From: Melioribacter roseus
GTDB lineage: Bacteria > Bacteroidota > Ignavibacteria > Ignavibacteriales > Melioribacteraceae
Length of the DNA stretch: 64,000 bases
Direction of reading: 5' to 3'
NCBI GenBank assembly: GCA_020724265.1
Contig: DYHH01000005.1
Coordinates: 138,650 to 202,649 of the forward strand
Shown in pieces: positions 1 to 64,000 of this stretch (the first letter of the stretch is position 1; each line of letters starts with the position of its first letter). Below the pieces are notes generated by a model. It saw nothing but the letters and a program-made list of their open reading frames with translations, was not told where the DNA came from and ran no database searches. The translations under genes were made by a program, and so were the position numbers.

Positions 1-1268
1 TCGGTAAGTTTATCATTCTTATAATAGCCCAACATAATGCTGGGACCTTTTGCCCAAATTTCACCAATTCCTTCTTCATCAGGTTCGTTAATTTTAATTT
101 CTACTCTTGGAAGAGGTATTCCGGCTGCATTATCCTTAAAATAATCGAGCCTGTTTAACGCCAATATCGGTGAAGTTTCAGTTAATCCGTATCCTTGGAT
201 AAAAGTAAAACCAAGTTCTCGTAAACCTTTTGCAACGAGCGGATCTGGAGCTGCGCCACCTGCAATAAATATTCTTATAGCACCACCAAATTTTTCATGT
301 AGTTCTTTGAAAATTTTTTGTTTGAGTCCCTTCACCCCTGCGGTTTGTAACAACGAAGTAATTTTCATTAACGGCGGTACAACTTTTGATTTGACTTTAT
401 CTTCATGAATCGTTTTCATTATACGTTTGAACATTTTATCAAACAATAGCGGTACACCCAATAAAATTGTCGCCTTAACTTTTTGTATATCGTCAACAAC
501 TGTTTTTAGAGATCTTGCATAATGAGCCGAAGCTCCGCTGTAAAGCGGGCATAACATGCCGCATGTGCACTCATATGTATGATGCATCGGCAATACGGAT
601 AGAAATCTATCACCCCTACCAATTATTATCATACTGACCATATCAACTAAATTAGCGGCAAGATTGCCTTGAGTAAGCATAACACCTTTTGCTCTGCCGA
701 GTGACCCGGAAGTAAAAATTATTTCCGCTAAATCATTCGGATTAATTTTCGGCAGTAGTTTTTTATCTGCCATTTCGGCATTGGTTATCAAATCAACCAT
801 ATAAAGAAAGTTTGCGTCTTCTTTTGTCTGATCCATACAGATAAAGTGCTTTACCTTTTTTAATGCAACATGACTTCCCGAAAAAGTAGAAGAGTATGAT
901 TCCGAAAAAATAATTGCCTCTGAATCAGACTCGTGAACAATATTAAAGATTTCATTCGTTGTAAGGTTCTTATCGATCGGGACAATAACATAGTTAAAAC
1001 ACATACATGTCAAAAAGCTAATTGCCCATTGAACACGGTTTTCTCCTATAACAGCAATGTGTGCTCTTTCCTGAAGACCTAATTTTTTTAACGCGGTTCC
1101 AAATTTTAATATGTTTTGAAGCAACTCTTCATAAGTCACGGATTTAATCGGAGTTGGATTTAAATCTTCCAATGCAATTTTGTGGGAAAACTTTTCTGCG
1201 CTTTCAAGCATCATCTGCTGAATAGTATTAATTTGCGGGACATCGTAAAGTTTTAGATTTTTTTTCAT
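1..1268 (-). CDS. AMP-dependent long-chain acyl-CoA synthetase (FadD-like), 3' end outside the window
   Basis: Adenylate-forming enzyme expected to activate a fatty acid with ATP and load it onto CoA. About 422 residues are visible from an ATG at 1268; the C-terminus is cut by the window edge. The phosphate-binding A3 motif reads FTSGSLGRAKGVMLT near residue 188, and the A5 motif GYGLTETSP lies near residue 356. Both are diagnostic of the ANL superfamily. The A3 loop has Ser-Leu-Gly-Arg-Ala where Thr-Thr-Gly-x-Pro is usual, a tolerated variation. The overall order resembles FadD/FAA-type long-chain ligases rather than acetyl-CoA synthetase. It is transcribed in the same direction as pepD but is separated from it by a terminator. 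Chain-length specificity cannot be read from the sequence. Confidence 0.88.
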   Translation of the reverse strand, partial: MKKNLKLYDVPQINTIQQMMLESAEKFSHKIALEDLNPTPIKSVTYEELLQNILKFGTALKKLGLQERAHIAVIGENRVQWAISFLTCMCFNYVIVPIDKNLTTNEIFNIVHESDSEAIIFSESYSSTFSGSHVALKKVKHFICMDQTKEDANFLYMVDLITNAEMADKKLLPKINPNDLAEIIFTSGSLGRAKGVMLTQGNLAANLVDMVSMIIIGRGDRFLSVLPMHHTYECTCGMLCPLYSGASAHYARSLKTVVDDIQKVKATILLGVPLLFDKMFKRIMKTIHEDKVKSKVVPPLMKITSLLQTAGVKGLKQKIFKELHEKFGGAIRIFIAGGAAPDPLVAKGLRELGFTFIQGYGLTETSPILALNRLDYFKDNAAGIPLPRVEIKINEPDEEGIGEIWAKGPSIMLGYYKNDKLT

Positions 1269-1328
1269 GACTCTATCTATTTTATTGTTGGATGTTATTA
1301 TCTTGTTTATCCACACAGCATTTTAAAC

Positions 1329-1361
1329 AAAAAAAGGGATAGTTGAAATAACCTATCCCCT
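1329..1361 (-). terminator. Rho-independent terminator after pepD
   Basis: Read on the minus strand, a 7-bp stem GGGATAG/CTATCCC (1336-1342 with 1353-1359) encloses a 10-nt loop and is followed by a T run. It begins about 12 bases after the pepD stop, so it closes the clpS/ychF/pepD group and insulates the acyl-CoA synthetase gene. Confidence 0.8.
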
Positions 1362-1372
1362 TTAATTTATAC

Positions 1373-2842
1373 TTAGTTACTTTTCGCTATTTTTTCAAGA
1401 ATACCGGCAAGAAGTTTATAGAATTTTTCTACATCTTTAATATTAACTCTTTCATCGGGAGAGTGTGCACCTTGAATTGTTGGACCGAAAGAGACCATGT
1501 CTAATCCGGGATATTTATCAGCAAGGATCCCACATTCCAAACCGGCATGAATAGCTTTGATTTCCGGTTCTTTACCATATTGCACTTTGAAAACTTCCTT
1601 GGAGAGTTTAAGAATTTTTGAGTCAAGATTCGGCTGCCAGCCAGGATAACTATCGGCATCTTCTATTTTGTCGATTCCGGCAAGATTGAAAGTTGCTTTT
1701 ACCATTTCGGAAATATTTGTTTTTGCTGCATCAATTGAACTTCTTTGGCTTGTCCCTACTCTCAATTTATCTTCTTGTGTAAATATAGTAGCTAAGTTGG
1801 TTGATGTTTCTACAAGATCAGGAATGTCTGGACTCATTGCCATAATTCCATGTGGAAGAGCGTGTAAAAGATTTACAACTTTATCAGAAAAATCTTTTTT
1901 AAATACTTTTTCATGTTTTGTTTCTTTTTTTGTTAAAGAGACTTTAACTCCGCCGTCATTAACTTTGAATTCGAGTAGAATTTCTTTTACAAAATTATCG
2001 GCTATATTTTTGATTTTTGCTTCATCTGATTCATTAATAAAAATAACAACTTCGGCTTCACGTGGGATTGCATTTCTTTTAGAACCGCCGTTTATCTCCG
2101 CAATTCTATAATCAATATCCTTTAGTTTTAGAAGCAACCGGGCGAAAAGTTTGATTGCGTTTGCTCTGCCGTTTGCTATATCAAGCCCGGAATGACCGCC
2201 TTTCAAACCGTCGAGCATTAACTCGTATGATTTATAGTTCGCCGGGATTTTATCCCAAGCAATATTAAAAATACCGACTGTATCTTGTCCGCCGGAACAA
2301 CCGACATAAAAAGCACCGTCTTCTTCCGAATCAAGATTCAGTAGAGTCTTCCCTTCAATAAGGTTTTTACCTAAGTTGTTTGCACCTGTTAGCCCGGTTT
2401 CTTCGTCAACGGTACACAGTAATTCAAGCGGACCGTGAATCACGGATTGGTCTGTTACTAAAGCCAATCCGGCTGCTATACCGATACCGTTATCAGCTCC
2501 AAGTGTTGTGCCTTCTGCTGCCATCCAATCACCGTCCCTTACAAGTTTAATCGGATCATTATCAAAATCATGTTCGGTACCTTTATTTTTTTCACAAACC
2601 ATGTCAACATGACCTTGAACAACAACCGTAGGTGCATTTTCATATCCTTTTGTAGCCGGAACTTTAATTACAATATTATGAATATCATCCTCTTTCATTT
2701 CGAGACTATGTTGATTTGCAAACTTTCTCAAATAATCTAAAATCTTTTCTTCTTTTTTTGATGGTCTTGGGATTTGACTTATTTCAAAAAATCTCTGCCA
2801 AATAATTTCTGGTTGTAATCCTTCGATTGCTTTTTTAGACAT
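1373..2842 (-). CDS. pepD: Cytosolic non-specific dipeptidase (PepD-type aminoacyl-histidine dipeptidase, M20 family)
   Basis: Zinc metallopeptidase that hydrolyses dipeptides in the cytoplasm. The 489-residue length is normal for PepD. Metal-ligand and catalytic motifs of M20/M28-like enzymes are in place: QGHVDMV (H78, D80), GADNGIG (D117), TVDEETG (E147/E148), a later LDSEEDG and, near the C-terminus, a QGAHSPDE histidine. The lid or dimerisation domain lies between, including the GGHSGLDI segment. The gene starts 10 bases after ychF and is probably co-transcribed with it. A good terminator follows. No anomalies seen. Confidence 0.93.
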   Translation of the reverse strand: MSKKAIEGLQPEIIWQRFFEISQIPRPSKKEEKILDYLRKFANQHSLEMKEDDIHNIVIKVPATKGYENAPTVVVQGHVDMVCEKNKGTEHDFDNDPIKLVRDGDWMAAEGTTLGADNGIGIAAGLALVTDQSVIHGPLELLCTVDEETGLTGANNLGKNLIEGKTLLNLDSEEDGAFYVGCSGGQDTVGIFNIAWDKIPANYKSYELMLDGLKGGHSGLDIANGRANAIKLFARLLLKLKDIDYRIAEINGGSKRNAIPREAEVVIFINESDEAKIKNIADNFVKEILLEFKVNDGGVKVSLTKKETKHEKVFKKDFSDKVVNLLHALPHGIMAMSPDIPDLVETSTNLATIFTQEDKLRVGTSQRSSIDAAKTNISEMVKATFNLAGIDKIEDADSYPGWQPNLDSKILKLSKEVFKVQYGKEPEIKAIHAGLECGILADKYPGLDMVSFGPTIQGAHSPDERVNIKDVEKFYKLLAGILEKIAKSN

Positions 2843-2852
2843 ATAAACTCCT

Positions 2853-3929
2853 TTAGTTGTGTCTGATGTTTAAAATATCTCCATCTTTTACGATGTATTC
2901 TTTACCTTCAAGCCGCCAAACACCGGCTTCTTTACATTTTGCGAATGAACCATGGGCAATATAATCATCATAACCTACGACTTCGGCTCTAATGAATTTA
3001 TTGTAAAAATCCGTATGAATTACTCCGGCAGAATCTTGTGCAGTGTAATTCTTCTTTATAGTCCATGCACGGCATTCATCTTCACCTACAGTGAAGAATG
3101 ATTGTAAACCTAATATTTCATACGATGTACGTAAAATTTTTGAGAGAGCAGATTCTTTAATCCCATAGTCTTCCATAAACGAAGTACGATCTTCTTCATC
3201 CATTTGCGATAATTCATATTCAATTTTTGCAAAGAACGGAATAACTGCAACAGATTTATCACTGATACTATCTTTAACTTCATTTACAATCTGTTCAACT
3301 CTTTGTATTGAGTTTTCATCACAATTGATTGCAATAGCAAGAGGTTTCAACGTAAGAAGTTGATAACCGGAAAGTAATTTTCTCTCGTTTTCATCAAGTT
3401 TTATAGTACGTAGCGGTAATTCCTGTTCAACATGTTTTTGACATTTTTCGATAACCGGAAGTTCACGTTTTAGTCTATCATCTTTAGATTTCATAACTTC
3501 TTTTTGAAGTTTATCAATTCTGTTTTCCAAAAAACTTAAGTCGGAAAGCAAAAACTCGGTTTCTAAAAATTCCACATCGCGTTTTACATCAATTGAATTC
3601 ATTGGATGCGGTACAGAAGGTTCTTCAAATTGACGAATCACATAAAATAATGCATCGTTATTTTTGACATTATTAAGAAATGTGTTAGTGATTTTAACTT
3701 TTCCGTCATCCTGCATTTGTAAACCGGGAATATCGAAAACTTCAATTGTGGCGTTAACTTTCTTCTTGGGATTGAACATTTCGGTTAGTTTATCAAGACG
3801 TTCGTCGGGAACCTTAACAACTTCAATAACTGCTTCTTCTTTTCCTGTCTGCTGTATTTCTGTTTGCGCGAGTGTATTAAAAAGAGTTGATTTACCTGAA
3901 TATTGCAATCCTACTAATCCAATTTGCAT
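2853..3929 (-). CDS. ychF: YchF/OLA1-family P-loop ATPase
   Basis: Translation-associated P-loop NTPase of the Obg superfamily. G1 is G-LQYSGKS (residues 7-14), G3 is DIPG (66-69), and the G4 position reads NCDE (212-215). NxxE in place of NKxD is the hallmark of YchF/OLA1 and explains their preference for ATP over GTP. A coiled-coil insert (about 120-170) and a C-terminal TGS domain (about 275-356, with the typical RAWTI start) complete the family order. At 358 residues it is close to the usual length (about 363). G1 differs from the common GLPNVGKS, suggesting a divergent branch. A Shine-Dalgarno-like AAGGGAA precedes the ATG. Confidence 0.92.
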   Translation of the reverse strand: MQIGLVGLQYSGKSTLFNTLAQTEIQQTGKEEAVIEVVKVPDERLDKLTEMFNPKKKVNATIEVFDIPGLQMQDDGKVKITNTFLNNVKNNDALFYVIRQFEEPSVPHPMNSIDVKRDVEFLETEFLLSDLSFLENRIDKLQKEVMKSKDDRLKRELPVIEKCQKHVEQELPLRTIKLDENERKLLSGYQLLTLKPLAIAINCDENSIQRVEQIVNEVKDSISDKSVAVIPFFAKIEYELSQMDEEDRTSFMEDYGIKESALSKILRTSYEILGLQSFFTVGEDECRAWTIKKNYTAQDSAGVIHTDFYNKFIRAEVVGYDDYIAHGSFAKCKEAGVWRLEGKEYIVKDGDILNIRHN

Positions 3930-3989
3930 ATATTTCCCTTAGGTTGAGTAATTTTCTGTTTTCAAATATAAATAAATATAGGGGAAAAA

Positions 3990-4277
3990 TTAGGAAATGA
4001 TCTGAGTATGAAGTTCAATTTCTTCCAAAACGGAAGAAACTTTTAAACATTCGGGAAGCGGACCGAAAAATATAATTGCTTTACCTTTAACATGCACCTC
4101 AAAAGTTAAATCACGGGCTTTCTCAAAAGAACAGTTAGTAGCTTTAATTATTTGGTTTATAACCTCATCGAAGGTATGCCAGTCGTCATTATACAAAATC
4201 ACCTTAAACGGAATTCCAACGGATGTTTCCTCTTCAATTTCTGGTTCAATAATAGGGGTTGGCTTTTCTTCGGTCAT
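3990..4277 (-). CDS. clpS: ATP-dependent Clp protease adaptor ClpS
   Basis: N-end-rule adaptor that delivers substrates to a Clp ATPase. After an acidic disordered tail of about 20 residues, the core VILYNDDWHTF carries N30, D31 and D32, and a later VHVKGKA carries H62. These match the N-degron pocket residues of Escherichia coli ClpS (N34/D35/D36 and H66). The 95-residue length is typical. No clpA or clpP lies in the window, so the partner is encoded elsewhere. It is first in a minus-strand run with ychF and pepD and is divergent from etfB. Confidence 0.9.
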   Translation of the reverse strand: MTEEKPTPIIEPEIEEETSVGIPFKVILYNDDWHTFDEVINQIIKATNCSFEKARDLTFEVHVKGKAIIFFGPLPECLKVSSVLEEIELHTQIIS

Positions 4278-4335
4278 TGATTTTTAATAACAATTGTTAT
4301 CTGTGTGGAAAGTTATGAAATTAAGTCAATAAAAT

Positions 4336-4354
4336 AAATTAGTCGTGCTAATTT
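4336..4354. promoter_or_regulatory. Short inverted repeat in the clpS/etfB divergent intergenic region
   Basis: AAATTAG and CTAATTT (7 bp each) flank a 5-base spacer, roughly 60 bases before etfB. It could be an operator or part of a weak AT-rich terminator or promoter. There is no direct evidence of function. Confidence 0.25.
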
Positions 4355-4414
4355 TGTAATTTTATATATTGATTTATATCTTTTTATTCTATTTATGAAA
4401 TTAAAGGAGGAATA

Positions 4415-5161
4415 ATGAAAATAGCGGTCTGTGTGAGTCACGTTCCCGATACTGCCGCAAAAATTAGTGTCGGAAGTGACGGGAAATCAATTGACCCGAG
4501 CGGTGTTACTTATGTATTAAACCCCTATGATGAGTTTGCTATAGAAGAAGCTTTAAAAATAAAAGATGCACAAGGCGGTGAAGTTGTTGCGATAAGCGTT
4601 GGAACTGATGCAAATAAAGAAACACTTCGTAAAGCACTTGCAATGGGTGCTGATTCTGCTGTTTTATTAAAAGAAGATAAGGATAGAGATTCGATTGGAA
4701 TTGCAAAAGCACTCGCAGAAGAAATAAAAGCTCAAGATGCAAAATTAGTTTTCTTCGGTAAACAATCCGTTGATTTCGATAATTCAATTACCGGACAAGT
4801 AACTGCCGAACTTTTAGATTACAATTGCGTTACGGTTGTGGTGGACTTACAAATCAATGGTGAAAAAGTTACCGCGGAAAGAGAGATAGAAGGAGGACGC
4901 GAAATTGTTGAAACTTCCCTACCTCTTGTAATTACTGCTCAAAAAGGATTGAATGAACCGAGATATGCTTCTCTTAAAGGAATCATGCAGGCAAAGAAAA
5001 AAACAATTGAAGAAAAAACTCCTTCACCATATGAAAATATGATAGAACTTGTTGCAATGAAAAGACCTCCCGCAAAACAACCCGGTAAAATTTTAGGAGA
5101 AGATTCTTCAGCGGTACCGGAATTAGTAAGATTATTAAGAGAAGAAGCCAAAGTAATTTAA
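4415..5161 (+). CDS. etfB: Electron transfer flavoprotein, beta subunit
   Basis: Beta chain of the heterodimeric ETF, which accepts electrons from acyl-CoA and related dehydrogenases. The N-terminal KIAVCVSHVPDTAAKI, NPYDEFAIEEAL and the AMP-loop region (VVAISVGTDANKETLRKALAMGAD) are typical of the ETF beta Rossmann-like domain, and the C-terminal arm that wraps the alpha subunit is present. Length (248) is normal. An excellent ribosome site (AAAGGAGG) sits just before the ATG. etfA follows after 12 bases with its own strong site, so the subunits are translated together. It may serve beta-oxidation with the acyl-CoA synthetase, an inference from proximity only. Confidence 0.95.
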   Translation: MKIAVCVSHVPDTAAKISVGSDGKSIDPSGVTYVLNPYDEFAIEEALKIKDAQGGEVVAISVGTDANKETLRKALAMGADSAVLLKEDKDRDSIGIAKALAEEIKAQDAKLVFFGKQSVDFDNSITGQVTAELLDYNCVTVVVDLQINGEKVTAEREIEGGREIVETSLPLVITAQKGLNEPRYASLKGIMQAKKKTIEEKTPSPYENMIELVAMKRPPAKQPGKILGEDSSAVPELVRLLREEAKVI

Positions 5162-5173
5162 GGGAGGAATAAA

Positions 5174-6142
5174 ATGGCAAATAAAATTTTAGTTTACTTA
5201 GAGCAAAGAAATGGAATTATAAAAAAATCATCACTCGAAGCTGTCAAAGTAGGAAAAGATTTTTCAGAAAAATTAGGATGTGAAGTTGAAGCATTAGTTA
5301 TCGGTTCTGAAGTTTCTGATTTGGGAAAAGTTGGCGGTTATGGAATAAATAAAATTATCCATCTGAAAAATTCAGATTTAGAATTGTACTCACCTACTGC
5401 TTATACAAAATTAGTAGTTCAGCATGTTCAAGAAAATTCAGCTGATGTTCTATTATTTGCAAACACAGCTCTTGGAAAAGACCTAGCACCAAGAGTTGCG
5501 GCTAATTTAGATTGTGGTATTGCAATGGATTGTGTTGCTCTTGATATTGAAGGTGATATAACTGCAACTCGACCTGTCTATGCAGGTAAAGCATTAATCG
5601 ATGTTAAATTGAATTCAGAGATAAAAATTTTCACACTTAGACCAAATGTCTTCAACGCAGGTGAACCAACCGGTGATTCTGCAAGTGTTGAAGTTAAAGA
5701 GGTTAGTAATCCAGATCTTTCTACAAAAGTTGTTGAAATAAAAAAATCCGAAGGTAAACTTGATGTAGCCGAAGCGGATATTATAGTTTCCGGTGGACGA
5801 GGATTAAAAGGTACAGAGAATTTCAAAATGATTGAAGAACTTGCAGAAGTCCTTGGTGCTGCGGTTGGCGCTTCACGTGCAGTTGTTGATGCCGGATGGA
5901 GACCTCACGGCGAGCAAGTTGGTCAAACAGGGAAGACAGTTACTCCAACTCTTTATGTTGCAGTAGGTATTTCCGGTGCAATTCAGCATTTAGCAGGTAT
6001 GCGTTCTTCTAAGTATATTGTTGCTATCAACAAAGACAAAGATGCACCTATTTTTAGTATTGCCGATTATGGTATTGCCGGTGATGCTTTTGAAGTAGTG
6101 CCTAAATTAATTGAAGAAATAAAGAAACTGAAAGCCGAATAA
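5174..6142 (+). CDS. etfA: Electron transfer flavoprotein, alpha subunit
   Basis: FAD-carrying alpha chain of ETF (322 residues). The C-terminal FAD domain shows the full signature: SGGRGLKG (207-212), [20 protein letters not shown] with S234-R235, T-G-K at 252-254, [11 protein letters not shown] (263-272) and a late [15 protein letters not shown]. It is preceded by AGGGAGG and lies 12 bases after etfB. The spacing to the next gene is only 6 bases, so the DUF151 nuclease gene is probably in the same transcript. No bifurcating-ETF extra iron-sulfur domain is present. Confidence 0.95.
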
Positions 6143-6148
6143 TTTTTT

Positions 6149-6736
6149 ATGAATAAAATACAAGTCGAAATATTAGGTTTATCAGCAAGCCCCTCTGCCG
6201 GAGGGGCTTATGCCCTTTTGTTAAAAGAATCTTTTGGTAATAGAAGACTACCGATTATCATAGGTTCTTTTGAAGCCCAATCTATTGCTTTGGAAATGGA
6301 AGGAATTAAACCGCCAAGACCTTTAACTCATGATCTCTTAAAAGAAACAATCGATAATTTAGGAGGTACAGTAATAGAAGTTATAATCGATGAGTTGAAG
6401 GATAATACGTTTTTCGCTAAAGTTATTCTGGAAGTTTCTTCATTAACTAATGAAATTGATTCCAGACCAAGTGATGCAATTGCACTTGCAGTAAGAGCTC
6501 AAGCTCCCATTTTTGTTTCCGAAGAGGTGATGAAAAATGCAGCGTTTATACCTTCGAGCGAAGATGAAGATTTCTCGGAAGAGATTTCCAAAGAAGAAAA
6601 GGAAATAAAAAAATCAGCTGAAACAAAAACCGCCTCACTTCAAGATCAGCTAAGAGAAGCAATAGAAAAAGAAGATTATGAACGCGCAGCGAAATTGAGA
6701 GATGAAATAAACAGGAGAAAAGGAAGCAACAACTAA
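6149..6736 (+). CDS. Bifunctional nuclease-domain (DUF151) protein with C-terminal UVR motif
   Basis: Residues 1-135 match the DUF151/bifunctional nuclease family (GLSASPSAGGAYALLL, RLPIIIGSFEAQSIA, RPLTHDLL, SRPSDAIALAVRA). An acidic linker (about 140-160) leads to a UVR motif, LREAIEKEDYERAAKLRDEI (about 166-187), of the kind that mediates UvrB-UvrC contacts. This fusion recurs in the Bacteroidota/Chlorobiota group. Proposed roles include DNA/RNA cleavage or a stress-linked regulator, but substrate and partners are not known here. It is third in the etf operon, with no clear Shine-Dalgarno. The stop codon overlaps the stop of the convergent DUF2851 gene by 4 bases. Confidence 0.85.
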   Translation: MNKIQVEILGLSASPSAGGAYALLLKESFGNRRLPIIIGSFEAQSIALEMEGIKPPRPLTHDLLKETIDNLGGTVIEVIIDELKDNTFFAKVILEVSSLTNEIDSRPSDAIALAVRAQAPIFVSEEVMKNAAFIPSSEDEDFSEEISKEEKEIKKSAETKTASLQDQLREAIEKEDYERAAKLRDEINRRKGSNN

Positions 6737-8214
6737 CTGAAAATCGGTTTGCCGATTTCGCATTCTAAACATTTTCCTTTTGAACAATAATTTCTGAATA
6801 ATTCAATCATTCCTTGCGAATAGATCGTTCGTTTAGATACCCTTTGCAATTCGAGACAATCTGTTACTTCACGTACAATCCGGTTATCATTTTTTTGCGA
6901 AAATATACTGTAAAGCTTAAAAACTTTTTTTGCTAATTCATCTTTTCCAAAAACTTCAAAGTAAACGGTGAAAAACGGGAAAATTACATTCACTAAAATT
7001 TCATCTGCACGAGCAACACCGATAAAATATTTTATTTTACTTGATGCTTTGTTATCAAATACATAATGGTCCTGCCAAAATCCATCCGACTGAATAATAA
7101 ACACGGATCTCAACGAGTTTACCAGCACATTCAAGTTTCGAATCTCTTTTATCTTTTTTACTAATACCATCACTAGGTTTTTATTCAATAACCCGTTAAG
7201 TAACCTGGCACCTCCGGCAATTCTAACAGTAGGAAAATTTTGCGGTCGCAATCTGAAAAAATTCCAATCGGTTTCATTATAAGTTGCGCCGTCGTAATCT
7301 TCTTTAATCGAATTCCAAATACTAAAAATATTCTTGGTGTATTCGGAACTGTGGTTCTCCGGTATTTTATCAGCTTCCGGGATTAGCCCGCTTATTCCAA
7401 AAAGTGCCGCTTCATATTTTGTTAGATCTGTTCCGTTCAACTTTAGCGATTTTAAAAATTCGATATCAGCCGATTGAGCAAGCTTAAGCATTATAGATTT
7501 ATTTTTCGAATAACCTAATGCCTCGAAAATATTTTCGTATAAAAGCTGCAGCCATATTTCCTTCTCTTTGAAATCGTCATGTGAGTAGTTTTTATTTCGT
7601 ATTTCTTCCGGTATTTCATAATTCACCACCGGTTCTTTCAATCGAAGTTCACGTAAATATTTAAGTTCTTTTAACCTATCATACATTTTACGGCATTTCT
7701 TTTTATACCTATCTGTACCAAGCTGAAGAACAAATTTCTCTTTTATTTTTCTATCAACACTTGAATTCTCATCAATACACCTTAATGTATGCTCATGTTC
7801 ACTATTATATGTTTTTATTTTCTTAGATATATCTTCAACCGTATTTTCATCAATAAATTCCGAAAGTTTTATGGAAGGGACTTTTCTACCGTCTTTTGTA
7901 TAAACATAAGGCTGGTTATGTTTGTTTGTCAACGTAGCGTGAAGTACGACTTTATTATAGCGGTTATTAAGGTGATGACCGTGTGATTTCCAATCAACAT
8001 AATCACTGTCTATTTCGATATCTCCAACAAAAGTTAAATTACCGATTCTTATACGTGCATTTTGGAAATCCGGTCCTGATGTGTCGGAATTGTGAACCCC
8101 GGGATCAAGTAGAGATATTTTCTCGCCGTCAATAGTTTGTAGATTATCATCGAATCTTTGGTTCAACCAAATATCGTACAAATCTTTTTCGAACATTTTT
8201 TCTTTACTGCTCAT
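6733..8214 (-). CDS. DUF2851 family protein, function unknown
   Basis: A 493-residue protein of the DUF2851 family, common in Bacteroidota and largely confined to them. The conserved N-terminal block is visible: LWLNQRF-like start, PGVHNSDTSGPDFQNARI, then DVEI-like GDIEIDSDYVDWKSHGHH and YNKVVLHATL. A mixed helical C-terminal half ends with a cysteine cluster C-x4-C-x2-C (CSKGKCLEC) and IGKP. No signal peptide or membrane segment. No function is established; the histidine/aspartate-rich N-terminus and terminal cysteines suggest metal binding (inference). It lies 94 bases after pyrF on the same strand and may be the last gene of that run. Confidence 0.85.
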   Translation of the reverse strand: MSSKEKMFEKDLYDIWLNQRFDDNLQTIDGEKISLLDPGVHNSDTSGPDFQNARIRIGNLTFVGDIEIDSDYVDWKSHGHHLNNRYNKVVLHATLTNKHNQPYVYTKDGRKVPSIKLSEFIDENTVEDISKKIKTYNSEHEHTLRCIDENSSVDRKIKEKFVLQLGTDRYKKKCRKMYDRLKELKYLRELRLKEPVVNYEIPEEIRNKNYSHDDFKEKEIWLQLLYENIFEALGYSKNKSIMLKLAQSADIEFLKSLKLNGTDLTKYEAALFGISGLIPEADKIPENHSSEYTKNIFSIWNSIKEDYDGATYNETDWNFFRLRPQNFPTVRIAGGARLLNGLLNKNLVMVLVKKIKEIRNLNVLVNSLRSVFIIQSDGFWQDHYVFDNKASSKIKYFIGVARADEILVNVIFPFFTVYFEVFGKDELAKKVFKLYSIFSQKNDNRIVREVTDCLELQRVSKRTIYSQGMIELFRNYCSKGKCLECEIGKPIFS

Positions 8215-8308
8215 CGATACCCTCTGAACTTTCGTGATTACGAATCAGAAATATCATTTCGAATTCAATTTAAGAAATTATAATAAATTTCTAAAATTGT
8301 TTTTTCAT

Positions 8309-9121
8309 TTAGCTACGTTCGATCTTATCTATCTTCGAATTATACTCAATAAGTTTCAGGGCAGATTTATCGGCAAAACCGGCAGAATCATCGGCATATA
8401 TCAAAGCTCTGCTTACATTAATAAGAAAATTCTTGTTGCTATTCTTTCTAAAAATTTTAACAACGGTTTCTAAATCACCGCCTTGAGAGCCGACTCCGGG
8501 AAGAAGTACAGGTAAGTTATTAAATAAAGAAAAATTCTCTTCCAGTTCTTTTGGATTTGTAGCGCCAAAAACTATTCCGCAATTATTTGTTTTATTCCAT
8601 TCATTAACTTTATGAAGAACCTCTTGATACAAAAATTTACCGTTGCTTAATTTTTGTTTTTCGAAATCAGAACTACCCGGGTTAGAAGTTAATACCAGTA
8701 TAAAGTTAAGTTTATCTTTATAATCAAGGAAAGGTTGGAGAGAATCTTTGCCCATGTATGGGTGGAGTGTTGATGCGTCAAAATTAAAATGGTCAAAAAG
8801 TGAAGAAGCATACATTTGACTAGTATTTCCAATATCACCTCTTTTTGCATCACCAATTGTTAGAATATCATCCGGGATTTGCTTTAATGTTTTTTCTAAA
8901 GTTCGTAATCCTTTTATTCCATCTTTTTCGTAAAAGGCAAGGTTTAATTTGTATGCCGCAGCATTTTCCTTAGTTGAATTGATAATGGATTTATTGAATT
9001 GAAATATTGGGTCGTCAAGTTTTAATAAGTGTTTAGGAATTTTTGTGATGTCCGAATCAAGACCAACGCAAATATGTTTACCTGAATCGAATTTTGATAT
9101 TAACTTGTTAACAGCATTCAT
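8309..9121 (-). CDS. pyrF: Orotidine 5'-phosphate decarboxylase (PyrF type 2)
   Basis: Final step of UMP synthesis: decarboxylation of OMP. The catalytic Asp-Lys-Asp network is visible as TIGDAKRGDIGNT (D91, K93, D96, numbered from the ATG at 9121). ICVGLDSD, LHPYMGKDSL, VLTSNPGSSDF and LPGVGSQGGD phosphate-binding segments identify the longer type-2 subfamily (about 270 residues). I chose the ATG at 9121 because it lies 4 bases after the rodA stop and gives the family-typical start. A longer frame from 9166 would overlap rodA. Its position after the cell-shape genes complements pyrG, purN and purH at the other end of the same run. Confidence 0.92.
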   Translation of the reverse strand: MNAVNKLISKFDSGKHICVGLDSDITKIPKHLLKLDDPIFQFNKSIINSTKENAAAYKLNLAFYEKDGIKGLRTLEKTLKQIPDDILTIGDAKRGDIGNTSQMYASSLFDHFNFDASTLHPYMGKDSLQPFLDYKDKLNFILVLTSNPGSSDFEKQKLSNGKFLYQEVLHKVNEWNKTNNCGIVFGATNPKELEENFSLFNNLPVLLPGVGSQGGDLETVVKIFRKNSNKNFLINVSRALIYADDSAGFADKSALKLIEYNSKIDKIERS

Positions 9122-9125
9122 TTTG

Positions 9126-10355
9126 TTAGTCGTACCGTTTCCTGTTTTTATGAATATTAAGTGCAATACCGATCAAAGTCATATTAACAATTAATGAACT
9201 ACCCCCGTAACTTAAAAACGGAAGAGGCAGACCAATAACAGGTGTTACCCCAACGTTCATTCCTATATTTATAGCAAAGTGAATAAATAATAAAACTAAA
9301 ACTCCCATGACAACCAAACTAGAAAATTGATCCCTTGCTACACTTGCCAATTTAAGCAGTCGCGTAAATATCAAAACAAATAGAATTATTACAATTACAC
9401 TGCCGATGAAGCCGAATTCTTCCCCCACTACACAATAAATAAAATCGGTCCACTGTTCGGGAATAAAACGAAGCTGAGTTTGATTACCCTCTAAAAAACC
9501 TTTCCCGATTAATCCACCTGAACCAATAGCAACTTTGGCTTGCAGAGCATTGTAACCCGCTCCAAGAGGATCTGCATTGGGGTCTAAAAATGTCTCAATT
9601 CTTTTTTGTTGATGCGGTTGAAGAATATGGTATAAATAATCAAAGAAAAATGCGGCGGCAATATTTACAACAAATACTGAGGCACTGACAAATAAATCTC
9701 TCTTAAAGTAAATTAAAAGTAACAAAATTAATCCCAGAGCAATAAACATCGGTAGTGTTCCAAAAACAGATACGAACATCACAACACCTGGAGAAAGAAC
9801 AACAAACAAACCGAATAGACTAATCCCTCCCCAAAAGATCATGAACAAAGTTAATAAACCAAACACAATTGCAGTTCCTGTATCGGGCTGTAACATAATC
9901 AAAGCAATAGGTAAAAACCCGATTCCCAAAATAATTGCTAAATCTTTCACACTGTTTATATCTGTTTGTTTTCGTGAAATCCAATATGATAAAAACAGAA
10001 TTAAACCGATTTTTGCAAATTCAGACGGCTGCATTCCAAGAGTACCTATCCCAAGCCAGCTTTTTGAACCATAAACAGTTTTACCCATCAATAAAACTAG
10101 CACTAAGGTAGCGAGAGAAAAAATATATGTTGGAATTGCAAGAAGACGATACACATGCGGCGGAATAAAATATGCAATAATAACCGCAGCTATCGATATA
10201 AAAAACCAAAAGAACTGCCTGTCAAAATTGCCCTGTGCGGTTGGATGGTTTATTGTAGAACTATATATTGCCAGAAGACCAAATACAATTAGGAACACAC
10301 TCGGCAGCAAAAGTCCCAAGTCAAGTTTATCCTGTAATTTAGCTCCTATTCGCAT
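9126..10355 (-). CDS. rodA: Rod-shape determining protein RodA (SEDS peptidoglycan polymerase)
   Basis: Integral membrane SEDS-family glycosyltransferase that polymerises lipid II in the elongasome together with PBP2. The 409-residue sequence contains about ten hydrophobic segments and the family landmarks LGIGTLGMQPSEFAKIG, MLQPDTGTAIVF, GYNALQAKVAIGSGGLIGKG, FIPEQWTDFIYCVVGEEFG and GLPLPFLSYGGSSL. The start abuts the mrdA stop exactly (TAG then ATG), indicating translational coupling of the polymerase with its transpeptidase partner. Confidence 0.95.
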   Translation of the reverse strand: MRIGAKLQDKLDLGLLLPSVFLIVFGLLAIYSSTINHPTAQGNFDRQFFWFFISIAAVIIAYFIPPHVYRLLAIPTYIFSLATLVLVLLMGKTVYGSKSWLGIGTLGMQPSEFAKIGLILFLSYWISRKQTDINSVKDLAIILGIGFLPIALIMLQPDTGTAIVFGLLTLFMIFWGGISLFGLFVVLSPGVVMFVSVFGTLPMFIALGLILLLLIYFKRDLFVSASVFVVNIAAAFFFDYLYHILQPHQQKRIETFLDPNADPLGAGYNALQAKVAIGSGGLIGKGFLEGNQTQLRFIPEQWTDFIYCVVGEEFGFIGSVIVIILFVLIFTRLLKLASVARDQFSSLVVMGVLVLLFIHFAINIGMNVGVTPVIGLPLPFLSYGGSSLIVNMTLIGIALNIHKNRKRYD

Positions 10356-12158
10356 CTAATTTACCTTTGCAACTTTTTCCTTTAATGAATCATTCTTTAA
10401 TTCTTTTTTATCCAAGTAAGCTTTTATTACTTCCCGTGCAATTGGAGCCGCATGTGTACTTCCGAATCCAACATTCTCCACAAGTACGGCTATAGCAATT
10501 TTGGGATTTTTAGAAGGTGCAAACCCGACAAACAAAGCATGATTTTTCCCATGTGGATTTTGTGACGTTCCTGTCTTACCCGAAACTTCTATATTATCCA
10601 GTTTAGCATTGCCTGCTGTTCCGCCGGGTTCATTAACAACTTTAAACATACCCTCTTGAATGAGGTTAAAAACTTTTTGATCGATATCTAATTCAATTTT
10701 GTTAAAAGATAATGGAATAATTTCCGAAGTATGTTTATCAATATATGCTCTTACAAAATGAGGTTCGTAACTTTTACCATTATTAGCGATTAATGCAGTA
10801 TACTTGGCTAGTTGTAAAGGTGAAGCACCTAATTCACCCTGACCAATTCCCAAACTAACAAGAAAACCTTTCGTCCATTTTTTCTTACCATAAACTCTGT
10901 CATAATAAGCTGAATCGGGTAAAATGCCAGGTGACTCTTCTTGAATATCTATTCCCGTTCTTTTACCGAAGCCGAATTGCTTGCCGTACTCAGACCATTT
11001 TTCCAACCCAATTTTCAGAATTAACTGATAAAAGAAAGTATTGCATGATTTTTTAATTGCTTCAACAACGTCAATTCTGCCGTGTACATGCATACACTTG
11101 AAAAATCTATCACCGAATTGTAAACCTCCGGGACAGTTAATTGTTGTTTTTTCATCAATAATTCCCGCATCAAGTGCTGCAATTGCCGCGAGCATTTTGA
11201 AAGTTGAACCCGGCGGATAAATTGATTGAGTGGCTCTATTGAATATCGGTTTATCCATATCGCTGCTCAACGAATCCCAGTATTCCGCTGATGTAACAGA
11301 GGCAAATTTAGAAAGATCATACGAAGGTGAACTTAAAAATGCTATAATTTCTCCTGTAGTTGGTTCAATTGCAACTAGTGCACCACGTTTTCCTTCAAAT
11401 AATTTTTCCGCTGTTAGTTGTGCATCGGCGTCTAATCCAAGAATTAAATCATTTCCTTTAGTTGGAGAGGTATCTTCATTACCTTCTAAATATCTTCCGA
11501 TAGTACGCTGTCTCGAATCAACGAGAGTAAGTGAGTATCCTTTATTACCTCTCAAAATATCTTCATATTGTTTTTCAAGACCACTAAAACCGATGTAGTC
11601 ACCCATTCCGTATATTGATCTTCTTTCTCGAAGTTGCGATGCAGATATTTCCTTAGTATATCCAAAAATGTGCGAGCCATTAATTCCGAAGGAGTAATCT
11701 CTTTGGAGTTCAATATCATAATCAATACCTTCAAGCATTTCTTTATTTTCATTCATCCAAGCCATAAAAGCAAAATCAGAGTTGCGTCTGATTTTCACCG
11801 GTATATGAGGAGAATATCTTTTGTTTGCCACCAATATGTTGGAGATGTAACCCGGTTTTACATTTAGGACATTTTCAATTAATGTATTTTGTTTGACATT
11901 ATATTCTGAAGGAAGTACTTCGATTGAAAAAGCAGGTTTGTTGCTAACTATTACATTAAAATTTCTATCGTAAAATACACCGCGCGGAGCCGGAATCATT
12001 TTTTTCTTAACACTATTCTCCATCGACTTTTCAACATAAAAATAGTTATCCAGCAATTGCATTTTGAATAATTGGAATATGACAATGGCAGTAAAACCAA
12101 TTATCATGAAACTGAGAATTCTTTTTCTAATAATAGAACCTAAGATGCTATCATTCAT
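10356..12158 (-). CDS. mrdA: Penicillin-binding protein 2 (class B transpeptidase of the elongasome)
   Basis: Crosslinks peptidoglycan during lateral wall growth. A single N-terminal membrane anchor (about residues 13-33) is followed by the PBP dimer domain (from about 50) and the transpeptidase domain. The active-site motifs are intact: STFK (318-321), SCN (371-373) and KTG (528-530). The segment GELGASPLQLAKYTALIANN is typical of PBP2. Length is 600 residues. It overlaps mreD by 4 bases (ATGA) and abuts rodA. Confidence 0.94.
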   Translation of the reverse strand: MNDSILGSIIRKRILSFMIIGFTAIVIFQLFKMQLLDNYFYVEKSMENSVKKKMIPAPRGVFYDRNFNVIVSNKPAFSIEVLPSEYNVKQNTLIENVLNVKPGYISNILVANKRYSPHIPVKIRRNSDFAFMAWMNENKEMLEGIDYDIELQRDYSFGINGSHIFGYTKEISASQLRERRSIYGMGDYIGFSGLEKQYEDILRGNKGYSLTLVDSRQRTIGRYLEGNEDTSPTKGNDLILGLDADAQLTAEKLFEGKRGALVAIEPTTGEIIAFLSSPSYDLSKFASVTSAEYWDSLSSDMDKPIFNRATQSIYPPGSTFKMLAAIAALDAGIIDEKTTINCPGGLQFGDRFFKCMHVHGRIDVVEAIKKSCNTFFYQLILKIGLEKWSEYGKQFGFGKRTGIDIQEESPGILPDSAYYDRVYGKKKWTKGFLVSLGIGQGELGASPLQLAKYTALIANNGKSYEPHFVRAYIDKHTSEIIPLSFNKIELDIDQKVFNLIQEGMFKVVNEPGGTAGNAKLDNIEVSGKTGTSQNPHGKNHALFVGFAPSKNPKIAIAVLVENVGFGSTHAAPIAREVIKAYLDKKELKNDSLKEKVAKVN

Positions 12159-12640
12159 ATAAGTTTTCTCTTTGGTAAACTGATGATTATTAATGCACCA
12201 ACAACCGAAGTATATATTGCAGGGAATAAACTTTTTTCAAAAATCATAAAAACAATTCCAACCGATTGGTTGTCTGTAAAAATACCATTAAAGAAAGAAT
12301 CAATAAAGGCAGATAGAAATACAATAAGCGAAAAATTCATTACTGCCATATTTGATTCAATTTTATTTTCGTTATAAAAATACCCGGCAGTAAATGCAGC
12401 AATTGTTTTTGAAAACATCGAAATCCCGAGTAAGTTACCCGAGAACAAATCAAAAAGAAATCCTAATAGTGCACCTGCAACTGTGCCGTGAAGCTGACCT
12501 TCCGATAAAGTAAAATAAACAAGTAAAATAACTATAAGATCCGGAGTAAAATGATCAATTGAAATCAACGGGACTAATGATAATTGTAAAATTAAAGCAG
12601 GAATAAAAATCAGAAAATATTTTATATACTCTTTTTTCAT
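12155..12640 (-). CDS. mreD: Rod-shape determining protein MreD
   Basis: Small polytopic membrane protein (161 residues, about five hydrophobic segments) of the MreBCD complex. Sequence identity within this family is low; the call rests on size, topology, the FTPDLIVILLVYF and GTVAGALLGFLFDLFSG-type segments, and its position between mreC and mrdA. It overlaps both neighbours by 4 bases, consistent with stoichiometric translation. Confidence 0.88.
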   Translation of the reverse strand: MKKEYIKYFLIFIPALILQLSLVPLISIDHFTPDLIVILLVYFTLSEGQLHGTVAGALLGFLFDLFSGNLLGISMFSKTIAAFTAGYFYNENKIESNMAVMNFSLIVFLSAFIDSFFNGIFTDNQSVGIVFMIFEKSLFPAIYTSVVGALIIISLPKRKLI

Positions 12641-13473
12641 TTAATTCTCTTCAACAAATTTGTTTCGAGTGTATCGATCTGAATATTCTTTACAAAGCGT
12701 ACAACAAACAAATTCTTTACAGATTTTACATCAGCAAAAGGTTTAACATATATATAACTTAGTAAACCGGAAACTTCTGTTTCTTTTTCGACAATAATAC
12801 CAACAGGTATTGCCGGAGGAAGAATTGTGCTAAACTCGGAAGTTTCGATTCTATCACCAATCTGCATATCAAAAGTTGTAGGAATATTTTTGATCACATG
12901 TCTCTGCCCGTTCCAGCTTAATATCCCGTTTATACCTGAACGCTGGTTTGTAACTGCCGCATTAAGGGAAATATTTTCAAGTGTTCTAACCGAGGAAAAA
13001 CTTGCCGCAACGCCGATTACTATACCAACAAGTCCTTGTTCATTAATAACTGGCATTCCAACTTCCACACCATGTTTGGAACCTACATTAATAATAAAGT
13101 TTCCTTCAATTTTTGAAGTCAATTTTGAAATCACATCTGCAGCCAAAAGATAGTAAGTTAAGGTATCCTTCATTTCCAACATCTTTCTTAGGTGTTCATT
13201 TTGCAGTGCATAATTTCGAAGTTTATTAACTTCAAGCATAAGTTCAGCATTTTCCAATCTTAGTTTAGCGGTCTCAGAATCATTTTTAAAAATATTAGTA
13301 ATTGAGTGAACGGTTGAAGTAATATATGCGAAGGTTCCGAAGGAAATAGCTCTAAAACGTTCAACACCGGGCTTGTTATTGATGGAGAGTAAGAAGAGGC
13401 TAATTAATAGAAGTACAACAAGTGTGATATATTCCTTAAAGTTTGCAAGTAATTTTCTAAAGAATTTTTGCAT
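12637..13473 (-). CDS. mreC: Rod-shape determining protein MreC
   Basis: Periplasmic scaffold of the elongasome that activates PBP2/RodA. One N-terminal membrane helix (about 15-32), a coiled-coil (about 65-105, KLRLENAELMLEVNKLRNYALQ region) and two beta-barrel domains, including VIGVAASFSSVRTLENISLNAAV and the typical GINGILSWNG and FSTILPPAIPVGII blocks. Length (278) is normal. It overlaps mreB by one base and mreD by four. Confidence 0.93.
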   Translation of the reverse strand: MQKFFRKLLANFKEYITLVVLLLISLFLLSINNKPGVERFRAISFGTFAYITSTVHSITNIFKNDSETAKLRLENAELMLEVNKLRNYALQNEHLRKMLEMKDTLTYYLLAADVISKLTSKIEGNFIINVGSKHGVEVGMPVINEQGLVGIVIGVAASFSSVRTLENISLNAAVTNQRSGINGILSWNGQRHVIKNIPTTFDMQIGDRIETSEFSTILPPAIPVGIIVEKETEVSGLLSYIYVKPFADVKSVKNLFVVRFVKNIQIDTLETNLLKRIK

Positions 13474-14498
13474 TAGTAACTTCGTTTACGAATAAAAACT
13501 TTTGAATATTTATTCATATTATCAATTGATTTACCGGCACCGCGAACAACAGCCGTTAGAGGATCCTCAGCTACGTGAACCGGCAGATTTGTTTCCATTC
13601 TAATTCGTTCATCCAATCCTTTTAACAACGCACCACCGCCTGTTAACATAACACCTCTATCCAGAATATCTGCAGAGAGTTCGGGGGGAGTTCTTTCCAG
13701 ATTTTGTTTGACTGCCTCAACAATTTGAACAACATTTTCATTAAGAGCTTCTCTAATTTCAACCGAACTTACTTCGGCAGTCTTCGGAATACCTCCAACT
13801 AAATCTCTGCCTTTTACCTGGATAGTAACTTCTTCTTTAAGAGGAACGGCTGATCCAACCTCGCACTTGATCGATTCGGCAGTGCGTTCACCGATTAATA
13901 AGTTATAATTCTTTTTGAAGAACTGCATAATAGCATTATTCATTTCATCACCGGCAATACGAATCGATTCTTCATTAACAATACCGGAAAGAGCAATAAC
14001 CGCAATCTCTGTAGTACCGCCGCCGATATCAATAATCATATTTCCAACAGGCGCTTCAACATCGATACCAATTCCGATTGCAGCCGCCATCGGTTCGGCG
14101 ATTAAGTGAACTTCTTTTGCACCCGCATGTTCGGCACTATCTCTAACCGCTCTTTTTTCAACTTCGGTTACACCGCTTGGTACGGCGACAATAATTCTTC
14201 TGCTGGCAAATCCACTTGAACTAACTTTTTTAATAAATGCACGTATCATACCTTCAGCTATTTCAAAATCGGCTATCACACCGTCGCGCATGGGACGAGA
14301 TACTCTAATCTCTCTATGTTCTCTTCCTTGCATTTCTTTTGCTTCATTGCCAAGAGCAATAATTCTTTTTGTATTTCTATCAAAAGCAACAATTGACGGT
14401 TCATTTAAAACAATACCCTTGCCTTTGATATAAATCAAAGTATTTGCCGTTCCTAAATCTATTGCTATATCTGTTGCAAAGAAGTCAAATAATCCCAT
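13473..14498 (-). CDS. mreB: Actin-like rod-shape protein MreB
   Basis: ATP-dependent cytoskeletal filament that orients lateral wall synthesis. Phosphate-1 motif IDLGTANTLIY near residue 12, phosphate-2 IDIGGGTTEIAV near 155, and an adenosine-region MLTGGGALLKGLDE near 285 are all intact. Length is 341, as expected. A site AGAGGGAA precedes the ATG within the 8-base gap after purH, placing mreB directly in the purine-gene transcript. Confidence 0.96.
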   Translation of the reverse strand: MGLFDFFATDIAIDLGTANTLIYIKGKGIVLNEPSIVAFDRNTKRIIALGNEAKEMQGREHREIRVSRPMRDGVIADFEIAEGMIRAFIKKVSSSGFASRRIIVAVPSGVTEVEKRAVRDSAEHAGAKEVHLIAEPMAAAIGIGIDVEAPVGNMIIDIGGGTTEIAVIALSGIVNEESIRIAGDEMNNAIMQFFKKNYNLLIGERTAESIKCEVGSAVPLKEEVTIQVKGRDLVGGIPKTAEVSSVEIREALNENVVQIVEAVKQNLERTPPELSADILDRGVMLTGGGALLKGLDERIRMETNLPVHVAEDPLTAVVRGAGKSIDNMNKYSKVFIRKRSY

Positions 14499-14506
14499 GT
14501 TCCCTC

Positions 14507-16033
14507 TTAGTGTTTAAAGTTTCTGATTCCGGTAAAAATCATTGTAATATTTTTTTCATTTGCTGCTTTAATAACTTCGTCATCACGCACCGAGCCGCCC
14601 GGCTGAATAATTGCGGTTGCACCTTGATTCGCAATAATTTCTACGCCATCGGGGAAAGGGAAAAATGCATCTGAAGCAGCGACCGACCCTTTTAATTCAT
14701 GTCCAAATTGTTTTGCTTTTTCAGCAGCTATCTTTGCAGAATCGATACGAGACATTTGTCCGGCACCAACTCCAACCGCTTTCAAATCTTTTACGTAGAC
14801 AATAGCATTCGATTTTGTATGTTTGCAAACTGTCCATGCAAATTTCAGGTTTTGTAGTTCTTCCTCTGTATATTTTCTTTCTGTTACTGTTTTTAGAATA
14901 TCATTTGTCAACTTGGAATTGTCCTGATCTTGAACTAGATAGCCGCCGGGAAGTGAACGTACTTGATAACTATTTTTATCAATTGGTTTAATTGTTTTAA
15001 GCAATCGACGGTTTTTCTTTTTCATAAGCAGTTCAAGAGCATCTGTATCAAAGTCCGGAGCAATAATAATTTCCAAAAATATTTCATTTAGCTTTTCGGC
15101 TGTTCTGATATCAACATTTCGATTGAAAGCAACAATACCGCCGAATGCAGAAACAGGATCACAAGATAAAGCTTTTTGATAAGCAGTAAAAATATTATCA
15201 GCTAAAGCAGCACCGCATGGATTAGTATGTTTAATAATTGCACATGCCGTTTCTTCAAAGTCGGAAACCAATTCGGCTGCAGCTATTAAATCTACTATAT
15301 TGTTAAAGGATAATTCTTTTCCATGAAGTAATTCAAAATAATCTTCAAAGTCACCGTAAACAAAAGCTTTTTGATGTGGATTTTCTCCATACCGTAATTC
15401 ACTTTTCATCGGGATATTAATTCTCAAATCTTTTTTTGGTTGGTTGAACTCTGATTCAAAAAATTCGGCAATCAAAGTATCATAGTAAGATGTATGAGCG
15501 AAAGCTTCATATGCTAATTTTTGCCTGGTCTCAAGTTTAACTTCACCGTTTTCAATCTCATTCAAAAAACTTTCGTATTGAATTGGGTTTGTAAGAACGG
15601 AAACATACTGATGATTTTTAGCTGCAGCTCTAATTAAACTTGGTCCGCCAATATCAATGTTTTCAATTTTTGTTTGTAAATCAATATCATTTCTTTTTAC
15701 AACTTCCGGGAAAGGATAAAGATTTACGCAAACGATATCAATTGGGAATACACCGTTAGCTTTAGCTTCGTTGAGATCGGACTGATTATCACGTCTCATT
15801 AGAATTCCACCGAATACTTTCGGTTGTAAGGTTTTAACACGTCCGCTGAATATTTCCGGGAAGGATGCAAAGGATTCGATTTTTGTAACATTAATTCCGG
15901 ATTCTTCAATAGCCTTCGCGGTATTTCCTGTTGCAATTATTTCATAACCAAGTTTTATAAGGCGGGCTGCAAGATTTGTAATATTAGTTTTGTCGGATAC
16001 ACTTATTAATGCTAACTTCTTCAAAATTTTCAC
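14507..16033 (-). CDS. purH: Bifunctional AICAR transformylase / IMP cyclohydrolase
   Basis: Catalyses the last two steps of IMP synthesis. The N-terminal IMP cyclohydrolase (methylglyoxal-synthase-like fold) runs to about residue 190 with SVSDKTN, TGNTAKAI and KTLQPKVFGGIL. The transformylase domain has RYGENPHQ (214-221), the catalytic KHTNPCGAA (K268, H269), SAFGGIVAFN and DAFFPFPDGV. The 508-residue length is normal. The start is ambiguous: a GTG at 16033 directly follows the purN stop, while a TTG at 16024 sits 6 bases after an AGGTGA that could be its ribosome site. Confidence 0.95.
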   Translation of the reverse strand: MKILKKLALISVSDKTNITNLAARLIKLGYEIIATGNTAKAIEESGINVTKIESFASFPEIFSGRVKTLQPKVFGGILMRRDNQSDLNEAKANGVFPIDIVCVNLYPFPEVVKRNDIDLQTKIENIDIGGPSLIRAAAKNHQYVSVLTNPIQYESFLNEIENGEVKLETRQKLAYEAFAHTSYYDTLIAEFFESEFNQPKKDLRINIPMKSELRYGENPHQKAFVYGDFEDYFELLHGKELSFNNIVDLIAAAELVSDFEETACAIIKHTNPCGAALADNIFTAYQKALSCDPVSAFGGIVAFNRNVDIRTAEKLNEIFLEIIIAPDFDTDALELLMKKKNRRLLKTIKPIDKNSYQVRSLPGGYLVQDQDNSKLTNDILKTVTERKYTEEELQNLKFAWTVCKHTKSNAIVYVKDLKAVGVGAGQMSRIDSAKIAAEKAKQFGHELKGSVAASDAFFPFPDGVEIIANQGATAIIQPGGSVRDDEVIKAANEKNITMIFTGIRNFKH

Positions 16034-16648
16034 CTATTCAATAACAACACGTTGATTTATGATTTTAACTTTTCCCTCAGCAAAGAACTGAATTACCTCG
16101 GGTAAAAGTAGATGCTCAATATTAAGAACTCTATCGGCAATTTCTTCAGGTGTTTTAACATCGGAAATATCAACACATTTTTGCGCGATAATTTTTCCCT
16201 CATCATAATTTTGATTAACAAAATGAACGGTTGCACCGCTTAATTTAGCCGAAGAATCAAAAACAGCTTTGTGAACGTTTAAACCGTACATCCCTTTACC
16301 GCCGAAAGAAGGAAGAAGCGCCGGGTGAATATTTATTATTCTGTTTTCAAACAGTTCAACAAAATCATCAGGAATTTTTTTTAAGAAACCGGCAAGAACA
16401 ATTAAATCAATTTCCAATTCAATCAACTTCTGTGACAAATCAAAAAAAGAAATCGCTTCTTGATTATTGTTAGATGAAACAACAAAAGTTAGAATTGATT
16501 TATCTTTTGCAAAGCTTAAAGCCGGTGCATCACTTTTATTACTAATTACGGCTAAAACAATCGCATTTAATTTCCCAGTTTCAATCGAATCGACAATTGA
16601 TTTTAGATTTGACCCTCTACCGGAAACAAAAACCGCCAGTTTTAACAT
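16034..16648 (-). CDS. purN: Phosphoribosylglycinamide formyltransferase (GART)
   Basis: 10-formyl-THF-dependent transfer to GAR in purine synthesis. N-terminal VFVSGRGSNLKSI binds phosphate. The catalytic residues are N106 and H108 in INIHPALLPSF and D149 in NYDEGKIIAQ. Length (204) is typical. It directly abuts purH and lies 110 bases after pyrG on the same strand. No terminator is obvious in that gap, so a transcript from pyrG may read into it. Confidence 0.94.
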   Translation of the reverse strand: MLKLAVFVSGRGSNLKSIVDSIETGKLNAIVLAVISNKSDAPALSFAKDKSILTFVVSSNNNQEAISFFDLSQKLIELEIDLIVLAGFLKKIPDDFVELFENRIINIHPALLPSFGGKGMYGLNVHKAVFDSSAKLSGATVHFVNQNYDEGKIIAQKCVDISDVKTPEEIADRVLNIEHLLLPEVIQFFAEGKVKIINQRVVIE

Positions 16649-16758
16649 AGCTGAAATAAATTAGTGTGAAAAGTTATTCAAATCGAAAAAAAGAATCAAT
16701 TAGGAAAGCCGCTAAATCAATAAAAATAAAAGATTTACGAAGAATTATTGAGACTTAA

Positions 16759-18423
<1,665 letters not shown>

Positions 18424-18431
18424 TTAAAGAT

Positions 18432-18466
18432 AAAAAAAAAATGGGATATGTCTATAACATTCCCAT
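18432..18466 (-). terminator. Rho-independent terminator after lepB
   Basis: On the minus strand, ATGGGA/TCCCAT (18441-18446 with 18461-18466) forms a stem with a 14-nt loop followed by about nine T residues. It lies about 40 bases after the lepB stop and separates lepB from pyrG. Confidence 0.7.
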
Positions 18467-18504
18467 TAATTTGTAAAACTTTTTAAAATAATTTTCTAAA
18501 ATGA

Positions 18505-19398
18505 TTAATTAATCAATTTTGCAATGCGATCAAGACGAACTGAACCTAAAAGATCAAAAAATTGACTAAAAGGAATTGCCGAATCCCAGCTCCAATAGAT
18601 TATAATTGGAGTACCCGTAATACTTTCGCGGGGTACAAATCCCCAATAACGGCTGTCTAAACTATTATCTCTATTATCTCCTATTACGAAATAATAATCT
18701 TCTTGGACAATGTATTCTTCAGTTTTTGTATTATTAATAAATATCTCATTATTAACAAAACGAACAACGTTCTTATTATGTTCTCTATTAATAAACGTAT
18801 CCCATTTACTAATATTATCTTTTGAAAGTTTAATTACATCACCTTTTTTAGGGATAATAATCGGACCATAGTTATCGCTATTCCAACCGCTTCCTTTTGG
18901 GAAAATATATGGGTCTGCTAACCCTTTCGGCAGTAATTTGTTATCATAATTTACATGCTCTGGTATGGGAAATTCTTCTCCGTTGATAAAAATCACTTTA
19001 TCGATAATCTCGAGAGTATCACCCGGAGCAGCAACACATCGTTTTACATAATGCGTTAATTCCTCAAATTCAATTTGATCTCTGTTGCCCGGATACTTAA
19101 AAACAATTATGTCGTTTCTTTCCGGTTCTCTAAAAGAAGGGAATCTGTAATAAGGAAGTTCAATTCCTGTAAGTGGAATATATCTTGGTGTTGCAGGACC
19201 ATATAGATATTTATTTATTAATAGAAAATCGCCGGCTAAAATAGTATCCTCCATAGAGCCGGTAGGAACTCTTGAAGCTTCTACTACTGCAGAAATAATA
19301 ATAAGAAGTACTAAAGCCGTCTTTAGTACGCTAATTACATTTTCAATTACTTTTTCTTTGAAAGTTTTAGCAACTTTTTGTTTTTTATTCATGTTCAT
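18505..19398 (-). CDS. lepB: Signal peptidase I
   Basis: Membrane serine/lysine protease that removes signal peptides from Sec/Tat substrates. A single N-terminal membrane span (about residues 24-42) is followed by RVPTGSMEDTI with the nucleophile S48, YVKRCVAAPGDTLE with the general base K119, and the box E segment GDNRDNSLDSRYWGFVP. A long insertion of about 80 residues between boxes D and E is typical of Bacteroidota enzymes. It is divergent from the small gene at 19485 and closed by its own terminator. Confidence 0.94.
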   Translation of the reverse strand: MNMNKKQKVAKTFKEKVIENVISVLKTALVLLIIISAVVEASRVPTGSMEDTILAGDFLLINKYLYGPATPRYIPLTGIELPYYRFPSFREPERNDIIVFKYPGNRDQIEFEELTHYVKRCVAAPGDTLEIIDKVIFINGEEFPIPEHVNYDNKLLPKGLADPYIFPKGSGWNSDNYGPIIIPKKGDVIKLSKDNISKWDTFINREHNKNVVRFVNNEIFINNTKTEEYIVQEDYYFVIGDNRDNSLDSRYWGFVPRESITGTPIIIYWSWDSAIPFSQFFDLLGSVRLDRIAKLIN

Positions 19399-19484
19399 TT
19401 TGTTTTTTTGAAATTTTAAGGGGAGTAAAATAACAATTTTATTTGTAAGTTAAACGGATTATAAAACCAAATATTGAGGTAATA

Positions 19485-19715
19485 ATGCAGCCTAGCAGAA
19501 AAATGAACGTTAGATGGAAAAATGGTAAATTATGGGAATTCAGGATTGATAGTTCATTCTGGTATTATAAGGAGGGTGATGATTTTTATAGATTATTTTT
19601 AGACAGCAATGGTTTATGGCTTGGCAAAAGAGAAAAAAATGAATTAGATAATTATTCCTGGGTAAAACAAAAAGGATTTACTTTGGAAATGAACGAAGGT
19701 GTTTTAAAGTATTAG
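19485..19715 (+). CDS. Small hypothetical protein, tryptophan- and charge-rich
   Basis: A 76-residue frame with four Trp and many charged residues (WKNGKLWEFRIDSSFWYYKE), no signal peptide and no recognisable domain. I accept it as a gene because GAGGTAATA gives a plausible ribosome site before the ATG, it fills an otherwise empty gap divergent from lepB, and its codon use looks like its neighbours. The alternating aromatic/charged pattern suggests a small beta-sheet fold. No function can be assigned. Confidence 0.6.
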   Translation: MQPSRKMNVRWKNGKLWEFRIDSSFWYYKEGDDFYRLFLDSNGLWLGKREKNELDNYSWVKQKGFTLEMNEGVLKY

Positions 19716-19737
19716 TCAACTCAATAAAAATCAATTA

Positions 19738-20607
19738 TTATTTATTAACGGGCATCTCTTTAATGTGAAGGTCTCTTTGCGGGAAAGGAATTTCAACACC
19801 TTTTTCTTTAAAACTTTTAAAGATTTCGAAATATAACTGGCTTTTCAGAACGCCAGGCTTAGTTATATATTGGTCAGTCCAAACACGTAAATCAAAAACT
19901 AATGAACTATCTCCGTATTCCGTAAATAATACATCTGGTTTCGGTTCGCGGAGAACACCCGGATTAGTATTAGCAACATCAAGCAATATCTGTTTAATAT
20001 TTTCCGGATCTTCTTTATAGGAAACTCCAACGGGGAAATTAAATCTGACTTTTCTATCACTATGACTCCAATTAATAACGGTTGAAGAAATAAATTCGGA
20101 GTTAGGTACAATGATAGAGATGTTATCATTTGTTACAATTGTTGTTGCACGCATTGAAATATTTATAACATCACCGGTTATTCCTGTAACTTCTATTCTG
20201 TCGCCAACCTTAATTGGTCTTTCGAATAAAATTATCAATCCGCTAACAAAATTGTTGGTAATATTTTGCAGACCGAAACCAATACCAACACCAAGCGCAC
20301 CCAACAAAATAGTAATACTGCTTAGATTTATTCCTACAGTTTGAAGAATAATAATAAAACCAACAGTAAGAATCACATATCTGAATATAGTGCCTACAGC
20401 TACTCTTACGCCTAATTCTATTTTACTATTAGCTAATAATTTATATACTACAATTTTATTAAGCTTTGCCGTTACATAATAAAGAAGTACAAGGAGTAAA
20501 ATAAGATATGTTAACGTCCACAAAGTAACATCGGTATTCCCGATCGAAAAGATCGGAACACTTAGGAAGTTTACAATATCATTAAAGAAAGTTTTAATAC
20601 CGTTCAT
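19738..20607 (-). CDS. mscS: Small-conductance mechanosensitive channel (MscS family)
   Basis: Pressure-release channel of the inner membrane, 289 residues. Three N-terminal hydrophobic helices lead into the pore-lining TM3 and beta domain: LLGALGVGIGFGLQNI, NFVSGLIILFERPIKVGDRI and IVPNSEFISSTVINWS. A C-terminal alpha/beta vestibule follows. TM3 shows the glycine/alanine pattern of MscS. It starts 8 bases after the SLC13-type transporter stop, so the two membrane proteins are probably co-transcribed. Confidence 0.92.
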   Translation of the reverse strand: MNGIKTFFNDIVNFLSVPIFSIGNTDVTLWTLTYLILLLVLLYYVTAKLNKIVVYKLLANSKIELGVRVAVGTIFRYVILTVGFIIILQTVGINLSSITILLGALGVGIGFGLQNITNNFVSGLIILFERPIKVGDRIEVTGITGDVINISMRATTIVTNDNISIIVPNSEFISSTVINWSHSDRKVRFNFPVGVSYKEDPENIKQILLDVANTNPGVLREPKPDVLFTEYGDSSLVFDLRVWTDQYITKPGVLKSQLYFEIFKSFKEKGVEIPFPQRDLHIKEMPVNK

Positions 20608-20615
20608 CAGTTAAC

Positions 20616-22394
20616 CTAAAAAGGATAGAACACTGGAATTAGTATAGTTGCTAAAATCCAAAAAATCAAATTTAACGGAGTACCAACTTTTAAAAAATCC
20701 GAGAACTTATACTGCCCCACTCCGTAAATCATTGTATTTGTTTGATAGCCAACCGGTGTTATAAAACTTGCCGATGCTGCAAATGTTACCGCCATTAAAA
20801 ATGGTTTCGGATCAACATTCATTGTTGCTGCAGCAGATATAGCTATCGGGGCTAAAAGAACTGCCGTTGCATTATTTGACATAATCGATGTTAAAACGGA
20901 GGTAAGAAAGAATAAAGCTGCAACAACGGCAACCGGACCGATACCTCCTAGTAAGTCGATCATTTTATTAGAGACAAACAAGGCTGCGCCTGTTTTTTCC
21001 AATGCAACGCCAAGTGAAAGAATCCCTCCAAGAAGAAAAATTACTTTCCAATCAACCGCTTTGTAAGTTTCTTCAAGCGAAATACACTTTGTTGCAACAA
21101 GTAAAATACACCCTAACAAAGCACTGACCATTATAGGGAATATGTTCAAAGTCGCTGTTAGAATTATTCCCATAACAATCAACAATGCCGGAATAATTTT
21201 TTTCTTATTGAATTTCGGTAATTCAATTTCCGATACAATCACAAAATTTGGATTACTTCTTAAATTGTAATAATCTTCCTTTCTTACTTCAACAAGTATT
21301 GCATCGCCGGCTTTTAATTTTGTTTCAGTAAACCCTTTTCGCAATAACTTGCCTCTTTGTCTAATTGCTAATGCATTTGCATGAAAGACATTTCTAAAAC
21401 GAGACGATTTTATTGTTTTACCTATCAACTCCGCATTCGGTGCAACAATGACTTCAACCAACTCAAGATCTTCGGTTTTAAAATCTTCATCATGTAAGGT
21501 TAAATCCGATTGAAGTTTTATCCCTATTCTGTCTTTTAATTTTTGTATCTGCTTTATGTCACATCTAACTCTTAAAATATCATTTGACTGCAGATAAATT
21601 TCAGATACCGGTCTTAGTAAACGGCTATTATTTCTTATCACTTCAAGAATATCTATATCTAATTCTTTTACAAGAGGCGAATCGGGAATTCTTGATCCAA
21701 TTGATTCAGCACTCGGTAATAAAATAATATCGGTTAGATAATCATGCATATCGTACTTTTCTGTAAGCTCGCCTTCATATTTTCTTTTGGGAATCATTCT
21801 AACACCAAAAAGAAACATAAATATCATTCCGGCTCCAAAGAAAACAATTCCCAATGAACTAAATTCAAACATCTTTAATGGTTCCAAACCGTGTTCAACT
21901 GCAATAGAGCTAACCAATATATTGGTGGATGTTCCGATAAGTGTACAAACTCCACCAAACATTGAAGCAAATGAAATTGGCATCAATAATTTTGAAGGGT
22001 TGATTTTGTTATCCATTGATACGCTTAAAAGTATCGGTATGAACACGGCAACAACTGGAGTGTTGTTAATGAAAGCAGAGACAATTCCAACAACAACCAT
22101 TGTCCCGACTAACCCAACCCAAAAATTGTATTTGAAGATTTTTGAAGAAACAATACCTAGATAATTTACCGCTCCGGTTTTTTTTAATGCTTCACTTACA
22201 ATAAACATTGCTCCGACAGTTATAGTTGCAGTATTACTAAATCCGGCAATTCCTTCTTCTGGCGTAATTATTCCGCTAACAAGTAATAACGACATTACTA
22301 GAATAGCAGTTAAGTCAACAGAAATTTTTTCTGTCGCAAAAAGAATAACTGCAAGTATAATTACACCGAATACTATCAGTATTTCGTATGTCAT
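20616..22394 (-). CDS. SLC13/DASS-family transporter with two central RCK_C (TrkA-C) domains
   Basis: A 592-residue permease of the divalent anion/sodium symporter superfamily. Two hydrophobic halves (about 1-200 and 395-592) carry the family hairpin motifs, FINNTPVVAVFIPI in the first and IMSNNATAVLLAPI in the second. Between them lie two RCK_C-type domains (about 210-290 and 295-375, with LIGKTIKSSRFRNVF), typical of the YfbS/SdcS-like branch that has cytosolic regulatory modules. The substrate could be dicarboxylate, sulfate or another anion; the sequence does not decide. It is upstream of and coupled to mscS. Confidence 0.88.
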   Translation of the reverse strand: MTYEILIVFGVIILAVILFATEKISVDLTAILVMSLLLVSGIITPEEGIAGFSNTATITVGAMFIVSEALKKTGAVNYLGIVSSKIFKYNFWVGLVGTMVVVGIVSAFINNTPVVAVFIPILLSVSMDNKINPSKLLMPISFASMFGGVCTLIGTSTNILVSSIAVEHGLEPLKMFEFSSLGIVFFGAGMIFMFLFGVRMIPKRKYEGELTEKYDMHDYLTDIILLPSAESIGSRIPDSPLVKELDIDILEVIRNNSRLLRPVSEIYLQSNDILRVRCDIKQIQKLKDRIGIKLQSDLTLHDEDFKTEDLELVEVIVAPNAELIGKTIKSSRFRNVFHANALAIRQRGKLLRKGFTETKLKAGDAILVEVRKEDYYNLRSNPNFVIVSEIELPKFNKKKIIPALLIVMGIILTATLNIFPIMVSALLGCILLVATKCISLEETYKAVDWKVIFLLGGILSLGVALEKTGAALFVSNKMIDLLGGIGPVAVVAALFFLTSVLTSIMSNNATAVLLAPIAISAAATMNVDPKPFLMAVTFAASASFITPVGYQTNTMIYGVGQYKFSDFLKVGTPLNLIFWILATILIPVFYPF

Positions 22395-22565
22395 AGAAGA
22401 AATCCTTGATCTGCCGGGAATGTATTTTTTTCGTATTGTTAATTTAATGAACTGAAGTTACGAATCTTATCGATTATCTATCAAGTGGTTTTAAAACTAT
22501 TCGATTTAATAAATGTGGTGGTAAATAATCCAAAAGAGTTTTGAAAATATTTGTATTCTTAAAAA

Positions 22566-22610
22566 GAAGGGTGAAACCCAAAATAAAAGAAGGGATGCCG
22601 AAGCATCCCT
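22566..22610 (-). terminator. Tandem hairpin terminator after citrate synthase
   Basis: On the minus strand a perfect 8-bp stem AGGGATGC/GCATCCCT (22591-22610) has a TTCG tetraloop and is followed by a T-rich tract. A second short stem GGGT/ACCC (22569-22579) with its own T-rich tail follows. It starts 6 bases after the gltA stop. Confidence 0.85.
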
Positions 22611-22616
22611 ATTACA

Positions 22617-23924
22617 TTATTTTTTAATTCCTGCCACAGCTTCAAGCATTTCTGTTGTTACAGATTTCGGTCTTTCAATTGGGTAACCAAGAGCTCTTGC
22701 CCAAATAATATTAGCTGTAACACCAATTGCTCTACCTACCGAGAACATTACAGTATAGAAATCATATTCTCTTACACCATAATACCATTGAATTACACCG
22801 GATTGTGCATCAACATTAGGCCAAGGATTTTTTGCTTTTCCTTGTTCAACTAAGATATCCGGTACAACTTTATAAAGCAGATCAACATATTTGAATATCG
22901 GATCATCCGGTAAATGTTTCAGACAAAATTCTCTTTGTGCTGTATAACGCGGATCGGTTTTTCTCAAGACGGCATGTCCGTATCCCGGGATTACTTGACC
23001 TGATTTCAAAGTATCCCACACAAATTGTTTCATTAATTCTTCTGTTGGCTCTTGGTTTCCCATTTTATCCATCACACCTTGCAGCCATCTTAAAACTTCT
23101 TGGTTTGCCAGTCCATGCAGAGGACCTGCTAAGCCGTTTGTCATAGCAGAAATTGAGTAGTAAACATCAGATAACGCACTTGCAACCAAATGTCCTGTAT
23201 GTGCACTTACGTTTCCGCTTTCATGATCGCTATGAAGAATAAAATATAATCTTGATACATCATCATAAGGTTTATCGATTCCCATCATGTGTGCAAAGTT
23301 ACCGCCCATATCCAAACTTAAATCCGGTTTAATAATATCGCCATCTTTGTATTTGTACCTGTAAATATAAGCAGCAATTTGAGCAAGCTTTGCGAGCAGG
23401 TTCATAGAGTCTTCGTAAGTTGGTTCCCAGTATTCATTTTTATGCAGACCATCATGATACTTCTGAGCAAAGATTGATTCACGCTGCATAGCAAGAACGG
23501 CAGCAGAAAACATTGTCATCGGGTGTGTGTCTTTCGGCATTGCATTAATAACATCGAACACGTATTGCGGTGCACCCTTTCTTTTGTTAAAGTCGGCCGT
23601 GAAATCAGCGATTTGTTCCTCGCTCGGAATTTCGCCTGTTAGTAATAAATAAATATGTCCTTCAACATAAGGCATTTCTGCCCCTTGCGGTTTTGGTAAA
23701 GCGGCTAAAGTTTCGGGAATTGTATATCCCCGGAATCTGATCCCTTCCATCGGATCAAGATATGAAATGTCTGTTACCAGACTTTTAACTCCTCGCATAC
23801 CACCAATAGCTTGTGCGACTGTAACTTCACCAACTTTGACATCGCCATACTCTTTCACTAAGCGTTCGGTACGAGGTCTCCAATCAGCAATTTTTTGTTC
23901 AAGCTTTTGTTTTAGAATTGACAT
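22617..23924 (-). CDS. gltA: Citrate synthase, mitochondrial (eukaryotic) type
   Basis: Condenses acetyl-CoA with oxaloacetate. The 435-residue sequence follows the eukaryotic-type family rather than the hexameric GltA family: FRGYTIPETLAALPK, VEGHIYLLLTGEIPSEEQ and LHSDHESGNVSAHTGHL. The catalytic triad is H270 (GPLHGLANQEV), H317 (GYGHAVLRKTDPRY) and D372 (NVDAQSG), with spacings close to H274/H320/D375 of the pig enzyme. A very strong Shine-Dalgarno (AAGGAGGA) and a good terminator make it a well-expressed single-gene unit. Confidence 0.95.
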   Translation of the reverse strand: MSILKQKLEQKIADWRPRTERLVKEYGDVKVGEVTVAQAIGGMRGVKSLVTDISYLDPMEGIRFRGYTIPETLAALPKPQGAEMPYVEGHIYLLLTGEIPSEEQIADFTADFNKRKGAPQYVFDVINAMPKDTHPMTMFSAAVLAMQRESIFAQKYHDGLHKNEYWEPTYEDSMNLLAKLAQIAAYIYRYKYKDGDIIKPDLSLDMGGNFAHMMGIDKPYDDVSRLYFILHSDHESGNVSAHTGHLVASALSDVYYSISAMTNGLAGPLHGLANQEVLRWLQGVMDKMGNQEPTEELMKQFVWDTLKSGQVIPGYGHAVLRKTDPRYTAQREFCLKHLPDDPIFKYVDLLYKVVPDILVEQGKAKNPWPNVDAQSGVIQWYYGVREYDFYTVMFSVGRAIGVTANIIWARALGYPIERPKSVTTEMLEAVAGIKK

Positions 23925-24038
23925 TAGTTCCTCCTTGGAATCACATCATTTTTTAAATTTCTTGACATATTAAAGTATTAAGAAATTGGGTCATAAATCA
24001 AGCCTAAAAGCATACAATTATCTTTTTTCTGAAATAAT

Positions 24039-25325
24039 TTAGGATAATTCGTCCGCAAAAATATGCGAACTTCTAACTGCTCCTTCAATTGTTGAAGGAA
24101 ACCCGGTGTTAATCCAATCACCTGCGAAATAAATATTACCGAGATTATTTAATAGTTTCTTTCTATGAAGAGTATTCAAAATGCTTGGTTTAAAAGTTGC
24201 TCGTTTCTCCTTGATAATAAGATAATCTTTAATTTCTATATTGTTAAATTCATCAAAATACTCGGCTAACTCTTGCCGAACAATTTTTATAATTTCATTA
24301 TCACTTAATTTCATTAATTCATCAGCAGCACTTGTTGTAAGAGTAATGTGATCAAAATGATTAAACACCCAATGTATTCTTGAATCAATCAATCCATAAA
24401 ATTTTTCTTTTAAAAAATTCTTATTGAGCCAAAGATGGATATTAAGAATCGGCGAGTATTCATAAGTAGGGAGAGTAATTTTTATTTCACTATCATCAAA
24501 AATTTTTTGAAGCTGAAATGGCGGAACAGAAAGAATTAAATAATCGAACTCGGATAATTCATTTCTATTTGTCTCAATGGAAAGCGCTTTATTGATTTCT
24601 TGATTAAAATTAATTTTAATCAACTTTTCAGATAAAGAGATTTTACATTGTTTTTTTTCTAAAAATGATTCTGTTGGTTTGCAATAAGTCTCACTCAAAC
24701 CAAATTTAGGTAAAATAATTTTTGTGGATTGATTTCCGGTAAAGAATATTTCACGTAAAACTCTAACAAATATTTCCGCACTGGATTCATTCAGTTTACA
24801 ATTCATTGTTCCTACATGAAGAATCTCCCACAAAGAGTCAATCGAATTTTGCGATTGATTATTTTTAAGAAGAAATTCTTTTGTAGTAATATTCGAATAA
24901 TCTTCAGGATAATTATATAATACTTTTAAAAATAGTTTAATTACATTCAATCTTTCCAATAGAGATAATGCTTTATAATTAATAAGAGCAAATAGAATAT
25001 TAATCGGGTAATTATTGCTCTTTGCCTTTAGCTGAAATATTTTTTTGTTATTAGCAACAAAATCTATTTTAAGATTTTTCTGAATCTCAACATTTTTTTC
25101 GGCACCAATAATATTAAGAAACTTAAGAGTGTAATGATAACAGCCCATCATAATATGCTGCCCGTTATCTACGATTGTATTATGCTTCGAGTTTAAAAAG
25201 GAATAAGCACGTCCGCCTAATTTTGGTGAAGCTTCGATTAAGTGAACATTGTGATTTTTATCGGCGAGAAAAGCAGCGGCTGATAATCCGGCAAAACCGC
25301 CACCAACAACAATACATTTAGCCAT
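24039..25325 (-). CDS. hpnE: Hydroxysqualene dehydroxylase HpnE
   Basis: FAD-dependent enzyme that reduces hydroxysqualene to squalene. An N-terminal Rossmann motif VVGGGFAGLSAAAFLA is followed by LIEASPKLGGRAYSF and DNGQHIMMGCY, typical of amine-oxidase/phytoene-desaturase-like HpnE. The C-terminal FAD segment IYFAGDWINTGFPSTIEGAVRSS is complete. Length is 428. The start overlaps the hpnD stop by one base. Context (hpnC-hpnD-hpnE) makes this call much firmer than sequence alone, since related desaturases act on carotenoids. Confidence 0.9.
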   Translation of the reverse strand: MAKCIVVGGGFAGLSAAAFLADKNHNVHLIEASPKLGGRAYSFLNSKHNTIVDNGQHIMMGCYHYTLKFLNIIGAEKNVEIQKNLKIDFVANNKKIFQLKAKSNNYPINILFALINYKALSLLERLNVIKLFLKVLYNYPEDYSNITTKEFLLKNNQSQNSIDSLWEILHVGTMNCKLNESSAEIFVRVLREIFFTGNQSTKIILPKFGLSETYCKPTESFLEKKQCKISLSEKLIKINFNQEINKALSIETNRNELSEFDYLILSVPPFQLQKIFDDSEIKITLPTYEYSPILNIHLWLNKNFLKEKFYGLIDSRIHWVFNHFDHITLTTSAADELMKLSDNEIIKIVRQELAEYFDEFNNIEIKDYLIIKEKRATFKPSILNTLHRKKLLNNLGNIYFAGDWINTGFPSTIEGAVRSSHIFADELS

Positions 25326-26167
25326 TAATAAACTAACTTATATTTTGCCCAAACACCAAGTGCTAAAAAAGTTTTATCTATTTTTGATACTTTAATATTC
25401 TTATCGAACACATTAAAATTTTCAGTTTCTAATTTCGCTAACAATCGGCAATAAATATGTTGCATGGCACGTGCAGCAAACATTGCCGGTTTATCATCAA
25501 ATCTTAAATTTTTGTCGGCTTCTTCAAAATATTTTCTTGCTTTACTTGCTTCGTATCTCATTAACAGAACAAAATTATTATTATAGACATTATTGATTAA
25601 CTCTTGTTCGGTATAATTAAAACGATCCATATCCTCTTTAGGTAAATAGATTCGTCCATTTGCAGCATCGGTTTTTACATCACGTAAAATATTTGTTAGC
25701 TGAAGTGCCATACCAAGATTAACTGCATAGTTTTTTATGCTGGGATGTTTATATCCAAAAATTTCAATACACATCAATCCGACTGTTGAAGCGACACGAT
25801 AGCAATATGTTTGCAGATCATTAAAAGTAAAATATCTTTTATGCTGCAAATCCATCTCCATTCCACGTATCAATTCATAAAATGGCTCAAGCGGAATATT
25901 ATATTTTTGAATACTCTTTGATACTTTATTTAACAAAGGTAAATTAGATTGAAAGGTAATAGCGCGTTCAAGTTCAACCCGCCACTTTCTTAGTTTTTCA
26001 TACTTTAATTCATCGGATTCGTTACCGTTATCAACTATATCATCAGTATACCTGCAGAATGCATAAATATCATTCATCGCATCGCGTTTATCGGCGGGTA
26101 ATAAATTGAAAGCATAATAAAAACTGCTCTTACTTTCTTTCGATATTTTTTTAGAATCATTTAACAT
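25325..26167 (-). CDS. hpnD: Presqualene diphosphate synthase HpnD
   Basis: Trans-isoprenyl diphosphate synthase that couples two farnesyl diphosphates to presqualene diphosphate. The first aspartate motif DDIVDN lies in YAFCRYTDDIVDN and the second in NILRDVKTDAANGRIYLP. SFYYAFNLLP at the N-terminus is typical. Length is 280. It overlaps hpnC by 11 bases and hpnE by one. The dedicated HpnD/HpnC split, rather than a single squalene synthase, is shown by two paralogous neighbours. Confidence 0.9.
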   Translation of the reverse strand: MLNDSKKISKESKSSFYYAFNLLPADKRDAMNDIYAFCRYTDDIVDNGNESDELKYEKLRKWRVELERAITFQSNLPLLNKVSKSIQKYNIPLEPFYELIRGMEMDLQHKRYFTFNDLQTYCYRVASTVGLMCIEIFGYKHPSIKNYAVNLGMALQLTNILRDVKTDAANGRIYLPKEDMDRFNYTEQELINNVYNNNFVLLMRYEASKARKYFEEADKNLRFDDKPAMFAARAMQHIYCRLLAKLETENFNVFDKNIKVSKIDKTFLALGVWAKYKLVY

Positions 26168-27020
26168 ATTTTGCTGCCGGCTTAATCAACGCAATCAAAA
26201 AATCGCTTTTTGAAAGAGTCGGTCGAAAATTCAAAACATCATAATCATTTTTTTTGATCTTTTCAATAATTTTCGTTCCCCCGTTAATCGTCCATTTTAT
26301 TTGCCATCGTAATCGAAACGGTAAATAATTTAGAATTTTACTCCCCTCTTTAAAGAGTTGTTCCGTTCTTTCTAACTCAAATTTTATTATTTGACGTAAA
26401 TTATCGGTTATTTGTTCTTGTCGCAAACTTGATTTATCAGTATCGAATTTCTTAAAATCTTCTTGCGGGATATAAATTCTACCTTTTTTTAAATCTATTT
26501 TTACATCCTGCCAAAAATTAGTAAGCTGTAATGCAGTACAAATTTTATCGGAAAGCAAATTTAAGCTCTCATCTCTAATGTTGTTTAGTTCAAGAATAAT
26601 TCTCCCCACAGGGTTAGCAGAGTTCTCACAATAACTTAATAATTCATCGAATGTTTCATATTCTTTTTTAAATAAGTCCTGCTCAAAGGCAATCAACAGA
26701 TTAAAAAAATGAACGGGGTTTAACTGTTTGGAAGTAATTGTATTATGAAGAAGTTTCCAAAAATTACTTTTATAATTACTCTTCAGAGCGCTTTCAAGTT
26801 CCTTCCTAAACGAAACAAGTTTATTATGCTTTATTTCAATTGGTTCATTTCCTTCATCAACAATATCATCTGCAGTTCTTGCGAAACTGTAGATTAACGC
26901 AACATCGTTTCTAATTTTTTTTGGAAAGAGAAGAGATGCAACAGGAAAGTTTTCATAATGAGCTTCCGCTAAATTAATTGCATCGTCTAATTCTGATAAT
27001 TCATTTTTATGATAGGACAT
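26157..27020 (-). CDS. hpnC: Hydroxysqualene synthase HpnC
   Basis: Converts presqualene diphosphate to hydroxysqualene. NFPVASLLFPKKIR is the HpnC-type N-terminus; the aspartate motifs are FARTADDIVDEG and NFWQDVKIDLKKGRIYIPQED. The terminal RLRWQIKWTINGGTKIIEKI block matches the squalene/phytoene synthase C-terminus. It is 287 residues long and starts directly after the kinase stop, suggesting co-expression with a sensor protein. Confidence 0.9.
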   Translation of the reverse strand: MSYHKNELSELDDAINLAEAHYENFPVASLLFPKKIRNDVALIYSFARTADDIVDEGNEPIEIKHNKLVSFRKELESALKSNYKSNFWKLLHNTITSKQLNPVHFFNLLIAFEQDLFKKEYETFDELLSYCENSANPVGRIILELNNIRDESLNLLSDKICTALQLTNFWQDVKIDLKKGRIYIPQEDFKKFDTDKSSLRQEQITDNLRQIIKFELERTEQLFKEGSKILNYLPFRLRWQIKWTINGGTKIIEKIKKNDYDVLNFRPTLSKSDFLIALIKPAAKYVK

Positions 27021-28976
27021 TTAGGGAATTTGTTTTGTTTTCGGAATTGTAAAGGAGAATGTACTCCCCTTACCAACTTTGCTGTGCACAGAAATTTTGC
27101 CTCCCCATTTTCTAATCAAATCATTTACTAAAATTAAACCAAGTCCAGTCCCTCTTTCGTTTAAAGTACCGGGTGTTGAAACATCGCCTTCGAAATCTAA
27201 AATCTTTTTAAGTTTATCTTCCTCGATTCCAACACCGTTATCTTTAATATGAACTACTACCTCATCAATTTTATCTTCGGCAATAAAATCAATTCTGCCA
27301 TTTCGATTTGAAAACTTAATTGCATTTGATAATAAATTCCTCGTTACAAGATTAAGATAATCTTCATCAATAAGTATATCCATCTCCGGATCAATTTTTA
27401 TTTTTACATCTAAATCTTTGTTAACAATTGATTCGTTATGATTACTGATAAGATTATTGATAAAGAGAAAAAGATTAATCGACTTAGGACTATATTTAAG
27501 TGCCCCAATATTTGTTCTTGCCCACTGAAGTAGATTATCAATTAATATTACTAATTTCTTTGAAGATTGGTTAAGATTTATTACCGATTGTTTCCGTTCT
27601 TCTTCAGTCATAGTCTCATAATCATCTGCTAAAAGTTGAGTGTATCCTAATAAATTATTAAACGGATTTTTTAAGTCATGCCCGATAATACTGAAAAATT
27701 TGTCCTTGGTAGCATTCAATTCTTTTAACTGCTTGTTAAGTTTTCTATTTTGAAAAAACTTATAAAGAATAAAAGATATAAATGCAGTTAATATTATTGA
27801 TAAAATTAACAAGAACTTAGTTTGTTCATCTTTCAGTCTATTTTCATTTTGAAGAATTTTATTTTCCTGGAATGCGCGGTCTACTTGGTGTACGGATTCC
27901 ATTAAAGCAATGCTTTGAATATTTTCTAATGCAGCTAAAGAATCTTTGAGATGAGTGTATTTCTTATAATAATAAAGTGCAGAATCCAACCTCCCGGAGA
28001 GTTCATACCAACTGGATTTATAATTATAGTGTTCGGCAAGTACTGAAGTTTTCCTAGTTTTACAAATATCATACGCCCTGGCGAGTGCATTTTGGGATTT
28101 TTCATTTTCCCCGAGCTTAAGATAAATTAAAGATAATTCATGAAGATTCAACAATACGGTTTCCGTATTCTGAATTTCTTCATTTAGTTTTAAAGCTTTT
28201 TCTCGATATTCTTTTGCCGCCGGATAATCACCTGTCCTATATTTAATTCCCCCAATTCCACCGTAAACTGCAGCTATTCCTTTTGTATCATCAAGTTCCT
28301 CGTATAGTTCCAGTAAGTCATTATATCGTTCTAAAGCTAGATTATACTCTTTTTTATCGTATAGAACTTCGATAACTTGATTGATTGCAATCGCAAGTCC
28401 GAATATATCCCCAATGTTTTCTCTTATTTCAATTGTACGATTGAAATAGTCTAAAGCCTTATCATAATTTCCTTGAAAGCGATATACAATACCGATATTG
28501 ATAGTACAAAATGCTATGCCTTCAACCATCTCCAGTTTTTCAAAAATTTCAATTGCTTTAAACATATTAGTAAGAGCTAAAGTATAATTTCTTTCCAAAC
28601 GATAAGCTCCACCAATATTGTTATATGAATAAGCCATTTGAACGGAATCATTAATGGCTTTAGCAATTTCCAAAGCTTTATTATAGAAAAGGAGTGATTG
28701 CGGATAGTTTCCTATATTCCTATGAATAACACCAATAAAATTATTAATCTCAGCTTCTTTTGCTTTATCATTTAGTTTTACAGCTAGGTTTAGCGCCTCT
28801 TGACCGCATTCAAGAGCATACATTGGGTTTTTACTTCGGAATTGCCAGGTTTCTTTTGAAAGTATTTCCAATTGGGTTGACGGTGTTTCAGTTGAGATGA
28901 TTGATGTAATTGAATCAATATTTTGAGAGGAAATAATAAGATTGATCCACAACAGTATAAATGTTTTCTTTAGCAT
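27021..28976 (-). CDS. TPR-repeat sensor histidine kinase
   Basis: Membrane histidine kinase of about 651 residues. A short N-terminal signal or anchor (MLKKTFILLWINLII) precedes a run of seven or more TPR-like repeats (e.g. ALEIAKAINDSVQMAYSYNN, FQGNYDKALDYFNRTIEI). Then come a membrane helix (FLLILSIILTAFISFILY), a coiled linker, HisKA with FSIIGHDLKNPFNN and a HATPase domain with NLLSNAIKF, DNGVGIEED and GTGLGLIL. No receiver or output domain is fused and no response regulator is adjacent. I start at the ATG at 28976; a frame reaching 29060 would run through the tRNA. The stop abuts hpnC, so it likely shares a transcript with hpnCDE. Confidence 0.88.
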   Translation of the reverse strand: MLKKTFILLWINLIISSQNIDSITSIISTETPSTQLEILSKETWQFRSKNPMYALECGQEALNLAVKLNDKAKEAEINNFIGVIHRNIGNYPQSLLFYNKALEIAKAINDSVQMAYSYNNIGGAYRLERNYTLALTNMFKAIEIFEKLEMVEGIAFCTINIGIVYRFQGNYDKALDYFNRTIEIRENIGDIFGLAIAINQVIEVLYDKKEYNLALERYNDLLELYEELDDTKGIAAVYGGIGGIKYRTGDYPAAKEYREKALKLNEEIQNTETVLLNLHELSLIYLKLGENEKSQNALARAYDICKTRKTSVLAEHYNYKSSWYELSGRLDSALYYYKKYTHLKDSLAALENIQSIALMESVHQVDRAFQENKILQNENRLKDEQTKFLLILSIILTAFISFILYKFFQNRKLNKQLKELNATKDKFFSIIGHDLKNPFNNLLGYTQLLADDYETMTEEERKQSVINLNQSSKKLVILIDNLLQWARTNIGALKYSPKSINLFLFINNLISNHNESIVNKDLDVKIKIDPEMDILIDEDYLNLVTRNLLSNAIKFSNRNGRIDFIAEDKIDEVVVHIKDNGVGIEEDKLKKILDFEGDVSTPGTLNERGTGLGLILVNDLIRKWGGKISVHSKVGKGSTFSFTIPKTKQIP

Positions 28977-29020
28977 AGTTAGTAATAAGCTAATATTCAA
29001 AACCAGCTTATTTTTATTTG

Positions 29021-29104
29021 TGCCCGGAACAGGAGTCGAACCTGCACTGGTTTTCACCAACTAGACCCTGAACCTAGCGCGTCTACCAATTTCGCCATCC
29101 GGGC
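29021..29104 (-). tRNA. tRNA-Leu (anticodon CAG)
   Basis: On the minus strand the 84-nt sequence has a 7-bp acceptor stem GCCCGGA/TCCGGGC with discriminator A, the D-arm GGCGAAATTGGTAGACGC, an anticodon stem CTAGG/TCTAG with loop TTCAGGG (anticodon CAG), a long class II variable arm and a T-arm with GGTTCGACTCC. CCA is not encoded. It lies 44 bases before the TPR kinase start on the same strand. Confidence 0.95.
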
Positions 29105-29240
29105 ATTGTTCATCAAAATTAAATCAAACAATCGTAACAAATTACCATAAAACCTTATTGTAATTTCTTTAAAAATAGTTAAATGTCTTATAAAATACAT
29201 TAACCAACAAATTAACAACAAATCTCAATTATCATATAAA

Positions 29241-31532
29241 TTATTCTATTTCTATTGCTTCGTAAGCGTTACTATCAGGTGCAAGGTACATTTCGAATAT
29301 TTTAATAGTTGTATCACGCTCAGAGTTAAACATTGGAGGAATGTCTTTCAATTTAATTATATCCGTATAAACACCCGAACCACAATCAGAGGAATAAATA
29401 CGTGGATCACCAAGTTCAAAAATTGATTCTGCACAGAAATTAATGGATGTAATATTTCCGGAGGCAGGCGGTTCAAAATCTACAACAGGGAAATCAAATT
29501 TATCATAAACATCTTTCATGAATCTTCCCCAAATTGGAAGAGCTGCTTGCGAACCTTGCCCGTAATTTCCGGTAAATGTAACACGTCTATCATCAAACCC
29601 AACCCAAACTCCGGCAGCTAATTGAGCAGTAAACCCAACAAACCAAGCATCTGCAAACTCTTGTGTAGTTCCTGTTTTCCCTCCGGCAGGTCTATTGAAT
29701 TGAAACTGGGATCTTATTCTAACACCTGTACCCGCATCAACGACGGATTTCATCATATCGGTTATTATATATGCCGTCTCTTCCGGGATTGCTTCCCGTG
29801 TTTCGGTAAAGAAATTATCTATAACAATTCCATCTTTATCTTCAATACGAACGATTGATATCGGTTCGTTGTAGATACCGTGATTTGCAATGGTTGAGAA
29901 TGCTGCAGTTAATTCCAGGGGTGTTACTTCCGAAGCACCAAGCGAAATTGCCGGATATAAATCAAGTTTGGTTTTTATTCCAAGTCTATCTGCGTATCTA
30001 CCTACTTGCCAAAGTTTAACGTGGTCTTCAATAATTAATCTTCCGGAAACAATATTGAGTGACCTTCTTAATGCATCTCTTAAAGTAACAAAACCGGAAG
30101 TACTTTTATCAAAATTTTTCGGTTCCCAACCTTCATAATTAAAAGGTTGGTTTAAAATCGGATAAGCCGGATACAATCCATTATCAATAGCAACTGTATA
30201 AATAATTGGTTTGAAAGCAGAACCGGGTTGTCTTCTAATTTGTGTAATATGATTTAATCCATATCTAAATTGTTGATCTCTTCCGCCAACCATTGCTTTA
30301 ATTTCTCCGGTAGCCACGTCGAGACAGACAAAGCCAACCTCAATAGTTTGATTTACTTTTTGAACCGAATCGACAAAAGCAACATTCTTAATTAATCTTT
30401 GATAAATTTCTTCCTTCTCATCATTAGTAGCAGCATTACGATATTCAGATCGTCTCTTTATTGCTTTATCAAGCATATCGTTTAAGGTGGCTCTGTTCCT
30501 GTTCCAATTCCATCGTTTATCAAAAATATCCTGATATTCTTTCAAATGAGTTTGAGCAGCATTAACTGCAATTCTCTGCATTTTCGTATCAAGTGTTGTG
30601 TAGATTGTTAGTCCGTCTTCATAAAGATCATATCCATATTTATCTGCCATACGAGATAGCTGCTGTCTGACATATTCAACAAAATGCGGAGCGATATTAC
30701 TCTTAAATCCTTCTGCAGTTTCCCGGAAAGATAAATCTATTGGTTCTTCTTTTAACTGATCATACCTATCACGGCTAAGCATATTCATTTGTACCATGTT
30801 ATACAATACAAGATTTCTTCTCTGAATTGAATTGTTATAACGTCTTATTGGATCGAATAAAACCGGTGATTTCAACATTGCAACTAAAACTGCCATCTCT
30901 TTCAAGTCAAGTTCAATAAATCTTTTCCCGAAATAAGTTCGAGATGCCATTTCTATTCCGTATGCGCCTCTGCCGAAGTATGATATATTAAAATACATTC
31001 CTAAAATTTCTTTTTTGGTATAATTGCTTTCTATTTGAACGGCAGTAATCCACTCACGAATTTTTCTTACTACAATATCATACGAGGATTCTTTACCGCT
31101 CCAAAAACCGTAAAGATTTCGCGATAGCTGCTGTGTTATAGTTGAAGCGCCTTCCCTTCTCATTAGAAATACATTTTTTACCATTGCTTTTATAAGTCTT
31201 TCGAGATCAACTCCCCAATGGTCATAGAATTTTCTATCTTCTGTAGCTATAAGAGCATTTATAAACTCTTCCGGAACATCATTAATATTTATTTCGATTC
31301 TATTCTGGCGAAAGTATTGACCGATTAATTCACCGTCGGCGCTATAAACATTGCTTGCTAATTGCGGTTTGGGATTTTCAAGTTGTTCGAGAGAAGGCAG
31401 TCCGGAGGCAACATAATCAAAGAAAATAAATGCGGCAATCGATAACACAATAAACAGGGTGCCGAAAAATGATAACAATATTTTTTTAAGATTTTTCTTT
31501 GAGCTTGTTTTTTTCTTTTTAGAATTTTGCAT
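29241..31532 (-). CDS. mrcA: Bifunctional penicillin-binding protein 1A (transglycosylase/transpeptidase)
   Basis: Class A PBP, 763 residues. A membrane anchor (about 18-40) is followed by the GT51 domain with the catalytic glutamate E98 in ATEDRKFYDHWG and the EGASTITQQLSRNL block. The transpeptidase domain has SAFK (438-441) in RQPGSAFKPIIY, a SLN motif in RRSLNIVSGRL, and KTGTTQEFADAWFVGF. The C-terminal tail has two cysteines about 18 residues apart that might form a disulphide. It lies 3 bases after lpxH. In the same strand it precedes the tRNA-Leu with a 136-base gap, in which I see nothing definite. Confidence 0.94.
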   Translation of the reverse strand: MQNSKKKKTSSKKNLKKILLSFFGTLFIVLSIAAFIFFDYVASGLPSLEQLENPKPQLASNVYSADGELIGQYFRQNRIEININDVPEEFINALIATEDRKFYDHWGVDLERLIKAMVKNVFLMRREGASTITQQLSRNLYGFWSGKESSYDIVVRKIREWITAVQIESNYTKKEILGMYFNISYFGRGAYGIEMASRTYFGKRFIELDLKEMAVLVAMLKSPVLFDPIRRYNNSIQRRNLVLYNMVQMNMLSRDRYDQLKEEPIDLSFRETAEGFKSNIAPHFVEYVRQQLSRMADKYGYDLYEDGLTIYTTLDTKMQRIAVNAAQTHLKEYQDIFDKRWNWNRNRATLNDMLDKAIKRRSEYRNAATNDEKEEIYQRLIKNVAFVDSVQKVNQTIEVGFVCLDVATGEIKAMVGGRDQQFRYGLNHITQIRRQPGSAFKPIIYTVAIDNGLYPAYPILNQPFNYEGWEPKNFDKSTSGFVTLRDALRRSLNIVSGRLIIEDHVKLWQVGRYADRLGIKTKLDLYPAISLGASEVTPLELTAAFSTIANHGIYNEPISIVRIEDKDGIVIDNFFTETREAIPEETAYIITDMMKSVVDAGTGVRIRSQFQFNRPAGGKTGTTQEFADAWFVGFTAQLAAGVWVGFDDRRVTFTGNYGQGSQAALPIWGRFMKDVYDKFDFPVVDFEPPASGNITSINFCAESIFELGDPRIYSSDCGSGVYTDIIKLKDIPPMFNSERDTTIKIFEMYLAPDSNAYEAIEIE

Positions 31533-31535
31533 TTT

Positions 31536-32258
31536 TTACCAATCGATTATCTCAAATTTATCATTTTGGAATTTACCATAGCATGGTTCTCTGAGCCATG
31601 TTCCTAAATTTATATAAAATCCATTGCTAAATTTTTCGAATCTTTTTCTGTGCGAATGCCCGAACAAAACGTAATCATAACCTTCCGAAATTTTTTCTTT
31701 TGCTACTTCAAATAAACTATCGCTTTCACCGTAATCTTTTGTTTTTGTATAATCACGTGATTTTTTACTTGTCGAGCTTGCAACCTTAATTCCAAGATCC
31801 GGATGAATCAAAGAGAACATGAATTGTAAAACTCTATTCCTTAAAAGTTTCTTTAAAATTTTATATCCCATATCATTTTTTATAAGTCCGTCACCATGAC
31901 CTAAATAAAATTTTCTATTATTGAGATGCATTGAAACAGAATCGTAGTAAAGTTCTGCTCCAATTTCAGTTTCGAAGAAATCTCTATGAAGAAAATCATG
32001 ATTACCAATAATGTAATGAACTTTTATTCCCTTATCGGATAAATTCTGTAACGCAGTTAATGTCTTGAAAAATCCTTTTTGAATAACTCTTCTATATTCG
32101 AACCAGTAATCAAAAAGATCTCCGAGAATGATTAACTCATCACAATTATCTGCGGCAAATTCAAGAAACTTAACTAACTTGTTTTCCTTTGCTTTCTCTG
32201 CTTCTTTAGTTTGAAGCCCTAAGTGAATATCCGAAATAAAAAAGTACCTTTTGTCCAA
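31536..32258 (-). CDS. lpxH: UDP-2,3-diacylglucosamine hydrolase, Bacteroidetes type
   Basis: Metallophosphoesterase predicted to release lipid X in lipid A synthesis at the inner membrane. The five phosphoesterase motifs are visible: FISDIHLG, GDLFDYWFEY, IIGNHDFLHRDFFETE, LGHGDGL and LFGHSHRKRFE, and LIHPDLGIKVASSTSKKSR is typical of the Bacteroidota branch. No ATG lies near the start of the conserved region. I place the start at TTG 32258, 240 residues, since the only ATG (32510) would drive the gene into divergent glgC and add about 80 non-conserved residues. Start confidence is moderate. Confidence 0.85.
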   Translation of the reverse strand: MDKRYFFISDIHLGLQTKEAEKAKENKLVKFLEFAADNCDELIILGDLFDYWFEYRRVIQKGFFKTLTALQNLSDKGIKVHYIIGNHDFLHRDFFETEIGAELYYDSVSMHLNNRKFYLGHGDGLIKNDMGYKILKKLLRNRVLQFMFSLIHPDLGIKVASSTSKKSRDYTKTKDYGESDSLFEVAKEKISEGYDYVLFGHSHRKRFEKFSNGFYINLGTWLREPCYGKFQNDKFEIIDW

Positions 32259-32424
32259 ATTCAGTCTATTTTTATTAGAGTATAAATTTAATGAATATCC
32301 TAAAATAAATTTATATTTTGACTTATATGAGAAAAAATTATGGATAATTGTTCTTAACAATTTGTTTTTTTGCCAAATAAAGGTGAAATGAATATATTCA
32401 CAAATAAAAACAGAGAGACCACCA

Positions 32425-33663
32425 ATGGCATTCACAGGTTCTGCCTTACAAAGGGCTACTTTAACAATGATTCTTGCCGGAGGGCAAGGTGAAAGATTAA
32501 ATCCACTCACCCTTTACCGCACAAAACCTTCGGTTCCATTCGGAGGTAAATACAGAATTATTGATTTTGCATTATCGAATTGTTTGAACTCCGGTTTACG
32601 AAAAATCTATTTACTTACCCAGTACAAATCCGATTCACTCAATCAACATATTTACGAAGCATGGAATATTTTTAATTACGAATTAGGCGAATTTATATTT
32701 TCGATTCCACCCCAGCAAAAGATTAGTAACAATTGGTATTTGGGAACAGCAAATGCGATATTCCAAAATTTGAACTTAGTCCGAGAAAATGATTTTAATT
32801 GGGTGTTGTTATTGTCCGGTGACCACATTTATAAAATGGACTATATGAAGATGCTTCAGTATCACACCGAAAAAAATGCCGATTTATCAATTGCAAGTAT
32901 TTATACACCCAAAGATCAAGCATCCCGATTCGGAATATTGGATATCGACAAAAATTACAAAGTAAAATCATTTGTAGAAAAACCTAAAAACCCGCCTGAA
33001 AGTCCTGACAGGGAAGGATATTCTTTTGTTAATATGGGAATTTATATTTTCAACGCAAAAGTTCTTAAAGATGTTCTTAAAAAAATGAGTGATGAAAAAG
33101 TTGAAAGTGATGACTTTGGGAAACATGTTATTCCTTATATGATTAAGAATAAGTATAATGTTTATTCGTACAGATTTATTGATGAAAACAAAACAGCAGA
33201 CCCTTATTGGGTAGATGTTGGTACTCTTGACAGCTACTACGCTGCAGCAATGGATTTGATAAATGTTAGTCCGCATTTTAATTTATATGATGTAAAATGG
33301 CCTCTGAGAACCCGTCAAGTTCAACTTCCTCCGGCTAAAACATTATCTCATGAGGGAGAGAGGGTTGGAAGAGCGTTTAATTCATTAATTACAGACGGAA
33401 CAATTATTTCCGGCGGTTTAGTTGAAAGGTCTATTCTCGGACCAAATGTTCGAGTCAACAGTTATTCATATGTTACCGATTCAATTATTATGGACAATGT
33501 TAATATCGGGCGACATTCCCGAATTAGAAGAGCAATAATTGATAAGAATGTAACTGTCCCCGAAGGTTTTGAAATTGGGTTTGATCCGGATCAGGATAAA
33601 AAGAGATTCACTGTAACTGAAACCGGAATTGTTGTTATACCTAAGAATTATTCTTTCAATTAA
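32425..33663 (+). CDS. glgC: Glucose-1-phosphate adenylyltransferase (ADP-glucose pyrophosphorylase)
   Basis: Makes ADP-glucose for glycogen. Nucleotidyltransferase signature ILAGGQGERLNPLT with TKPSVPFGGKYRIIDFALSN, then LGTANAIFQN, LLSGDHIYKMDY, FVEKP and DPYWVDVGTLDSYY; the C-terminal left-handed beta-helix allosteric domain follows (about 300-412). Length (412) is normal. No other glg gene is in the window. It is a single-gene unit closed by a textbook terminator. The first 12 residues before MILAGG are not conserved, so an internal ATG is possible. Confidence 0.94.
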   Translation: MAFTGSALQRATLTMILAGGQGERLNPLTLYRTKPSVPFGGKYRIIDFALSNCLNSGLRKIYLLTQYKSDSLNQHIYEAWNIFNYELGEFIFSIPPQQKISNNWYLGTANAIFQNLNLVRENDFNWVLLLSGDHIYKMDYMKMLQYHTEKNADLSIASIYTPKDQASRFGILDIDKNYKVKSFVEKPKNPPESPDREGYSFVNMGIYIFNAKVLKDVLKKMSDEKVESDDFGKHVIPYMIKNKYNVYSYRFIDENKTADPYWVDVGTLDSYYAAAMDLINVSPHFNLYDVKWPLRTRQVQLPPAKTLSHEGERVGRAFNSLITDGTIISGGLVERSILGPNVRVNSYSYVTDSIIMDNVNIGRHSRIRRAIIDKNVTVPEGFEIGFDPDQDKKRFTVTETGIVVIPKNYSFN

Positions 33664-33685
33664 TTATTGATGAAATATTATTTTT

Positions 33686-33711
33686 AGGGCTGACATTTGT
33701 CAGCCTTTTTT
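33686..33711 (+). terminator. Rho-independent terminator after glgC
   Basis: A perfect 7-bp stem GGCTGAC/GTCAGCC (33688-33694 with 33699-33705), loop ATTT, then six T residues, about 23 bases after the glgC stop. Confidence 0.9.
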
Positions 33712-33743
33712 ATTTCCGAAATAAATGTTAAATACATCTTAAC

Positions 33744-35576
33744 ATGACTCAACAACTTGAAAATAAATTACAAAATCTTCCAGCCGAGCCCGGTGTTTAC
33801 CAATTTAAAAATGAAAAAGGAAAAATTATTTACATCGGTAAAGCAAAAAATCTGCGTAACCGTGTTCGTTCCTATTTTCACAGTTCGGTTGATTCTCCAA
33901 AAACAAAAATAATGGTTGAAAAAGTAGCCGATCTTGAATTGTTAATCACAAGCAGCGAAATGGAAGCGCTTATTCTCGAAAACAATTTAATCAAGCAGCA
34001 TAAACCCCGTTATAATGTTAATCTGAAAGACGATAAATCGTTTCCATATATCAGAATAACTAACGAACCATATCCGCAAATTTATTCAACGCGTACAATC
34101 GAAAAAGACGGTTCAAAATATTTCGGTCCATATACCGATGTGAAGAATATGAAAGCTTCGCTGAGAATGATTAATAAATTATTCAAAATAAGAAGCTGCA
34201 AATACTGGATTGACGATGATGTTATCAAATCAAAAAAAATAAAACTCTGTTTGGATTACCATATAAATAAATGTGACGGACCTTGCGAAGGTTTAATTAG
34301 TGAGAAAGATTATAACAGAATGGTAAACCAAGTAATTAAACTTCTTCGAGGTAAAACAGATGAATTGATGACTGAATTAAAAACAGAAATGAATACTGCC
34401 GCCTCAAACTTAGAATTTGAGAAAGCAGCTTCAATTAGAGATAAAATCGAGCAGCTTGAAGTTTATTCATCAAAACAAAAAATTGTACTGCAAAGCAATG
34501 ACGATAAGGATATAATAAGTGCGGCAATCGAAGGGAAAGATGTTGCTTCAACTATTTTGAACATACGAAGCGGCAGACTGGTCGGTAAACGCCAGCTAAA
34601 TTTAAGTTCGGAAAGAAGTGATGACCTTAATGAAATTTACAATGCAATAATAAAATTCTATTACAATGAATACGTTGACATACCGAAAGAAATCATTGTC
34701 GAAGAAACTCCAATTGATAAGGATGCATTGTTAGAATGGTTAAGTAAAAAAGGGAACCGTAATGTAAGTTTTGTTATACCGCAAAGAAAAAGCGAAGCCA
34801 AATCTTTACTTCAGATGTGTAAGCAAAATGCAATTCTCCAGTTGAAAGAAATTCAACTTCAAAGAATGAAAAAAGAAGGCAACGTACCTTATGTTCTTTC
34901 TGCATTGCAAAGAGATTTAAGACTAAAATCACTTCCCCGTAAAATAGAATGTTTCGATATATCAAACCTGCAAGGCACCGATACTGTTGCAAGCATGGTT
35001 GTTTTCGTTGACGGGAAACCGAAGAAAAGTTTATACAGGAAATATATTATAAATGAAGTTGAAGGTCCCGATGATTTTGCAAGTATGCGGGAAGTAATTA
35101 GGAGAAGATACAAAAGGCTGCTTGAAGAAAACGAACATTCCCCCGATTTGATAATTGTTGACGGAGGTAAAGGACAATTATCTTCTGCAGTTGAAATTCT
35201 AGATGAACTTGGAATAAAAGATCAGCCAATTATAGGACTTGCTAAAAGATTAGAAGAAATTTTCTTCCCCGGCATATCCGAATCACAAAGCATCCCCAAA
35301 ACTTCATCGAGTTTGAAATTGATTCAGCATTTGCGTGATGAAGCTCATCGTTTTGCAATTACATTTCACAGACTTCGAAGGGATAAGCGAACATTACAAA
35401 CGGAGCTTACCGAGATTCCGGGTATCGGTCAAAAAGTAGCCGAAAAATTATTGATCAATTTTAATAGTATCGATGAAATTAAGAATGCGGCAACTGCAGA
35501 ACTTGCTAATGTGATAGGTATATCAAAAGCAGAGAAGGTTAAGAATTATTATTCGAATAAAACTAAATCTCTTTAG
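33744..35576 (+). CDS. uvrC: Excinuclease ABC subunit C
   Basis: Dual-incision nuclease of nucleotide excision repair, 610 residues. The GIY-YIG domain opens with GVYQFKNEKGKIIYIGKAKN. Cysteines CKYW...CLDYHINKCDGPC lie in the four-Cys [4Fe-4S]-type position. A UVR motif (NLEFEKAASIRDKIEQLE) precedes the RNase H-like 5' nuclease domain with FDISNLQGTDTVASMVVF, LIIVDGGKGQL and DEAHRFAITFHR. The C-terminal HhH (IPGIGQKVAEKLL) is present. uvrA is in this window at 58.9-61.8 kb. Its 3' end overlaps the convergent antiporter gene by 14 bases. Confidence 0.95.
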   Translation: MTQQLENKLQNLPAEPGVYQFKNEKGKIIYIGKAKNLRNRVRSYFHSSVDSPKTKIMVEKVADLELLITSSEMEALILENNLIKQHKPRYNVNLKDDKSFPYIRITNEPYPQIYSTRTIEKDGSKYFGPYTDVKNMKASLRMINKLFKIRSCKYWIDDDVIKSKKIKLCLDYHINKCDGPCEGLISEKDYNRMVNQVIKLLRGKTDELMTELKTEMNTAASNLEFEKAASIRDKIEQLEVYSSKQKIVLQSNDDKDIISAAIEGKDVASTILNIRSGRLVGKRQLNLSSERSDDLNEIYNAIIKFYYNEYVDIPKEIIVEETPIDKDALLEWLSKKGNRNVSFVIPQRKSEAKSLLQMCKQNAILQLKEIQLQRMKKEGNVPYVLSALQRDLRLKSLPRKIECFDISNLQGTDTVASMVVFVDGKPKKSLYRKYIINEVEGPDDFASMREVIRRRYKRLLEENEHSPDLIIVDGGKGQLSSAVEILDELGIKDQPIIGLAKRLEEIFFPGISESQSIPKTSSSLKLIQHLRDEAHRFAITFHRLRRDKRTLQTELTEIPGIGQKVAEKLLINFNSIDEIKNAATAELANVIGISKAEKVKNYYSNKTKSL

Positions 35577-37440
35577 CTTCCGGTACTTTCTTCCCGAAGA
35601 AATACAAGACGCCATACAACACAAGAAATATCAACCCGATTGAAATAAACGGATTCAACCCGAATGCAGTTGGCAGATCGCCGAGCAGCATTGACAATAC
35701 TCCCACAAGAATTGCATACGGAAGCTGAGTCTTAACATGATCGATATGATTACATTGAGAAGCCATCGAACTTAGAATAGTTGTATCTGCAATAGGTGAA
35801 CAATGATCACCAAATACAGAACCGGCTAATACGGAACTGACCACCCCGACTATAATTAAATGTGTTTCCGAATCTGGAAGATGACTAACTTCAACCATTT
35901 TTGCGGCAAGTGGAATTACAATCGGCATAACAATCGCCATAGTTCCCCAGCTAGTTCCGGTTGAAAAACTAATTAATGCGCATACCAAGAATACTAATAC
36001 CGGTAAAAATCGCGGATCAATTGCATCGCTTAAAATTGAGATGAGATAATCGGCTGTTTTTAATTGATTGGTTATGTCACTTATTCCCCATGCAAAAACT
36101 AAAATTATTGCCGCAAGCAACATTGTCTTGACACCGCTATGCCAAGCGTTTATTGCTTCATTAATTTTTAAAATTCTCTGCCATGAACTCATAATAATTG
36201 CGACTACACTTGCGGTAAAACTAGCCCATAAAAGTGAAGAATATGAATCTGAATTGCTGATAATATTCTGTACGGAAAAATTGATATCGCCTGATGCTTC
36301 AATTGCAAGAATTCCGGTGTAAACCATACCGGCAATTGTTCCGAATAAAATTATAAATATTGGAATCACTCCATTCCACCAACGTGATTTTTCCCCGGTG
36401 TAAAGCTGCGATTCATTATCCTTGAGACCATCAATTTTGGCATTACTTTCAGTAAGTTGACCGGTAAGACTTGCTCTTTTTTCTGCTTTATACATAGGTC
36501 CGAAATCTCTTCTCATAACAGAAGTTAAAAACACAAAAAACATTGCGGCAATGGGATAGAATCTATAAGGTATTGTCTGAAGAAAAACATCGTAAGCATT
36601 AGCGTCTGAACCGATACTTTTCAGCCCGTCATTTATTAATCCGAGTTCGTAGCCGATCCATGTACTTATTAAAACGACGCTTGCAATCGGTGCAGCAGTC
36701 GAATCGACAATGTATGCTAACTTTTCTCTTGATATTCTTAGTTTATCTGTAATTGGTCTCATCATATTCCCGATAATTAATGAGTTAGCATAATCATCAA
36801 AGAAAACAACCATACCCATCAGCCAACTTGAGATAAGACCCGACTTTGCCTTTTTTGCATAACGTGTAATCAAGTTTGCTAAACCTGCTGTTCCTCCGTT
36901 TTTAGAAATAACCCCCACTACACCGCCTATCATTAATGTAAAGACGATTATAAACATATGATCGTGGTCAACAAGTGCATTCATTATAATTGTATCGGTA
37001 AAACGAAGAAGTGCAGTAAGTGGATTATAATTATATATAATTATTGCACCGATAAAAATTCCGGCTGCAAGCGAAACTAAAACTTGTCGTATAATTAATG
37101 CAAGAAAAATTGCAAGTAATGGTGGAACAATACTTAACCATCCCGGTATTATTCTTATCGATGCTGAGATTCCGGGTTCTGTTGAAATAACAAAGTTATA
37201 ATTACCTGATCGATGTAAAGTAATTTTAGTTTCATAATTATTGCCTTCGAAAGTAAATTCATTTACTAACGTTTGATTTGCATCATATACCGAGACTTGA
37301 TGTAATGTTGAGTCGTGTAAATTTTTTATTTTTACCGGGAAAGAAATTTCACTTAGTTGAAACTTAGGGACTTCAATCTCTTGCGAATAAAGAGAAGAAA
37401 AGTTTAATACGATTATAGATATGAGAAAAAATTTTTTCAA
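35563..37440 (-). CDS. NhaC-type Na+/H+ antiporter with N-terminal exported domain
   Basis: A 625-residue transporter. The C-terminal ~530 residues match the NhaC family: SWGTMAIVMPIVIPLA, GSVFGDHCSPIADTTILSS and SQCNHIDHVKTQLPYA, with about twelve hydrophobic segments. Ahead of them is a signal peptide ending near SLYSQ and a beta-rich region (about 20-95) with HDSTLHQVSVYD and NGYETKITLHRSGNYNF-like strands, predicted to lie outside the cytoplasm. Members of this branch may carry amino acids or other solutes rather than sodium alone. The extra domain is unusual for NhaC. Confidence 0.88.
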   Translation of the reverse strand: MKKFFLISIIVLNFSSLYSQEIEVPKFQLSEISFPVKIKNLHDSTLHQVSVYDANQTLVNEFTFEGNNYETKITLHRSGNYNFVISTEPGISASIRIIPGWLSIVPPLLAIFLALIIRQVLVSLAAGIFIGAIIIYNYNPLTALLRFTDTIIMNALVDHDHMFIIVFTLMIGGVVGVISKNGGTAGLANLITRYAKKAKSGLISSWLMGMVVFFDDYANSLIIGNMMRPITDKLRISREKLAYIVDSTAAPIASVVLISTWIGYELGLINDGLKSIGSDANAYDVFLQTIPYRFYPIAAMFFVFLTSVMRRDFGPMYKAEKRASLTGQLTESNAKIDGLKDNESQLYTGEKSRWWNGVIPIFIILFGTIAGMVYTGILAIEASGDINFSVQNIISNSDSYSSLLWASFTASVVAIIMSSWQRILKINEAINAWHSGVKTMLLAAIILVFAWGISDITNQLKTADYLISILSDAIDPRFLPVLVFLVCALISFSTGTSWGTMAIVMPIVIPLAAKMVEVSHLPDSETHLIIVGVVSSVLAGSVFGDHCSPIADTTILSSMASQCNHIDHVKTQLPYAILVGVLSMLLGDLPTAFGLNPFISIGLIFLVLYGVLYFFGKKVPEAKEI

Positions 37441-37526
37441 TATTAATATTAATTGAAATTGAATTACGGCTAAAATAAAATTGTTTTCTCAGAAAGCAAA
37501 ACATTAATCCAAATGAAAGGTTAAAA

Positions 37527-37820
37527 ATGTATAAAATTTTGTTGATGATAAAAGATTCAGCAAACGATGAATTGATTAAACACTTCAGAGATGATGTTAT
37601 AATTCATCTTGAAAAAGCTGCCGGGGAAAAAATTCAATTAGGGGATGTTGACGGAGCTAAACTAAATCCTGAGCCCTACATAAAGATTTGTGAGATAGTA
37701 TTCAAAACAAAAGATGAAATGGATAAAGCATTATCTACCCCCGATGGGAAAAAGTTTAATAGAAATCTGACAAGTTTTATTCAACATGTTTCGGTATTCT
37801 TTATTGATTACGGAGTTTAA
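37527..37820 (+). CDS. EthD-like dimeric alpha/beta-barrel protein
   Basis: A 97-residue protein with the pattern of EthD/ABM ferredoxin-like folds: an N-terminal strand YKILLMIK, a helix DELIKHFRDDVIIHLEKAA with the semi-conserved His, a strand YIKICEIVFKT, then DEMDKALSTPDGKKF and a terminal FIQHVSVFFIDY. Such proteins form dimers and often bind small aromatic or ether-type ligands, or have no known role. AAAGG precedes the ATG. sixA follows with its start immediately after this stop. Confidence 0.65.
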   Translation: MYKILLMIKDSANDELIKHFRDDVIIHLEKAAGEKIQLGDVDGAKLNPEPYIKICEIVFKTKDEMDKALSTPDGKKFNRNLTSFIQHVSVFFIDYGV

Positions 37821-38285
37821 GTGAACTTATACATTGCAAGACATGCTCATGCTGAAAACGGAGTGCCGGATTCCGAGAGAAAATTAAGTCAACGCGGACG
37901 TGATTATCTTTCCGAACAAATTCAATATTGGAAAACTAAGATAGAGCAAATTGATATTATACTTACATCACCCTATAAACGAGCACTTGAGACCGCAGAA
38001 ATTATTCATAAAAGATTTAATGTAAAGCATGAATTAATAACGGATCTATCTCTCCAACCAATTATGAACATACCGGATGTAATCAACACTTTATCCTCGT
38101 TTTCCGTTAATAATATTTTAATTGTCGGTCATATGCCAGATGTAGCCGATCTTACCTCGCTGTTAATTTCCACGAATAACGTTGAGTTGGCATTTGCACC
38201 GGCAACTATTGCTGCAATCGAGTTTGAAAATAATGTGATGTTATACAGGGGTAAGCTTAAGTTTATTACAAGTAATAAAATTTAA
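37821..38285 (+). CDS. sixA: SixA-like phosphohistidine phosphatase
   Basis: Histidine-phosphatase superfamily (branch 1) member of 154 residues. N-terminal IARHAHAE gives catalytic R7-H8 (Ala replaces the usual Gly of RHG), ILTSPYKRALETAEII supplies the second Arg, and LIVGHMPDVADL holds the second catalytic His, a pattern typical of SixA. The start is a GTG directly after the EthD-like stop, so the two are translationally linked. The phosphohistidine substrate (HPt, PTS or other) is not known here. Confidence 0.88.
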   Translation: MNLYIARHAHAENGVPDSERKLSQRGRDYLSEQIQYWKTKIEQIDIILTSPYKRALETAEIIHKRFNVKHELITDLSLQPIMNIPDVINTLSSFSVNNILIVGHMPDVADLTSLLISTNNVELAFAPATIAAIEFENNVMLYRGKLKFITSNKI

Positions 38286-38287
38286 GA

Positions 38288-38382
38288 TGCCGGGCTGACC
38301 GATTACACGAATTAAATACTGACCGCTGCTTCCTTCCGGACCTGACGGGATTGGGTATTAGCCCGTTAACCGGCGCCCGACA
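38288..38382 (-). ncRNA. ffs: Signal recognition particle RNA (small 4.5S type)
   Basis: The minus strand contains the universally conserved helix 8 sequence GTCAGGTCCGGAAGGAAGC with its GGAA tetraloop. The ends pair as GTCGGGC with GCCCGGC, giving a ~95-nt hairpin RNA of bacterial type. It is convergent with sixA. Confidence 0.93.
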
Positions 38383-38416
38383 TGTAATTTTTTGAGGGTG
38401 TAAATATATAAAAATC

Positions 38417-38456
38417 TAGGATGTATATCTAAGAATTAGATATGACTTATATCCTA
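38417..38456 (-). terminator. Probable terminator after the DNA methyltransferase
   Basis: On the minus strand a nested stem, AGGAT/ATCCT outside and ATCTAA/TTAGAT (38427-38432 with 38436-38441) inside, overlaps the methyltransferase stop and is followed by AGATTTTTATAT. It separates the methyltransferase from the SRP RNA. Confidence 0.6.
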
Positions 38457-39410
38457 AATCTTATTTTTTGATTTAATCCTTGTTTGATCAATTAATGAAT
38501 TTCGTTCCCAAAAAACTTCATCGGAATATCCTTGTATTGATTTATCCATATCGGCTAATGCTAGTCTTTTCTCTGCAATACAAGCAAATGTTTCATCAAT
38601 TTCGATTCCCAAGTAATTACGCTTTAATTTTTTTGCCACAACCGATGAAGTTCCCGAACCTAAAAAAGGATCAAACACCAAATCATTTTTATTGCTGGAT
38701 GCAAGAATAATTTTTGCCAATAATTTTTCCGGTTTCTGTGTCGGATGTTCCGTGTTTTCTTTCATTGACCAAAACGGAACTGTAATATCTGTCCATATAT
38801 TGGAAGGATGTGTTAATCTAAAATTACCGTCAAGGGATTTTTCCCAATCCTTTGGTTTACCATTTATTTTGTATGGAGCTATTACTTTCTTTTTAAGTTT
38901 TACATCGTCTACATTAAAAATGTAATTGTCACTCATTGTGAAGTACCAAATATCTTCAGTATTATTCTTCCAATTATATTTAGCACCTCTCCCCTTTTCA
39001 CGTTCCCAAACAATTCTATTTCGTAAAATGAAGTATTTAATACCAACGTGATAAATTGCTAGCGATGAGATGTAATCTCCGCAAATGTAAATTGAAGCAG
39101 TCGGTTTTAATATTCTTACAATTTTAGAAAGCCACGAATCAAACCAATCTACATATTCATCAAAAGCCATTTTCCTGAATGAGGTTGTGTTAAACTTTTT
39201 ATACATATTGTAGGGCGGGTCAATAAAAAGTAAATCAACAAATTTATTCGGCAGGTTCTCTATTGCAGTAAATAAATCTTGATTGATAGTTTTATTCTTA
39301 ATCTGAGCAACTTTCACCGGTTCGTTCAACTTGATTAGTTTTTTCTTATATGAGCGTTTCTCAATTTGAGTTATAGTTATTGTTTTATTTATCGAAACTT
39401 GTTTTCTCAA
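38454..39410 (-). CDS. Orphan site-specific DNA methyltransferase (beta class, N4/N6)
   Basis: AdoMet-dependent amino-methyltransferase of 318 residues. The catalytic motif IV DPPYN (64-68) precedes the AdoMet-binding motif I region DLVFDPFLGSGTSSVVA near the C-terminus, the order of the beta class. HPTQKPEKLL and YLGIEIDETF are typical of this class. A basic 40-residue N-terminal tail is atypical. No restriction endonuclease gene is adjacent, so it is an orphan, possibly regulatory. The target sequence cannot be read from the protein. Confidence 0.88.
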   Translation of the reverse strand: MRKQVSINKTITITQIEKRSYKKKLIKLNEPVKVAQIKNKTINQDLFTAIENLPNKFVDLLFIDPPYNMYKKFNTTSFRKMAFDEYVDWFDSWLSKIVRILKPTASIYICGDYISSLAIYHVGIKYFILRNRIVWEREKGRGAKYNWKNNTEDIWYFTMSDNYIFNVDDVKLKKKVIAPYKINGKPKDWEKSLDGNFRLTHPSNIWTDITVPFWSMKENTEHPTQKPEKLLAKIILASSNKNDLVFDPFLGSGTSSVVAKKLKRNYLGIEIDETFACIAEKRLALADMDKSIQGYSDEVFWERNSLIDQTRIKSKNKI

Positions 39411-39461
39411 ATTATTTCTCCAAAGGAATGTCTACACAAAAATAATTTATTGCATCAATCA

Positions 39462-40478
39462 TTACTGATAAAGCAATTTCATTACAGCTTCATAAACTTT
39501 TGCGTGTGAAATACCTCCTTCACCACTAAATGTACAAATTTTCGGATCACCGGGGCATTTGGTTTGGCAATAATTTTCTTCGGGCATTACAACAATTGAT
39601 TCATTTCCCAACGGTCCCCAAAGTTTTGGTGAACAAGCTGTTAATGGACAAAAAATCGAGATTGTTTTAATTCCCAGAGCGGCACAAACATGCATTGGAC
39701 CGGTACTTGCAGATATTAATAAATCAAATATGCCAAATTCTCTTATCGACAACACTTCTTCAGGAATTTTAACACCGGACGTATTTAAAATAATTTCCGG
39801 AACATTTTGATCGGTACATACTATTTGTAATTCATTATTATTTACAAGCAATTTAATTAAATCGGCATAATAATCCGGGGTCCAATTTGGTGCAGAGTTC
39901 CCGCTTGTAGAGTGAATACCAATCAAATATTTTTTTTCACCTAACAATAATTTCCGTTTTTCGGCAAGTTTTACTTTTTCTTCATCACTCAAATAAATCT
40001 TAGGTGAAATATCTGGATTTTCTACACCCATATTTCTTGCCAAATCCATACAGTAATCAGCTTCATGCCTAAGAGGTATATACTTATTTCTGCTTACACT
40101 TATAACACCGGTAATAAGTTGGAATAATTTATGTCCGACTCCAACACGTTTTCTTATTCCGGCAAAAAATAGTAAATAGTTTATTCTTTCATTTGGCAGT
40201 AGCATTAATGCATGGGTAAACTTAAACTTTCTAATTTCTCTCACCCACTTTAAAAAATCTTTCTTTGAGCCGGATAGGAATTCATCCGCAATAATAACCT
40301 CATCGACAAATGGATTATTCAGAAAAATATCTTTTGTGTAGCTTCTAACTAAGACGGCAACAAAACTGGTTGGAAAAGTTTTTTTTAACTCTCGTGGAAT
40401 CGGTGTTGATAAGACAACATCTCCAACTCTATCTGGGCGGGAAATCAAGATTCTTTTTTGTTCGTAATTATTCATCAA
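39462..40478 (-). CDS. Glycosyltransferase family 9 (heptosyltransferase-like)
   Basis: GT-B fold transferase of 338 residues. The start ILISRPDRVGDVVLSTPIPRELKK and the donor-site block GIHSTSGNSAPNW and ISASTGPMHVCAALGIKTISIF are diagnostic of ADP-heptose:LPS heptosyltransferases and relatives. A C-terminal set of cysteines (about 290-325, including CQTKCPGDPKIC) is common in this branch. It likely adds a sugar to lipid A core or another surface glycolipid in the cytoplasm. It overlaps the upstream GT4 gene by 4 bases. Confidence 0.87.
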   Translation of the reverse strand: MMNNYEQKRILISRPDRVGDVVLSTPIPRELKKTFPTSFVAVLVRSYTKDIFLNNPFVDEVIIADEFLSGSKKDFLKWVREIRKFKFTHALMLLPNERINYLLFFAGIRKRVGVGHKLFQLITGVISVSRNKYIPLRHEADYCMDLARNMGVENPDISPKIYLSDEEKVKLAEKRKLLLGEKKYLIGIHSTSGNSAPNWTPDYYADLIKLLVNNNELQIVCTDQNVPEIILNTSGVKIPEEVLSIREFGIFDLLISASTGPMHVCAALGIKTISIFCPLTACSPKLWGPLGNESIVVMPEENYCQTKCPGDPKICTFSGEGGISHAKVYEAVMKLLYQ

Positions 40479-41593
40479 AAATCAATTAACTTGTTTTTAA
40501 CTTTTTCGAACTCAACATCCCAATTCAATTCTTTTGATGCTTCGACACAATTTGATTTATACTTATCAAGTTTGTTCGCATCATCAAGCAAGTTATTTAT
40601 TTGCTCTGCGATATTTTTGTTTGTTTCTATATCTATGCATTCACCGACTTTATATTGATCAACAATTTGTTTCATTTGTGGTAGAGCTGAAGAAACTACC
40701 GGGAGTCCAGCCATAATATATTCAAACAATTTATTCGGCAGCGCATGATAATAACTAATACTGATATTTTCGATCAAACAAATCCCAAGATCTGCAGCAG
40801 CCGTATAATTGATCAATTCATCCTGCGGAACTGTACCTAAGAAGAAAACCTTTTCGGAAACATTTAATTCTTCCGCATATTTTTTCCATTTAAGTTTTCT
40901 CACTCCATCACCGAGTATGATAAACACCGCATTTTTTATTTTTGGAAGATTTTCAATTACAAGTTCAATGCCTCTACCATCTATCAGCACTCCTTGATAA
41001 AGCAATATTCTTGTGTCGGGACTGATTGATAATATTTCGTGAAGATTAATTTTTTTATCCGGTGTTTTTAACTTGGGGATATTTCGAATAACCAGGGTAT
41101 TTTTTATGCCATAAAAATTAAATAGGAAATCGGAATCCATCTCACCGGTAGTTAAAACCAAATCGACTTGATGAATTAATAACTTTTCAATAAATGTAAA
41201 AATCTTTTGAATAAATTTTCGATTACGCAGACCGCCGAGAAACGCATATAGTTCACGGCTATTATAATAAACTTTTCCCTTACCGAAGAACGTTCTAAAT
41301 TTTACATAAGGTAGCGAATAAATTTCTTCTGCAAAATAAATATCTGCTTTTTGTTTGAACAATTCATAAAGAAGCAAAAACTTAAATGCAGCGTAGAACA
41401 AAATTGAAAATTTTTGCTTGTTTAATTTGTAAACAACAGTGTCTTTATCTCGATAAGTTTTGAAATCCGGTGTAGTCCAATCAAATCCGATTACTTTTAC
41501 TCTGCAGTTATTCTCTTCAAGAGATTTTTTAAGATTTGTTATTCGAGAATCATGAAATGGGTTGCCTAAGAAAGATATGCAAATATTTTTCAT
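40475..41593 (-). CDS. Glycosyltransferase family 4/1
   Basis: GT-B enzyme of 372 residues. An N-terminal acceptor domain with NPFHDSRITNLKKSLEE and a C-terminal donor domain with LLYQGVLIDGRGIELVIE, FIILGDGVRK, FFLGTVPQDELINYTAAAD and the EX7E-like LPNKLFEYIMAGLPVV are seen. Acceptor and sugar are unknown. The 4-base overlap with the GT9 gene and 20-base spacing to the FemAB-like gene suggest a three-gene surface-glycan unit. Confidence 0.87.
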   Translation of the reverse strand: MKNICISFLGNPFHDSRITNLKKSLEENNCRVKVIGFDWTTPDFKTYRDKDTVVYKLNKQKFSILFYAAFKFLLLYELFKQKADIYFAEEIYSLPYVKFRTFFGKGKVYYNSRELYAFLGGLRNRKFIQKIFTFIEKLLIHQVDLVLTTGEMDSDFLFNFYGIKNTLVIRNIPKLKTPDKKINLHEILSISPDTRILLYQGVLIDGRGIELVIENLPKIKNAVFIILGDGVRKLKWKKYAEELNVSEKVFFLGTVPQDELINYTAAADLGICLIENISISYYHALPNKLFEYIMAGLPVVSSALPQMKQIVDQYKVGECIDIETNKNIAEQINNLLDDANKLDKYKSNCVEASKELNWDVEFEKVKNKLIDF

Positions 41594-41613
41594 TCAAACA
41601 TCCAGCAGACCGT

Positions 41614-42576
41614 TTATAACTTAATATGAAAAGTATTTCTCATTACAGTTTTTGCATCAAACTTTTCTTTGAACTCAATCAAACTCATAGCCGGAGTCAT
41701 AGGGTTTTCTGCAGATGTATCTTGAGAAACACCGATATCAATATATTGATAACCGGCTTCGGTAGCATCTTTAACTACCTCAAACATAACACGTTGTATC
41801 GGTTTATATTTTTCATAATCATAAAGAAGCATGTTATAAAAACAGAGTCCTACAATTTCATTAGGATAAAACATTACCGAACCTCCGATAGGTTTCTCAT
41901 CAACATAAACCATAAAGAGCTTCAATCGATCCGGTAATAACTCTTTCAAACGTAACAAATCTTCGTAACTATGAGTTGGTTTAACGTTATGCCTAGATTT
42001 ATTTTCAACAAGAATCGGATAAAATTCGTCATATCGTTCGTTGATTTCAACTCTTACATCTTCTTTAAAAGTTTTTCTAATATTACGCCGGATTGTTGCC
42101 TGAAACCTTGAAATTATATCTCGTTCTTTATCAAGTTTTATTGCACTTGAGATATAATGAAGTTTATACTTAAACCCCGACCAAAGTAAAGCGAAGTCTA
42201 AATTTTCATTTTGATATCTTTCATAAACTCTCGGTGCTGAAGTTAATTCAATTTCTTTAATGCCTTCCTTATTGGCGTAATCGATTAAACAATTAACTAA
42301 ATCCATTGCCCGGCTGAATTTCAGGTCTTCGGTAACAATTGAGCCGTAGCTTGCTCCAATCGGTGATTCAAACGAATCGTTAATTCTGGCACCTGGTAAT
42401 AAGGCTGCAATTCTTCCTTTTTCTATAAACATTAGGTGATTGAAATTAAACTTGCCCGGAGTGTGATAATCGAAAAACTTCTGCATGTGGAACATTGTTC
42501 CGTTATTTGATTTCAGAACGAATTGATCCCATTCTTCTTTCCATTCTTCGCTGTAAGGTATAATTTCGATTGCCAT
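41614..42576 (-). CDS. FemAB/GNAT-type acyl- or aminoacyl-transferase (BioF2-like)
   Basis: A ~320-residue protein resembling the GNAT-fold FemAB/BioF2-like family: SEEWKEEWDQFVLKSNNGTMFHM at the start (quoted in part), a middle RRNIRKTFKEDVRVEI, and a second GNAT half with YVDEKPIGGSVMFYP and GYQYIDIGVS. Members modify peptidoglycan bridges or surface sugars. I take the ATG at 42576 over 42627 because alignment-like content begins there. The substrate is unknown; it sits with two glycosyltransferases, so a role in cell-surface polymer decoration is plausible. Confidence 0.7.
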   Translation of the reverse strand: MAIEIIPYSEEWKEEWDQFVLKSNNGTMFHMQKFFDYHTPGKFNFNHLMFIEKGRIAALLPGARINDSFESPIGASYGSIVTEDLKFSRAMDLVNCLIDYANKEGIKEIELTSAPRVYERYQNENLDFALLWSGFKYKLHYISSAIKLDKERDIISRFQATIRRNIRKTFKEDVRVEINERYDEFYPILVENKSRHNVKPTHSYEDLLRLKELLPDRLKLFMVYVDEKPIGGSVMFYPNEIVGLCFYNMLLYDYEKYKPIQRVMFEVVKDATEAGYQYIDIGVSQDTSAENPMTPAMSLIEFKEKFDAKTVMRNTFHIKL

Positions 42577-42659
42577 TAGAATAAGAGTTGTTTTTGTGAT
42601 TGGTAAAAATAATGAAAATAAACTCAATTGTTTAGTTTAAGGAATTATCTTCAAGTAGC

Positions 42660-42708
42660 AACCTTCAACGTTTATTCACGCTTAACGCAGACAATAACGT
42701 TGAAGGTT
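42660..42708. repeat. Perfect 13-bp inverted repeat between the FemAB-like and PorV-like genes
   Basis: AACCTTCAACGTT (42660-42672) is repeated in inverse as AACGTTGAAGGTT (42696-42708) with a 23-base spacer. It lies within the gap after the last gene of the outer-membrane operon. There is no T tract on either strand, so it is not a standard terminator; it could be a stabilising 3' hairpin. Confidence 0.75.
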
Positions 42709-42725
42709 ATTATACATAACAAAAA

Positions 42726-43625
42726 TTAGAACGTATACATCAAAGAAATAATGTGAGAATCACCGAGACTAAAATCAAACGGAACAAAAGCATAATCGAT
42801 ATTGAAATTATTCCACAACAATCCAAAACCGGCTGTCATTCCTTTAGAATCATAACCTGTCATGTAACCGCCTCGTAATGCAATTAAGTTATCATAAAAA
42901 ATTTCAGCACCAAAATGAAAATGAGTATCATCGGTTTTTGTATACTGCTGCAATCCGCCTGTAACAATAACATTTGATTTAATCTGTTGAAAACAGAAAT
43001 TATAAGCAGCGCCTATTCTTAAATCAGTCGGTAATTCAGTTTCGATATTTCGTAGTTTGTTCATCGAACCGACATTGCTGTAAGAAGCAGCAAGATCAAG
43101 ACCGTCAATTATATTTTTATATCGTATACCAAAATCAAATCCCAAACCGCTTGCGTCATCCGAGAACATGCTTTCATATAAAATTTTTGCCGTGAGTCCA
43201 ACCGAAATATTTTCCGCAACATAAAAACCTGTTGATAAACTACCATAAAAATAATGTACATTAAAAGTAGATTCGGCTTCTCCCGGTCTGCTCCTAACTT
43301 CAATATCTGAAATTGATGTAGTATTTACACCTACTGCAAAAGGAAGACCGAATAAAGGGAAACTCGCGCCGAACAACTCACTCGTTACATCCCCCATCCA
43401 TTGATTATGAGTAAATGTAAGTTGAGGCGAAACATAATCAGCAATTAATGCGGGGTTATAATAAAGTGCACTTACATCATTAGCCGTAGCAACACCAAAA
43501 TCACCCATAGCAATATTTCTTGCATTAAACCCGATCTTCAAAAAAGATAATCCTGATGAACCGGCTGTTTGAGCAAATAGTAAAGAAGAAACCGAAAGTA
43601 TAAATAGTATTTTTTTCATAATCAC
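42726..43625 (-). CDS. PorV/PorQ-family outer-membrane beta-barrel protein
   Basis: A 299-residue exported protein: signal peptide (KKILFILSVSSLLFAQT), then the PorV/PorQ (UPF0164-like) start LKIGFNARNIAMGDFGVA and DVSALYYNPA, followed by many amphipathic strands with aromatic ends and a terminal HIISLMYTF. FadL-like barrel members of this family act in or beside the type IX secretion system. It is paralogous to the next gene upstream and last of a four-gene run. Confidence 0.85.
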   Translation of the reverse strand: MIMKKILFILSVSSLLFAQTAGSSGLSFLKIGFNARNIAMGDFGVATANDVSALYYNPALIADYVSPQLTFTHNQWMGDVTSELFGASFPLFGLPFAVGVNTTSISDIEVRSRPGEAESTFNVHYFYGSLSTGFYVAENISVGLTAKILYESMFSDDASGLGFDFGIRYKNIIDGLDLAASYSNVGSMNKLRNIETELPTDLRIGAAYNFCFQQIKSNVIVTGGLQQYTKTDDTHFHFGAEIFYDNLIALRGGYMTGYDSKGMTAGFGLLWNNFNIDYAFVPFDFSLGDSHIISLMYTF

Positions 43626-43628
43626 AAT

Positions 43629-44606
43629 TTAGAAATTAATGTTTAGTCCAACAATATGTTGATCATGCGATGAATAAGGTTCAATCGCAAATGCGTAATT
43701 AAAACCGACAACACCAAAACCGAGAGGATGAAAATAAGAAAATCCTAACGAAGGTCTTACCGGAATATCAAAATTTCCAATATCAATTTTATCAACACCG
43801 CCTCTTAAATATAAGTTTTCATAAATGTTATACTCGGCTCCGAACCGGATATAATTTGTTTCTGCATTACTATTTTCAAATTCAATTGCTGCAATGATAT
43901 TAGGGTTATCTAATTTATATGAAACACCAATTTTTTTCAGAACAGGGAATTTATCAGTTGTTGATTTTCCACTTGCTCCATATAAATCCGATGTATCCCA
44001 TTCATACTTACTATTGATATCCGATATCATTAATGAAATAGTGATATTTTCATTCAGTAAATAAAGAGCGCCTATATCAAAACCTAAACTTGATGCATTA
44101 ACATCTTCATACAGTTTATAGTAATAAAATTTGAATGCAACACCAATTGCAAACTTTTCAGAAAATCGATTTGAAAGACCTAAGAAAAATTGATTTTCCG
44201 AAGTAGAAAGCGCATCAAATTGATTTCCTTGACTATCGCGCGCATCAATGTCATCAACGCCAGCATTAATTACACCAATTGTAACACCCGGTACAGCTCT
44301 GCCTTCTTCAATACTTCCAAAATTTCTTGTGAAGTTTACAAAATTGAGATTTCTATCCAATGATAAGAATGAGTAAGAAGTGTGGAAAGAATTTCCCTTT
44401 TGAAAAGAACTTAAAGCCGGGTTATAATAAGAATTTACTTCGCCCGATGTAACTGCAGACATAGCGTTCCCCATACCGATACCGCGGGCACCGAATCCCA
44501 TCCTGGAAAATGCACCTGGTTTACTCGCAATACTGCTGAATTCTGGTTGTGCTTGTAAACCGATTGTAAAGATTATACTTAATATGAAAATTATTTTTTT
44601 ATTCAA
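43629..44606 (-). CDS. PorV/PorQ-family outer-membrane beta-barrel protein (paralogue)
   Basis: A 325-residue paralogue of the downstream barrel: signal peptide (KKIIFILSIIFTIGLQAQ), FSRMGFGARGIGMGNAMSAVT, SGEVNSYYNPALSSF and repeated beta-strands ending HIVGLNINF. SLMISDINSKYEW and GVVGFNYAFA are typical of the family. Spacing to both neighbours (3 and 8 bases) suggests a single transcript with the secreted Asp-box protein. Whether it is a secretion factor or a solute pore is not decided by sequence. Confidence 0.85.
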   Translation of the reverse strand: MNKKIIFILSIIFTIGLQAQPEFSSIASKPGAFSRMGFGARGIGMGNAMSAVTSGEVNSYYNPALSSFQKGNSFHTSYSFLSLDRNLNFVNFTRNFGSIEEGRAVPGVTIGVINAGVDDIDARDSQGNQFDALSTSENQFFLGLSNRFSEKFAIGVAFKFYYYKLYEDVNASSLGFDIGALYLLNENITISLMISDINSKYEWDTSDLYGASGKSTTDKFPVLKKIGVSYKLDNPNIIAAIEFENSNAETNYIRFGAEYNIYENLYLRGGVDKIDIGNFDIPVRPSLGFSYFHPLGFGVVGFNYAFAIEPYSSHDQHIVGLNINF

Positions 44607-44614
44607 TGTAACCT

Positions 44615-46201
44615 CTACATTAATACCATAATTTTACCATACAATGGTTCATTTGAACCATGGTCGATTCTGTAAAAATAAACACCGTTAGGAACAAGAT
44701 TACCGTTTTGATCCCGTCCGTCCCAAAGTTCTCTTTGTTCAATGCCACCGATTCGAGGTGCATTTTGAATTACCGTTCTAACTAAGTTCATTCCGAAGTC
44801 AAAAATTCTAATTGTAACTTCGGCATCATTATTTCCTATAGTATATTGAATTGTAACTTTTGAACGATCGGGTGCGAAGGGATTTGGGAAAGCAAATGCT
44901 TTGATTTCTTCTGAAAGTTCTTGGGATGCTATGTAAACCGTCCAATTACCGGACCAGAATTCATTCCGTGTTTCATTCAATTTTGCCAAGCCGCGTAAAG
45001 AGCCCAGCCAAATATCAGTGGTAAAGTCAGATAAATACTTGGTTTCAACGGAACGAAAACTAGATGTTAATAATGATGCACCTGTTTGATCATCGATCGG
45101 TTTAGGGTTGGCAATCCATGTTGAACCATAATTGCTTGTCCTAAATACACCATTTTCCGTAGCAGCAAAAACTTCGGAACCAACTAAAGATTCTCCGGAA
45201 TACTTATACTTAAATCCAAAATCATGAACACGTTCATTAGGCAAGAAAGTTTTCCATGATTCACCGCCGTTTGATGAGGCACTAACAGCCCAATATTCAG
45301 ATAAATCTACAGCCTTCCAGGTAGCAGCCCATATTGTGTTTGAAAAGTTATCGTAATCTAAATCGACGATATAATTTCCGCTAATAGTTTCAATTTGATT
45401 TTGGTGATTAAATTTCAACCAACTAATTCCGCCGTCTGTTGATTTATTAATTCCATTGGCAGAACCAACAAACATAAGACTATCATTAACAACATGAATA
45501 GAAAACACTCTGTGATTAAGATTACCTTCAAGCCCAAGTTCACCGTCACTTGGTGATAAATCAAAATTTAATGTATCGTTCGGATGAATTGAATCAAGAT
45601 AATCAGGGGGTAAAACTACTCTTTGCCAGGTTTGCCCCAAATCGGTACTCTTTCTAAGTCCACCGGCAAAAGTAGCAATCCATACGGCATCGGATGTAAA
45701 TCCAATATCGTAAGTCATATTATTTACAGCAACCGTAATTGGAAGCGCATCTAATGTGTTGATACCGTAAGTGACTGTTCTATCATTTTGATCATCAACA
45801 GGTTGAGAGATTACAGTCCAGGTTTGACCATTATCAGTCGAAAAACGAAGACCAGCGCCTTCGACAAACGATTCACCGAAGAATTCGACAAAATCCCAAA
45901 GTCCCGCCCAAATAACTCCGTTATGAGAACCAACCTTAGAAACTTTCTTTATACCAAAATCTTGAGTTTGATAATAATTTGTCCAGCTTGATCCGTTATC
46001 TGTAGATTTACTTAACCCACGCGAAGTACCGAGCCAAATAGTTCCATTATTATCAATATGCACATGTTCAATAGTATTGCTTGCGGGTGTACTTGCAGTG
46101 ACCTTATAACTTTTCGGATTATCTAATTCAAAATAATAAGGGAGCGATTGCCCGAAAGAATAATAACCAAAAACAACAATTAATATGAATAATTTCTTCA
46201 T
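44615..46201 (-). CDS. Secreted Asp-box propeller protein with FlgD-like/T9SS-like C-terminal domain
   Basis: A 528-residue exported protein. After a signal peptide, at least six Asp-box-like repeats are visible (SKSTDNGSSWTNY, RFSTDNGQTWTVI, RKSTDLGQTWQRV, NKSTDGGISWLKF, SSNGGESWKTF, RTSNYGSTWIA), forming a probable beta-propeller as in sialidase or Ycf48-like folds without the catalytic residues. The C-terminal ~90 residues (FPNPFAPDRSKVTIQYTI, ELWDGRDQNGNLVPNGVYFY) match the FlgD-Ig/T9SS type A sorting domain. It is flanked by PorV-like barrels and a lipoprotein. Confidence 0.85.
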   Translation of the reverse strand: MKKLFILIVVFGYYSFGQSLPYYFELDNPKSYKVTASTPASNTIEHVHIDNNGTIWLGTSRGLSKSTDNGSSWTNYYQTQDFGIKKVSKVGSHNGVIWAGLWDFVEFFGESFVEGAGLRFSTDNGQTWTVISQPVDDQNDRTVTYGINTLDALPITVAVNNMTYDIGFTSDAVWIATFAGGLRKSTDLGQTWQRVVLPPDYLDSIHPNDTLNFDLSPSDGELGLEGNLNHRVFSIHVVNDSLMFVGSANGINKSTDGGISWLKFNHQNQIETISGNYIVDLDYDNFSNTIWAATWKAVDLSEYWAVSASSNGGESWKTFLPNERVHDFGFKYKYSGESLVGSEVFAATENGVFRTSNYGSTWIANPKPIDDQTGASLLTSSFRSVETKYLSDFTTDIWLGSLRGLAKLNETRNEFWSGNWTVYIASQELSEEIKAFAFPNPFAPDRSKVTIQYTIGNNDAEVTIRIFDFGMNLVRTVIQNAPRIGGIEQRELWDGRDQNGNLVPNGVYFYRIDHGSNEPLYGKIMVLM

Positions 46202-46202
46202 C

Positions 46203-46994
46203 TTATATCACTTGTAATAAATGAATGATTTTATTGCTTACTGCACCGGCTCTATCAACGGCTTCAAACTCAAAACGATATTCTCCTTTTGTGTTTGTAG
46301 GTGTAACTTCAATAATTCTTGAGAAAATTCCATCGCCTGCAGTATCATCACCATTCGCTTCTTGACCATCATCGAACATATTTACTTTATTACCGGTTGT
46401 TGATCCCGGACCAAATACCATAAAATAGACTTCGCGAATATCGATCAATCCGTTTTCATCGTCGACTGTAATATGAAGATTTATTAATGATCGAGGAGCC
46501 ACAACCACAACGGAATCCGGTGCAACTAAATTGCTGATTAAAGGTGGTTTGTTTTGTTGCCCGCTTATAAAAAGAAAATTATGCGATACAATTTTATGGA
46601 CTTTGTCATTTCCCGAACTAACATTATCTTCAACATAATATTCGGCAATATAATTACCGGTTGGAATACCTTTCCCTAATACAGTGCTTCCATAATATCC
46701 TCTTATCTCGGATGGTGTTAAACTTCCGCCAACCATCGAAACGTTTTGTTTTAACATTGTTGTACCGTCTTCGGTAATAATATTAAACCAAACACGAGAA
46801 ATTGATTGGGGGTTCGAAAACTCAATAGTCGTTTCGAAAGTTGAGTCTTGCTGTGTGTAAACGAATTCTTCCGGTGCATTTATCGAAACAAGTTTGAAGT
46901 CTGCATCTGAAGTTTCAATTACATCACTTGGAATATTTTCGCAAGAAACAAAAACGAAAAGACTTAAGAAAATTGCTATTATTATTTTATTCAT
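46203..46994 (-). CDS. Exported lipoprotein with Ig-like domains, function unknown
   Basis: A 263-residue lipoprotein: signal peptide with lipobox FVSC, mature Cys18 (C-E-N next, compatible with outer-membrane sorting). Two Ig-like or Cadherin-like beta domains follow: a region with VSMVGGSLTPSEIRGYYGSTV and a second with PPLISNLVAPDSVVVV, DDENGLIDIREVYFMVFGPG and GEYRFEFEAVDRAGAVSN. It begins the four-gene outer-membrane operon, one base before the Asp-box gene. No known function; a surface-exposed scaffold or binding protein is possible. Confidence 0.75.
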   Translation of the reverse strand: MNKIIIAIFLSLFVFVSCENIPSDVIETSDADFKLVSINAPEEFVYTQQDSTFETTIEFSNPQSISRVWFNIITEDGTTMLKQNVSMVGGSLTPSEIRGYYGSTVLGKGIPTGNYIAEYYVEDNVSSGNDKVHKIVSHNFLFISGQQNKPPLISNLVAPDSVVVVAPRSLINLHITVDDENGLIDIREVYFMVFGPGSTTGNKVNMFDDGQEANGDDTAGDGIFSRIIEVTPTNTKGEYRFEFEAVDRAGAVSNKIIHLLQVI

Positions 46995-47006
46995 GTTTTA
47001 ACCCAT

Positions 47007-47126
47007 AAAAAAAGGGAATCATTTTACTAAGAACCTACTGTATAAATTCTGATGCAGTATTAAAACCTTATTTTGATTAATCAGAAATACAGTAGAAATT
47101 CTCTATAAATGATTCCCTTTCTTTGT
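47007..47126 (-). terminator. Long nested hairpin, probable extended terminator or structured RNA
   Basis: Three nested stems are seen: AAAGGGAATCATTT (47011-47024) with AAATGATTCCCTTT (47107-47120), CTACTGTAT (47035-47043) with ATACAGTAG (47087-47095), and TTCTGAT (47047-47053) with ATCAGAA (47080-47086). On the minus strand the outer stem ends in GGGAATC/GATTCCC followed by seven T residues, so it can terminate transcripts from the site-2 protease gene. The ~110-nt size is far above a normal terminator. Confidence 0.7.
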
Positions 47127-47179
47127 TTAGACAAAACTAATTAATTTCTAAATTAATTGTCAAGTAAATATTCTTGCTC

Positions 47180-48181
47180 CTAAAATGAAACAATAAACGG
47201 CATCGGTGAAAATGATAACAGTAAAATTATTAAGCTAACATAGCCAAGAATCATTCTACCGTTACTTAGTTTTTCGAAATTCTGAACCGGCGGATGTTTT
47301 ACTTTAATAAAGAAATACAGAACAAACCCCCAGAATAACCATCCAGTCCAACCGATACTATTTTCTAAATCCATTAAGGTACTAAATAAACCGAGAGACC
47401 CGAACCCGAATAGAAACAACATTGAAATACTTGCGATAACCTCATGAATTTTTTCACCAAACATGCTGTAAACAATATGACCTCCATCCAACTGACCAAC
47501 GGGAATCATATTCATTGCAGTAACAAAAAGTCCGAACCAACCAACGCATAAAAACGGATAATGATAAATTTCAGACATCGGCGGAACAAATTGATCCGGC
47601 GAAGTTAATAATGTACGCAATGCAGCAAACAAAATCGTATCACCGAATTCCAAACTTAAAGCCCCTTCTCCGTACTCCGGTGTAAAATAGTCGGGATGAA
47701 TTTGTAAAATGTACTCTTCGCCTGGAAGATTGAGGAAACCGTAAACTAAAAGAATTAAACAAGCAACAAATCCGGCTATCGGACCTGCTACCCCAATATC
47801 AAACATTGCTTTATTATTGCTTACGGGAGTTCGGGTTTTTATAACAGCGCCTAAAGTTCCGAAGTGAAAAAAACCGGGTATAGGGGGAAAGGGTATAAAG
47901 TAAGGTAATGTTGCTTTTACTTTATGATATAGAGCTGCAAAGTAGTGACCGAATTCATGAACTCCCAGCATAAATAAGATTGATAAAGAGTAAGGTAATC
48001 CCTTTGCAAGCATTTCAAACTCATAAGGACCCATTGTTCCGGTAGTCCACTCAACTCCGGCAATAGTTGTAGTTACAAACGTAATTAAGAACAACCCGAT
48101 ATGAATCGGATAATTTTCTTTATGTTTCTTTAGTAAAGTAGAACCTATTCGATTTTCAGTATATAAATTTTGGTCATCCAT
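47180..48181 (-). CDS. Site-2 protease family (M50) membrane metalloprotease
   Basis: Intramembrane zinc protease, 333 residues with about six to eight hydrophobic segments. The metal-binding HEFGH (75-79) lies in LGVHEFGHYFAAL, and the third ligand in VGQLDGGHIVY. FGTLGAVIKTRTPVSN and FDIGVAGPIAGF are typical of plant-EGY-like/bacterial S2P homologues without a PDZ domain. The likely substrate is an envelope-associated protein, perhaps an anti-sigma factor, but none is nearby. It overlaps the upstream gene by one base. Confidence 0.88.
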   Translation of the reverse strand: MDDQNLYTENRIGSTLLKKHKENYPIHIGLFLITFVTTTIAGVEWTTGTMGPYEFEMLAKGLPYSLSILFMLGVHEFGHYFAALYHKVKATLPYFIPFPPIPGFFHFGTLGAVIKTRTPVSNNKAMFDIGVAGPIAGFVACLILLVYGFLNLPGEEYILQIHPDYFTPEYGEGALSLEFGDTILFAALRTLLTSPDQFVPPMSEIYHYPFLCVGWFGLFVTAMNMIPVGQLDGGHIVYSMFGEKIHEVIASISMLFLFGFGSLGLFSTLMDLENSIGWTGWLFWGFVLYFFIKVKHPPVQNFEKLSNGRMILGYVSLIILLLSFSPMPFIVSF

Positions 48182-49005
48182 TATAAATCTATATTAATAC
48201 CTATTGCGGAATATTCTTTGTTGAAATCATAATATTCACCGTGTATGCTTTTACCGGAATAATAATGAAAATAAATACTAATTCCCTTTCCTTCTTGTTT
48301 ACCGAATTTCAATCCGAGATTAACAGAATTATTACCGAAATAATCATCAATATTCACAAGCTTAAAATCATATGCAACAAATGGTGTTAAAAAATTACTA
48401 ATTAAATCTGAAGCGAAATAATCAAAACCGATTTGATAACTATCTTTACCTAATTCGGAAGGTGTTACATTTATTAAATATGTAAAACCAGCGTAAAATC
48501 GAATTCGATTCCATTTAATAAAAGGCATTAACTCAACGAACTCCCTGCTGTAAACTCTCGGAACTAATCCGTCACGCCATTGCTGTTTTTGATTATCAAA
48601 ATGACCGTCAACAAAATGAGCACTAATGTGGCTCAATCTTAAACGAGCACCGTATTCAATTTTATCTGTAGTTTTTTTATATCCGAAATTAATTCCGAAT
48701 AAATAATCAACGGCATCAACCGGGAAGTGGAAATCGCTCTCACCTCGTAATAAAGTATAAGTAAAAAGATCTGCACCGAAGGATAAGTATTCATCTTCAC
48801 TAATTTGATGACGAAGTACATCTATTGAATTACCTATATCCAATCTCAATTCATTTTCGCCGATCTGAAAAAGGAATCCAAGTTTTGGTTCTAAAATGTT
48901 TGCAGTGAATGGTTGTATCAATAAAACATCCGGAAAAATTTCGGTTTTATTTTGAGATAAAAATTGTGATGAAATTACAATCAGTAGAAGAATAATTTTT
49001 TTCAT
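48181..49005 (-). CDS. DUF1207-like outer-membrane beta-barrel protein
   Basis: A ~274-residue protein with a signal peptide (MKKIILLLIVISSQFLSQ). Mature strands of alternating character include FPDVLLIQPFTANILEPK, LRLSHISAHFVDGHF and YAGFTYLINV, and the terminus GINIDL fits a barrel closing strand. The FP-x-LL-x-P-FxAxxxEP pattern resembles DUF1207, an outer-membrane family of unknown function. I choose the ATG at 49005, because the upstream codons to 49044 would overlap the GT2 gene. It is one base from the site-2 protease start. Confidence 0.65.
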   Translation of the reverse strand: MKKIILLLIVISSQFLSQNKTEIFPDVLLIQPFTANILEPKLGFLFQIGENELRLDIGNSIDVLRHQISEDEYLSFGADLFTYTLLRGESDFHFPVDAVDYLFGINFGYKKTTDKIEYGARLRLSHISAHFVDGHFDNQKQQWRDGLVPRVYSREFVELMPFIKWNRIRFYAGFTYLINVTPSELGKDSYQIGFDYFASDLISNFLTPFVAYDFKLVNIDDYFGNNSVNLGLKFGKQEGKGISIYFHYYSGKSIHGEYYDFNKEYSAIGINIDL

Positions 49006-49015
49006 GTAATGTCCG

Positions 49016-50110
49016 CTATTTATATACTCTTCCCTTCCACTCAACTTTTCGGTTCGTTATTGTTATGAAAGGAAGAAGAGCAACATATAGAATAAAATAA
49101 ATTTCAAAAGCTACAAAGTTTTTAATTCGTAATGACAAGTTTAATTTGTCATGCACTCCTTTTAACGCAAAGTAATCAACAGCTATTTTGAAAAGTGTCA
49201 AATATAAAGATAGCGCCGAGAAAAAGAAAGGAAGTAAGATTATACATAAGTGCGTAATAAAACCGGTAGCCATAACTCCAAAACCGGCAAGATCACTTTT
49301 CAAGCCTCCAACACCCCAACGTTTTTTTTGTTTGATAAGCGACTTCCAAGTTGAACATGGTTTTGAAGTAACTAATCCTTCGGCAGTCAACGGATATATA
49401 ATTTTATATTTCTTCAACTTGTGCATCGCCATCAGTAAATTAAAATCCTCCGTAACAGAAAAAGGCAGTGACTCATATCCTCCAACTTCTTCATAGACAG
49501 ATTTGCGGTAAGACATATTATTACCGATACAGCTTAAAGGTTTGCCAAGATTCATAACACCACCGGCAATCATTAATAAGTAAGTGAAATCAACCGACTG
49601 CATACCGCCGAATAATGTTGTGTCAACTTGGTTTGTATATCCGCATACCATTGCTACATCATCTTTATAATATGATGCTAATTCTATTGCCCAAGTCTGT
49701 GAAACTCTGCAATCAGCATCCGTTGTAAAAATAATTTCACCTTTAGATTCTTTAATTGCATTAGCAAGAGCATTTGCTTTTCCTTTAAGCTGACCAATTT
49801 CCGCACCGGGTTCAAGGTATTTAAACCGAGATTTACCGTGTATAAATTTTTGTATTATATCTTTTGTGTTATCTGTTGAGTGATCGTTAACAATAAATAT
49901 TTCAATTTTATTTTCAGGGTATTTTAGATTTTCTAATGACTCTAAACAATCGAAAATATTTTTCTCTTCATTTCTTGCAGCAACAATTACAGATATAGAC
50001 GGCAGCTTATCATCCTCAATCTTTCCGAATCTTTTTTTCGACCCGATTATAAATATCACGGTTTGGAAAAAATAAACAACTATTATCGATATGAATATTA
50101 TTTCAAACAT
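49016..50110 (-). CDS. Family 2 glycosyltransferase, membrane-anchored
   Basis: GT-A glycosyltransferase of 364 residues with an N-terminal and two to three C-terminal membrane segments. SVIVAARNEEKNIFDCLESL and VNDHSTDNTKDII open the domain, TTDADCR supplies the DxD, TEDFNLLMAM the catalytic base region and QKKRWGVGG the QxxRW motif typical of processive (synthase-like) GT2 enzymes. It overlaps the deacetylase stop by 13 bases. It resembles the GT2 gene at 50733, suggesting a duplicated pair. Confidence 0.88.
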   Translation of the reverse strand: MFEIIFISIIVVYFFQTVIFIIGSKKRFGKIEDDKLPSISVIVAARNEEKNIFDCLESLENLKYPENKIEIFIVNDHSTDNTKDIIQKFIHGKSRFKYLEPGAEIGQLKGKANALANAIKESKGEIIFTTDADCRVSQTWAIELASYYKDDVAMVCGYTNQVDTTLFGGMQSVDFTYLLMIAGGVMNLGKPLSCIGNNMSYRKSVYEEVGGYESLPFSVTEDFNLLMAMHKLKKYKIIYPLTAEGLVTSKPCSTWKSLIKQKKRWGVGGLKSDLAGFGVMATGFITHLCIILLPFFFSALSLYLTLFKIAVDYFALKGVHDKLNLSLRIKNFVAFEIYFILYVALLPFITITNRKVEWKGRVYK

Positions 50111-50736
50111 TCTTCGGGAGTACCTATTTCAAAATTATTTTTCTGAATTGATTCATACAAGTAATCAATGGATTTCGATAAAATCTTATGCGAACTGAAT
50201 GAATCATGTAAAACAACAATTGAATTACTGCTTAAATAATTATCAACGGCATACTTCACTTTATTAAAATCGGATTCATAATCATAAGTAACCAACGACC
50301 ACATAACATTCTTTATACCAATTTTTCCTAACATCGATGCCTGGTATGGATAAATTCGTCCGTATGGTGCGCGGAAATATTTTATCTCGTAATTATATTT
50401 TGAAAAAAGAATCTCATTCATTTTGGAAATATCATCCAAAATTTTTGTATTAGTCATTTTTGTAATTTTATTATGATGCCAGCCGTGAGCGCCTATTGTA
50501 TGACCTCTATCCAACATTTCATTTATAATTTTTGAGTTTCCATCAAGATTTTCACCCTGGCAGAAGAAAACGGATTTAATATTGTATTGCTCTAATTGCT
50601 TCAATACTTCAGAAGTTACTCGCTGAGTAGGTCCGTCATCAAATGTTATCAAAACTTTATTACTTAATGAAGTCCAGATAGAATTTGGATAAATTTTTTT
50701 GAGCACATTCGGCGGAGCGTAAAAATATTTTCTCAT
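50098..50736 (-). CDS. Polysaccharide deacetylase (NodB homology domain)
   Basis: CE4-type deacetylase of about 212 residues. VLITFDDGPTQRVT gives the catalytic base and metal Asp, IGAHGWHHNKIT the metal His pair, and YFRAPYGRIYPYQ the Arg/Pro motif. VLHDSFSS is the C-terminal His motif. The start at 50736 makes an ATGA overlap with the upstream GT2. It lacks an obvious signal peptide, so it may act in the cytoplasm on a lipid-linked sugar rather than on peptidoglycan. Flanked by two GT2 genes. Confidence 0.88.
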   Translation of the reverse strand: MRKYFYAPPNVLKKIYPNSIWTSLSNKVLITFDDGPTQRVTSEVLKQLEQYNIKSVFFCQGENLDGNSKIINEMLDRGHTIGAHGWHHNKITKMTNTKILDDISKMNEILFSKYNYEIKYFRAPYGRIYPYQASMLGKIGIKNVMWSLVTYDYESDFNKVKYAVDNYLSSNSIVVLHDSFSSHKILSKSIDYLYESIQKNNFEIGTPEECLK

Positions 50737-51863
50737 CTTTTTACAACTTCCCCTTTCCACTTAAAATTACCGAATAAACCACCGATTGCAGCGGTAATAA
50801 TGTATGGTATTTGAATTATCTCTGCAAAAAGAAAAGGATGAAGAATTTCTTTTTGGTATAATGTTTTAGCACCATAATTTAATACCATATATTCAATAAT
50901 AATTTTTAATAACAAACTTAACCCGAATGTTAAAAATAAAACAGGATCAAAAAATAGACCCCCAATTAATTGTAATAAAAGACCCACGTAGAAAAGAAAT
51001 ATTAATATTATTTTCAAAACCAATTTTTTGTTATTATAGAACAAACCTTTACTCGCCCATCTTTTTCTTTGCTGAAAAAATTCTCCTGCACTATTTCTTG
51101 GTTTTGTTGTTACCATTGCTTCACGCTCAAAAGCAAACTTTATTTTATAAGATGTTTGTGAAGCAACTTTTTGTAAAAACAAATCGTCATCTCCGGACGA
51201 AAAACCGAGTTGATCATTATATCCGCCGACTTCTTCAAAAACGCTTTTTCTGTATGCAAAATTTGCAGCAGAACAAATTGTAGGTGAATTGACCCCGATT
51301 AATCCGGCACCTGTTAAGATTAAACCTGCAAATTCGAGTCGTTGAATTTTAGAAAATAGTTTTTCATCCGATTTTAATTCAACGGGTCCCGCGACTATGG
51401 CTGTCTTCTCATCAAAATATCCCAACATAACTTCCAGCCAGCGTGGATAAAAACTACAATCTGCATCCGTTGAAATAATAATCGGATTGCCGGAATTTAT
51501 AACACCTTCGATAAGTGCTTTTTTCTTTCGTGCTTGATTATCTCTGCCATTCTCAACTCTTATAATCTTTGAATTATTTGGTTTATAGTTAAGAAGTTTT
51601 TCATATGTATCGTCATTAGAATTATCGTCGATAAAAATTATTTCGTATTTATCTTCAGCTAAAGATTGTGAACTTAAACTTGCACATAAAGATTTTATAT
51701 TCTCCGATTCGTTTCGTAATGGAATAATAACAGAAATCAATCCGGCATTTTCATTTTTACCGGAAGTTTCTTGTAATCTTCTTAAACCGGCATAAACTTT
51801 CCCGATAAAGTAAACATAGTGGAGAGCAAGCAGAATAAAAATTAAGTAGATAATTTCCATCAC
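50733..51863 (-). CDS. Family 2 glycosyltransferase, membrane-anchored
   Basis: GT2 enzyme, 376 residues, with an N-terminal anchor and about three C-terminal helices. SVIIPLRNESENIKSLCASL, IIFIDDNSNDDTYEKL, STDADCSFYPRWLEVM, FSSGDDDLFLQKVA and FFQQRKRWASKG are the expected motifs of processive GT2 proteins. It is a probable paralogue of the 49016 gene. It overlaps the flippase-like gene by 4 bases (ATGA) and the deacetylase gene by 4. Confidence 0.88.
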   Translation of the reverse strand: MMEIIYLIFILLALHYVYFIGKVYAGLRRLQETSGKNENAGLISVIIPLRNESENIKSLCASLSSQSLAEDKYEIIFIDDNSNDDTYEKLLNYKPNNSKIIRVENGRDNQARKKKALIEGVINSGNPIIISTDADCSFYPRWLEVMLGYFDEKTAIVAGPVELKSDEKLFSKIQRLEFAGLILTGAGLIGVNSPTICSAANFAYRKSVFEEVGGYNDQLGFSSGDDDLFLQKVASQTSYKIKFAFEREAMVTTKPRNSAGEFFQQRKRWASKGLFYNNKKLVLKIILIFLFYVGLLLQLIGGLFFDPVLFLTFGLSLLLKIIIEYMVLNYGAKTLYQKEILHPFLFAEIIQIPYIITAAIGGLFGNFKWKGEVVKR

Positions 51864-52837
51864 TTATTCTTAATTAAAAAGATAAGACCGATTAAAGCCG
51901 GAAGAATTACATTGATAATAAAAAGCACCAAAGCCGAATTAAATCCGATTGCCGGAGAAAGAGAGATCATTGCGATAAGATATGCTGCAGCACCTTCACG
52001 TACACCTAAATCACCAAATGAAAACGGAAGGACAACGGTAGTGGCAAACAATATTAACGAAGCAATCACCATCAATTGAATAATATCCGAATAACTTGCA
52101 AATGCATTAACAAGTAGTGCGAATTGTAATAGTATTACTACAAAATAGAGAATATTTATAGAAAAGATTTTTGCCTTTACCGAAAAACTTTGCGATAAAA
52201 AATTATCAACAACCGAAATCTTGTTCAATACTTTTTGGTTATTCTTGAATTTTCGTTTTACAACACTTACAAAGAAATTACTGTTAAAGAGCATATAAAC
52301 AGTTATCGAAAACAACGATACAATAATTATTAATAGCGGGACGTCGACATAAAAGTGCGGTTCATTAAAAGAGCGATAAAAGAATACCGATGATATTGCC
52401 CCGAAGAAAGTGATAACAATCATGTTAATAATTTTATCAATAAACGAAACAATAGTAACACTGAAAAAATTAAATTCTTCAAGCGGAATTGCCCGCCCAA
52501 TAAATTCGCCAATTCTTGCCGGGGTTGATAACCCGGATGTAACCCCGCCGAAATAAGAATGCAACGCCCGCATAAAGGTAACCTTGCCGAGTGAATGATT
52601 AAGTACAAGTTTCCATTTATATGATTGTAAATAAATATTTACGAGGGATAAAATCGAGGCATAAAATATAAATTCATAATTAGCGGAGAGAAAAACATTG
52701 GTAATTTTATCTACCGAAATGTAGCTTACCAAAAAAATAAGTAGACCAATTGAAATAGCGACCTTTAAAACCCTGTCGATAGATTTCCGGTTTTCAGCAA
52801 TTTTTTGAAGTCTGTTTATTAGTGTATTTGTATCCAA
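51860..52837 (-). CDS. Lysylphosphatidylglycerol synthase-TM/flippase-like (UPF0104) membrane protein
   Basis: A polytopic protein of 325 residues with about eight hydrophobic helices, matching the LPG_synthase_TM family (also termed flippase-like or UPF0104). Landmarks are HSYFGGVTSGLSTPARIGEFIGRAI, of which the central GLSTPARIGEF is typical, and VLPFSFGDLGVREGAAAYL. No cytosolic aminoacyltransferase domain is fused. Such stand-alone domains often accompany glycosyltransferases and are thought to move lipid-linked products. It leads the overlapping six-gene cluster and is divergent from rsmA. Confidence 0.8.
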   Translation of the reverse strand: MDTNTLINRLQKIAENRKSIDRVLKVAISIGLLIFLVSYISVDKITNVFLSANYEFIFYASILSLVNIYLQSYKWKLVLNHSLGKVTFMRALHSYFGGVTSGLSTPARIGEFIGRAIPLEEFNFFSVTIVSFIDKIINMIVITFFGAISSVFFYRSFNEPHFYVDVPLLIIIVSLFSITVYMLFNSNFFVSVVKRKFKNNQKVLNKISVVDNFLSQSFSVKAKIFSINILYFVVILLQFALLVNAFASYSDIIQLMVIASLILFATTVVLPFSFGDLGVREGAAAYLIAMISLSPAIGFNSALVLFIINVILPALIGLIFLIKNK

Positions 52838-52904
52838 TAAATAGTATCCATTTATTAATCAAATTACTTAAATTGAATTATAGTAAAAAAGAAGAAAAAT
52901 TACA

Positions 52905-53699
52905 TTGAACAAGCATCCAAAACCTTTAAAAAGATTCGGGCAAAATTATCTTGTCGATCAAAATATAGTTAAAAAAATTATTAGTCAGTTTGATCCTAAG
53001 AAAGATGATCTTATCTTGGAAATCGGTCCCGGGCGCGGAGTCTTAACCGAACATCTCAATATTACTGGTGCAAAAATTTATGCGGTAGAGATTGACAAGC
53101 GTGTTATTGACGACCTTAAAGAGAAGTTCCGTAATGTAGAATTTATTAATAAAGATTTCTTAAAAATTGAATTAAGCGATTATACAGAAAGAAAATTTAG
53201 AATAATCGGGAATATTCCTTACAACATAACTTCTTCAATTTTATTTAAATTAATTGATGATATCACATTAATAAAAGATGCATTATTCATGGTGCAATAT
53301 GAAGTTGCTGCAAGAATTATCTCGAAACCCCGCACAAAAGAATATGGTATTTTGAGCGTTATTCTTAATCATTTTTTTAATGTCGAATTGTGTTTCAAAG
53401 TTCCGCCGACTGTATTTTATCCGAAGCCAAAAGTGAATTCGGCAATTATTAGTTTAACACCAAAAGATATAAATGATTCGTTTGATAAAAAATTATTTAA
53501 AAATTTGGTTAAAGGAGCTTTCGGAAACCGTAGAAAAAGTTTAAAAAATTCTTATAGTAATAGTATATTTGGAACTTATAAACTAACCTCTTTTCCGGTT
53601 GATTTAACAAAGCGGGCAGAAGAATTAGAAATTTCAGATTTCATTAAAATTTATGATTACTTCAAAAGCAAAATAGATGAGCAACCCAACCGAAAATAA
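52905..53699 (+). CDS. rsmA: 16S rRNA (adenine(1518)-N6/adenine(1519)-N6)-dimethyltransferase
   Basis: KsgA-type dimethylase of two adjacent adenines in helix 45. RFGQNYLVDQNIVKKI opens the family, LEIGPGRGVLTEHL is motif I and GNIPYNITSSILFKL is the N-x-P-Y motif IV. PPTVFYPKPKVNSAII is conserved. It is 264 residues long and seems to use a TTG start. Its 3' end overlaps mgtE by 23 bases, so the three plus-strand genes rsmA, mgtE and PAP2 share a transcript. Confidence 0.94.
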   Translation: MNKHPKPLKRFGQNYLVDQNIVKKIISQFDPKKDDLILEIGPGRGVLTEHLNITGAKIYAVEIDKRVIDDLKEKFRNVEFINKDFLKIELSDYTERKFRIIGNIPYNITSSILFKLIDDITLIKDALFMVQYEVAARIISKPRTKEYGILSVILNHFFNVELCFKVPPTVFYPKPKVNSAIISLTPKDINDSFDKKLFKNLVKGAFGNRRKSLKNSYSNSIFGTYKLTSFPVDLTKRAEELEISDFIKIYDYFKSKIDEQPNRK

Positions 53700-55062
53700 A
53701 GAAATACGAGACCTGTCGAAATTTGATTCCGAGATTTACGAAAATATTTCGACGCTGATTGAAAATGAAGCTGATAAAAGTCTTGTCAACTTGCTTGCCG
53801 ATCTGCACTCTGCCGATATCGGTGAAATAATAAATCACTTGGATTTTGATGATGCGGTATATACTTTCAAATTACTAGATCATGAAGTAGCCGGTGAAGT
53901 ATTAACCGAACTTGATGAAAATTTGCGAGAAAGACTACTTGCGGAAATTGAAACCGATCACATTGCAAACATTGTTGATCAGCTTGATACAGATGATGCA
54001 ACAGATATTGTCAGTGATCTTCCCGAGCAAATTAAAGAACAAGTACTTGATAAGATTGATAAGGAATATTCCGAAGATGTAAAAGAACTTCTTAAATACC
54101 CCGAAGATACTGCCGGCGGTATAATGAACAGTGACTTCGTTTTTGTTTACGAAAGTCAACTTGTTAAAGATGCTATCGAAGAAGTAAGAAAAAACGCCGA
54201 AGAAATTGATCACATATATTACATTTATGTATTAAAGGATAATCACGAATTAGTCGGTACAGTTTCGTTAAAATCACTTTTGATTAATCCCCTTGATAAA
54301 CCTATTTCTTCCATTATGGAAGAAGATTTAGTATATGTTACACCCGAAGTAGATCAGGAAGAAGTTGCAAGATTGATTGAAAAGTACGACATCGTTTCAA
54401 TTCCGGTTGTTGATGAAAAAATGATTATGCTTGGTAGAATTACAGTTGATGATGTTGTTGACGTAATACACGAAGAAGCATCGGAAGATTTACAGCGACT
54501 GGCTGGTTTATCCGAAGAAGAAGAATTCAGCGATAGCTCATTTCGAATTTCTCGTAATAGATTACCTTGGTTACTAATCGGTTTGACCGGTGAATTAATT
54601 AGTGCAGTGGTTTTGTTTTCTTTTGAAGCTTCAATTGCACAAATCATTATTGCGAGTTTCTTTATCCCTGTAGTTATGGCTATGGGTGGAAGTTCCGGTA
54701 CCCAAGCAGCAATTGTTATGGTAAAAAGTTTAACTGAAAGTGAGTATTGGATAAGAGATTCTTTGAAAAGAATATTTAAGGAATTTAGAGTCGCTCTTTT
54801 AAATGCTACGGTATGCAGTGCGGTATTATTGTTTGTAACTCACTACTTCTTTAAAGCTGAAGTATACTTTACACTGGTGCTAACATTTTCACTTTTTATT
54901 ATTATGACCAATGCAACGATGATAGGTGCATTAATACCAATAATTATGAAAAAAGTCGGTGCCGATCCGGCTATTGCAACCGGACCTTTAGTAACAACTA
55001 TAAATGATATTTTAGGATTATCAATTTATCTCACCCTGGTTACCATATTTCTGATTCAATGA
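53677..55062 (+). CDS. mgtE: Magnesium transporter MgtE
   Basis: Mg2+-gated channel of 461 residues. The acidic MgtE_N superhelix (about 20-135) contains LHSADIGEIINHLDF and repeats of L-x-x-L. Then come two CBS domains (about 140-265, ILV-type IMEEDLVYVTPEVDQEEVARL and IVSIPVVDEKMIMLGRITVDD) and five C-terminal helices with MAMGGSSGTQAAIVMVKSL and ATGPLVTTINDILGL, the pore motifs. It overlaps rsmA at the 5' end and PAP2 by 4 bases at the 3' end. Confidence 0.95.
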   Translation: MSNPTENKEIRDLSKFDSEIYENISTLIENEADKSLVNLLADLHSADIGEIINHLDFDDAVYTFKLLDHEVAGEVLTELDENLRERLLAEIETDHIANIVDQLDTDDATDIVSDLPEQIKEQVLDKIDKEYSEDVKELLKYPEDTAGGIMNSDFVFVYESQLVKDAIEEVRKNAEEIDHIYYIYVLKDNHELVGTVSLKSLLINPLDKPISSIMEEDLVYVTPEVDQEEVARLIEKYDIVSIPVVDEKMIMLGRITVDDVVDVIHEEASEDLQRLAGLSEEEEFSDSSFRISRNRLPWLLIGLTGELISAVVLFSFEASIAQIIIASFFIPVVMAMGGSSGTQAAIVMVKSLTESEYWIRDSLKRIFKEFRVALLNATVCSAVLLFVTHYFFKAEVYFTLVLTFSLFIIMTNATMIGALIPIIMKKVGADPAIATGPLVTTINDILGLSIYLTLVTIFLIQ

Positions 55063-56021
55063 AAAAAATTAATTCAATTATTCTAAATCTTAATGCTACG
55101 GATTTACTAGTAGTTATTTTCACATCGTTGCTTTCTCTTACGGCTATTTATTTTAATTCAAGAGTGATATATTGGAAGGAAATTGTTGTAATAAATTTAT
55201 TCTTAGGACTTTTCGTTTTTTCACTTGCTTATTTTGATGAACATAAACGAAATATGTTCACTCATCAATTACGCTTCTGGTATCTTGTCCCTACCATTCT
55301 CCTTGTTTTCAAAGAAATTTATTTTATGGTTGACCCGATACGCGGAAAGATTTACGATCAGCTTTTAATTGATATAGACAGATTTTTGTTCGGTACCGAT
55401 CCTACTTATGTTCTTTACAACATTGCAAATCCTTACTTAACGGAATTACTGCAAATTGTCTACGGAACATTTTTCTTTTTACCTATAATTCTTGGAATCA
55501 GTTTATTATTCAAAGGTAAGAAAAGAGAACTGCATTACATGGCGTTTATAATTGTACTGGGATTTTTCTTGTCATACATTGGATACTTTTTACTTCCGGC
55601 CATTGGACCAAGATTTACTTTACACGATTTCGCTTTAAATGATATTGAAATCCCAGGATTATTTTTAACGGATTTCCTTCGTGAAGTAGTAAATTCAGGC
55701 GAATCAATTCCGAAAGGGACTCCAAATCCGGCACAAGTAGTACAGCGAGATGCATTTCCCAGCGGACATACTCAAATGACATTGCTTGTTATGTATTTAT
55801 CAATAAAGTATAGAAGCAGGTCTAAGTATTTCTTTATTCCGAACGGAACTCTTTTAATATTTGCAACTGTTTATTTAAGATACCATTACGTAATAGATCT
55901 TATTGCCGGTGCGGCATTCATGGTATTGACGTTGTGGATCGGTAAATATCTTTTCAATTGGTGGATGGAAATACGCGGTGATCAAAAATTTTATCTTGAT
56001 AAAATTCAGATAACCCCTTGA
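55059..56021 (+). CDS. PAP2-superfamily membrane phosphatase/transferase
   Basis: A 320-residue polytopic protein with the PAP2-type motifs FPSGHTQMTLLVMY (motif 2) and LRYHYVIDLIAGAAF (motif 3). The region IDIDRFLFGTDPT and a weak motif 1 suggest the inositol phosphotransferase-like PAP2_3 branch rather than classical phosphatidate phosphatase. It could hydrolyse or transfer lipid phosphate at the outer face of the inner membrane. The ATGA overlap with mgtE and 16-base convergent overlap with the next gene are notable. Confidence 0.82.
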   Translation: MKKINSIILNLNATDLLVVIFTSLLSLTAIYFNSRVIYWKEIVVINLFLGLFVFSLAYFDEHKRNMFTHQLRFWYLVPTILLVFKEIYFMVDPIRGKIYDQLLIDIDRFLFGTDPTYVLYNIANPYLTELLQIVYGTFFFLPIILGISLLFKGKKRELHYMAFIIVLGFFLSYIGYFLLPAIGPRFTLHDFALNDIEIPGLFLTDFLREVVNSGESIPKGTPNPAQVVQRDAFPSGHTQMTLLVMYLSIKYRSRSKYFFIPNGTLLIFATVYLRYHYVIDLIAGAAFMVLTLWIGKYLFNWWMEIRGDQKFYLDKIQITP

Positions 56022-56329
56022 TCAACTTTTTTTATAGTCTCAACAATTAATGAAAAATATCTGTCTAATGAACAATTTGCATCATCACGCAAGTAACAAT
56101 GATCTTTGTCATCGGATGCGGCACATTCGGCACAAATTGTATCTTTTAATTTGGCATGATATTCTGCTAAATCATCTGAATCAATCGAATGAACAACTTC
56201 TAAAATTTTTGGAAGGTAATACTCAACAGCACATAATTCTTTTGTGGTAAGTGTGCAATCTCCGTCATCATCGGAATCGACACAAATTGCACAAACATTT
56301 TTTCTTATTGCATCTATGTATCTTTGCAT
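56006..56329 (-). CDS. Small cysteine-rich protein with duplicated C-x2-C-x8-C-x7-C motif
   Basis: Unrecognised 107-residue soluble protein. Two tandem ~50-residue repeats each carry four cysteines at identical spacing: C13-C16-C25-C33 and C66-C69-C78-C86. Acidic residues (SDDDGDC, SDDKDHC) sit between the second and third cysteine, and LPKILEVV or FSLIVETI helices follow. The pattern suggests two metal or Fe-S sites (inference). I start at ATG 56329, which has GAGGAAATA ahead of it, rather than 56383. It overlaps the 3' end of the convergent PAP2 gene by 16 bases. Confidence 0.75.
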   Translation of the reverse strand: MQRYIDAIRKNVCAICVDSDDDGDCTLTTKELCAVEYYLPKILEVVHSIDSDDLAEYHAKLKDTICAECAASDDKDHCYLRDDANCSLDRYFSLIVETIKKVDQGVI

Positions 56330-56402
56330 TATTTCCTCTAATTTCGATATGAAAAATTTACCAATTAAGGGATGTATTTTCAAGTTGACAATTTATTGAC
56401 AA

Positions 56403-57086
56403 ATGGATAAAAAAAATAGAGTAAAAAGGATATTTGACGGCATTTCAAGAAGGTATGATTTCTTAAATCATTTCTTAAGTGCGGGCATAGATTTCTACTG
56501 GCGGAGAAAATCATTAAAGCTAACCGGAATTTCTAAAAATGCAAAACTGCTTGACGTTGCATGCGGAACCGGCGATTTTGCTATTGCCGCAAAAAAGAGG
56601 GGTGTTGATCAAATTATCGGTGCGGATCTTTCAATTAATATGCTGAAAATCTTTAATAAAAAACGCGATTGGAGTAATGGGAATGTAGTTCAAAGTGTTG
56701 CCGAAGAAATACCATTCAAGGATAGTTCTTTCACAAATATTACGGTAGCTTTCGGTGTTAGAAATTTTTTTGATATTCTTGAAGGATTTAAATCCTTTTT
56801 TAGAGTGCTTGAATTAAGAGGTAAAGTTACAATTTTAGAATTTCGACTCCCATCAAATTCCATGATACGAAAATTATACTCGTTTTATTTTAATACTGTG
56901 CTGCCTAAAATCGGTAAAGTTATCTCGAAGGATAAAGAAGCATACACATATTTACCTGAATCGGTTAACGAATTCGACGAAAAAATTAATATACCTGAAT
57001 TACTTACAAGAGCTGGGTTTTCAAACATAGAAAATCATTCCCTTACCTTCGGGATTGTTCAGGTTGTTATTGCAGAAAAGTTGTAA
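56403..57086 (+). CDS. menG: Demethylmenaquinone methyltransferase (UbiE/MenG family)
   Basis: C-methyltransferase for menaquinone (or ubiquinone) ring completion. RIFDGISRRYDFLNHFLSAGID is the family start and LLDVACGTGDFAIAA the AdoMet motif; VAFGVRNFFDILEGFKSFFRVL and KVTILEFRLPSN follow. Length (227) is normal. Menaquinone is the likely quinone in this lineage. It is a single-gene unit ending in a bidirectional terminator and is divergent from the cysteine-rich gene. Confidence 0.92.
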   Translation: MDKKNRVKRIFDGISRRYDFLNHFLSAGIDFYWRRKSLKLTGISKNAKLLDVACGTGDFAIAAKKRGVDQIIGADLSINMLKIFNKKRDWSNGNVVQSVAEEIPFKDSSFTNITVAFGVRNFFDILEGFKSFFRVLELRGKVTILEFRLPSNSMIRKLYSFYFNTVLPKIGKVISKDKEAYTYLPESVNEFDEKINIPELLTRAGFSNIENHSLTFGIVQVVIAEKL

Positions 57087-57090
57087 TAAA

Positions 57091-57118
57091 AAAACCCGGC
57101 TGTATAACAACCGGGTTT
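57091..57118. terminator. Bidirectional terminator between menG and the lipoprotein gene
   Basis: AAACCCGG/CCGGGTTT flank an 11-base loop, extended by a TGT/ACA pair inside. The minus-strand side continues with seven T residues; the plus side with TGATT. It lies between two convergent genes and can serve both. Confidence 0.85.
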
Positions 57119-57147
57119 GATTAAAAATCAATATAACTTATTTCATA

Positions 57148-57948
57148 CTACTTAATATCGTAAGCAACTAATGTTTCAGTTGCAGTACTTTCGTCATCAT
57201 CAAATTCTAATCCGCCGCCGGTAAATGCAGCAATGATAACACCTGAACCATCAAGTTTAACTAAACCAACATCTTTTACAAACCAAGCCGTAGCCGATAG
57301 AGTAACAGTCGGTGGATTTGCTATATCTTCAAGTGATTCCGGTATTTTAACAGTAGCAATATATTCTACTTTTTCGGCAGTCATACTTTGTCCCATTATA
57401 GTTAATTGTTCCTGCCCTTTATAATTCCCCTGCAATTCAAGAATATTTAGACTAATCAAACCGCCAAACGCAGTTACCTTTACAGTATATGCATTCCACT
57501 GAGGGGTTGTATTAAACGGATAACTTATTAATCTAACTTCTTGATCCGCTATGATTGTTACAAGCGAAGGATCAATACCTAATGAATCTAATAATTCGTC
57601 AAATACAGCAGTATCTATATAAATAAACATTCCCGTATTTGATGTTCTAAATGGAAACTCTGCCGAAAATGTTGCAGTACTTATATTAACATTATTATTT
57701 TGAATAATGTATGTAGTGTTTCCAATATTTAGTTGTGAAGAAAAACTAACATCGCGGGTATAATTCGAAGTACCGCTTGAATCCGTAGTTTGTCCTTGAT
57801 AATTAAATGTAGAACCGACTCCACCCGGATAATATTGAGTTGCAGAAGTACCATCGGTCGGATCTGTAGGTCCATCATCATCACTTGAACATGATAATAT
57901 AAAAAGCATCAATAAAATTGTAAGTAAGTAAATAAGAGATTTTTTCAT
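57148..57948 (-). CDS. Exported lipoprotein, function unknown
   Basis: A 266-residue lipoprotein: signal peptide and lipobox LSC with Cys20, then a Ser/Asp-rich linker (SSDDDGPTDPTDG). The mature part is beta-rich with GSTFNYQGQTTDSSGT, QEVRLISYPF and FVKDVGLVKLDGSG, which recalls Bacteroidota lipoproteins that report or bind at the outer membrane. No homologous family can be named with confidence. It starts one base after rdgB and is last in the uvrA operon. Confidence 0.8.
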   Translation of the reverse strand: MKKSLIYLLTILLMLFILSCSSDDDGPTDPTDGTSATQYYPGGVGSTFNYQGQTTDSSGTSNYTRDVSFSSQLNIGNTTYIIQNNNVNISTATFSAEFPFRTSNTGMFIYIDTAVFDELLDSLGIDPSLVTIIADQEVRLISYPFNTTPQWNAYTVKVTAFGGLISLNILELQGNYKGQEQLTIMGQSMTAEKVEYIATVKIPESLEDIANPPTVTLSATAWFVKDVGLVKLDGSGVIIAAFTGGGLEFDDDESTATETLVAYDIK

Positions 57949-57949
57949 C

Positions 57950-58540
57950 TCACACCTCTGTTGTTAATAAAATTTCTTTTAATTCATTAAATGCTTTCGC
58001 ACGATGACTAATTCTGTTTTTTTCCTCTAATGTCATTTCGGCTAAAGTTAATTCATATCCATCCGGGACAAAAATCGGATCATAACCGAAACCATTTGTA
58101 CCGCGATATTCATGAATTATTTTACCCGGCAATTTACCCACGGCTCTTTGAACTGCTCTGCCATTATAAAAAAGTGCCATAGTAATAAATTGCGCTCTAT
58201 GCGGTTCCGGCAATCCGTCTAATTCACTTAAAACTTTTTCATTGTTATCGGAATACGAACAGCCTTCTCCGGCATATCTTGCAGAAAGGACTCCCGGTCT
58301 ACCTCCAAGTTGTTCAATTGACAACCCTGAGTCATCAGCAATAGTCGGCAATCCGAATTTCTGAAAAACAATTTTTGCTTTTTTGAATGCGTTATCCTCA
58401 AAGGTAAGACCGTCTTCTTCAATTTCAGGAATACTGCCAAGTTCATTCATAGGAATTATTGATATACCGGTATCACTAAAAATATTGCAGACTTCTTTTA
58501 TTTTGCCCTCGTTGGTAGAAGCAAAAACCAATTTACCCAA
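57950..58540 (-). CDS. rdgB: XTP/dITP diphosphatase (RdgB/HAM1 family)
   Basis: House-cleaning nucleotide pyrophosphatase that removes ITP, dITP and XTP. LVFASTNEGKIKEV, DDSGLSIEQLGGRPGVLSARYA and GTNGFGYDPIFVPDGYELT followed by EKNRISHRAKAF are the complete family signature. Length (196) is typical. It is third in the uvrA-AhpD-like-rdgB-lipoprotein run. A 37-base gap precedes it. Confidence 0.95.
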   Translation of the reverse strand: MGKLVFASTNEGKIKEVCNIFSDTGISIIPMNELGSIPEIEEDGLTFEDNAFKKAKIVFQKFGLPTIADDSGLSIEQLGGRPGVLSARYAGEGCSYSDNNEKVLSELDGLPEPHRAQFITMALFYNGRAVQRAVGKLPGKIIHEYRGTNGFGYDPIFVPDGYELTLAEMTLEEKNRISHRAKAFNELKEILLTTEV

Positions 58541-58577
58541 AGTGTATTTCCTCTTTTATTTAAATTTAGTAATAAGT

Positions 58578-58928
58578 TTATTTTTCTTCAGAGAAAAGTG
58601 CATCCATTTGTTCCATAGCAAAACGAAGATGCGGAATAACAATCGAACCTCCTACTATTAGTGCTATATTGAAAGATTCCAGCAATTCCTCTCGTGTAGC
58701 ACCTTCCTCAATTGAACGGTCAATATGATAAAGTATACAATCGTTACATCTTAAAACCATTGAAGCAACTAATCCCATTAATTCTTTCATTTTTGCGGGA
58801 AGTGCTCCATCAATATATGCTTTATTATCCAAAGCAAAAAACTTTTTGAAATCATTAAAACCGGAGTTAAGGATTTTATCGTTCATTTCGGAACGATATG
58901 ATTTAAATTGCGTAATAGTTGTTTTCAT
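58578..58928 (-). CDS. Carboxymuconolactone decarboxylase/AhpD-like protein
   Basis: A 116-residue helical protein of the CMD/AhpD superfamily. The diagnostic C-x2-C-x3-H, CNDCILYH (C61, C64, H68), is intact, followed by EGATREELLESFNIALIVGG. The pair of cysteines and histidine is the proton-relay/disulphide centre that lets AhpD-type proteins act as peroxidase-linked reductants; a true decarboxylase would lack the cysteines. No AhpC or peroxiredoxin is nearby. It starts one base after uvrA. Confidence 0.85.
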   Translation of the reverse strand: MKTTITQFKSYRSEMNDKILNSGFNDFKKFFALDNKAYIDGALPAKMKELMGLVASMVLRCNDCILYHIDRSIEEGATREELLESFNIALIVGGSIVIPHLRFAMEQMDALFSEEK

Positions 58929-58929
58929 T

Positions 58930-61773
58930 TTATACCTTCTTTCTTTGTAATTCTTTCTTGAGATATTTACCTGTTATACTTTTTTTATTCTCTGCGATTT
59001 GTTCTGGTGTTCCTTCGGCAATAATTTTACCACCGTGTTCACCGCCGCCTTCCCCCAAATCGACAATGTAATCGGCAACTTTTATTACATCTAAATTATG
59101 CTCAACTATAATAACAGTATTACCTTTGTCAACTAATTTTTGGAGAACTTTTAATAAAATATTTACATCCTCAAAATGCAACCCTGTTGTCGGTTCATCA
59201 AGAATGTAAAGAGTTTTGCCGGTACTAACTTTACTAAGTTCCGTTGCAAGTTTCACTCTTTGAGCTTCACCGCCCGAAAGAGTTGTTGCCTGCTGACCTA
59301 AACGAATATAACCGAGACCTACATCACAAAGCGCTTTAACCTTTCTTTTAATTCGAGGATGATCTTCAAAAAACTCCATTGCTTCGGCAACCGACATATC
59401 TAATACGTCCGCAATTGATTTTGTTTTATATAAGATTTCCAACGTTTCTCTGTTGTATCTTTTTCCTCTGCATGTTTCGCATAAGACGTAAACATCAGGA
59501 AGAAAATTCATTTCAATTTTTTTGAGTCCGTCACCCTGGCAATCCTCGCATCTTCCTCCTTTAACATTAAAACTGAATCTTCCGGCTTTATATCCCCTAA
59601 CTTTAGACTCGGGCAATTGAGTGTAAAGATCTCTAATGAAAGTAAAAAGACCGGTATAAGTTGCCGGATTGGAACGAGGTGTTCTTCCGATCGGGGATTG
59701 ATCTATTTCAATTACCTTATCAACTCCATCCAAACCCTTAACTTCATTATATGGAAGTGCGACTACTTTAGAGTGATAAAATTTTCTCATTAATATTTTT
59801 ACAAGAGTTTCATTTATCAAACTTGATTTGCCTGAACCGCTTACACCTGTTACACAAGAAAAAGTTGATAGAGGAATTTTGAGATGAATATCTTTCAGGT
59901 TATGTCCTTTAGCCCCAATAATTTCAATAAAGTTACCGTTGCCTGCTCTTCTTTTCTCGGGTATTTCAATTCTCTTCTTATTCTTTAAGTAATCTAAAGT
60001 TATTGAGGAATACCCGTTTTGAGATTTTAGGAATTTATCATAAACACCTGCAAGACAAACCTCGCCACCTTTAATACCTGCCCTTGGTCCGAGATCAATT
60101 AAGTAATCAGAACTTTCGATTGTCTCCCGGTCATGTTCAACAACTATAACAGTATTCCCAAGATCGCGCAGATTTTTTAAGGATTCAATCAATTTTATAT
60201 TATCACTTTGATGAAGACCGATACTCGGCTCATCAAGTACATAAAGAACACCGGCAAGTTGTGAACCTATTTGCGTTGCAAGTCTGATTCTCTGTGATTC
60301 CCCGCCGGAAAGAGTTCGAGCACTTCTATCTAATGATAAGTATTCCAAACCGACATTTAATAGAAACGACAGACGTTCTTTAATTTCTTTAATAATTTGT
60401 GCGGCTATAATTTCTTCGCGTTCGTTTAGTTTTAGATTTTGAAAAAACTCATTGCACCGTTCAATTGATAACTTTGTTACTTCACTTATGTTTTTATCAC
60501 CGATTTTTACAGACAGTGATTCTTGTTTTAATCTTCCGCCACCGCAAGTTGAGCATGTGATTGTATTCATAAAAGATTCAGCCCAATCACGTATTTTATT
60601 CGACGAAGTGTTATCAAAATAATGTTTAACGTAATTCAGCAAGCCTGCAAACTTATGCATGTAAGTAACAGACTTACCACCACCGAATTTATACTTAAAC
60701 GGGATTTTTTCTTTGCTCCCGTTAAGTAAAACATCAAGTTGCTCTTCATTTAATTTTTTCAGCGGTGTATCATAATCGAACCCAAATTTTTCCGCAACCC
60801 CTTCAAGCTGGTTGAAGAACCAAATATTACGCGGTTTGCCTAACGGTTCTAAAGCTCCGTCATTAATAGATTTCGACCAATCGGGAATAATTAAATTTAT
60901 ATCCAACTCTTTCTTTTCACCGAGTCCTTCACAATCAGGACAGCTTCCGTAAGGAGAATTAAATGAGAATGAATTTGGTGCCATTTCCGAATAACTGATA
61001 TTACAATGATGGCATGCAAGATTTCGGCTGTATATTTTCTCTTCGTTTGAATCTTCATCAATAACGTAAATATTTCCGTTACCGTAATTCAGACCAACTT
61101 CTACAGATTCGCTAATTCTAAATCTTGATTTATCCGCAACTTTGAATCTATCAATCAGAATTTCGATATTATGTACTTTATAACGATCAACTTGAAAACC
61201 GGATTTTAATTCTTTTATTTCATTATCAACTCTAACTTTCAAGAAACCGTCGCGAAGCATCTCGTCAAATAGTTCTCTGTAATGCCCTTTCCTACCGCGG
61301 ACAACAGGAGCAAATATTTGTATTTTTCTATTCAAAAAGTTCGATTGAATAGAATCAATAATCTGATCTGAAGATTGTTTTTCTACTTCTCTTCCGCAAT
61401 TATAGCAATATGGTTTTCCTACGCGTGCGTATAAAAGTCTGAGATAGTCGTAAATCTCGGTAACGGTACCTACAGTTGAACGTGGATTTCCGGTTGTAGA
61501 TTTTTGTTCAATAGAAATAGACGGGCTTAACCCTTCAATTAAATCAACATCAGGTTTTTCGAGCAAGTCTAAAAATTGACGAGCATAAGCCGAAAGTGAT
61601 TCGATATATCTCCTTTGTCCTTCAGCATAAATTGTATCGAATGCTAATGAAGATTTGCCTGAACCTGACAATCCGGTAATTACAATCAACGAATCACGCG
61701 GAATTTCGAGATCGATATTCTTTAGGTTATGTTCCCGCGCACCTTTTATTATAATTTTATTTATAAAATCCAT
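58930..61773 (-). CDS. uvrA: Excinuclease ABC subunit A
   Basis: Damage-recognising ABC ATPase of excision repair, 947 residues. Two Walker A motifs, GLSGSGKSSLAFDT and GVSGSGKSSLINET, and the signature sequences LSGGESQRIRLATQIG and LSGGEAQRVKLATELS are present. Zinc modules CHHCNIS...CPDCEGLG and CEDCQGDG...CETCRGKRY are intact, with the first module complete too (YCYNCGREV). It leads the co-directional run with the AhpD-like protein, rdgB and the lipoprotein. uvrC is elsewhere in the window. Confidence 0.97.
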   Translation of the reverse strand: MDFINKIIIKGAREHNLKNIDLEIPRDSLIVITGLSGSGKSSLAFDTIYAEGQRRYIESLSAYARQFLDLLEKPDVDLIEGLSPSISIEQKSTTGNPRSTVGTVTEIYDYLRLLYARVGKPYCYNCGREVEKQSSDQIIDSIQSNFLNRKIQIFAPVVRGRKGHYRELFDEMLRDGFLKVRVDNEIKELKSGFQVDRYKVHNIEILIDRFKVADKSRFRISESVEVGLNYGNGNIYVIDEDSNEEKIYSRNLACHHCNISYSEMAPNSFSFNSPYGSCPDCEGLGEKKELDINLIIPDWSKSINDGALEPLGKPRNIWFFNQLEGVAEKFGFDYDTPLKKLNEEQLDVLLNGSKEKIPFKYKFGGGKSVTYMHKFAGLLNYVKHYFDNTSSNKIRDWAESFMNTITCSTCGGGRLKQESLSVKIGDKNISEVTKLSIERCNEFFQNLKLNEREEIIAAQIIKEIKERLSFLLNVGLEYLSLDRSARTLSGGESQRIRLATQIGSQLAGVLYVLDEPSIGLHQSDNIKLIESLKNLRDLGNTVIVVEHDRETIESSDYLIDLGPRAGIKGGEVCLAGVYDKFLKSQNGYSSITLDYLKNKKRIEIPEKRRAGNGNFIEIIGAKGHNLKDIHLKIPLSTFSCVTGVSGSGKSSLINETLVKILMRKFYHSKVVALPYNEVKGLDGVDKVIEIDQSPIGRTPRSNPATYTGLFTFIRDLYTQLPESKVRGYKAGRFSFNVKGGRCEDCQGDGLKKIEMNFLPDVYVLCETCRGKRYNRETLEILYKTKSIADVLDMSVAEAMEFFEDHPRIKRKVKALCDVGLGYIRLGQQATTLSGGEAQRVKLATELSKVSTGKTLYILDEPTTGLHFEDVNILLKVLQKLVDKGNTVIIVEHNLDVIKVADYIVDLGEGGGEHGGKIIAEGTPEQIAENKKSITGKYLKKELQRKKV

Positions 61774-61854
61774 TGTTCATTTTTGTGAAAATCCAAATTT
61801 TTATATTAGTATAAGAACTACTGAAAATCAATTTTTATTTGGGTAAATTTTTCT

Positions 61855-62487
61855 ATGGAATTTCCATCTTCACTCAAAACGATTAAGTACTCAAATGAAT
61901 TCCGTTTCAAAGAGAAAGGATCGGAATTTATTGGTTTTGCTGCTCCTTGTAGTTCAGAAGAAGAAGCTCAAAATATTCTTAATCAAAAAAGAAAAGAATT
62001 TTATGATGCAACTCACAATTGTTATGCTTATTCAATTGCGCCGGGTTTAGTTAAATATTCGGATGATGGAGAACCAAACGGAACTGCAGGAATAAGAATT
62101 TTAAATGCTATTCAACATTTTGAATTAAGTAATTTAATTGTAGTTGTAACACGTTATTTCGGCGGGACTAAGTTGGGAGTCGGACATCTCGGTAAAGCAT
62201 ACTACAACTCCGCCTTCGGAGTTTTGAACTCAATTAAAAATATTTTGATGGAAAATTTTTCCAGAATGAAGATTAAGTACGATTTTGAACACAGTAAAAC
62301 AATACATCATTTCTTAAATAAGTATAATTGTCTAATTAAAGAAAACGGCTTCGAAAAAAAACCGACAATAAATTTTCTGGTAAAACCTGGTGACATTGAT
62401 AATTTTGTAGAAGATATAGTAAACAGTACACGCGGCAGTTCAGAAGTATCCTTGATGGAAAAGAATATTTTAGTTGAAGTTAAATAA
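61855..62487 (+). CDS. yigZ: YigZ/IMPACT-family protein
   Basis: A 210-residue protein with the UPF0029/IMPACT N-terminal domain: FKEKGSEFIGFAAPCSSEEE, ATHNCYAYSIA, KYSDDGEPNGTAGIRILNAI and VVTRYFGGTKLGVGHLGKAY. A DUF1949 C-terminal domain follows (about 135-205). Eukaryotic IMPACT acts on Gcn2; the bacterial role is not known, though nucleic acid binding is suspected. It is divergent from uvrA and has no obvious coupling to it. Confidence 0.9.
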   Translation: MEFPSSLKTIKYSNEFRFKEKGSEFIGFAAPCSSEEEAQNILNQKRKEFYDATHNCYAYSIAPGLVKYSDDGEPNGTAGIRILNAIQHFELSNLIVVVTRYFGGTKLGVGHLGKAYYNSAFGVLNSIKNILMENFSRMKIKYDFEHSKTIHHFLNKYNCLIKENGFEKKPTINFLVKPGDIDNFVEDIVNSTRGSSEVSLMEKNILVEVK

Positions 62488-62555
62488 GTCCGGTTTTGCA
62501 AAAAAACTTCTCAAATTCTTCAAAAAACTAACTTCCTATTAATTTTCAATAAATC

Positions 62556-62584
62556 TTGACAAAAAGTTCTCTTTTACTTAATTT
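62556..62584 (+). promoter_or_regulatory. Candidate promoter for the Rrf2 regulator
   Basis: TTGACA at 62556-62561 and TAATTT at 62579-62584, 17 bases apart, about 58 bases before the Rrf2 start. It also fits a Bacteroidota-like TAnnTTT -7 element. The position between yigZ and the regulator supports it. No experimental support. Confidence 0.5.
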
Positions 62585-62642
62585 TAATTCAGATATTAGA
62601 CTCCCGATTACAATATTTTTATTAACACAAAAGGGGCAAAGA

Positions 62643-63071
62643 ATGATTTACACAAAAACTGGAGAGTATGCTATTCGTGCAATTTTATTTCTGGCAAGAC
62701 AACCAAAAGAATCGTTAATCATGTCTTCTGAAATTGCAAAAAGTGAAGAAATTCCGGCGCACTATCTTGCAAAGATACTGCAGAGAATGGCAAAATACGG
62801 ATACGTCGACTCCTTCAAAGGAAGAGGCGGTGGTTTTAAGATTACGGAATTGGCAAAGAAAAGTTCCATTCTCGAAATTGTTGAAAGAGTTGAAGGTCCC
62901 GTTATTAATTTGAAATGTGTTACCGGTTTAAAAGAATGTTCGGATGAAAATCCATGCCCGTTACACGAAGAATGGGCAGAATTAAGAAACAGGATTTATA
63001 ATTTGATATCAAGTAAATCGGTACAGGAAGTGGCTGAAAAATATTCGGAAACGCTAAAACGAAATAAATGA
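62643..63071 (+). CDS. Rrf2-family transcriptional regulator with three-cysteine cluster
   Basis: A 142-residue winged-helix regulator. MIYTKTGEYAIRAILFLA is the conserved Rrf2 start; I use ATG 62643, after AGGGG, not the upstream frame from 62556, which would contain the promoter. HTH lies about 25-65 (AHYLAKILQRM, KGRGGGFKI). C92, C99 and C105 (KCVTGLKECSDENPCPLHEEW) are the Fe-S ligand-type cysteines of IscR/NsrR, with C-x6-C-x5-C. It may sense iron-sulfur state, NO or redox. No clear target gene is adjacent. Confidence 0.9.
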   Translation: MIYTKTGEYAIRAILFLARQPKESLIMSSEIAKSEEIPAHYLAKILQRMAKYGYVDSFKGRGGGFKITELAKKSSILEIVERVEGPVINLKCVTGLKECSDENPCPLHEEWAELRNRIYNLISSKSVQEVAEKYSETLKRNK

Positions 63072-63090
63072 TTTTGACCTGAAAGTAATC

Positions 63091-63173
63091 GGGGCTGTCT
63101 AAAAAGTTTAATTAACTGTGTAAAATTACTCAGCTAATTCAAAGTTTTGTAACTCTACTTGTAGGAGAGCCCC
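63091..63173. repeat. Imperfect inverted-repeat element, possible IS/MITE remnant
   Basis: GGGGCTGTCTAAAAAG begins at 63091, a sequence like the terminal repeats of some transposases, and AGCCCC ends at 63173. The match of the two ends is only six bases (GGGGCT/AGCCCC) over an 83-bp unit. No transposase fragment is present. Weak call; may equally be a hairpin. Confidence 0.35.
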
Positions 63174-63193
63174 TCCGTTTTTAACCCAACCGG

Positions 63194-63625
63194 TTATCTT
63201 TTTTGATCATTGAGATATAACTTCACCCAGCTCAAATCATCAATTAAAATAATTAGATTGTTTAAACTTTCGTGAGTCATTGATAAATATTTTTCAGAAA
63301 TAATTTCTTTTATGAAGGACGATGACCCACCGAGAATTTCTTCTATAACCGATCTGATTTTACTGATTGCATCTGTATATTCAACTCTAATTTTATCAAA
63401 GTAATCATCTTCAAAATTGTTGCTGCGGTCACGAATTATTTTTATTAATCCTTGTGCATATTTAGCAGAGAACGCAAGGTTATTTAACTTATCGAATTTA
63501 TCTTCTTTAAAAAATAATTCCGATAACCTTGTTAAGTCTTCAGCATTTTTAATTCTCTTATTCGAAAATTCGTCTACCTTTATAATAAACTCTTCCGCTT
63601 GTAATTTATAATTTTCTTGACCCAT
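63194..63625 (-). CDS. Hypothetical helical protein
   Basis: A 143-residue protein rich in Lys, Glu and Leu with no signal peptide, cysteine or membrane segment. Predicted as mostly alpha-helical by its heptad-like pattern (e.g. DKLNNLAFSAKYAQGLIKII and LNNLIILIDDLSWVKLYLND). It starts 2 bases after the O-methyltransferase stop and is likely co-transcribed. I recognise no family; a regulator or scaffold cannot be excluded. Confidence 0.65.
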   Translation of the reverse strand: MGQENYKLQAEEFIIKVDEFSNKRIKNAEDLTRLSELFFKEDKFDKLNNLAFSAKYAQGLIKIIRDRSNNFEDDYFDKIRVEYTDAISKIRSVIEEILGGSSSFIKEIISEKYLSMTHESLNNLIILIDDLSWVKLYLNDQKR

Positions 63626-63627
63626 AG

Positions 63628-64000
63628 CTAATCCAATTTAATACCTAAACCAATCCCATCACCTACCGGAAGGATTGTTGTCTTCAACACCTTTTGTGAA
63701 ACAAATAATTTATTAAATTTTCTTATGTATTCAGTGGAGTTTTTATACTTTGCCGGGATATTTTTAGAAGCCGTGTATCCATGCCACAAGAGATTATCGA
63801 TAAACATTACTCCTCTTTTATTTAAGAGCAACAAAGAGTAGTAGAACAATTTTTCATAATCTTCTTTGTCGGCATCAATAAAAATAAAATCATATTTATC
63901 CTTTATCGTCGGAAGTATTTCAAGTGCATCCCCTTCTATGATATTTATTTTATCTTCATTTCCGGACCTTGAAATAAATTCTTGAGCTATTTTAAAATTA
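63628..64000 (-). CDS. O-methyltransferase (caffeoyl-CoA/catechol OMT-like), 5' part outside the window
   Basis: C-terminal ~123 residues of an AdoMet-dependent O-methyltransferase; the frame is open to the window edge. The visible part contains DFIFIDADKEDYEK (the metal/AdoMet Asp motif of family 3 OMTs), GVMFIDNLLWHGY and, at the end, LPVGDGIGLGIKLD, matching the bacterial YrrM/SafC-type O-methyltransferases. The AdoMet motif I would lie beyond 64000. It is followed after 2 bases by the helical hypothetical gene. Confidence 0.88.
   Translation of the reverse strand, partial: NFKIAQEFISRSGNEDKINIIEGDALEILPTIKDKYDFIFIDADKEDYEKLFYYSLLLLNKRGVMFIDNLLWHGYTASKNIPAKYKNSTEYIRKFNKLFVSQKVLKTTILPVGDGIGLGIKLD

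Follow-up and report, generated by a model that had tools for sequence, protein, structure and literature searches.

Related systems and layout of the locus

HexSDF of Clostridioides difficile and GpgSDF of Pseudomonas aeruginosa each combine a glycosyltransferase, a deacetylase and a UPF0104/MprF-like flippase, and both lead to an amino-sugar lipid that, as their authors suggest, lowers the negative charge of the membrane (PMC10128005; PMC12713373). In C. difficile a separate glycosyltransferase, UgtA, makes the hexosyl-lipid acceptor, and HexSDF acts on the UgtA product (PMC11898633). The HexSDF product is still formed when HexF is absent (PMC10128005) and that of GpgSDF remains, at a lower level, in a gpgF mutant (PMC12713373); lipid flipping is a proposed role of HexF and GpgF, as it is of the flippase-like protein described here. 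The same three kinds of protein meet in archaea, where a polysaccharide deacetylase and a glycosyltransferase are the typical context of UPF0104 proteins of arCOG00899 (MA0797-MA0798), a context known from the genes and tied by the authors to protein glycosylation (PMC5898192).

The window, i.e., the whole stretch of 64,000 nucleotides of Melioribacter roseus DNA that was analyzed, carries the following genes:

52837-51860, minus strand: FLP, a PF03706 (UPF0104 / MprF-type flippase-like) membrane protein with a TTG start (Pfam LPG_synthase_TM 81.3 bits, cut-off 33.4)
51863 (GTG) or 51860 (ATG) to 50733, minus strand: GTA, a membrane GT2 glycosyltransferase (Pfam Glycos_transf_2 90.5 bits)
50736 (ATG) to 50098, minus strand: DAC, a NodB-type (PF01522) deacetylase (Pfam Polysacc_deac_1 104.2 bits)
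50110-49016, minus strand: GTB, a membrane GT2 glycosyltransferase (Pfam Glycos_transf_2 89.5 bits)
49005 (ATG) to 48181, minus strand: BAR, a DUF1207-like outer-membrane barrel candidate (Pfam DUF1207 29.3 bits, cut-off 22)
48181-47180, minus strand: M50, a site-2-type protease (Pfam Peptidase_M50 69.8 bits)

FLP and GTA overlap by 4 bases if GTA begins at its GTG and by 1 base if it begins at the ATG, GTA and DAC by 4 bases, and DAC and GTB by 13; a 10-base gap separates GTB from BAR, which overlaps M50 by 1 base. The chain of overlapping genes on one strand, as described in the sequence-only reading, is thus confirmed by the ORF coordinates and Pfam matches of all six genes.

Like the HexSDF operon (PMC10128005) and the GpgSDF operon (PMC12713373), the locus unites a glycosyltransferase, a deacetylase and a flippase-like protein: a PF03706/UPF0104 protein is part of the unit (81.3 bits against a cut-off of 33.4), and a PF01522 deacetylase is linked to flippase and glycosyltransferase by co-occurrence. 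However, HexS is annotated as an MGDG synthase, GpgS belongs to GT4 and GpgD to COG3233 (PMC12713373), whereas the window has GT2 enzymes and a NodB/PF01522 deacetylase. Moreover, the operon in the window holds a second glycosyltransferase, unlike HexSDF and unlike GpgSDF, which works with a single one and with phosphatidylglycerol as acceptor (PMC12713373), and many relatives of the cluster have a radical SAM gene (e.g., L047:10056-11048) that is present in neither operon as described. As the glycosyltransferase families differ, the cluster is regarded as working like HexSDF and GpgSDF and is filed as neither, with no homology of the whole systems implied. Since two systems of equal logic have been published, the earlier statement that no canonical pathway matches this gene set does not hold. 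A literature search at the level of titles and abstract beginnings, with subscription papers outside its scope, listed no paper on this Bacteroidota cluster among its matches.

Conservation of the gene set

The gene order of the window is repeated in many genomes, and a neighborhood survey, which had been proposed along with the original reading, found the cluster strongly conserved. The loci surveyed were selected by a glycosyltransferase match, so that locus counts do not represent a random sample; two duplicate records (L055 and L058, of L035 and L045) and loci with short flanks (L001-L034, L089-L137) were excluded before counting. The 13-base overlap of DAC and GTB is exact in 20 of 41 adjacent pairs, including two Fulvivirga loci, with ORF starts assigned mechanically. 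Because the order recurs across genomes and this overlap is repeated, the cluster is more than chance; it is real and old.

Genome tallies cover whole sampled genomes, including that of the window. Among 148 genomes of the phylum, FLP, GTA and DAC are all present in 48 and all absent in 87, and the three are mostly present or absent jointly even where they lie at separate positions. Thresholds were set by us for GTA (E up to 2e-80, by which G099 is scored negative despite a GTA-like gene of 1.7e-63 beside FLP) and for FLP (under 1e-35, excluding G085 with 9.7e-22), and that for DAC (up to 1e-30) probably admits some paralogs (G039, G068, G146). Six of the 56 GTA-positive genomes are without FLP at the threshold used and two without DAC, one of which, G058, has a 96-bit DAC in its own locus L163. 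In a set of 58 genomes, made up of the window's genome and those of 57 relatives, FLP and DAC occur together in 45, FLP alone in one, DAC alone in two and neither in 10. By coordinates, FLP and GTA are non-adjacent in 10 of 50 genomes compared, where the FLP hit may be a paralog, and DAC lies elsewhere in many. At six loci (L051-L054, L176, L177) FLP-GTA-DAC is absent as a unit between KsgA and GTB, and GTB is retained. This loss needs only two changes on the GTB tree, and therefore P values for co-occurrence overstate independence. The loss of the flippase, synthase and deacetylase parts with retention of GTB parallels the split between UgtA and HexSDF in C. difficile (PMC11898633).

The glycosyltransferases downstream of FLP, those downstream of DAC and those upstream of FLP form separate groups in a tree of 64 rows, which was a quick build from 36 hand-picked loci with SH-aLRT support only, and GTA belongs to the group downstream of FLP. 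The radical SAM gene adjoins GTB in 27 of the 58 genomes; one relative (G039) has FLP, GTA, GTB and this gene together with distant deacetylases only.

Among 93 annotated loci, BAR is confined to the window's class or to named Ignavibacteria, and it keeps company with GTB and M50 at loci that are without FLP-GTA-DAC. For both reasons BAR and M50 are neighbors and not core, and the barrel, previously counted as a member of the set, has to be seen as a regional neighbor. A PHROGs search with BAR and DAC gave no match for either.

The GT2 glycosyltransferases

A QxxRW motif is present in GTA (Q264-W268) and in GTB (Q261-W265), as had been noticed from the sequence, and a simple pattern finds it in 79 of 88 GTA proteins, fragments and GT' counted in, and in 49 of 49 GTB proteins. 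Its interpretation as the sign of a processive synthase could not be upheld: glucosylceramide synthases carry (Q/R)xxRW, except for the plant enzymes (PMC6536669; PMC6219604), and both glycosyltransferases align with a ceramide glucosyltransferase (PDB 26qf, 26qs), an enzyme that glycosylates a lipid. The alignment is nearly end to end, yet the similarity is distant, with positions 5-362 of 363 aligned in the GTB profile (E 8.6e-18) and positions 5-362 of 379 in the GTA profile (E 1.6e-9).

The predicted structures of GTA (mean pLDDT 94.8) and GTB (93.7) each have one long N-terminal helix and three long C-terminal helices. Hyaluronan synthase is the best fold match of both models (Z 29.9 and 29.1); therefore fold alone cannot settle processivity, and the fold search was dropped as a separator of processive and single-step enzymes. 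By these models, a short chain or a polymer may also be the product. Ceramide glucosyltransferase was absent from the fold matches listed for the two proteins, the 26q entries possibly lying outside the fold library.

The deacetylase and the proposed pathway

The TFDDGP, His, Arg and HD motif residues of DAC are invariant or almost so in an alignment of 14 rows, and simple patterns find all three motifs in 42 of 47 proteins, with one missing in the other five. No 15-residue window above 1.6 in hydropathy lies upstream of TFDDG in any of the 41 orthologs measured by hydropathy alone (six of 47, with the motif spelled differently, were left out), and a membrane-like window occurs anywhere in the protein in only one of 43. 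With intact NodB motifs and, by hydropathy, no signal peptide, DAC is therefore proposed as a putative cytoplasmic de-N-acetylase that would act before export. GpgD, predicted to be cytoplasmic by its authors, is similar in this respect (PMC12713373), whereas the authors of HexSDF draw deacetylation on the outer leaflet after flipping (PMC10128005).

A HexSDF/GpgSDF-like pathway for an amino-sugar glycolipid, built with GT2 enzymes, is the best explanation of the locus, to which we assign a probability of roughly 0.6. The original suggestion of a lipid-linked amino-sugar or glycolipid pathway, export included, thereby gains support, also from the strong conservation. The gene set, which is common to many Bacteroidota, probably builds and flips a positively charged amino-sugar membrane lipid. 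On the cytoplasmic side of the membrane GTB would add one hexose to a lipid, yielding a hexosyl-lipid acceptor, and GTA would transfer an N-acetylhexosamine onto this glycolipid or straight onto a lipid. DAC would then remove the acetyl group in the cytoplasm, leaving a cationic or zwitterionic head group, and FLP, judged from its family, would move the lipid, once complete, into the periplasmic leaflet. What the data establish is the order of the genes, their families, the co-occurrence of FLP, GTA and DAC and the age of the architecture, whereas substrates, acceptor, sugars, product, order of steps and flipping are inferred. In favor of the pathway are the kinds of protein shared with HexSDF and GpgSDF, this co-occurrence, the retention of GTB where FLP-GTA-DAC is lost, the alignments with ceramide glucosyltransferase and the lack of a signal peptide in DAC. 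Points against it are the differing enzyme families, the outer-leaflet deacetylation drawn for HexSDF, the products left without HexF or in the gpgF mutant, the hyaluronan synthase fold matches, the GTA-positive genomes without FLP or DAC, the distant deacetylases of G039 and the radical SAM gene of the relatives.

Alternative pathways

The cytoplasmic deacetylases ArnD and NaxD act on lipid carriers, and ArnC-ArnD and FlmF-NaxD are the model for a reading in which a polyprenyl-phosphate amino sugar loses its acetyl group in the cytoplasm and crosses the membrane by means of FLP, after which a periplasmic transferase from another locus attaches the sugar to LPS, lipid A or protein. Such a route, which we consider rather unlikely, agrees with the existence of these enzymes and with the resemblance of the GT-A core of GTA to ArnC and to dolichol-phosphate-mannose synthase. 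It also agrees with archaeal AglD, a UPF0104 protein fused to a glycosyltransferase domain, and with the archaeal UPF0104 genes beside a polysaccharide deacetylase and a glycosyltransferase, for which the authors favor glycosylation (PMC5898192). However, the ArnC matches of GTA stop at about residue 177, whereas both modeled proteins have three long helices at the C-terminus besides the N-terminal one and align over their full length with ceramide glucosyltransferase, and an unsystematic look over part of the annotated genes spotted no periplasmic transferase. The ArnC model scores 31.4 bits with GTA against a cut-off of 529 and is absent from the 25 of 26 GTB matches listed, and the ArnD model gives the deacetylase 11.9 bits against a cut-off of 382. 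Two independent modules, FLP-GTA and DAC-GTB, that merely share one operon would account for genomes in which the pairs are separated (several, e.g., G053 with L041 and L164) and for GTB found without the other members, but the joint presence or absence of FLP, GTA and DAC even when apart, and other joinings such as that of G007 (FLP-DAC-GTB in one locus, GTA elsewhere; L165, L166), make this doubtful.

A processive synthase making a partly deacetylated PNAG-like polysaccharide, with BAR as the exit through the outer membrane, is very unlikely, although PgaC/IcaA is the top NCBIfam match of both glycosyltransferases, hyaluronan synthase is their nearest fold, and a NodB deacetylase and a barrel adjoin them. 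The scores of 75.3 and 108.3 bits are far below the PgaC_IcaA cut-off of 422.3, an extruded polymer would be out of reach of a DAC without a signal peptide, there would be no use for a flippase, and annotated loci beyond the window's class and Ignavibacteria are without BAR. PNAG synthesis by PgaC/IcaA with PgaB/IcaB is thus disfavored by the low scores and by the finding of no secreted deacetylase by hydropathy (41/41). In hopanoid synthesis HpnI and HpnK add a sugar to a lipid and then deacetylate it, a logic shared with the pathway proposed for the cluster, HpnK being of another deacetylase family than DAC. A hopanoid-type head group made in this way, with the HpnH-like radical SAM protein of the relatives, is the least credible reading: the HpnI model gives the two glycosyltransferases low scores (24.6 and 56.2 bits, against a cut-off of 310), and the radical SAM protein covers most of the HpnH model with 40.3 bits against a cut-off of 225, but the window's genome has no squalene-hopene cyclase N domain (PF13249). 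The single, borderline match in the 58 genomes, in G021, has 21.6 bits and passes the cut-off of 26.2 only when summed with its frame neighbors. The Chitinophaga flexirubin export genes flxP-flxU, which include a deacetylase and a glycosyltransferase, are by their description a different gene set (PMC3992019).

Significance

The logic of glycosyltransferase, deacetylase and flippase is already known, and what differs here are the GT2 enzymes and the radical SAM gene of the relatives. If the amino-sugar glycolipid pathway is correct, much of the phylum has an amino-sugar lipid that reduces negative membrane charge, and glycosyltransferase, deacetylase and PF03706 protein are combined in one more case, this time with enzymes of GT2, suggesting more than one origin of the combination. 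Unidentified aminoglycolipids are reported in some Bacteroidota, e.g., Luteirhabdus pelagi (PMC8590676), which is an example of the lipid and not a known carrier of the cluster, and candidate genes for them would become testable. The conserved radical SAM partner lies outside what the HexSDF model explains and hints at chemistry absent from HexSDF and GpgSDF. More tentatively, an undescribed lipid may occur across much of Bacteroidota and reach Latescibacterota, derived from an ancestral GT'-FLP-GTA-DAC-GTB-radical SAM cluster, in which the HpnH-like radical SAM protein would alter the lipid or sugar part. Its chemistry would then be unlike the HexSDF and GpgSDF products, and the window's genus would have a simpler version without the radical SAM step.

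Other PF03706 genes

A PDB sequence search with FLP, as a single sequence or as a 14-row profile, returned nothing. The genome has three other PF03706 genes, two of which, those in L002 and L003, adjoin lipid-type genes, a point in favor of the glycolipid reading: each has a HAD phosphatase as a neighbor, accompanied in L002 by a CDP-alcohol phosphatidyltransferase and in L003 by a Gfo/Idh oxidoreductase. A partial protein in L003, without a Pfam match, is similar by eye to the L002 transferase.

Organization of the cluster and its surroundings

The sequence-only reading had described six chained genes; both their positions, on the minus strand, and their overlaps are borne out. By Pfam and in gene order, the flippase-like protein FLP, the membrane glycosyltransferase GTA, the deacetylase DAC, the second membrane glycosyltransferase GTB, the barrel protein BAR and the site-2-type protease M50 belong to PF03706, GT2, PF01522, GT2, DUF1207, and PF02163, respectively. 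FLP and GTA overlap by 4 bases (GTG start) or 1 base (ATG start), GTA and DAC by 4, DAC and GTB by 13, and BAR and M50 by 1 base, with a 10-base gap from GTB to BAR. Divergent from FLP are two genes that we take, from their sequence, to encode KsgA and MgtE, and also the Pfam-assigned gene of a PAP2-family membrane protein (55059-56021, plus strand), whose match to phosphoinositol dihydroceramide synthase is weak (21.9 bits, cut-off 480). The neighboring frame 56006-56383 (minus strand) encodes 125 residues with a repeated Cys pattern and has no match in Pfam or NCBIfam. Besides the M50 protease, the region 43629-48181 encodes a protein matching a choice-of-anchor-X domain, one with weak FlgD_ig and CHU_C matches and a presumably PorV-like protein, and this gene order beside GTB-BAR is kept in many loci of the window's bacterial order. 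The window belongs to a 3.77 Mb assembly; of the named relatives found, an Ignavibacteria MAG (L055) is the nearest, at 85% in GTA.

Gene order and joint presence of FLP, GTA, and DAC

Loci were annotated with home-made profiles. In the window's bacterial order, many loci read FLP-GTA-DAC-GTB-rSAM2-BAR-M50, where rSAM2 is a radical SAM gene. Fulvivirga, Spirosoma, and Persicitalea have FLP-GTA and DAC-GTB-TatD-asparaginase by ruvC, with a SpoIIE-type phosphatase between FLP-GTA and DAC in all three Fulvivirga loci. In five Cytophagales loci (L060, L063, L067, L069, L070) the cluster start is divergent from ruvC and the TatD and asparaginase genes lie at the far end. Other Bacteroidota have FLP-GTA followed by an OppC-type permease, a Latescibacterota MAG (L088) has DAC-GTB-rSAM2, and GT'-FLP-GTA-DAC-GTB-rSAM2 occurs in BMS3Bbin03 (L061) and in a pair of genomes from a different class (L152, L163). 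GT', a third glycosyltransferase gene immediately upstream of FLP in these three loci and in L138, L139, L140, and L142, is absent from the window's cluster. In a 64-row tree, all 30 glycosyltransferases downstream of FLP group with two others (support 89), all 22 downstream of DAC group with two others (support 90), and the six GT' included form a group of their own (support 94). From these locus orders and separate groups it follows that the cluster is old and that its slots are specific.

In a set of 58 genomes, made up of 57 relatives plus the genome of the window, FLP (E 1e-10) and GTA (better than E 1e-50) are each matched in 46; both are present in 46 and neither in 12. DAC is matched in 48, of which 47 were taken as orthologues, the matches in G039 being distant. 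FLP and DAC occur together in 45 genomes, FLP alone in one (G039), DAC alone in two (G027, G032) and neither in 10. In G027, DAC sits near an edge of its 4.8 kb contig, and in G032 a GTA fragment with a stop adjoins DAC. Six loci (L051-L054, L176, L177) lack FLP, GTA, and DAC in the stretch from KsgA to GTB and retain GTB, BAR, and M50. Since two changes explain all seven rows without the cassette in a 31-row GTB tree, few independent events stand behind the joint presence.

Across the phylum (148 sampled genomes), GTA is present in 56, FLP in 51 and DAC in 59; all three occur in 48 and none in 87 genomes, giving a Fisher P of ~1e-26 to 1e-32 that is uncorrected for kinship. Exceptions are GTA without FLP (six), FLP without GTA (one, G099, where GTA falls slightly below the threshold used), GTA without DAC (two) and DAC without GTA (five). 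FLP adjoins GTA in 40 of the 50 genomes compared; DAC is often found at another site, yet in many genomes is still present along with FLP and GTA.

The deacetylase and the two glycosyltransferases

The residues of the NodB motif are kept by DAC across an alignment of 14 rows, and its N-terminus is not hydrophobic in any of the 41 orthologues measured. GTA and GTB retain the DxD and QxxRW regions. Their predicted models are good (mean pLDDT 94.8 and 93.7) and are closest in fold to hyaluronan synthase (GTA: Z 29.9, rmsd 3.0, 350 aligned; GTB: Z 29.1, rmsd 2.9, 344 aligned), followed by an archaeal mannosyltransferase and cellulose synthases. Profile comparison matched ceramide glucosyltransferase with GTB at E 8.6e-18 (5-362 of 363, among the 60 matches listed) and with GTA at E 1.6e-9 (5-362 of 379, among the best 60 of 62). 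Two such sequences are, among the matches listed, the only solved proteins aligned nearly end to end; better-scoring matches, such as chondroitin synthase and the archaeal mannosyltransferase, cover the GT domain in its N-terminal part only. QxxRW is present in both enzymes as claimed from the sequence, but its reading as a sign of processive synthesis is not supported: according to the cited sections, (Q/R)xxRW is essential in mammalian glucosylceramide synthase and missing from the plant enzymes (PMC6536669, PMC6219604), and therefore QxxRW alone does not imply a polymer.

Comparison with known systems

The same three kinds of protein are combined in hexSDF of Clostridioides difficile, whose product is aminohexosyl-hexosyldiradylglycerol (PMC10128005), and in gpgSDF of Pseudomonas aeruginosa, which yields glucosaminyl phosphatidylglycerol (PMC12713373), as far as the cited passages describe them. 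In C. difficile the hexosyl lipid substrate of HexSDF is reported to come from a separate glycosyltransferase, UgtA (PMC11898633). The Bacteroidota cluster fits this HexSDF/UgtA logic, as FLP-GTA-DAC is gained or lost as a unit while GTB stays, with GTB as the putative acceptor-making enzyme. However, its glycosyltransferases are GT2, whereas HexS is of the MGDG-synthase type and GpgS is GT4, so that the cluster works like these systems and is not a member of them. In this scheme GTB would make the lipid acceptor and FLP-GTA-DAC would then act; the acceptor, the sugars, the sequence of steps and the flipping are all inferred. The model of the HexSDF authors puts deacetylation after flipping, at the outer leaflet; product is still present without HexF, a putative flippase (PMC10128005), and some is retained in a mutant of the putative flippase gene gpgF (PMC12713373). 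The main rival to the glycolipid route is a polyprenyl-phosphate intermediate in its place. The same three gene kinds were named earlier, in the cited part of a survey, as a typical archaeal context of UPF0104 (PMC5898192).

Two further PF03706 genes of the window's genome (L002, L003) adjoin HAD phosphatases, and one of them also a CDP-alcohol phosphatidyltransferase. Both loci look like inositol-type lipid operons, and their neighbors are in line with a lipid role.

Radical SAM partners

Some relatives carry a second radical SAM/SPASM gene, rSAM1, immediately ahead of FLP:

L043:5025-6032, rSAM1, upstream of FLP
L039:5604-6617, rSAM1, upstream of FLP

rSAM2 has no match in the window's genome at E 1e-20 and was not found in its genus in the 58-genome survey. 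It is present in 27 of the 58 genomes, all having FLP and GTA, and adjoins GTB in 27 of 27 (coordinates compared by eye). Its top NCBIfam matches are MoaA, at 87.1 and 83.5 bits, and, at 80.2 bits, the PTO1314 family; all are far below cut-off, and most of the HpnH model is aligned at 40.3 bits against a cut-off of 225. Against the query (L047:10056-11048), 25 of the remaining 26 genomes show 64-71% identity and G054 shows 53%; for comparison, the GTA of the nearest genome is 85% identical to that of the window, and the orthologues elsewhere reach ~32-57%. The conservation of rSAM2 next to GTB is strikingly high.
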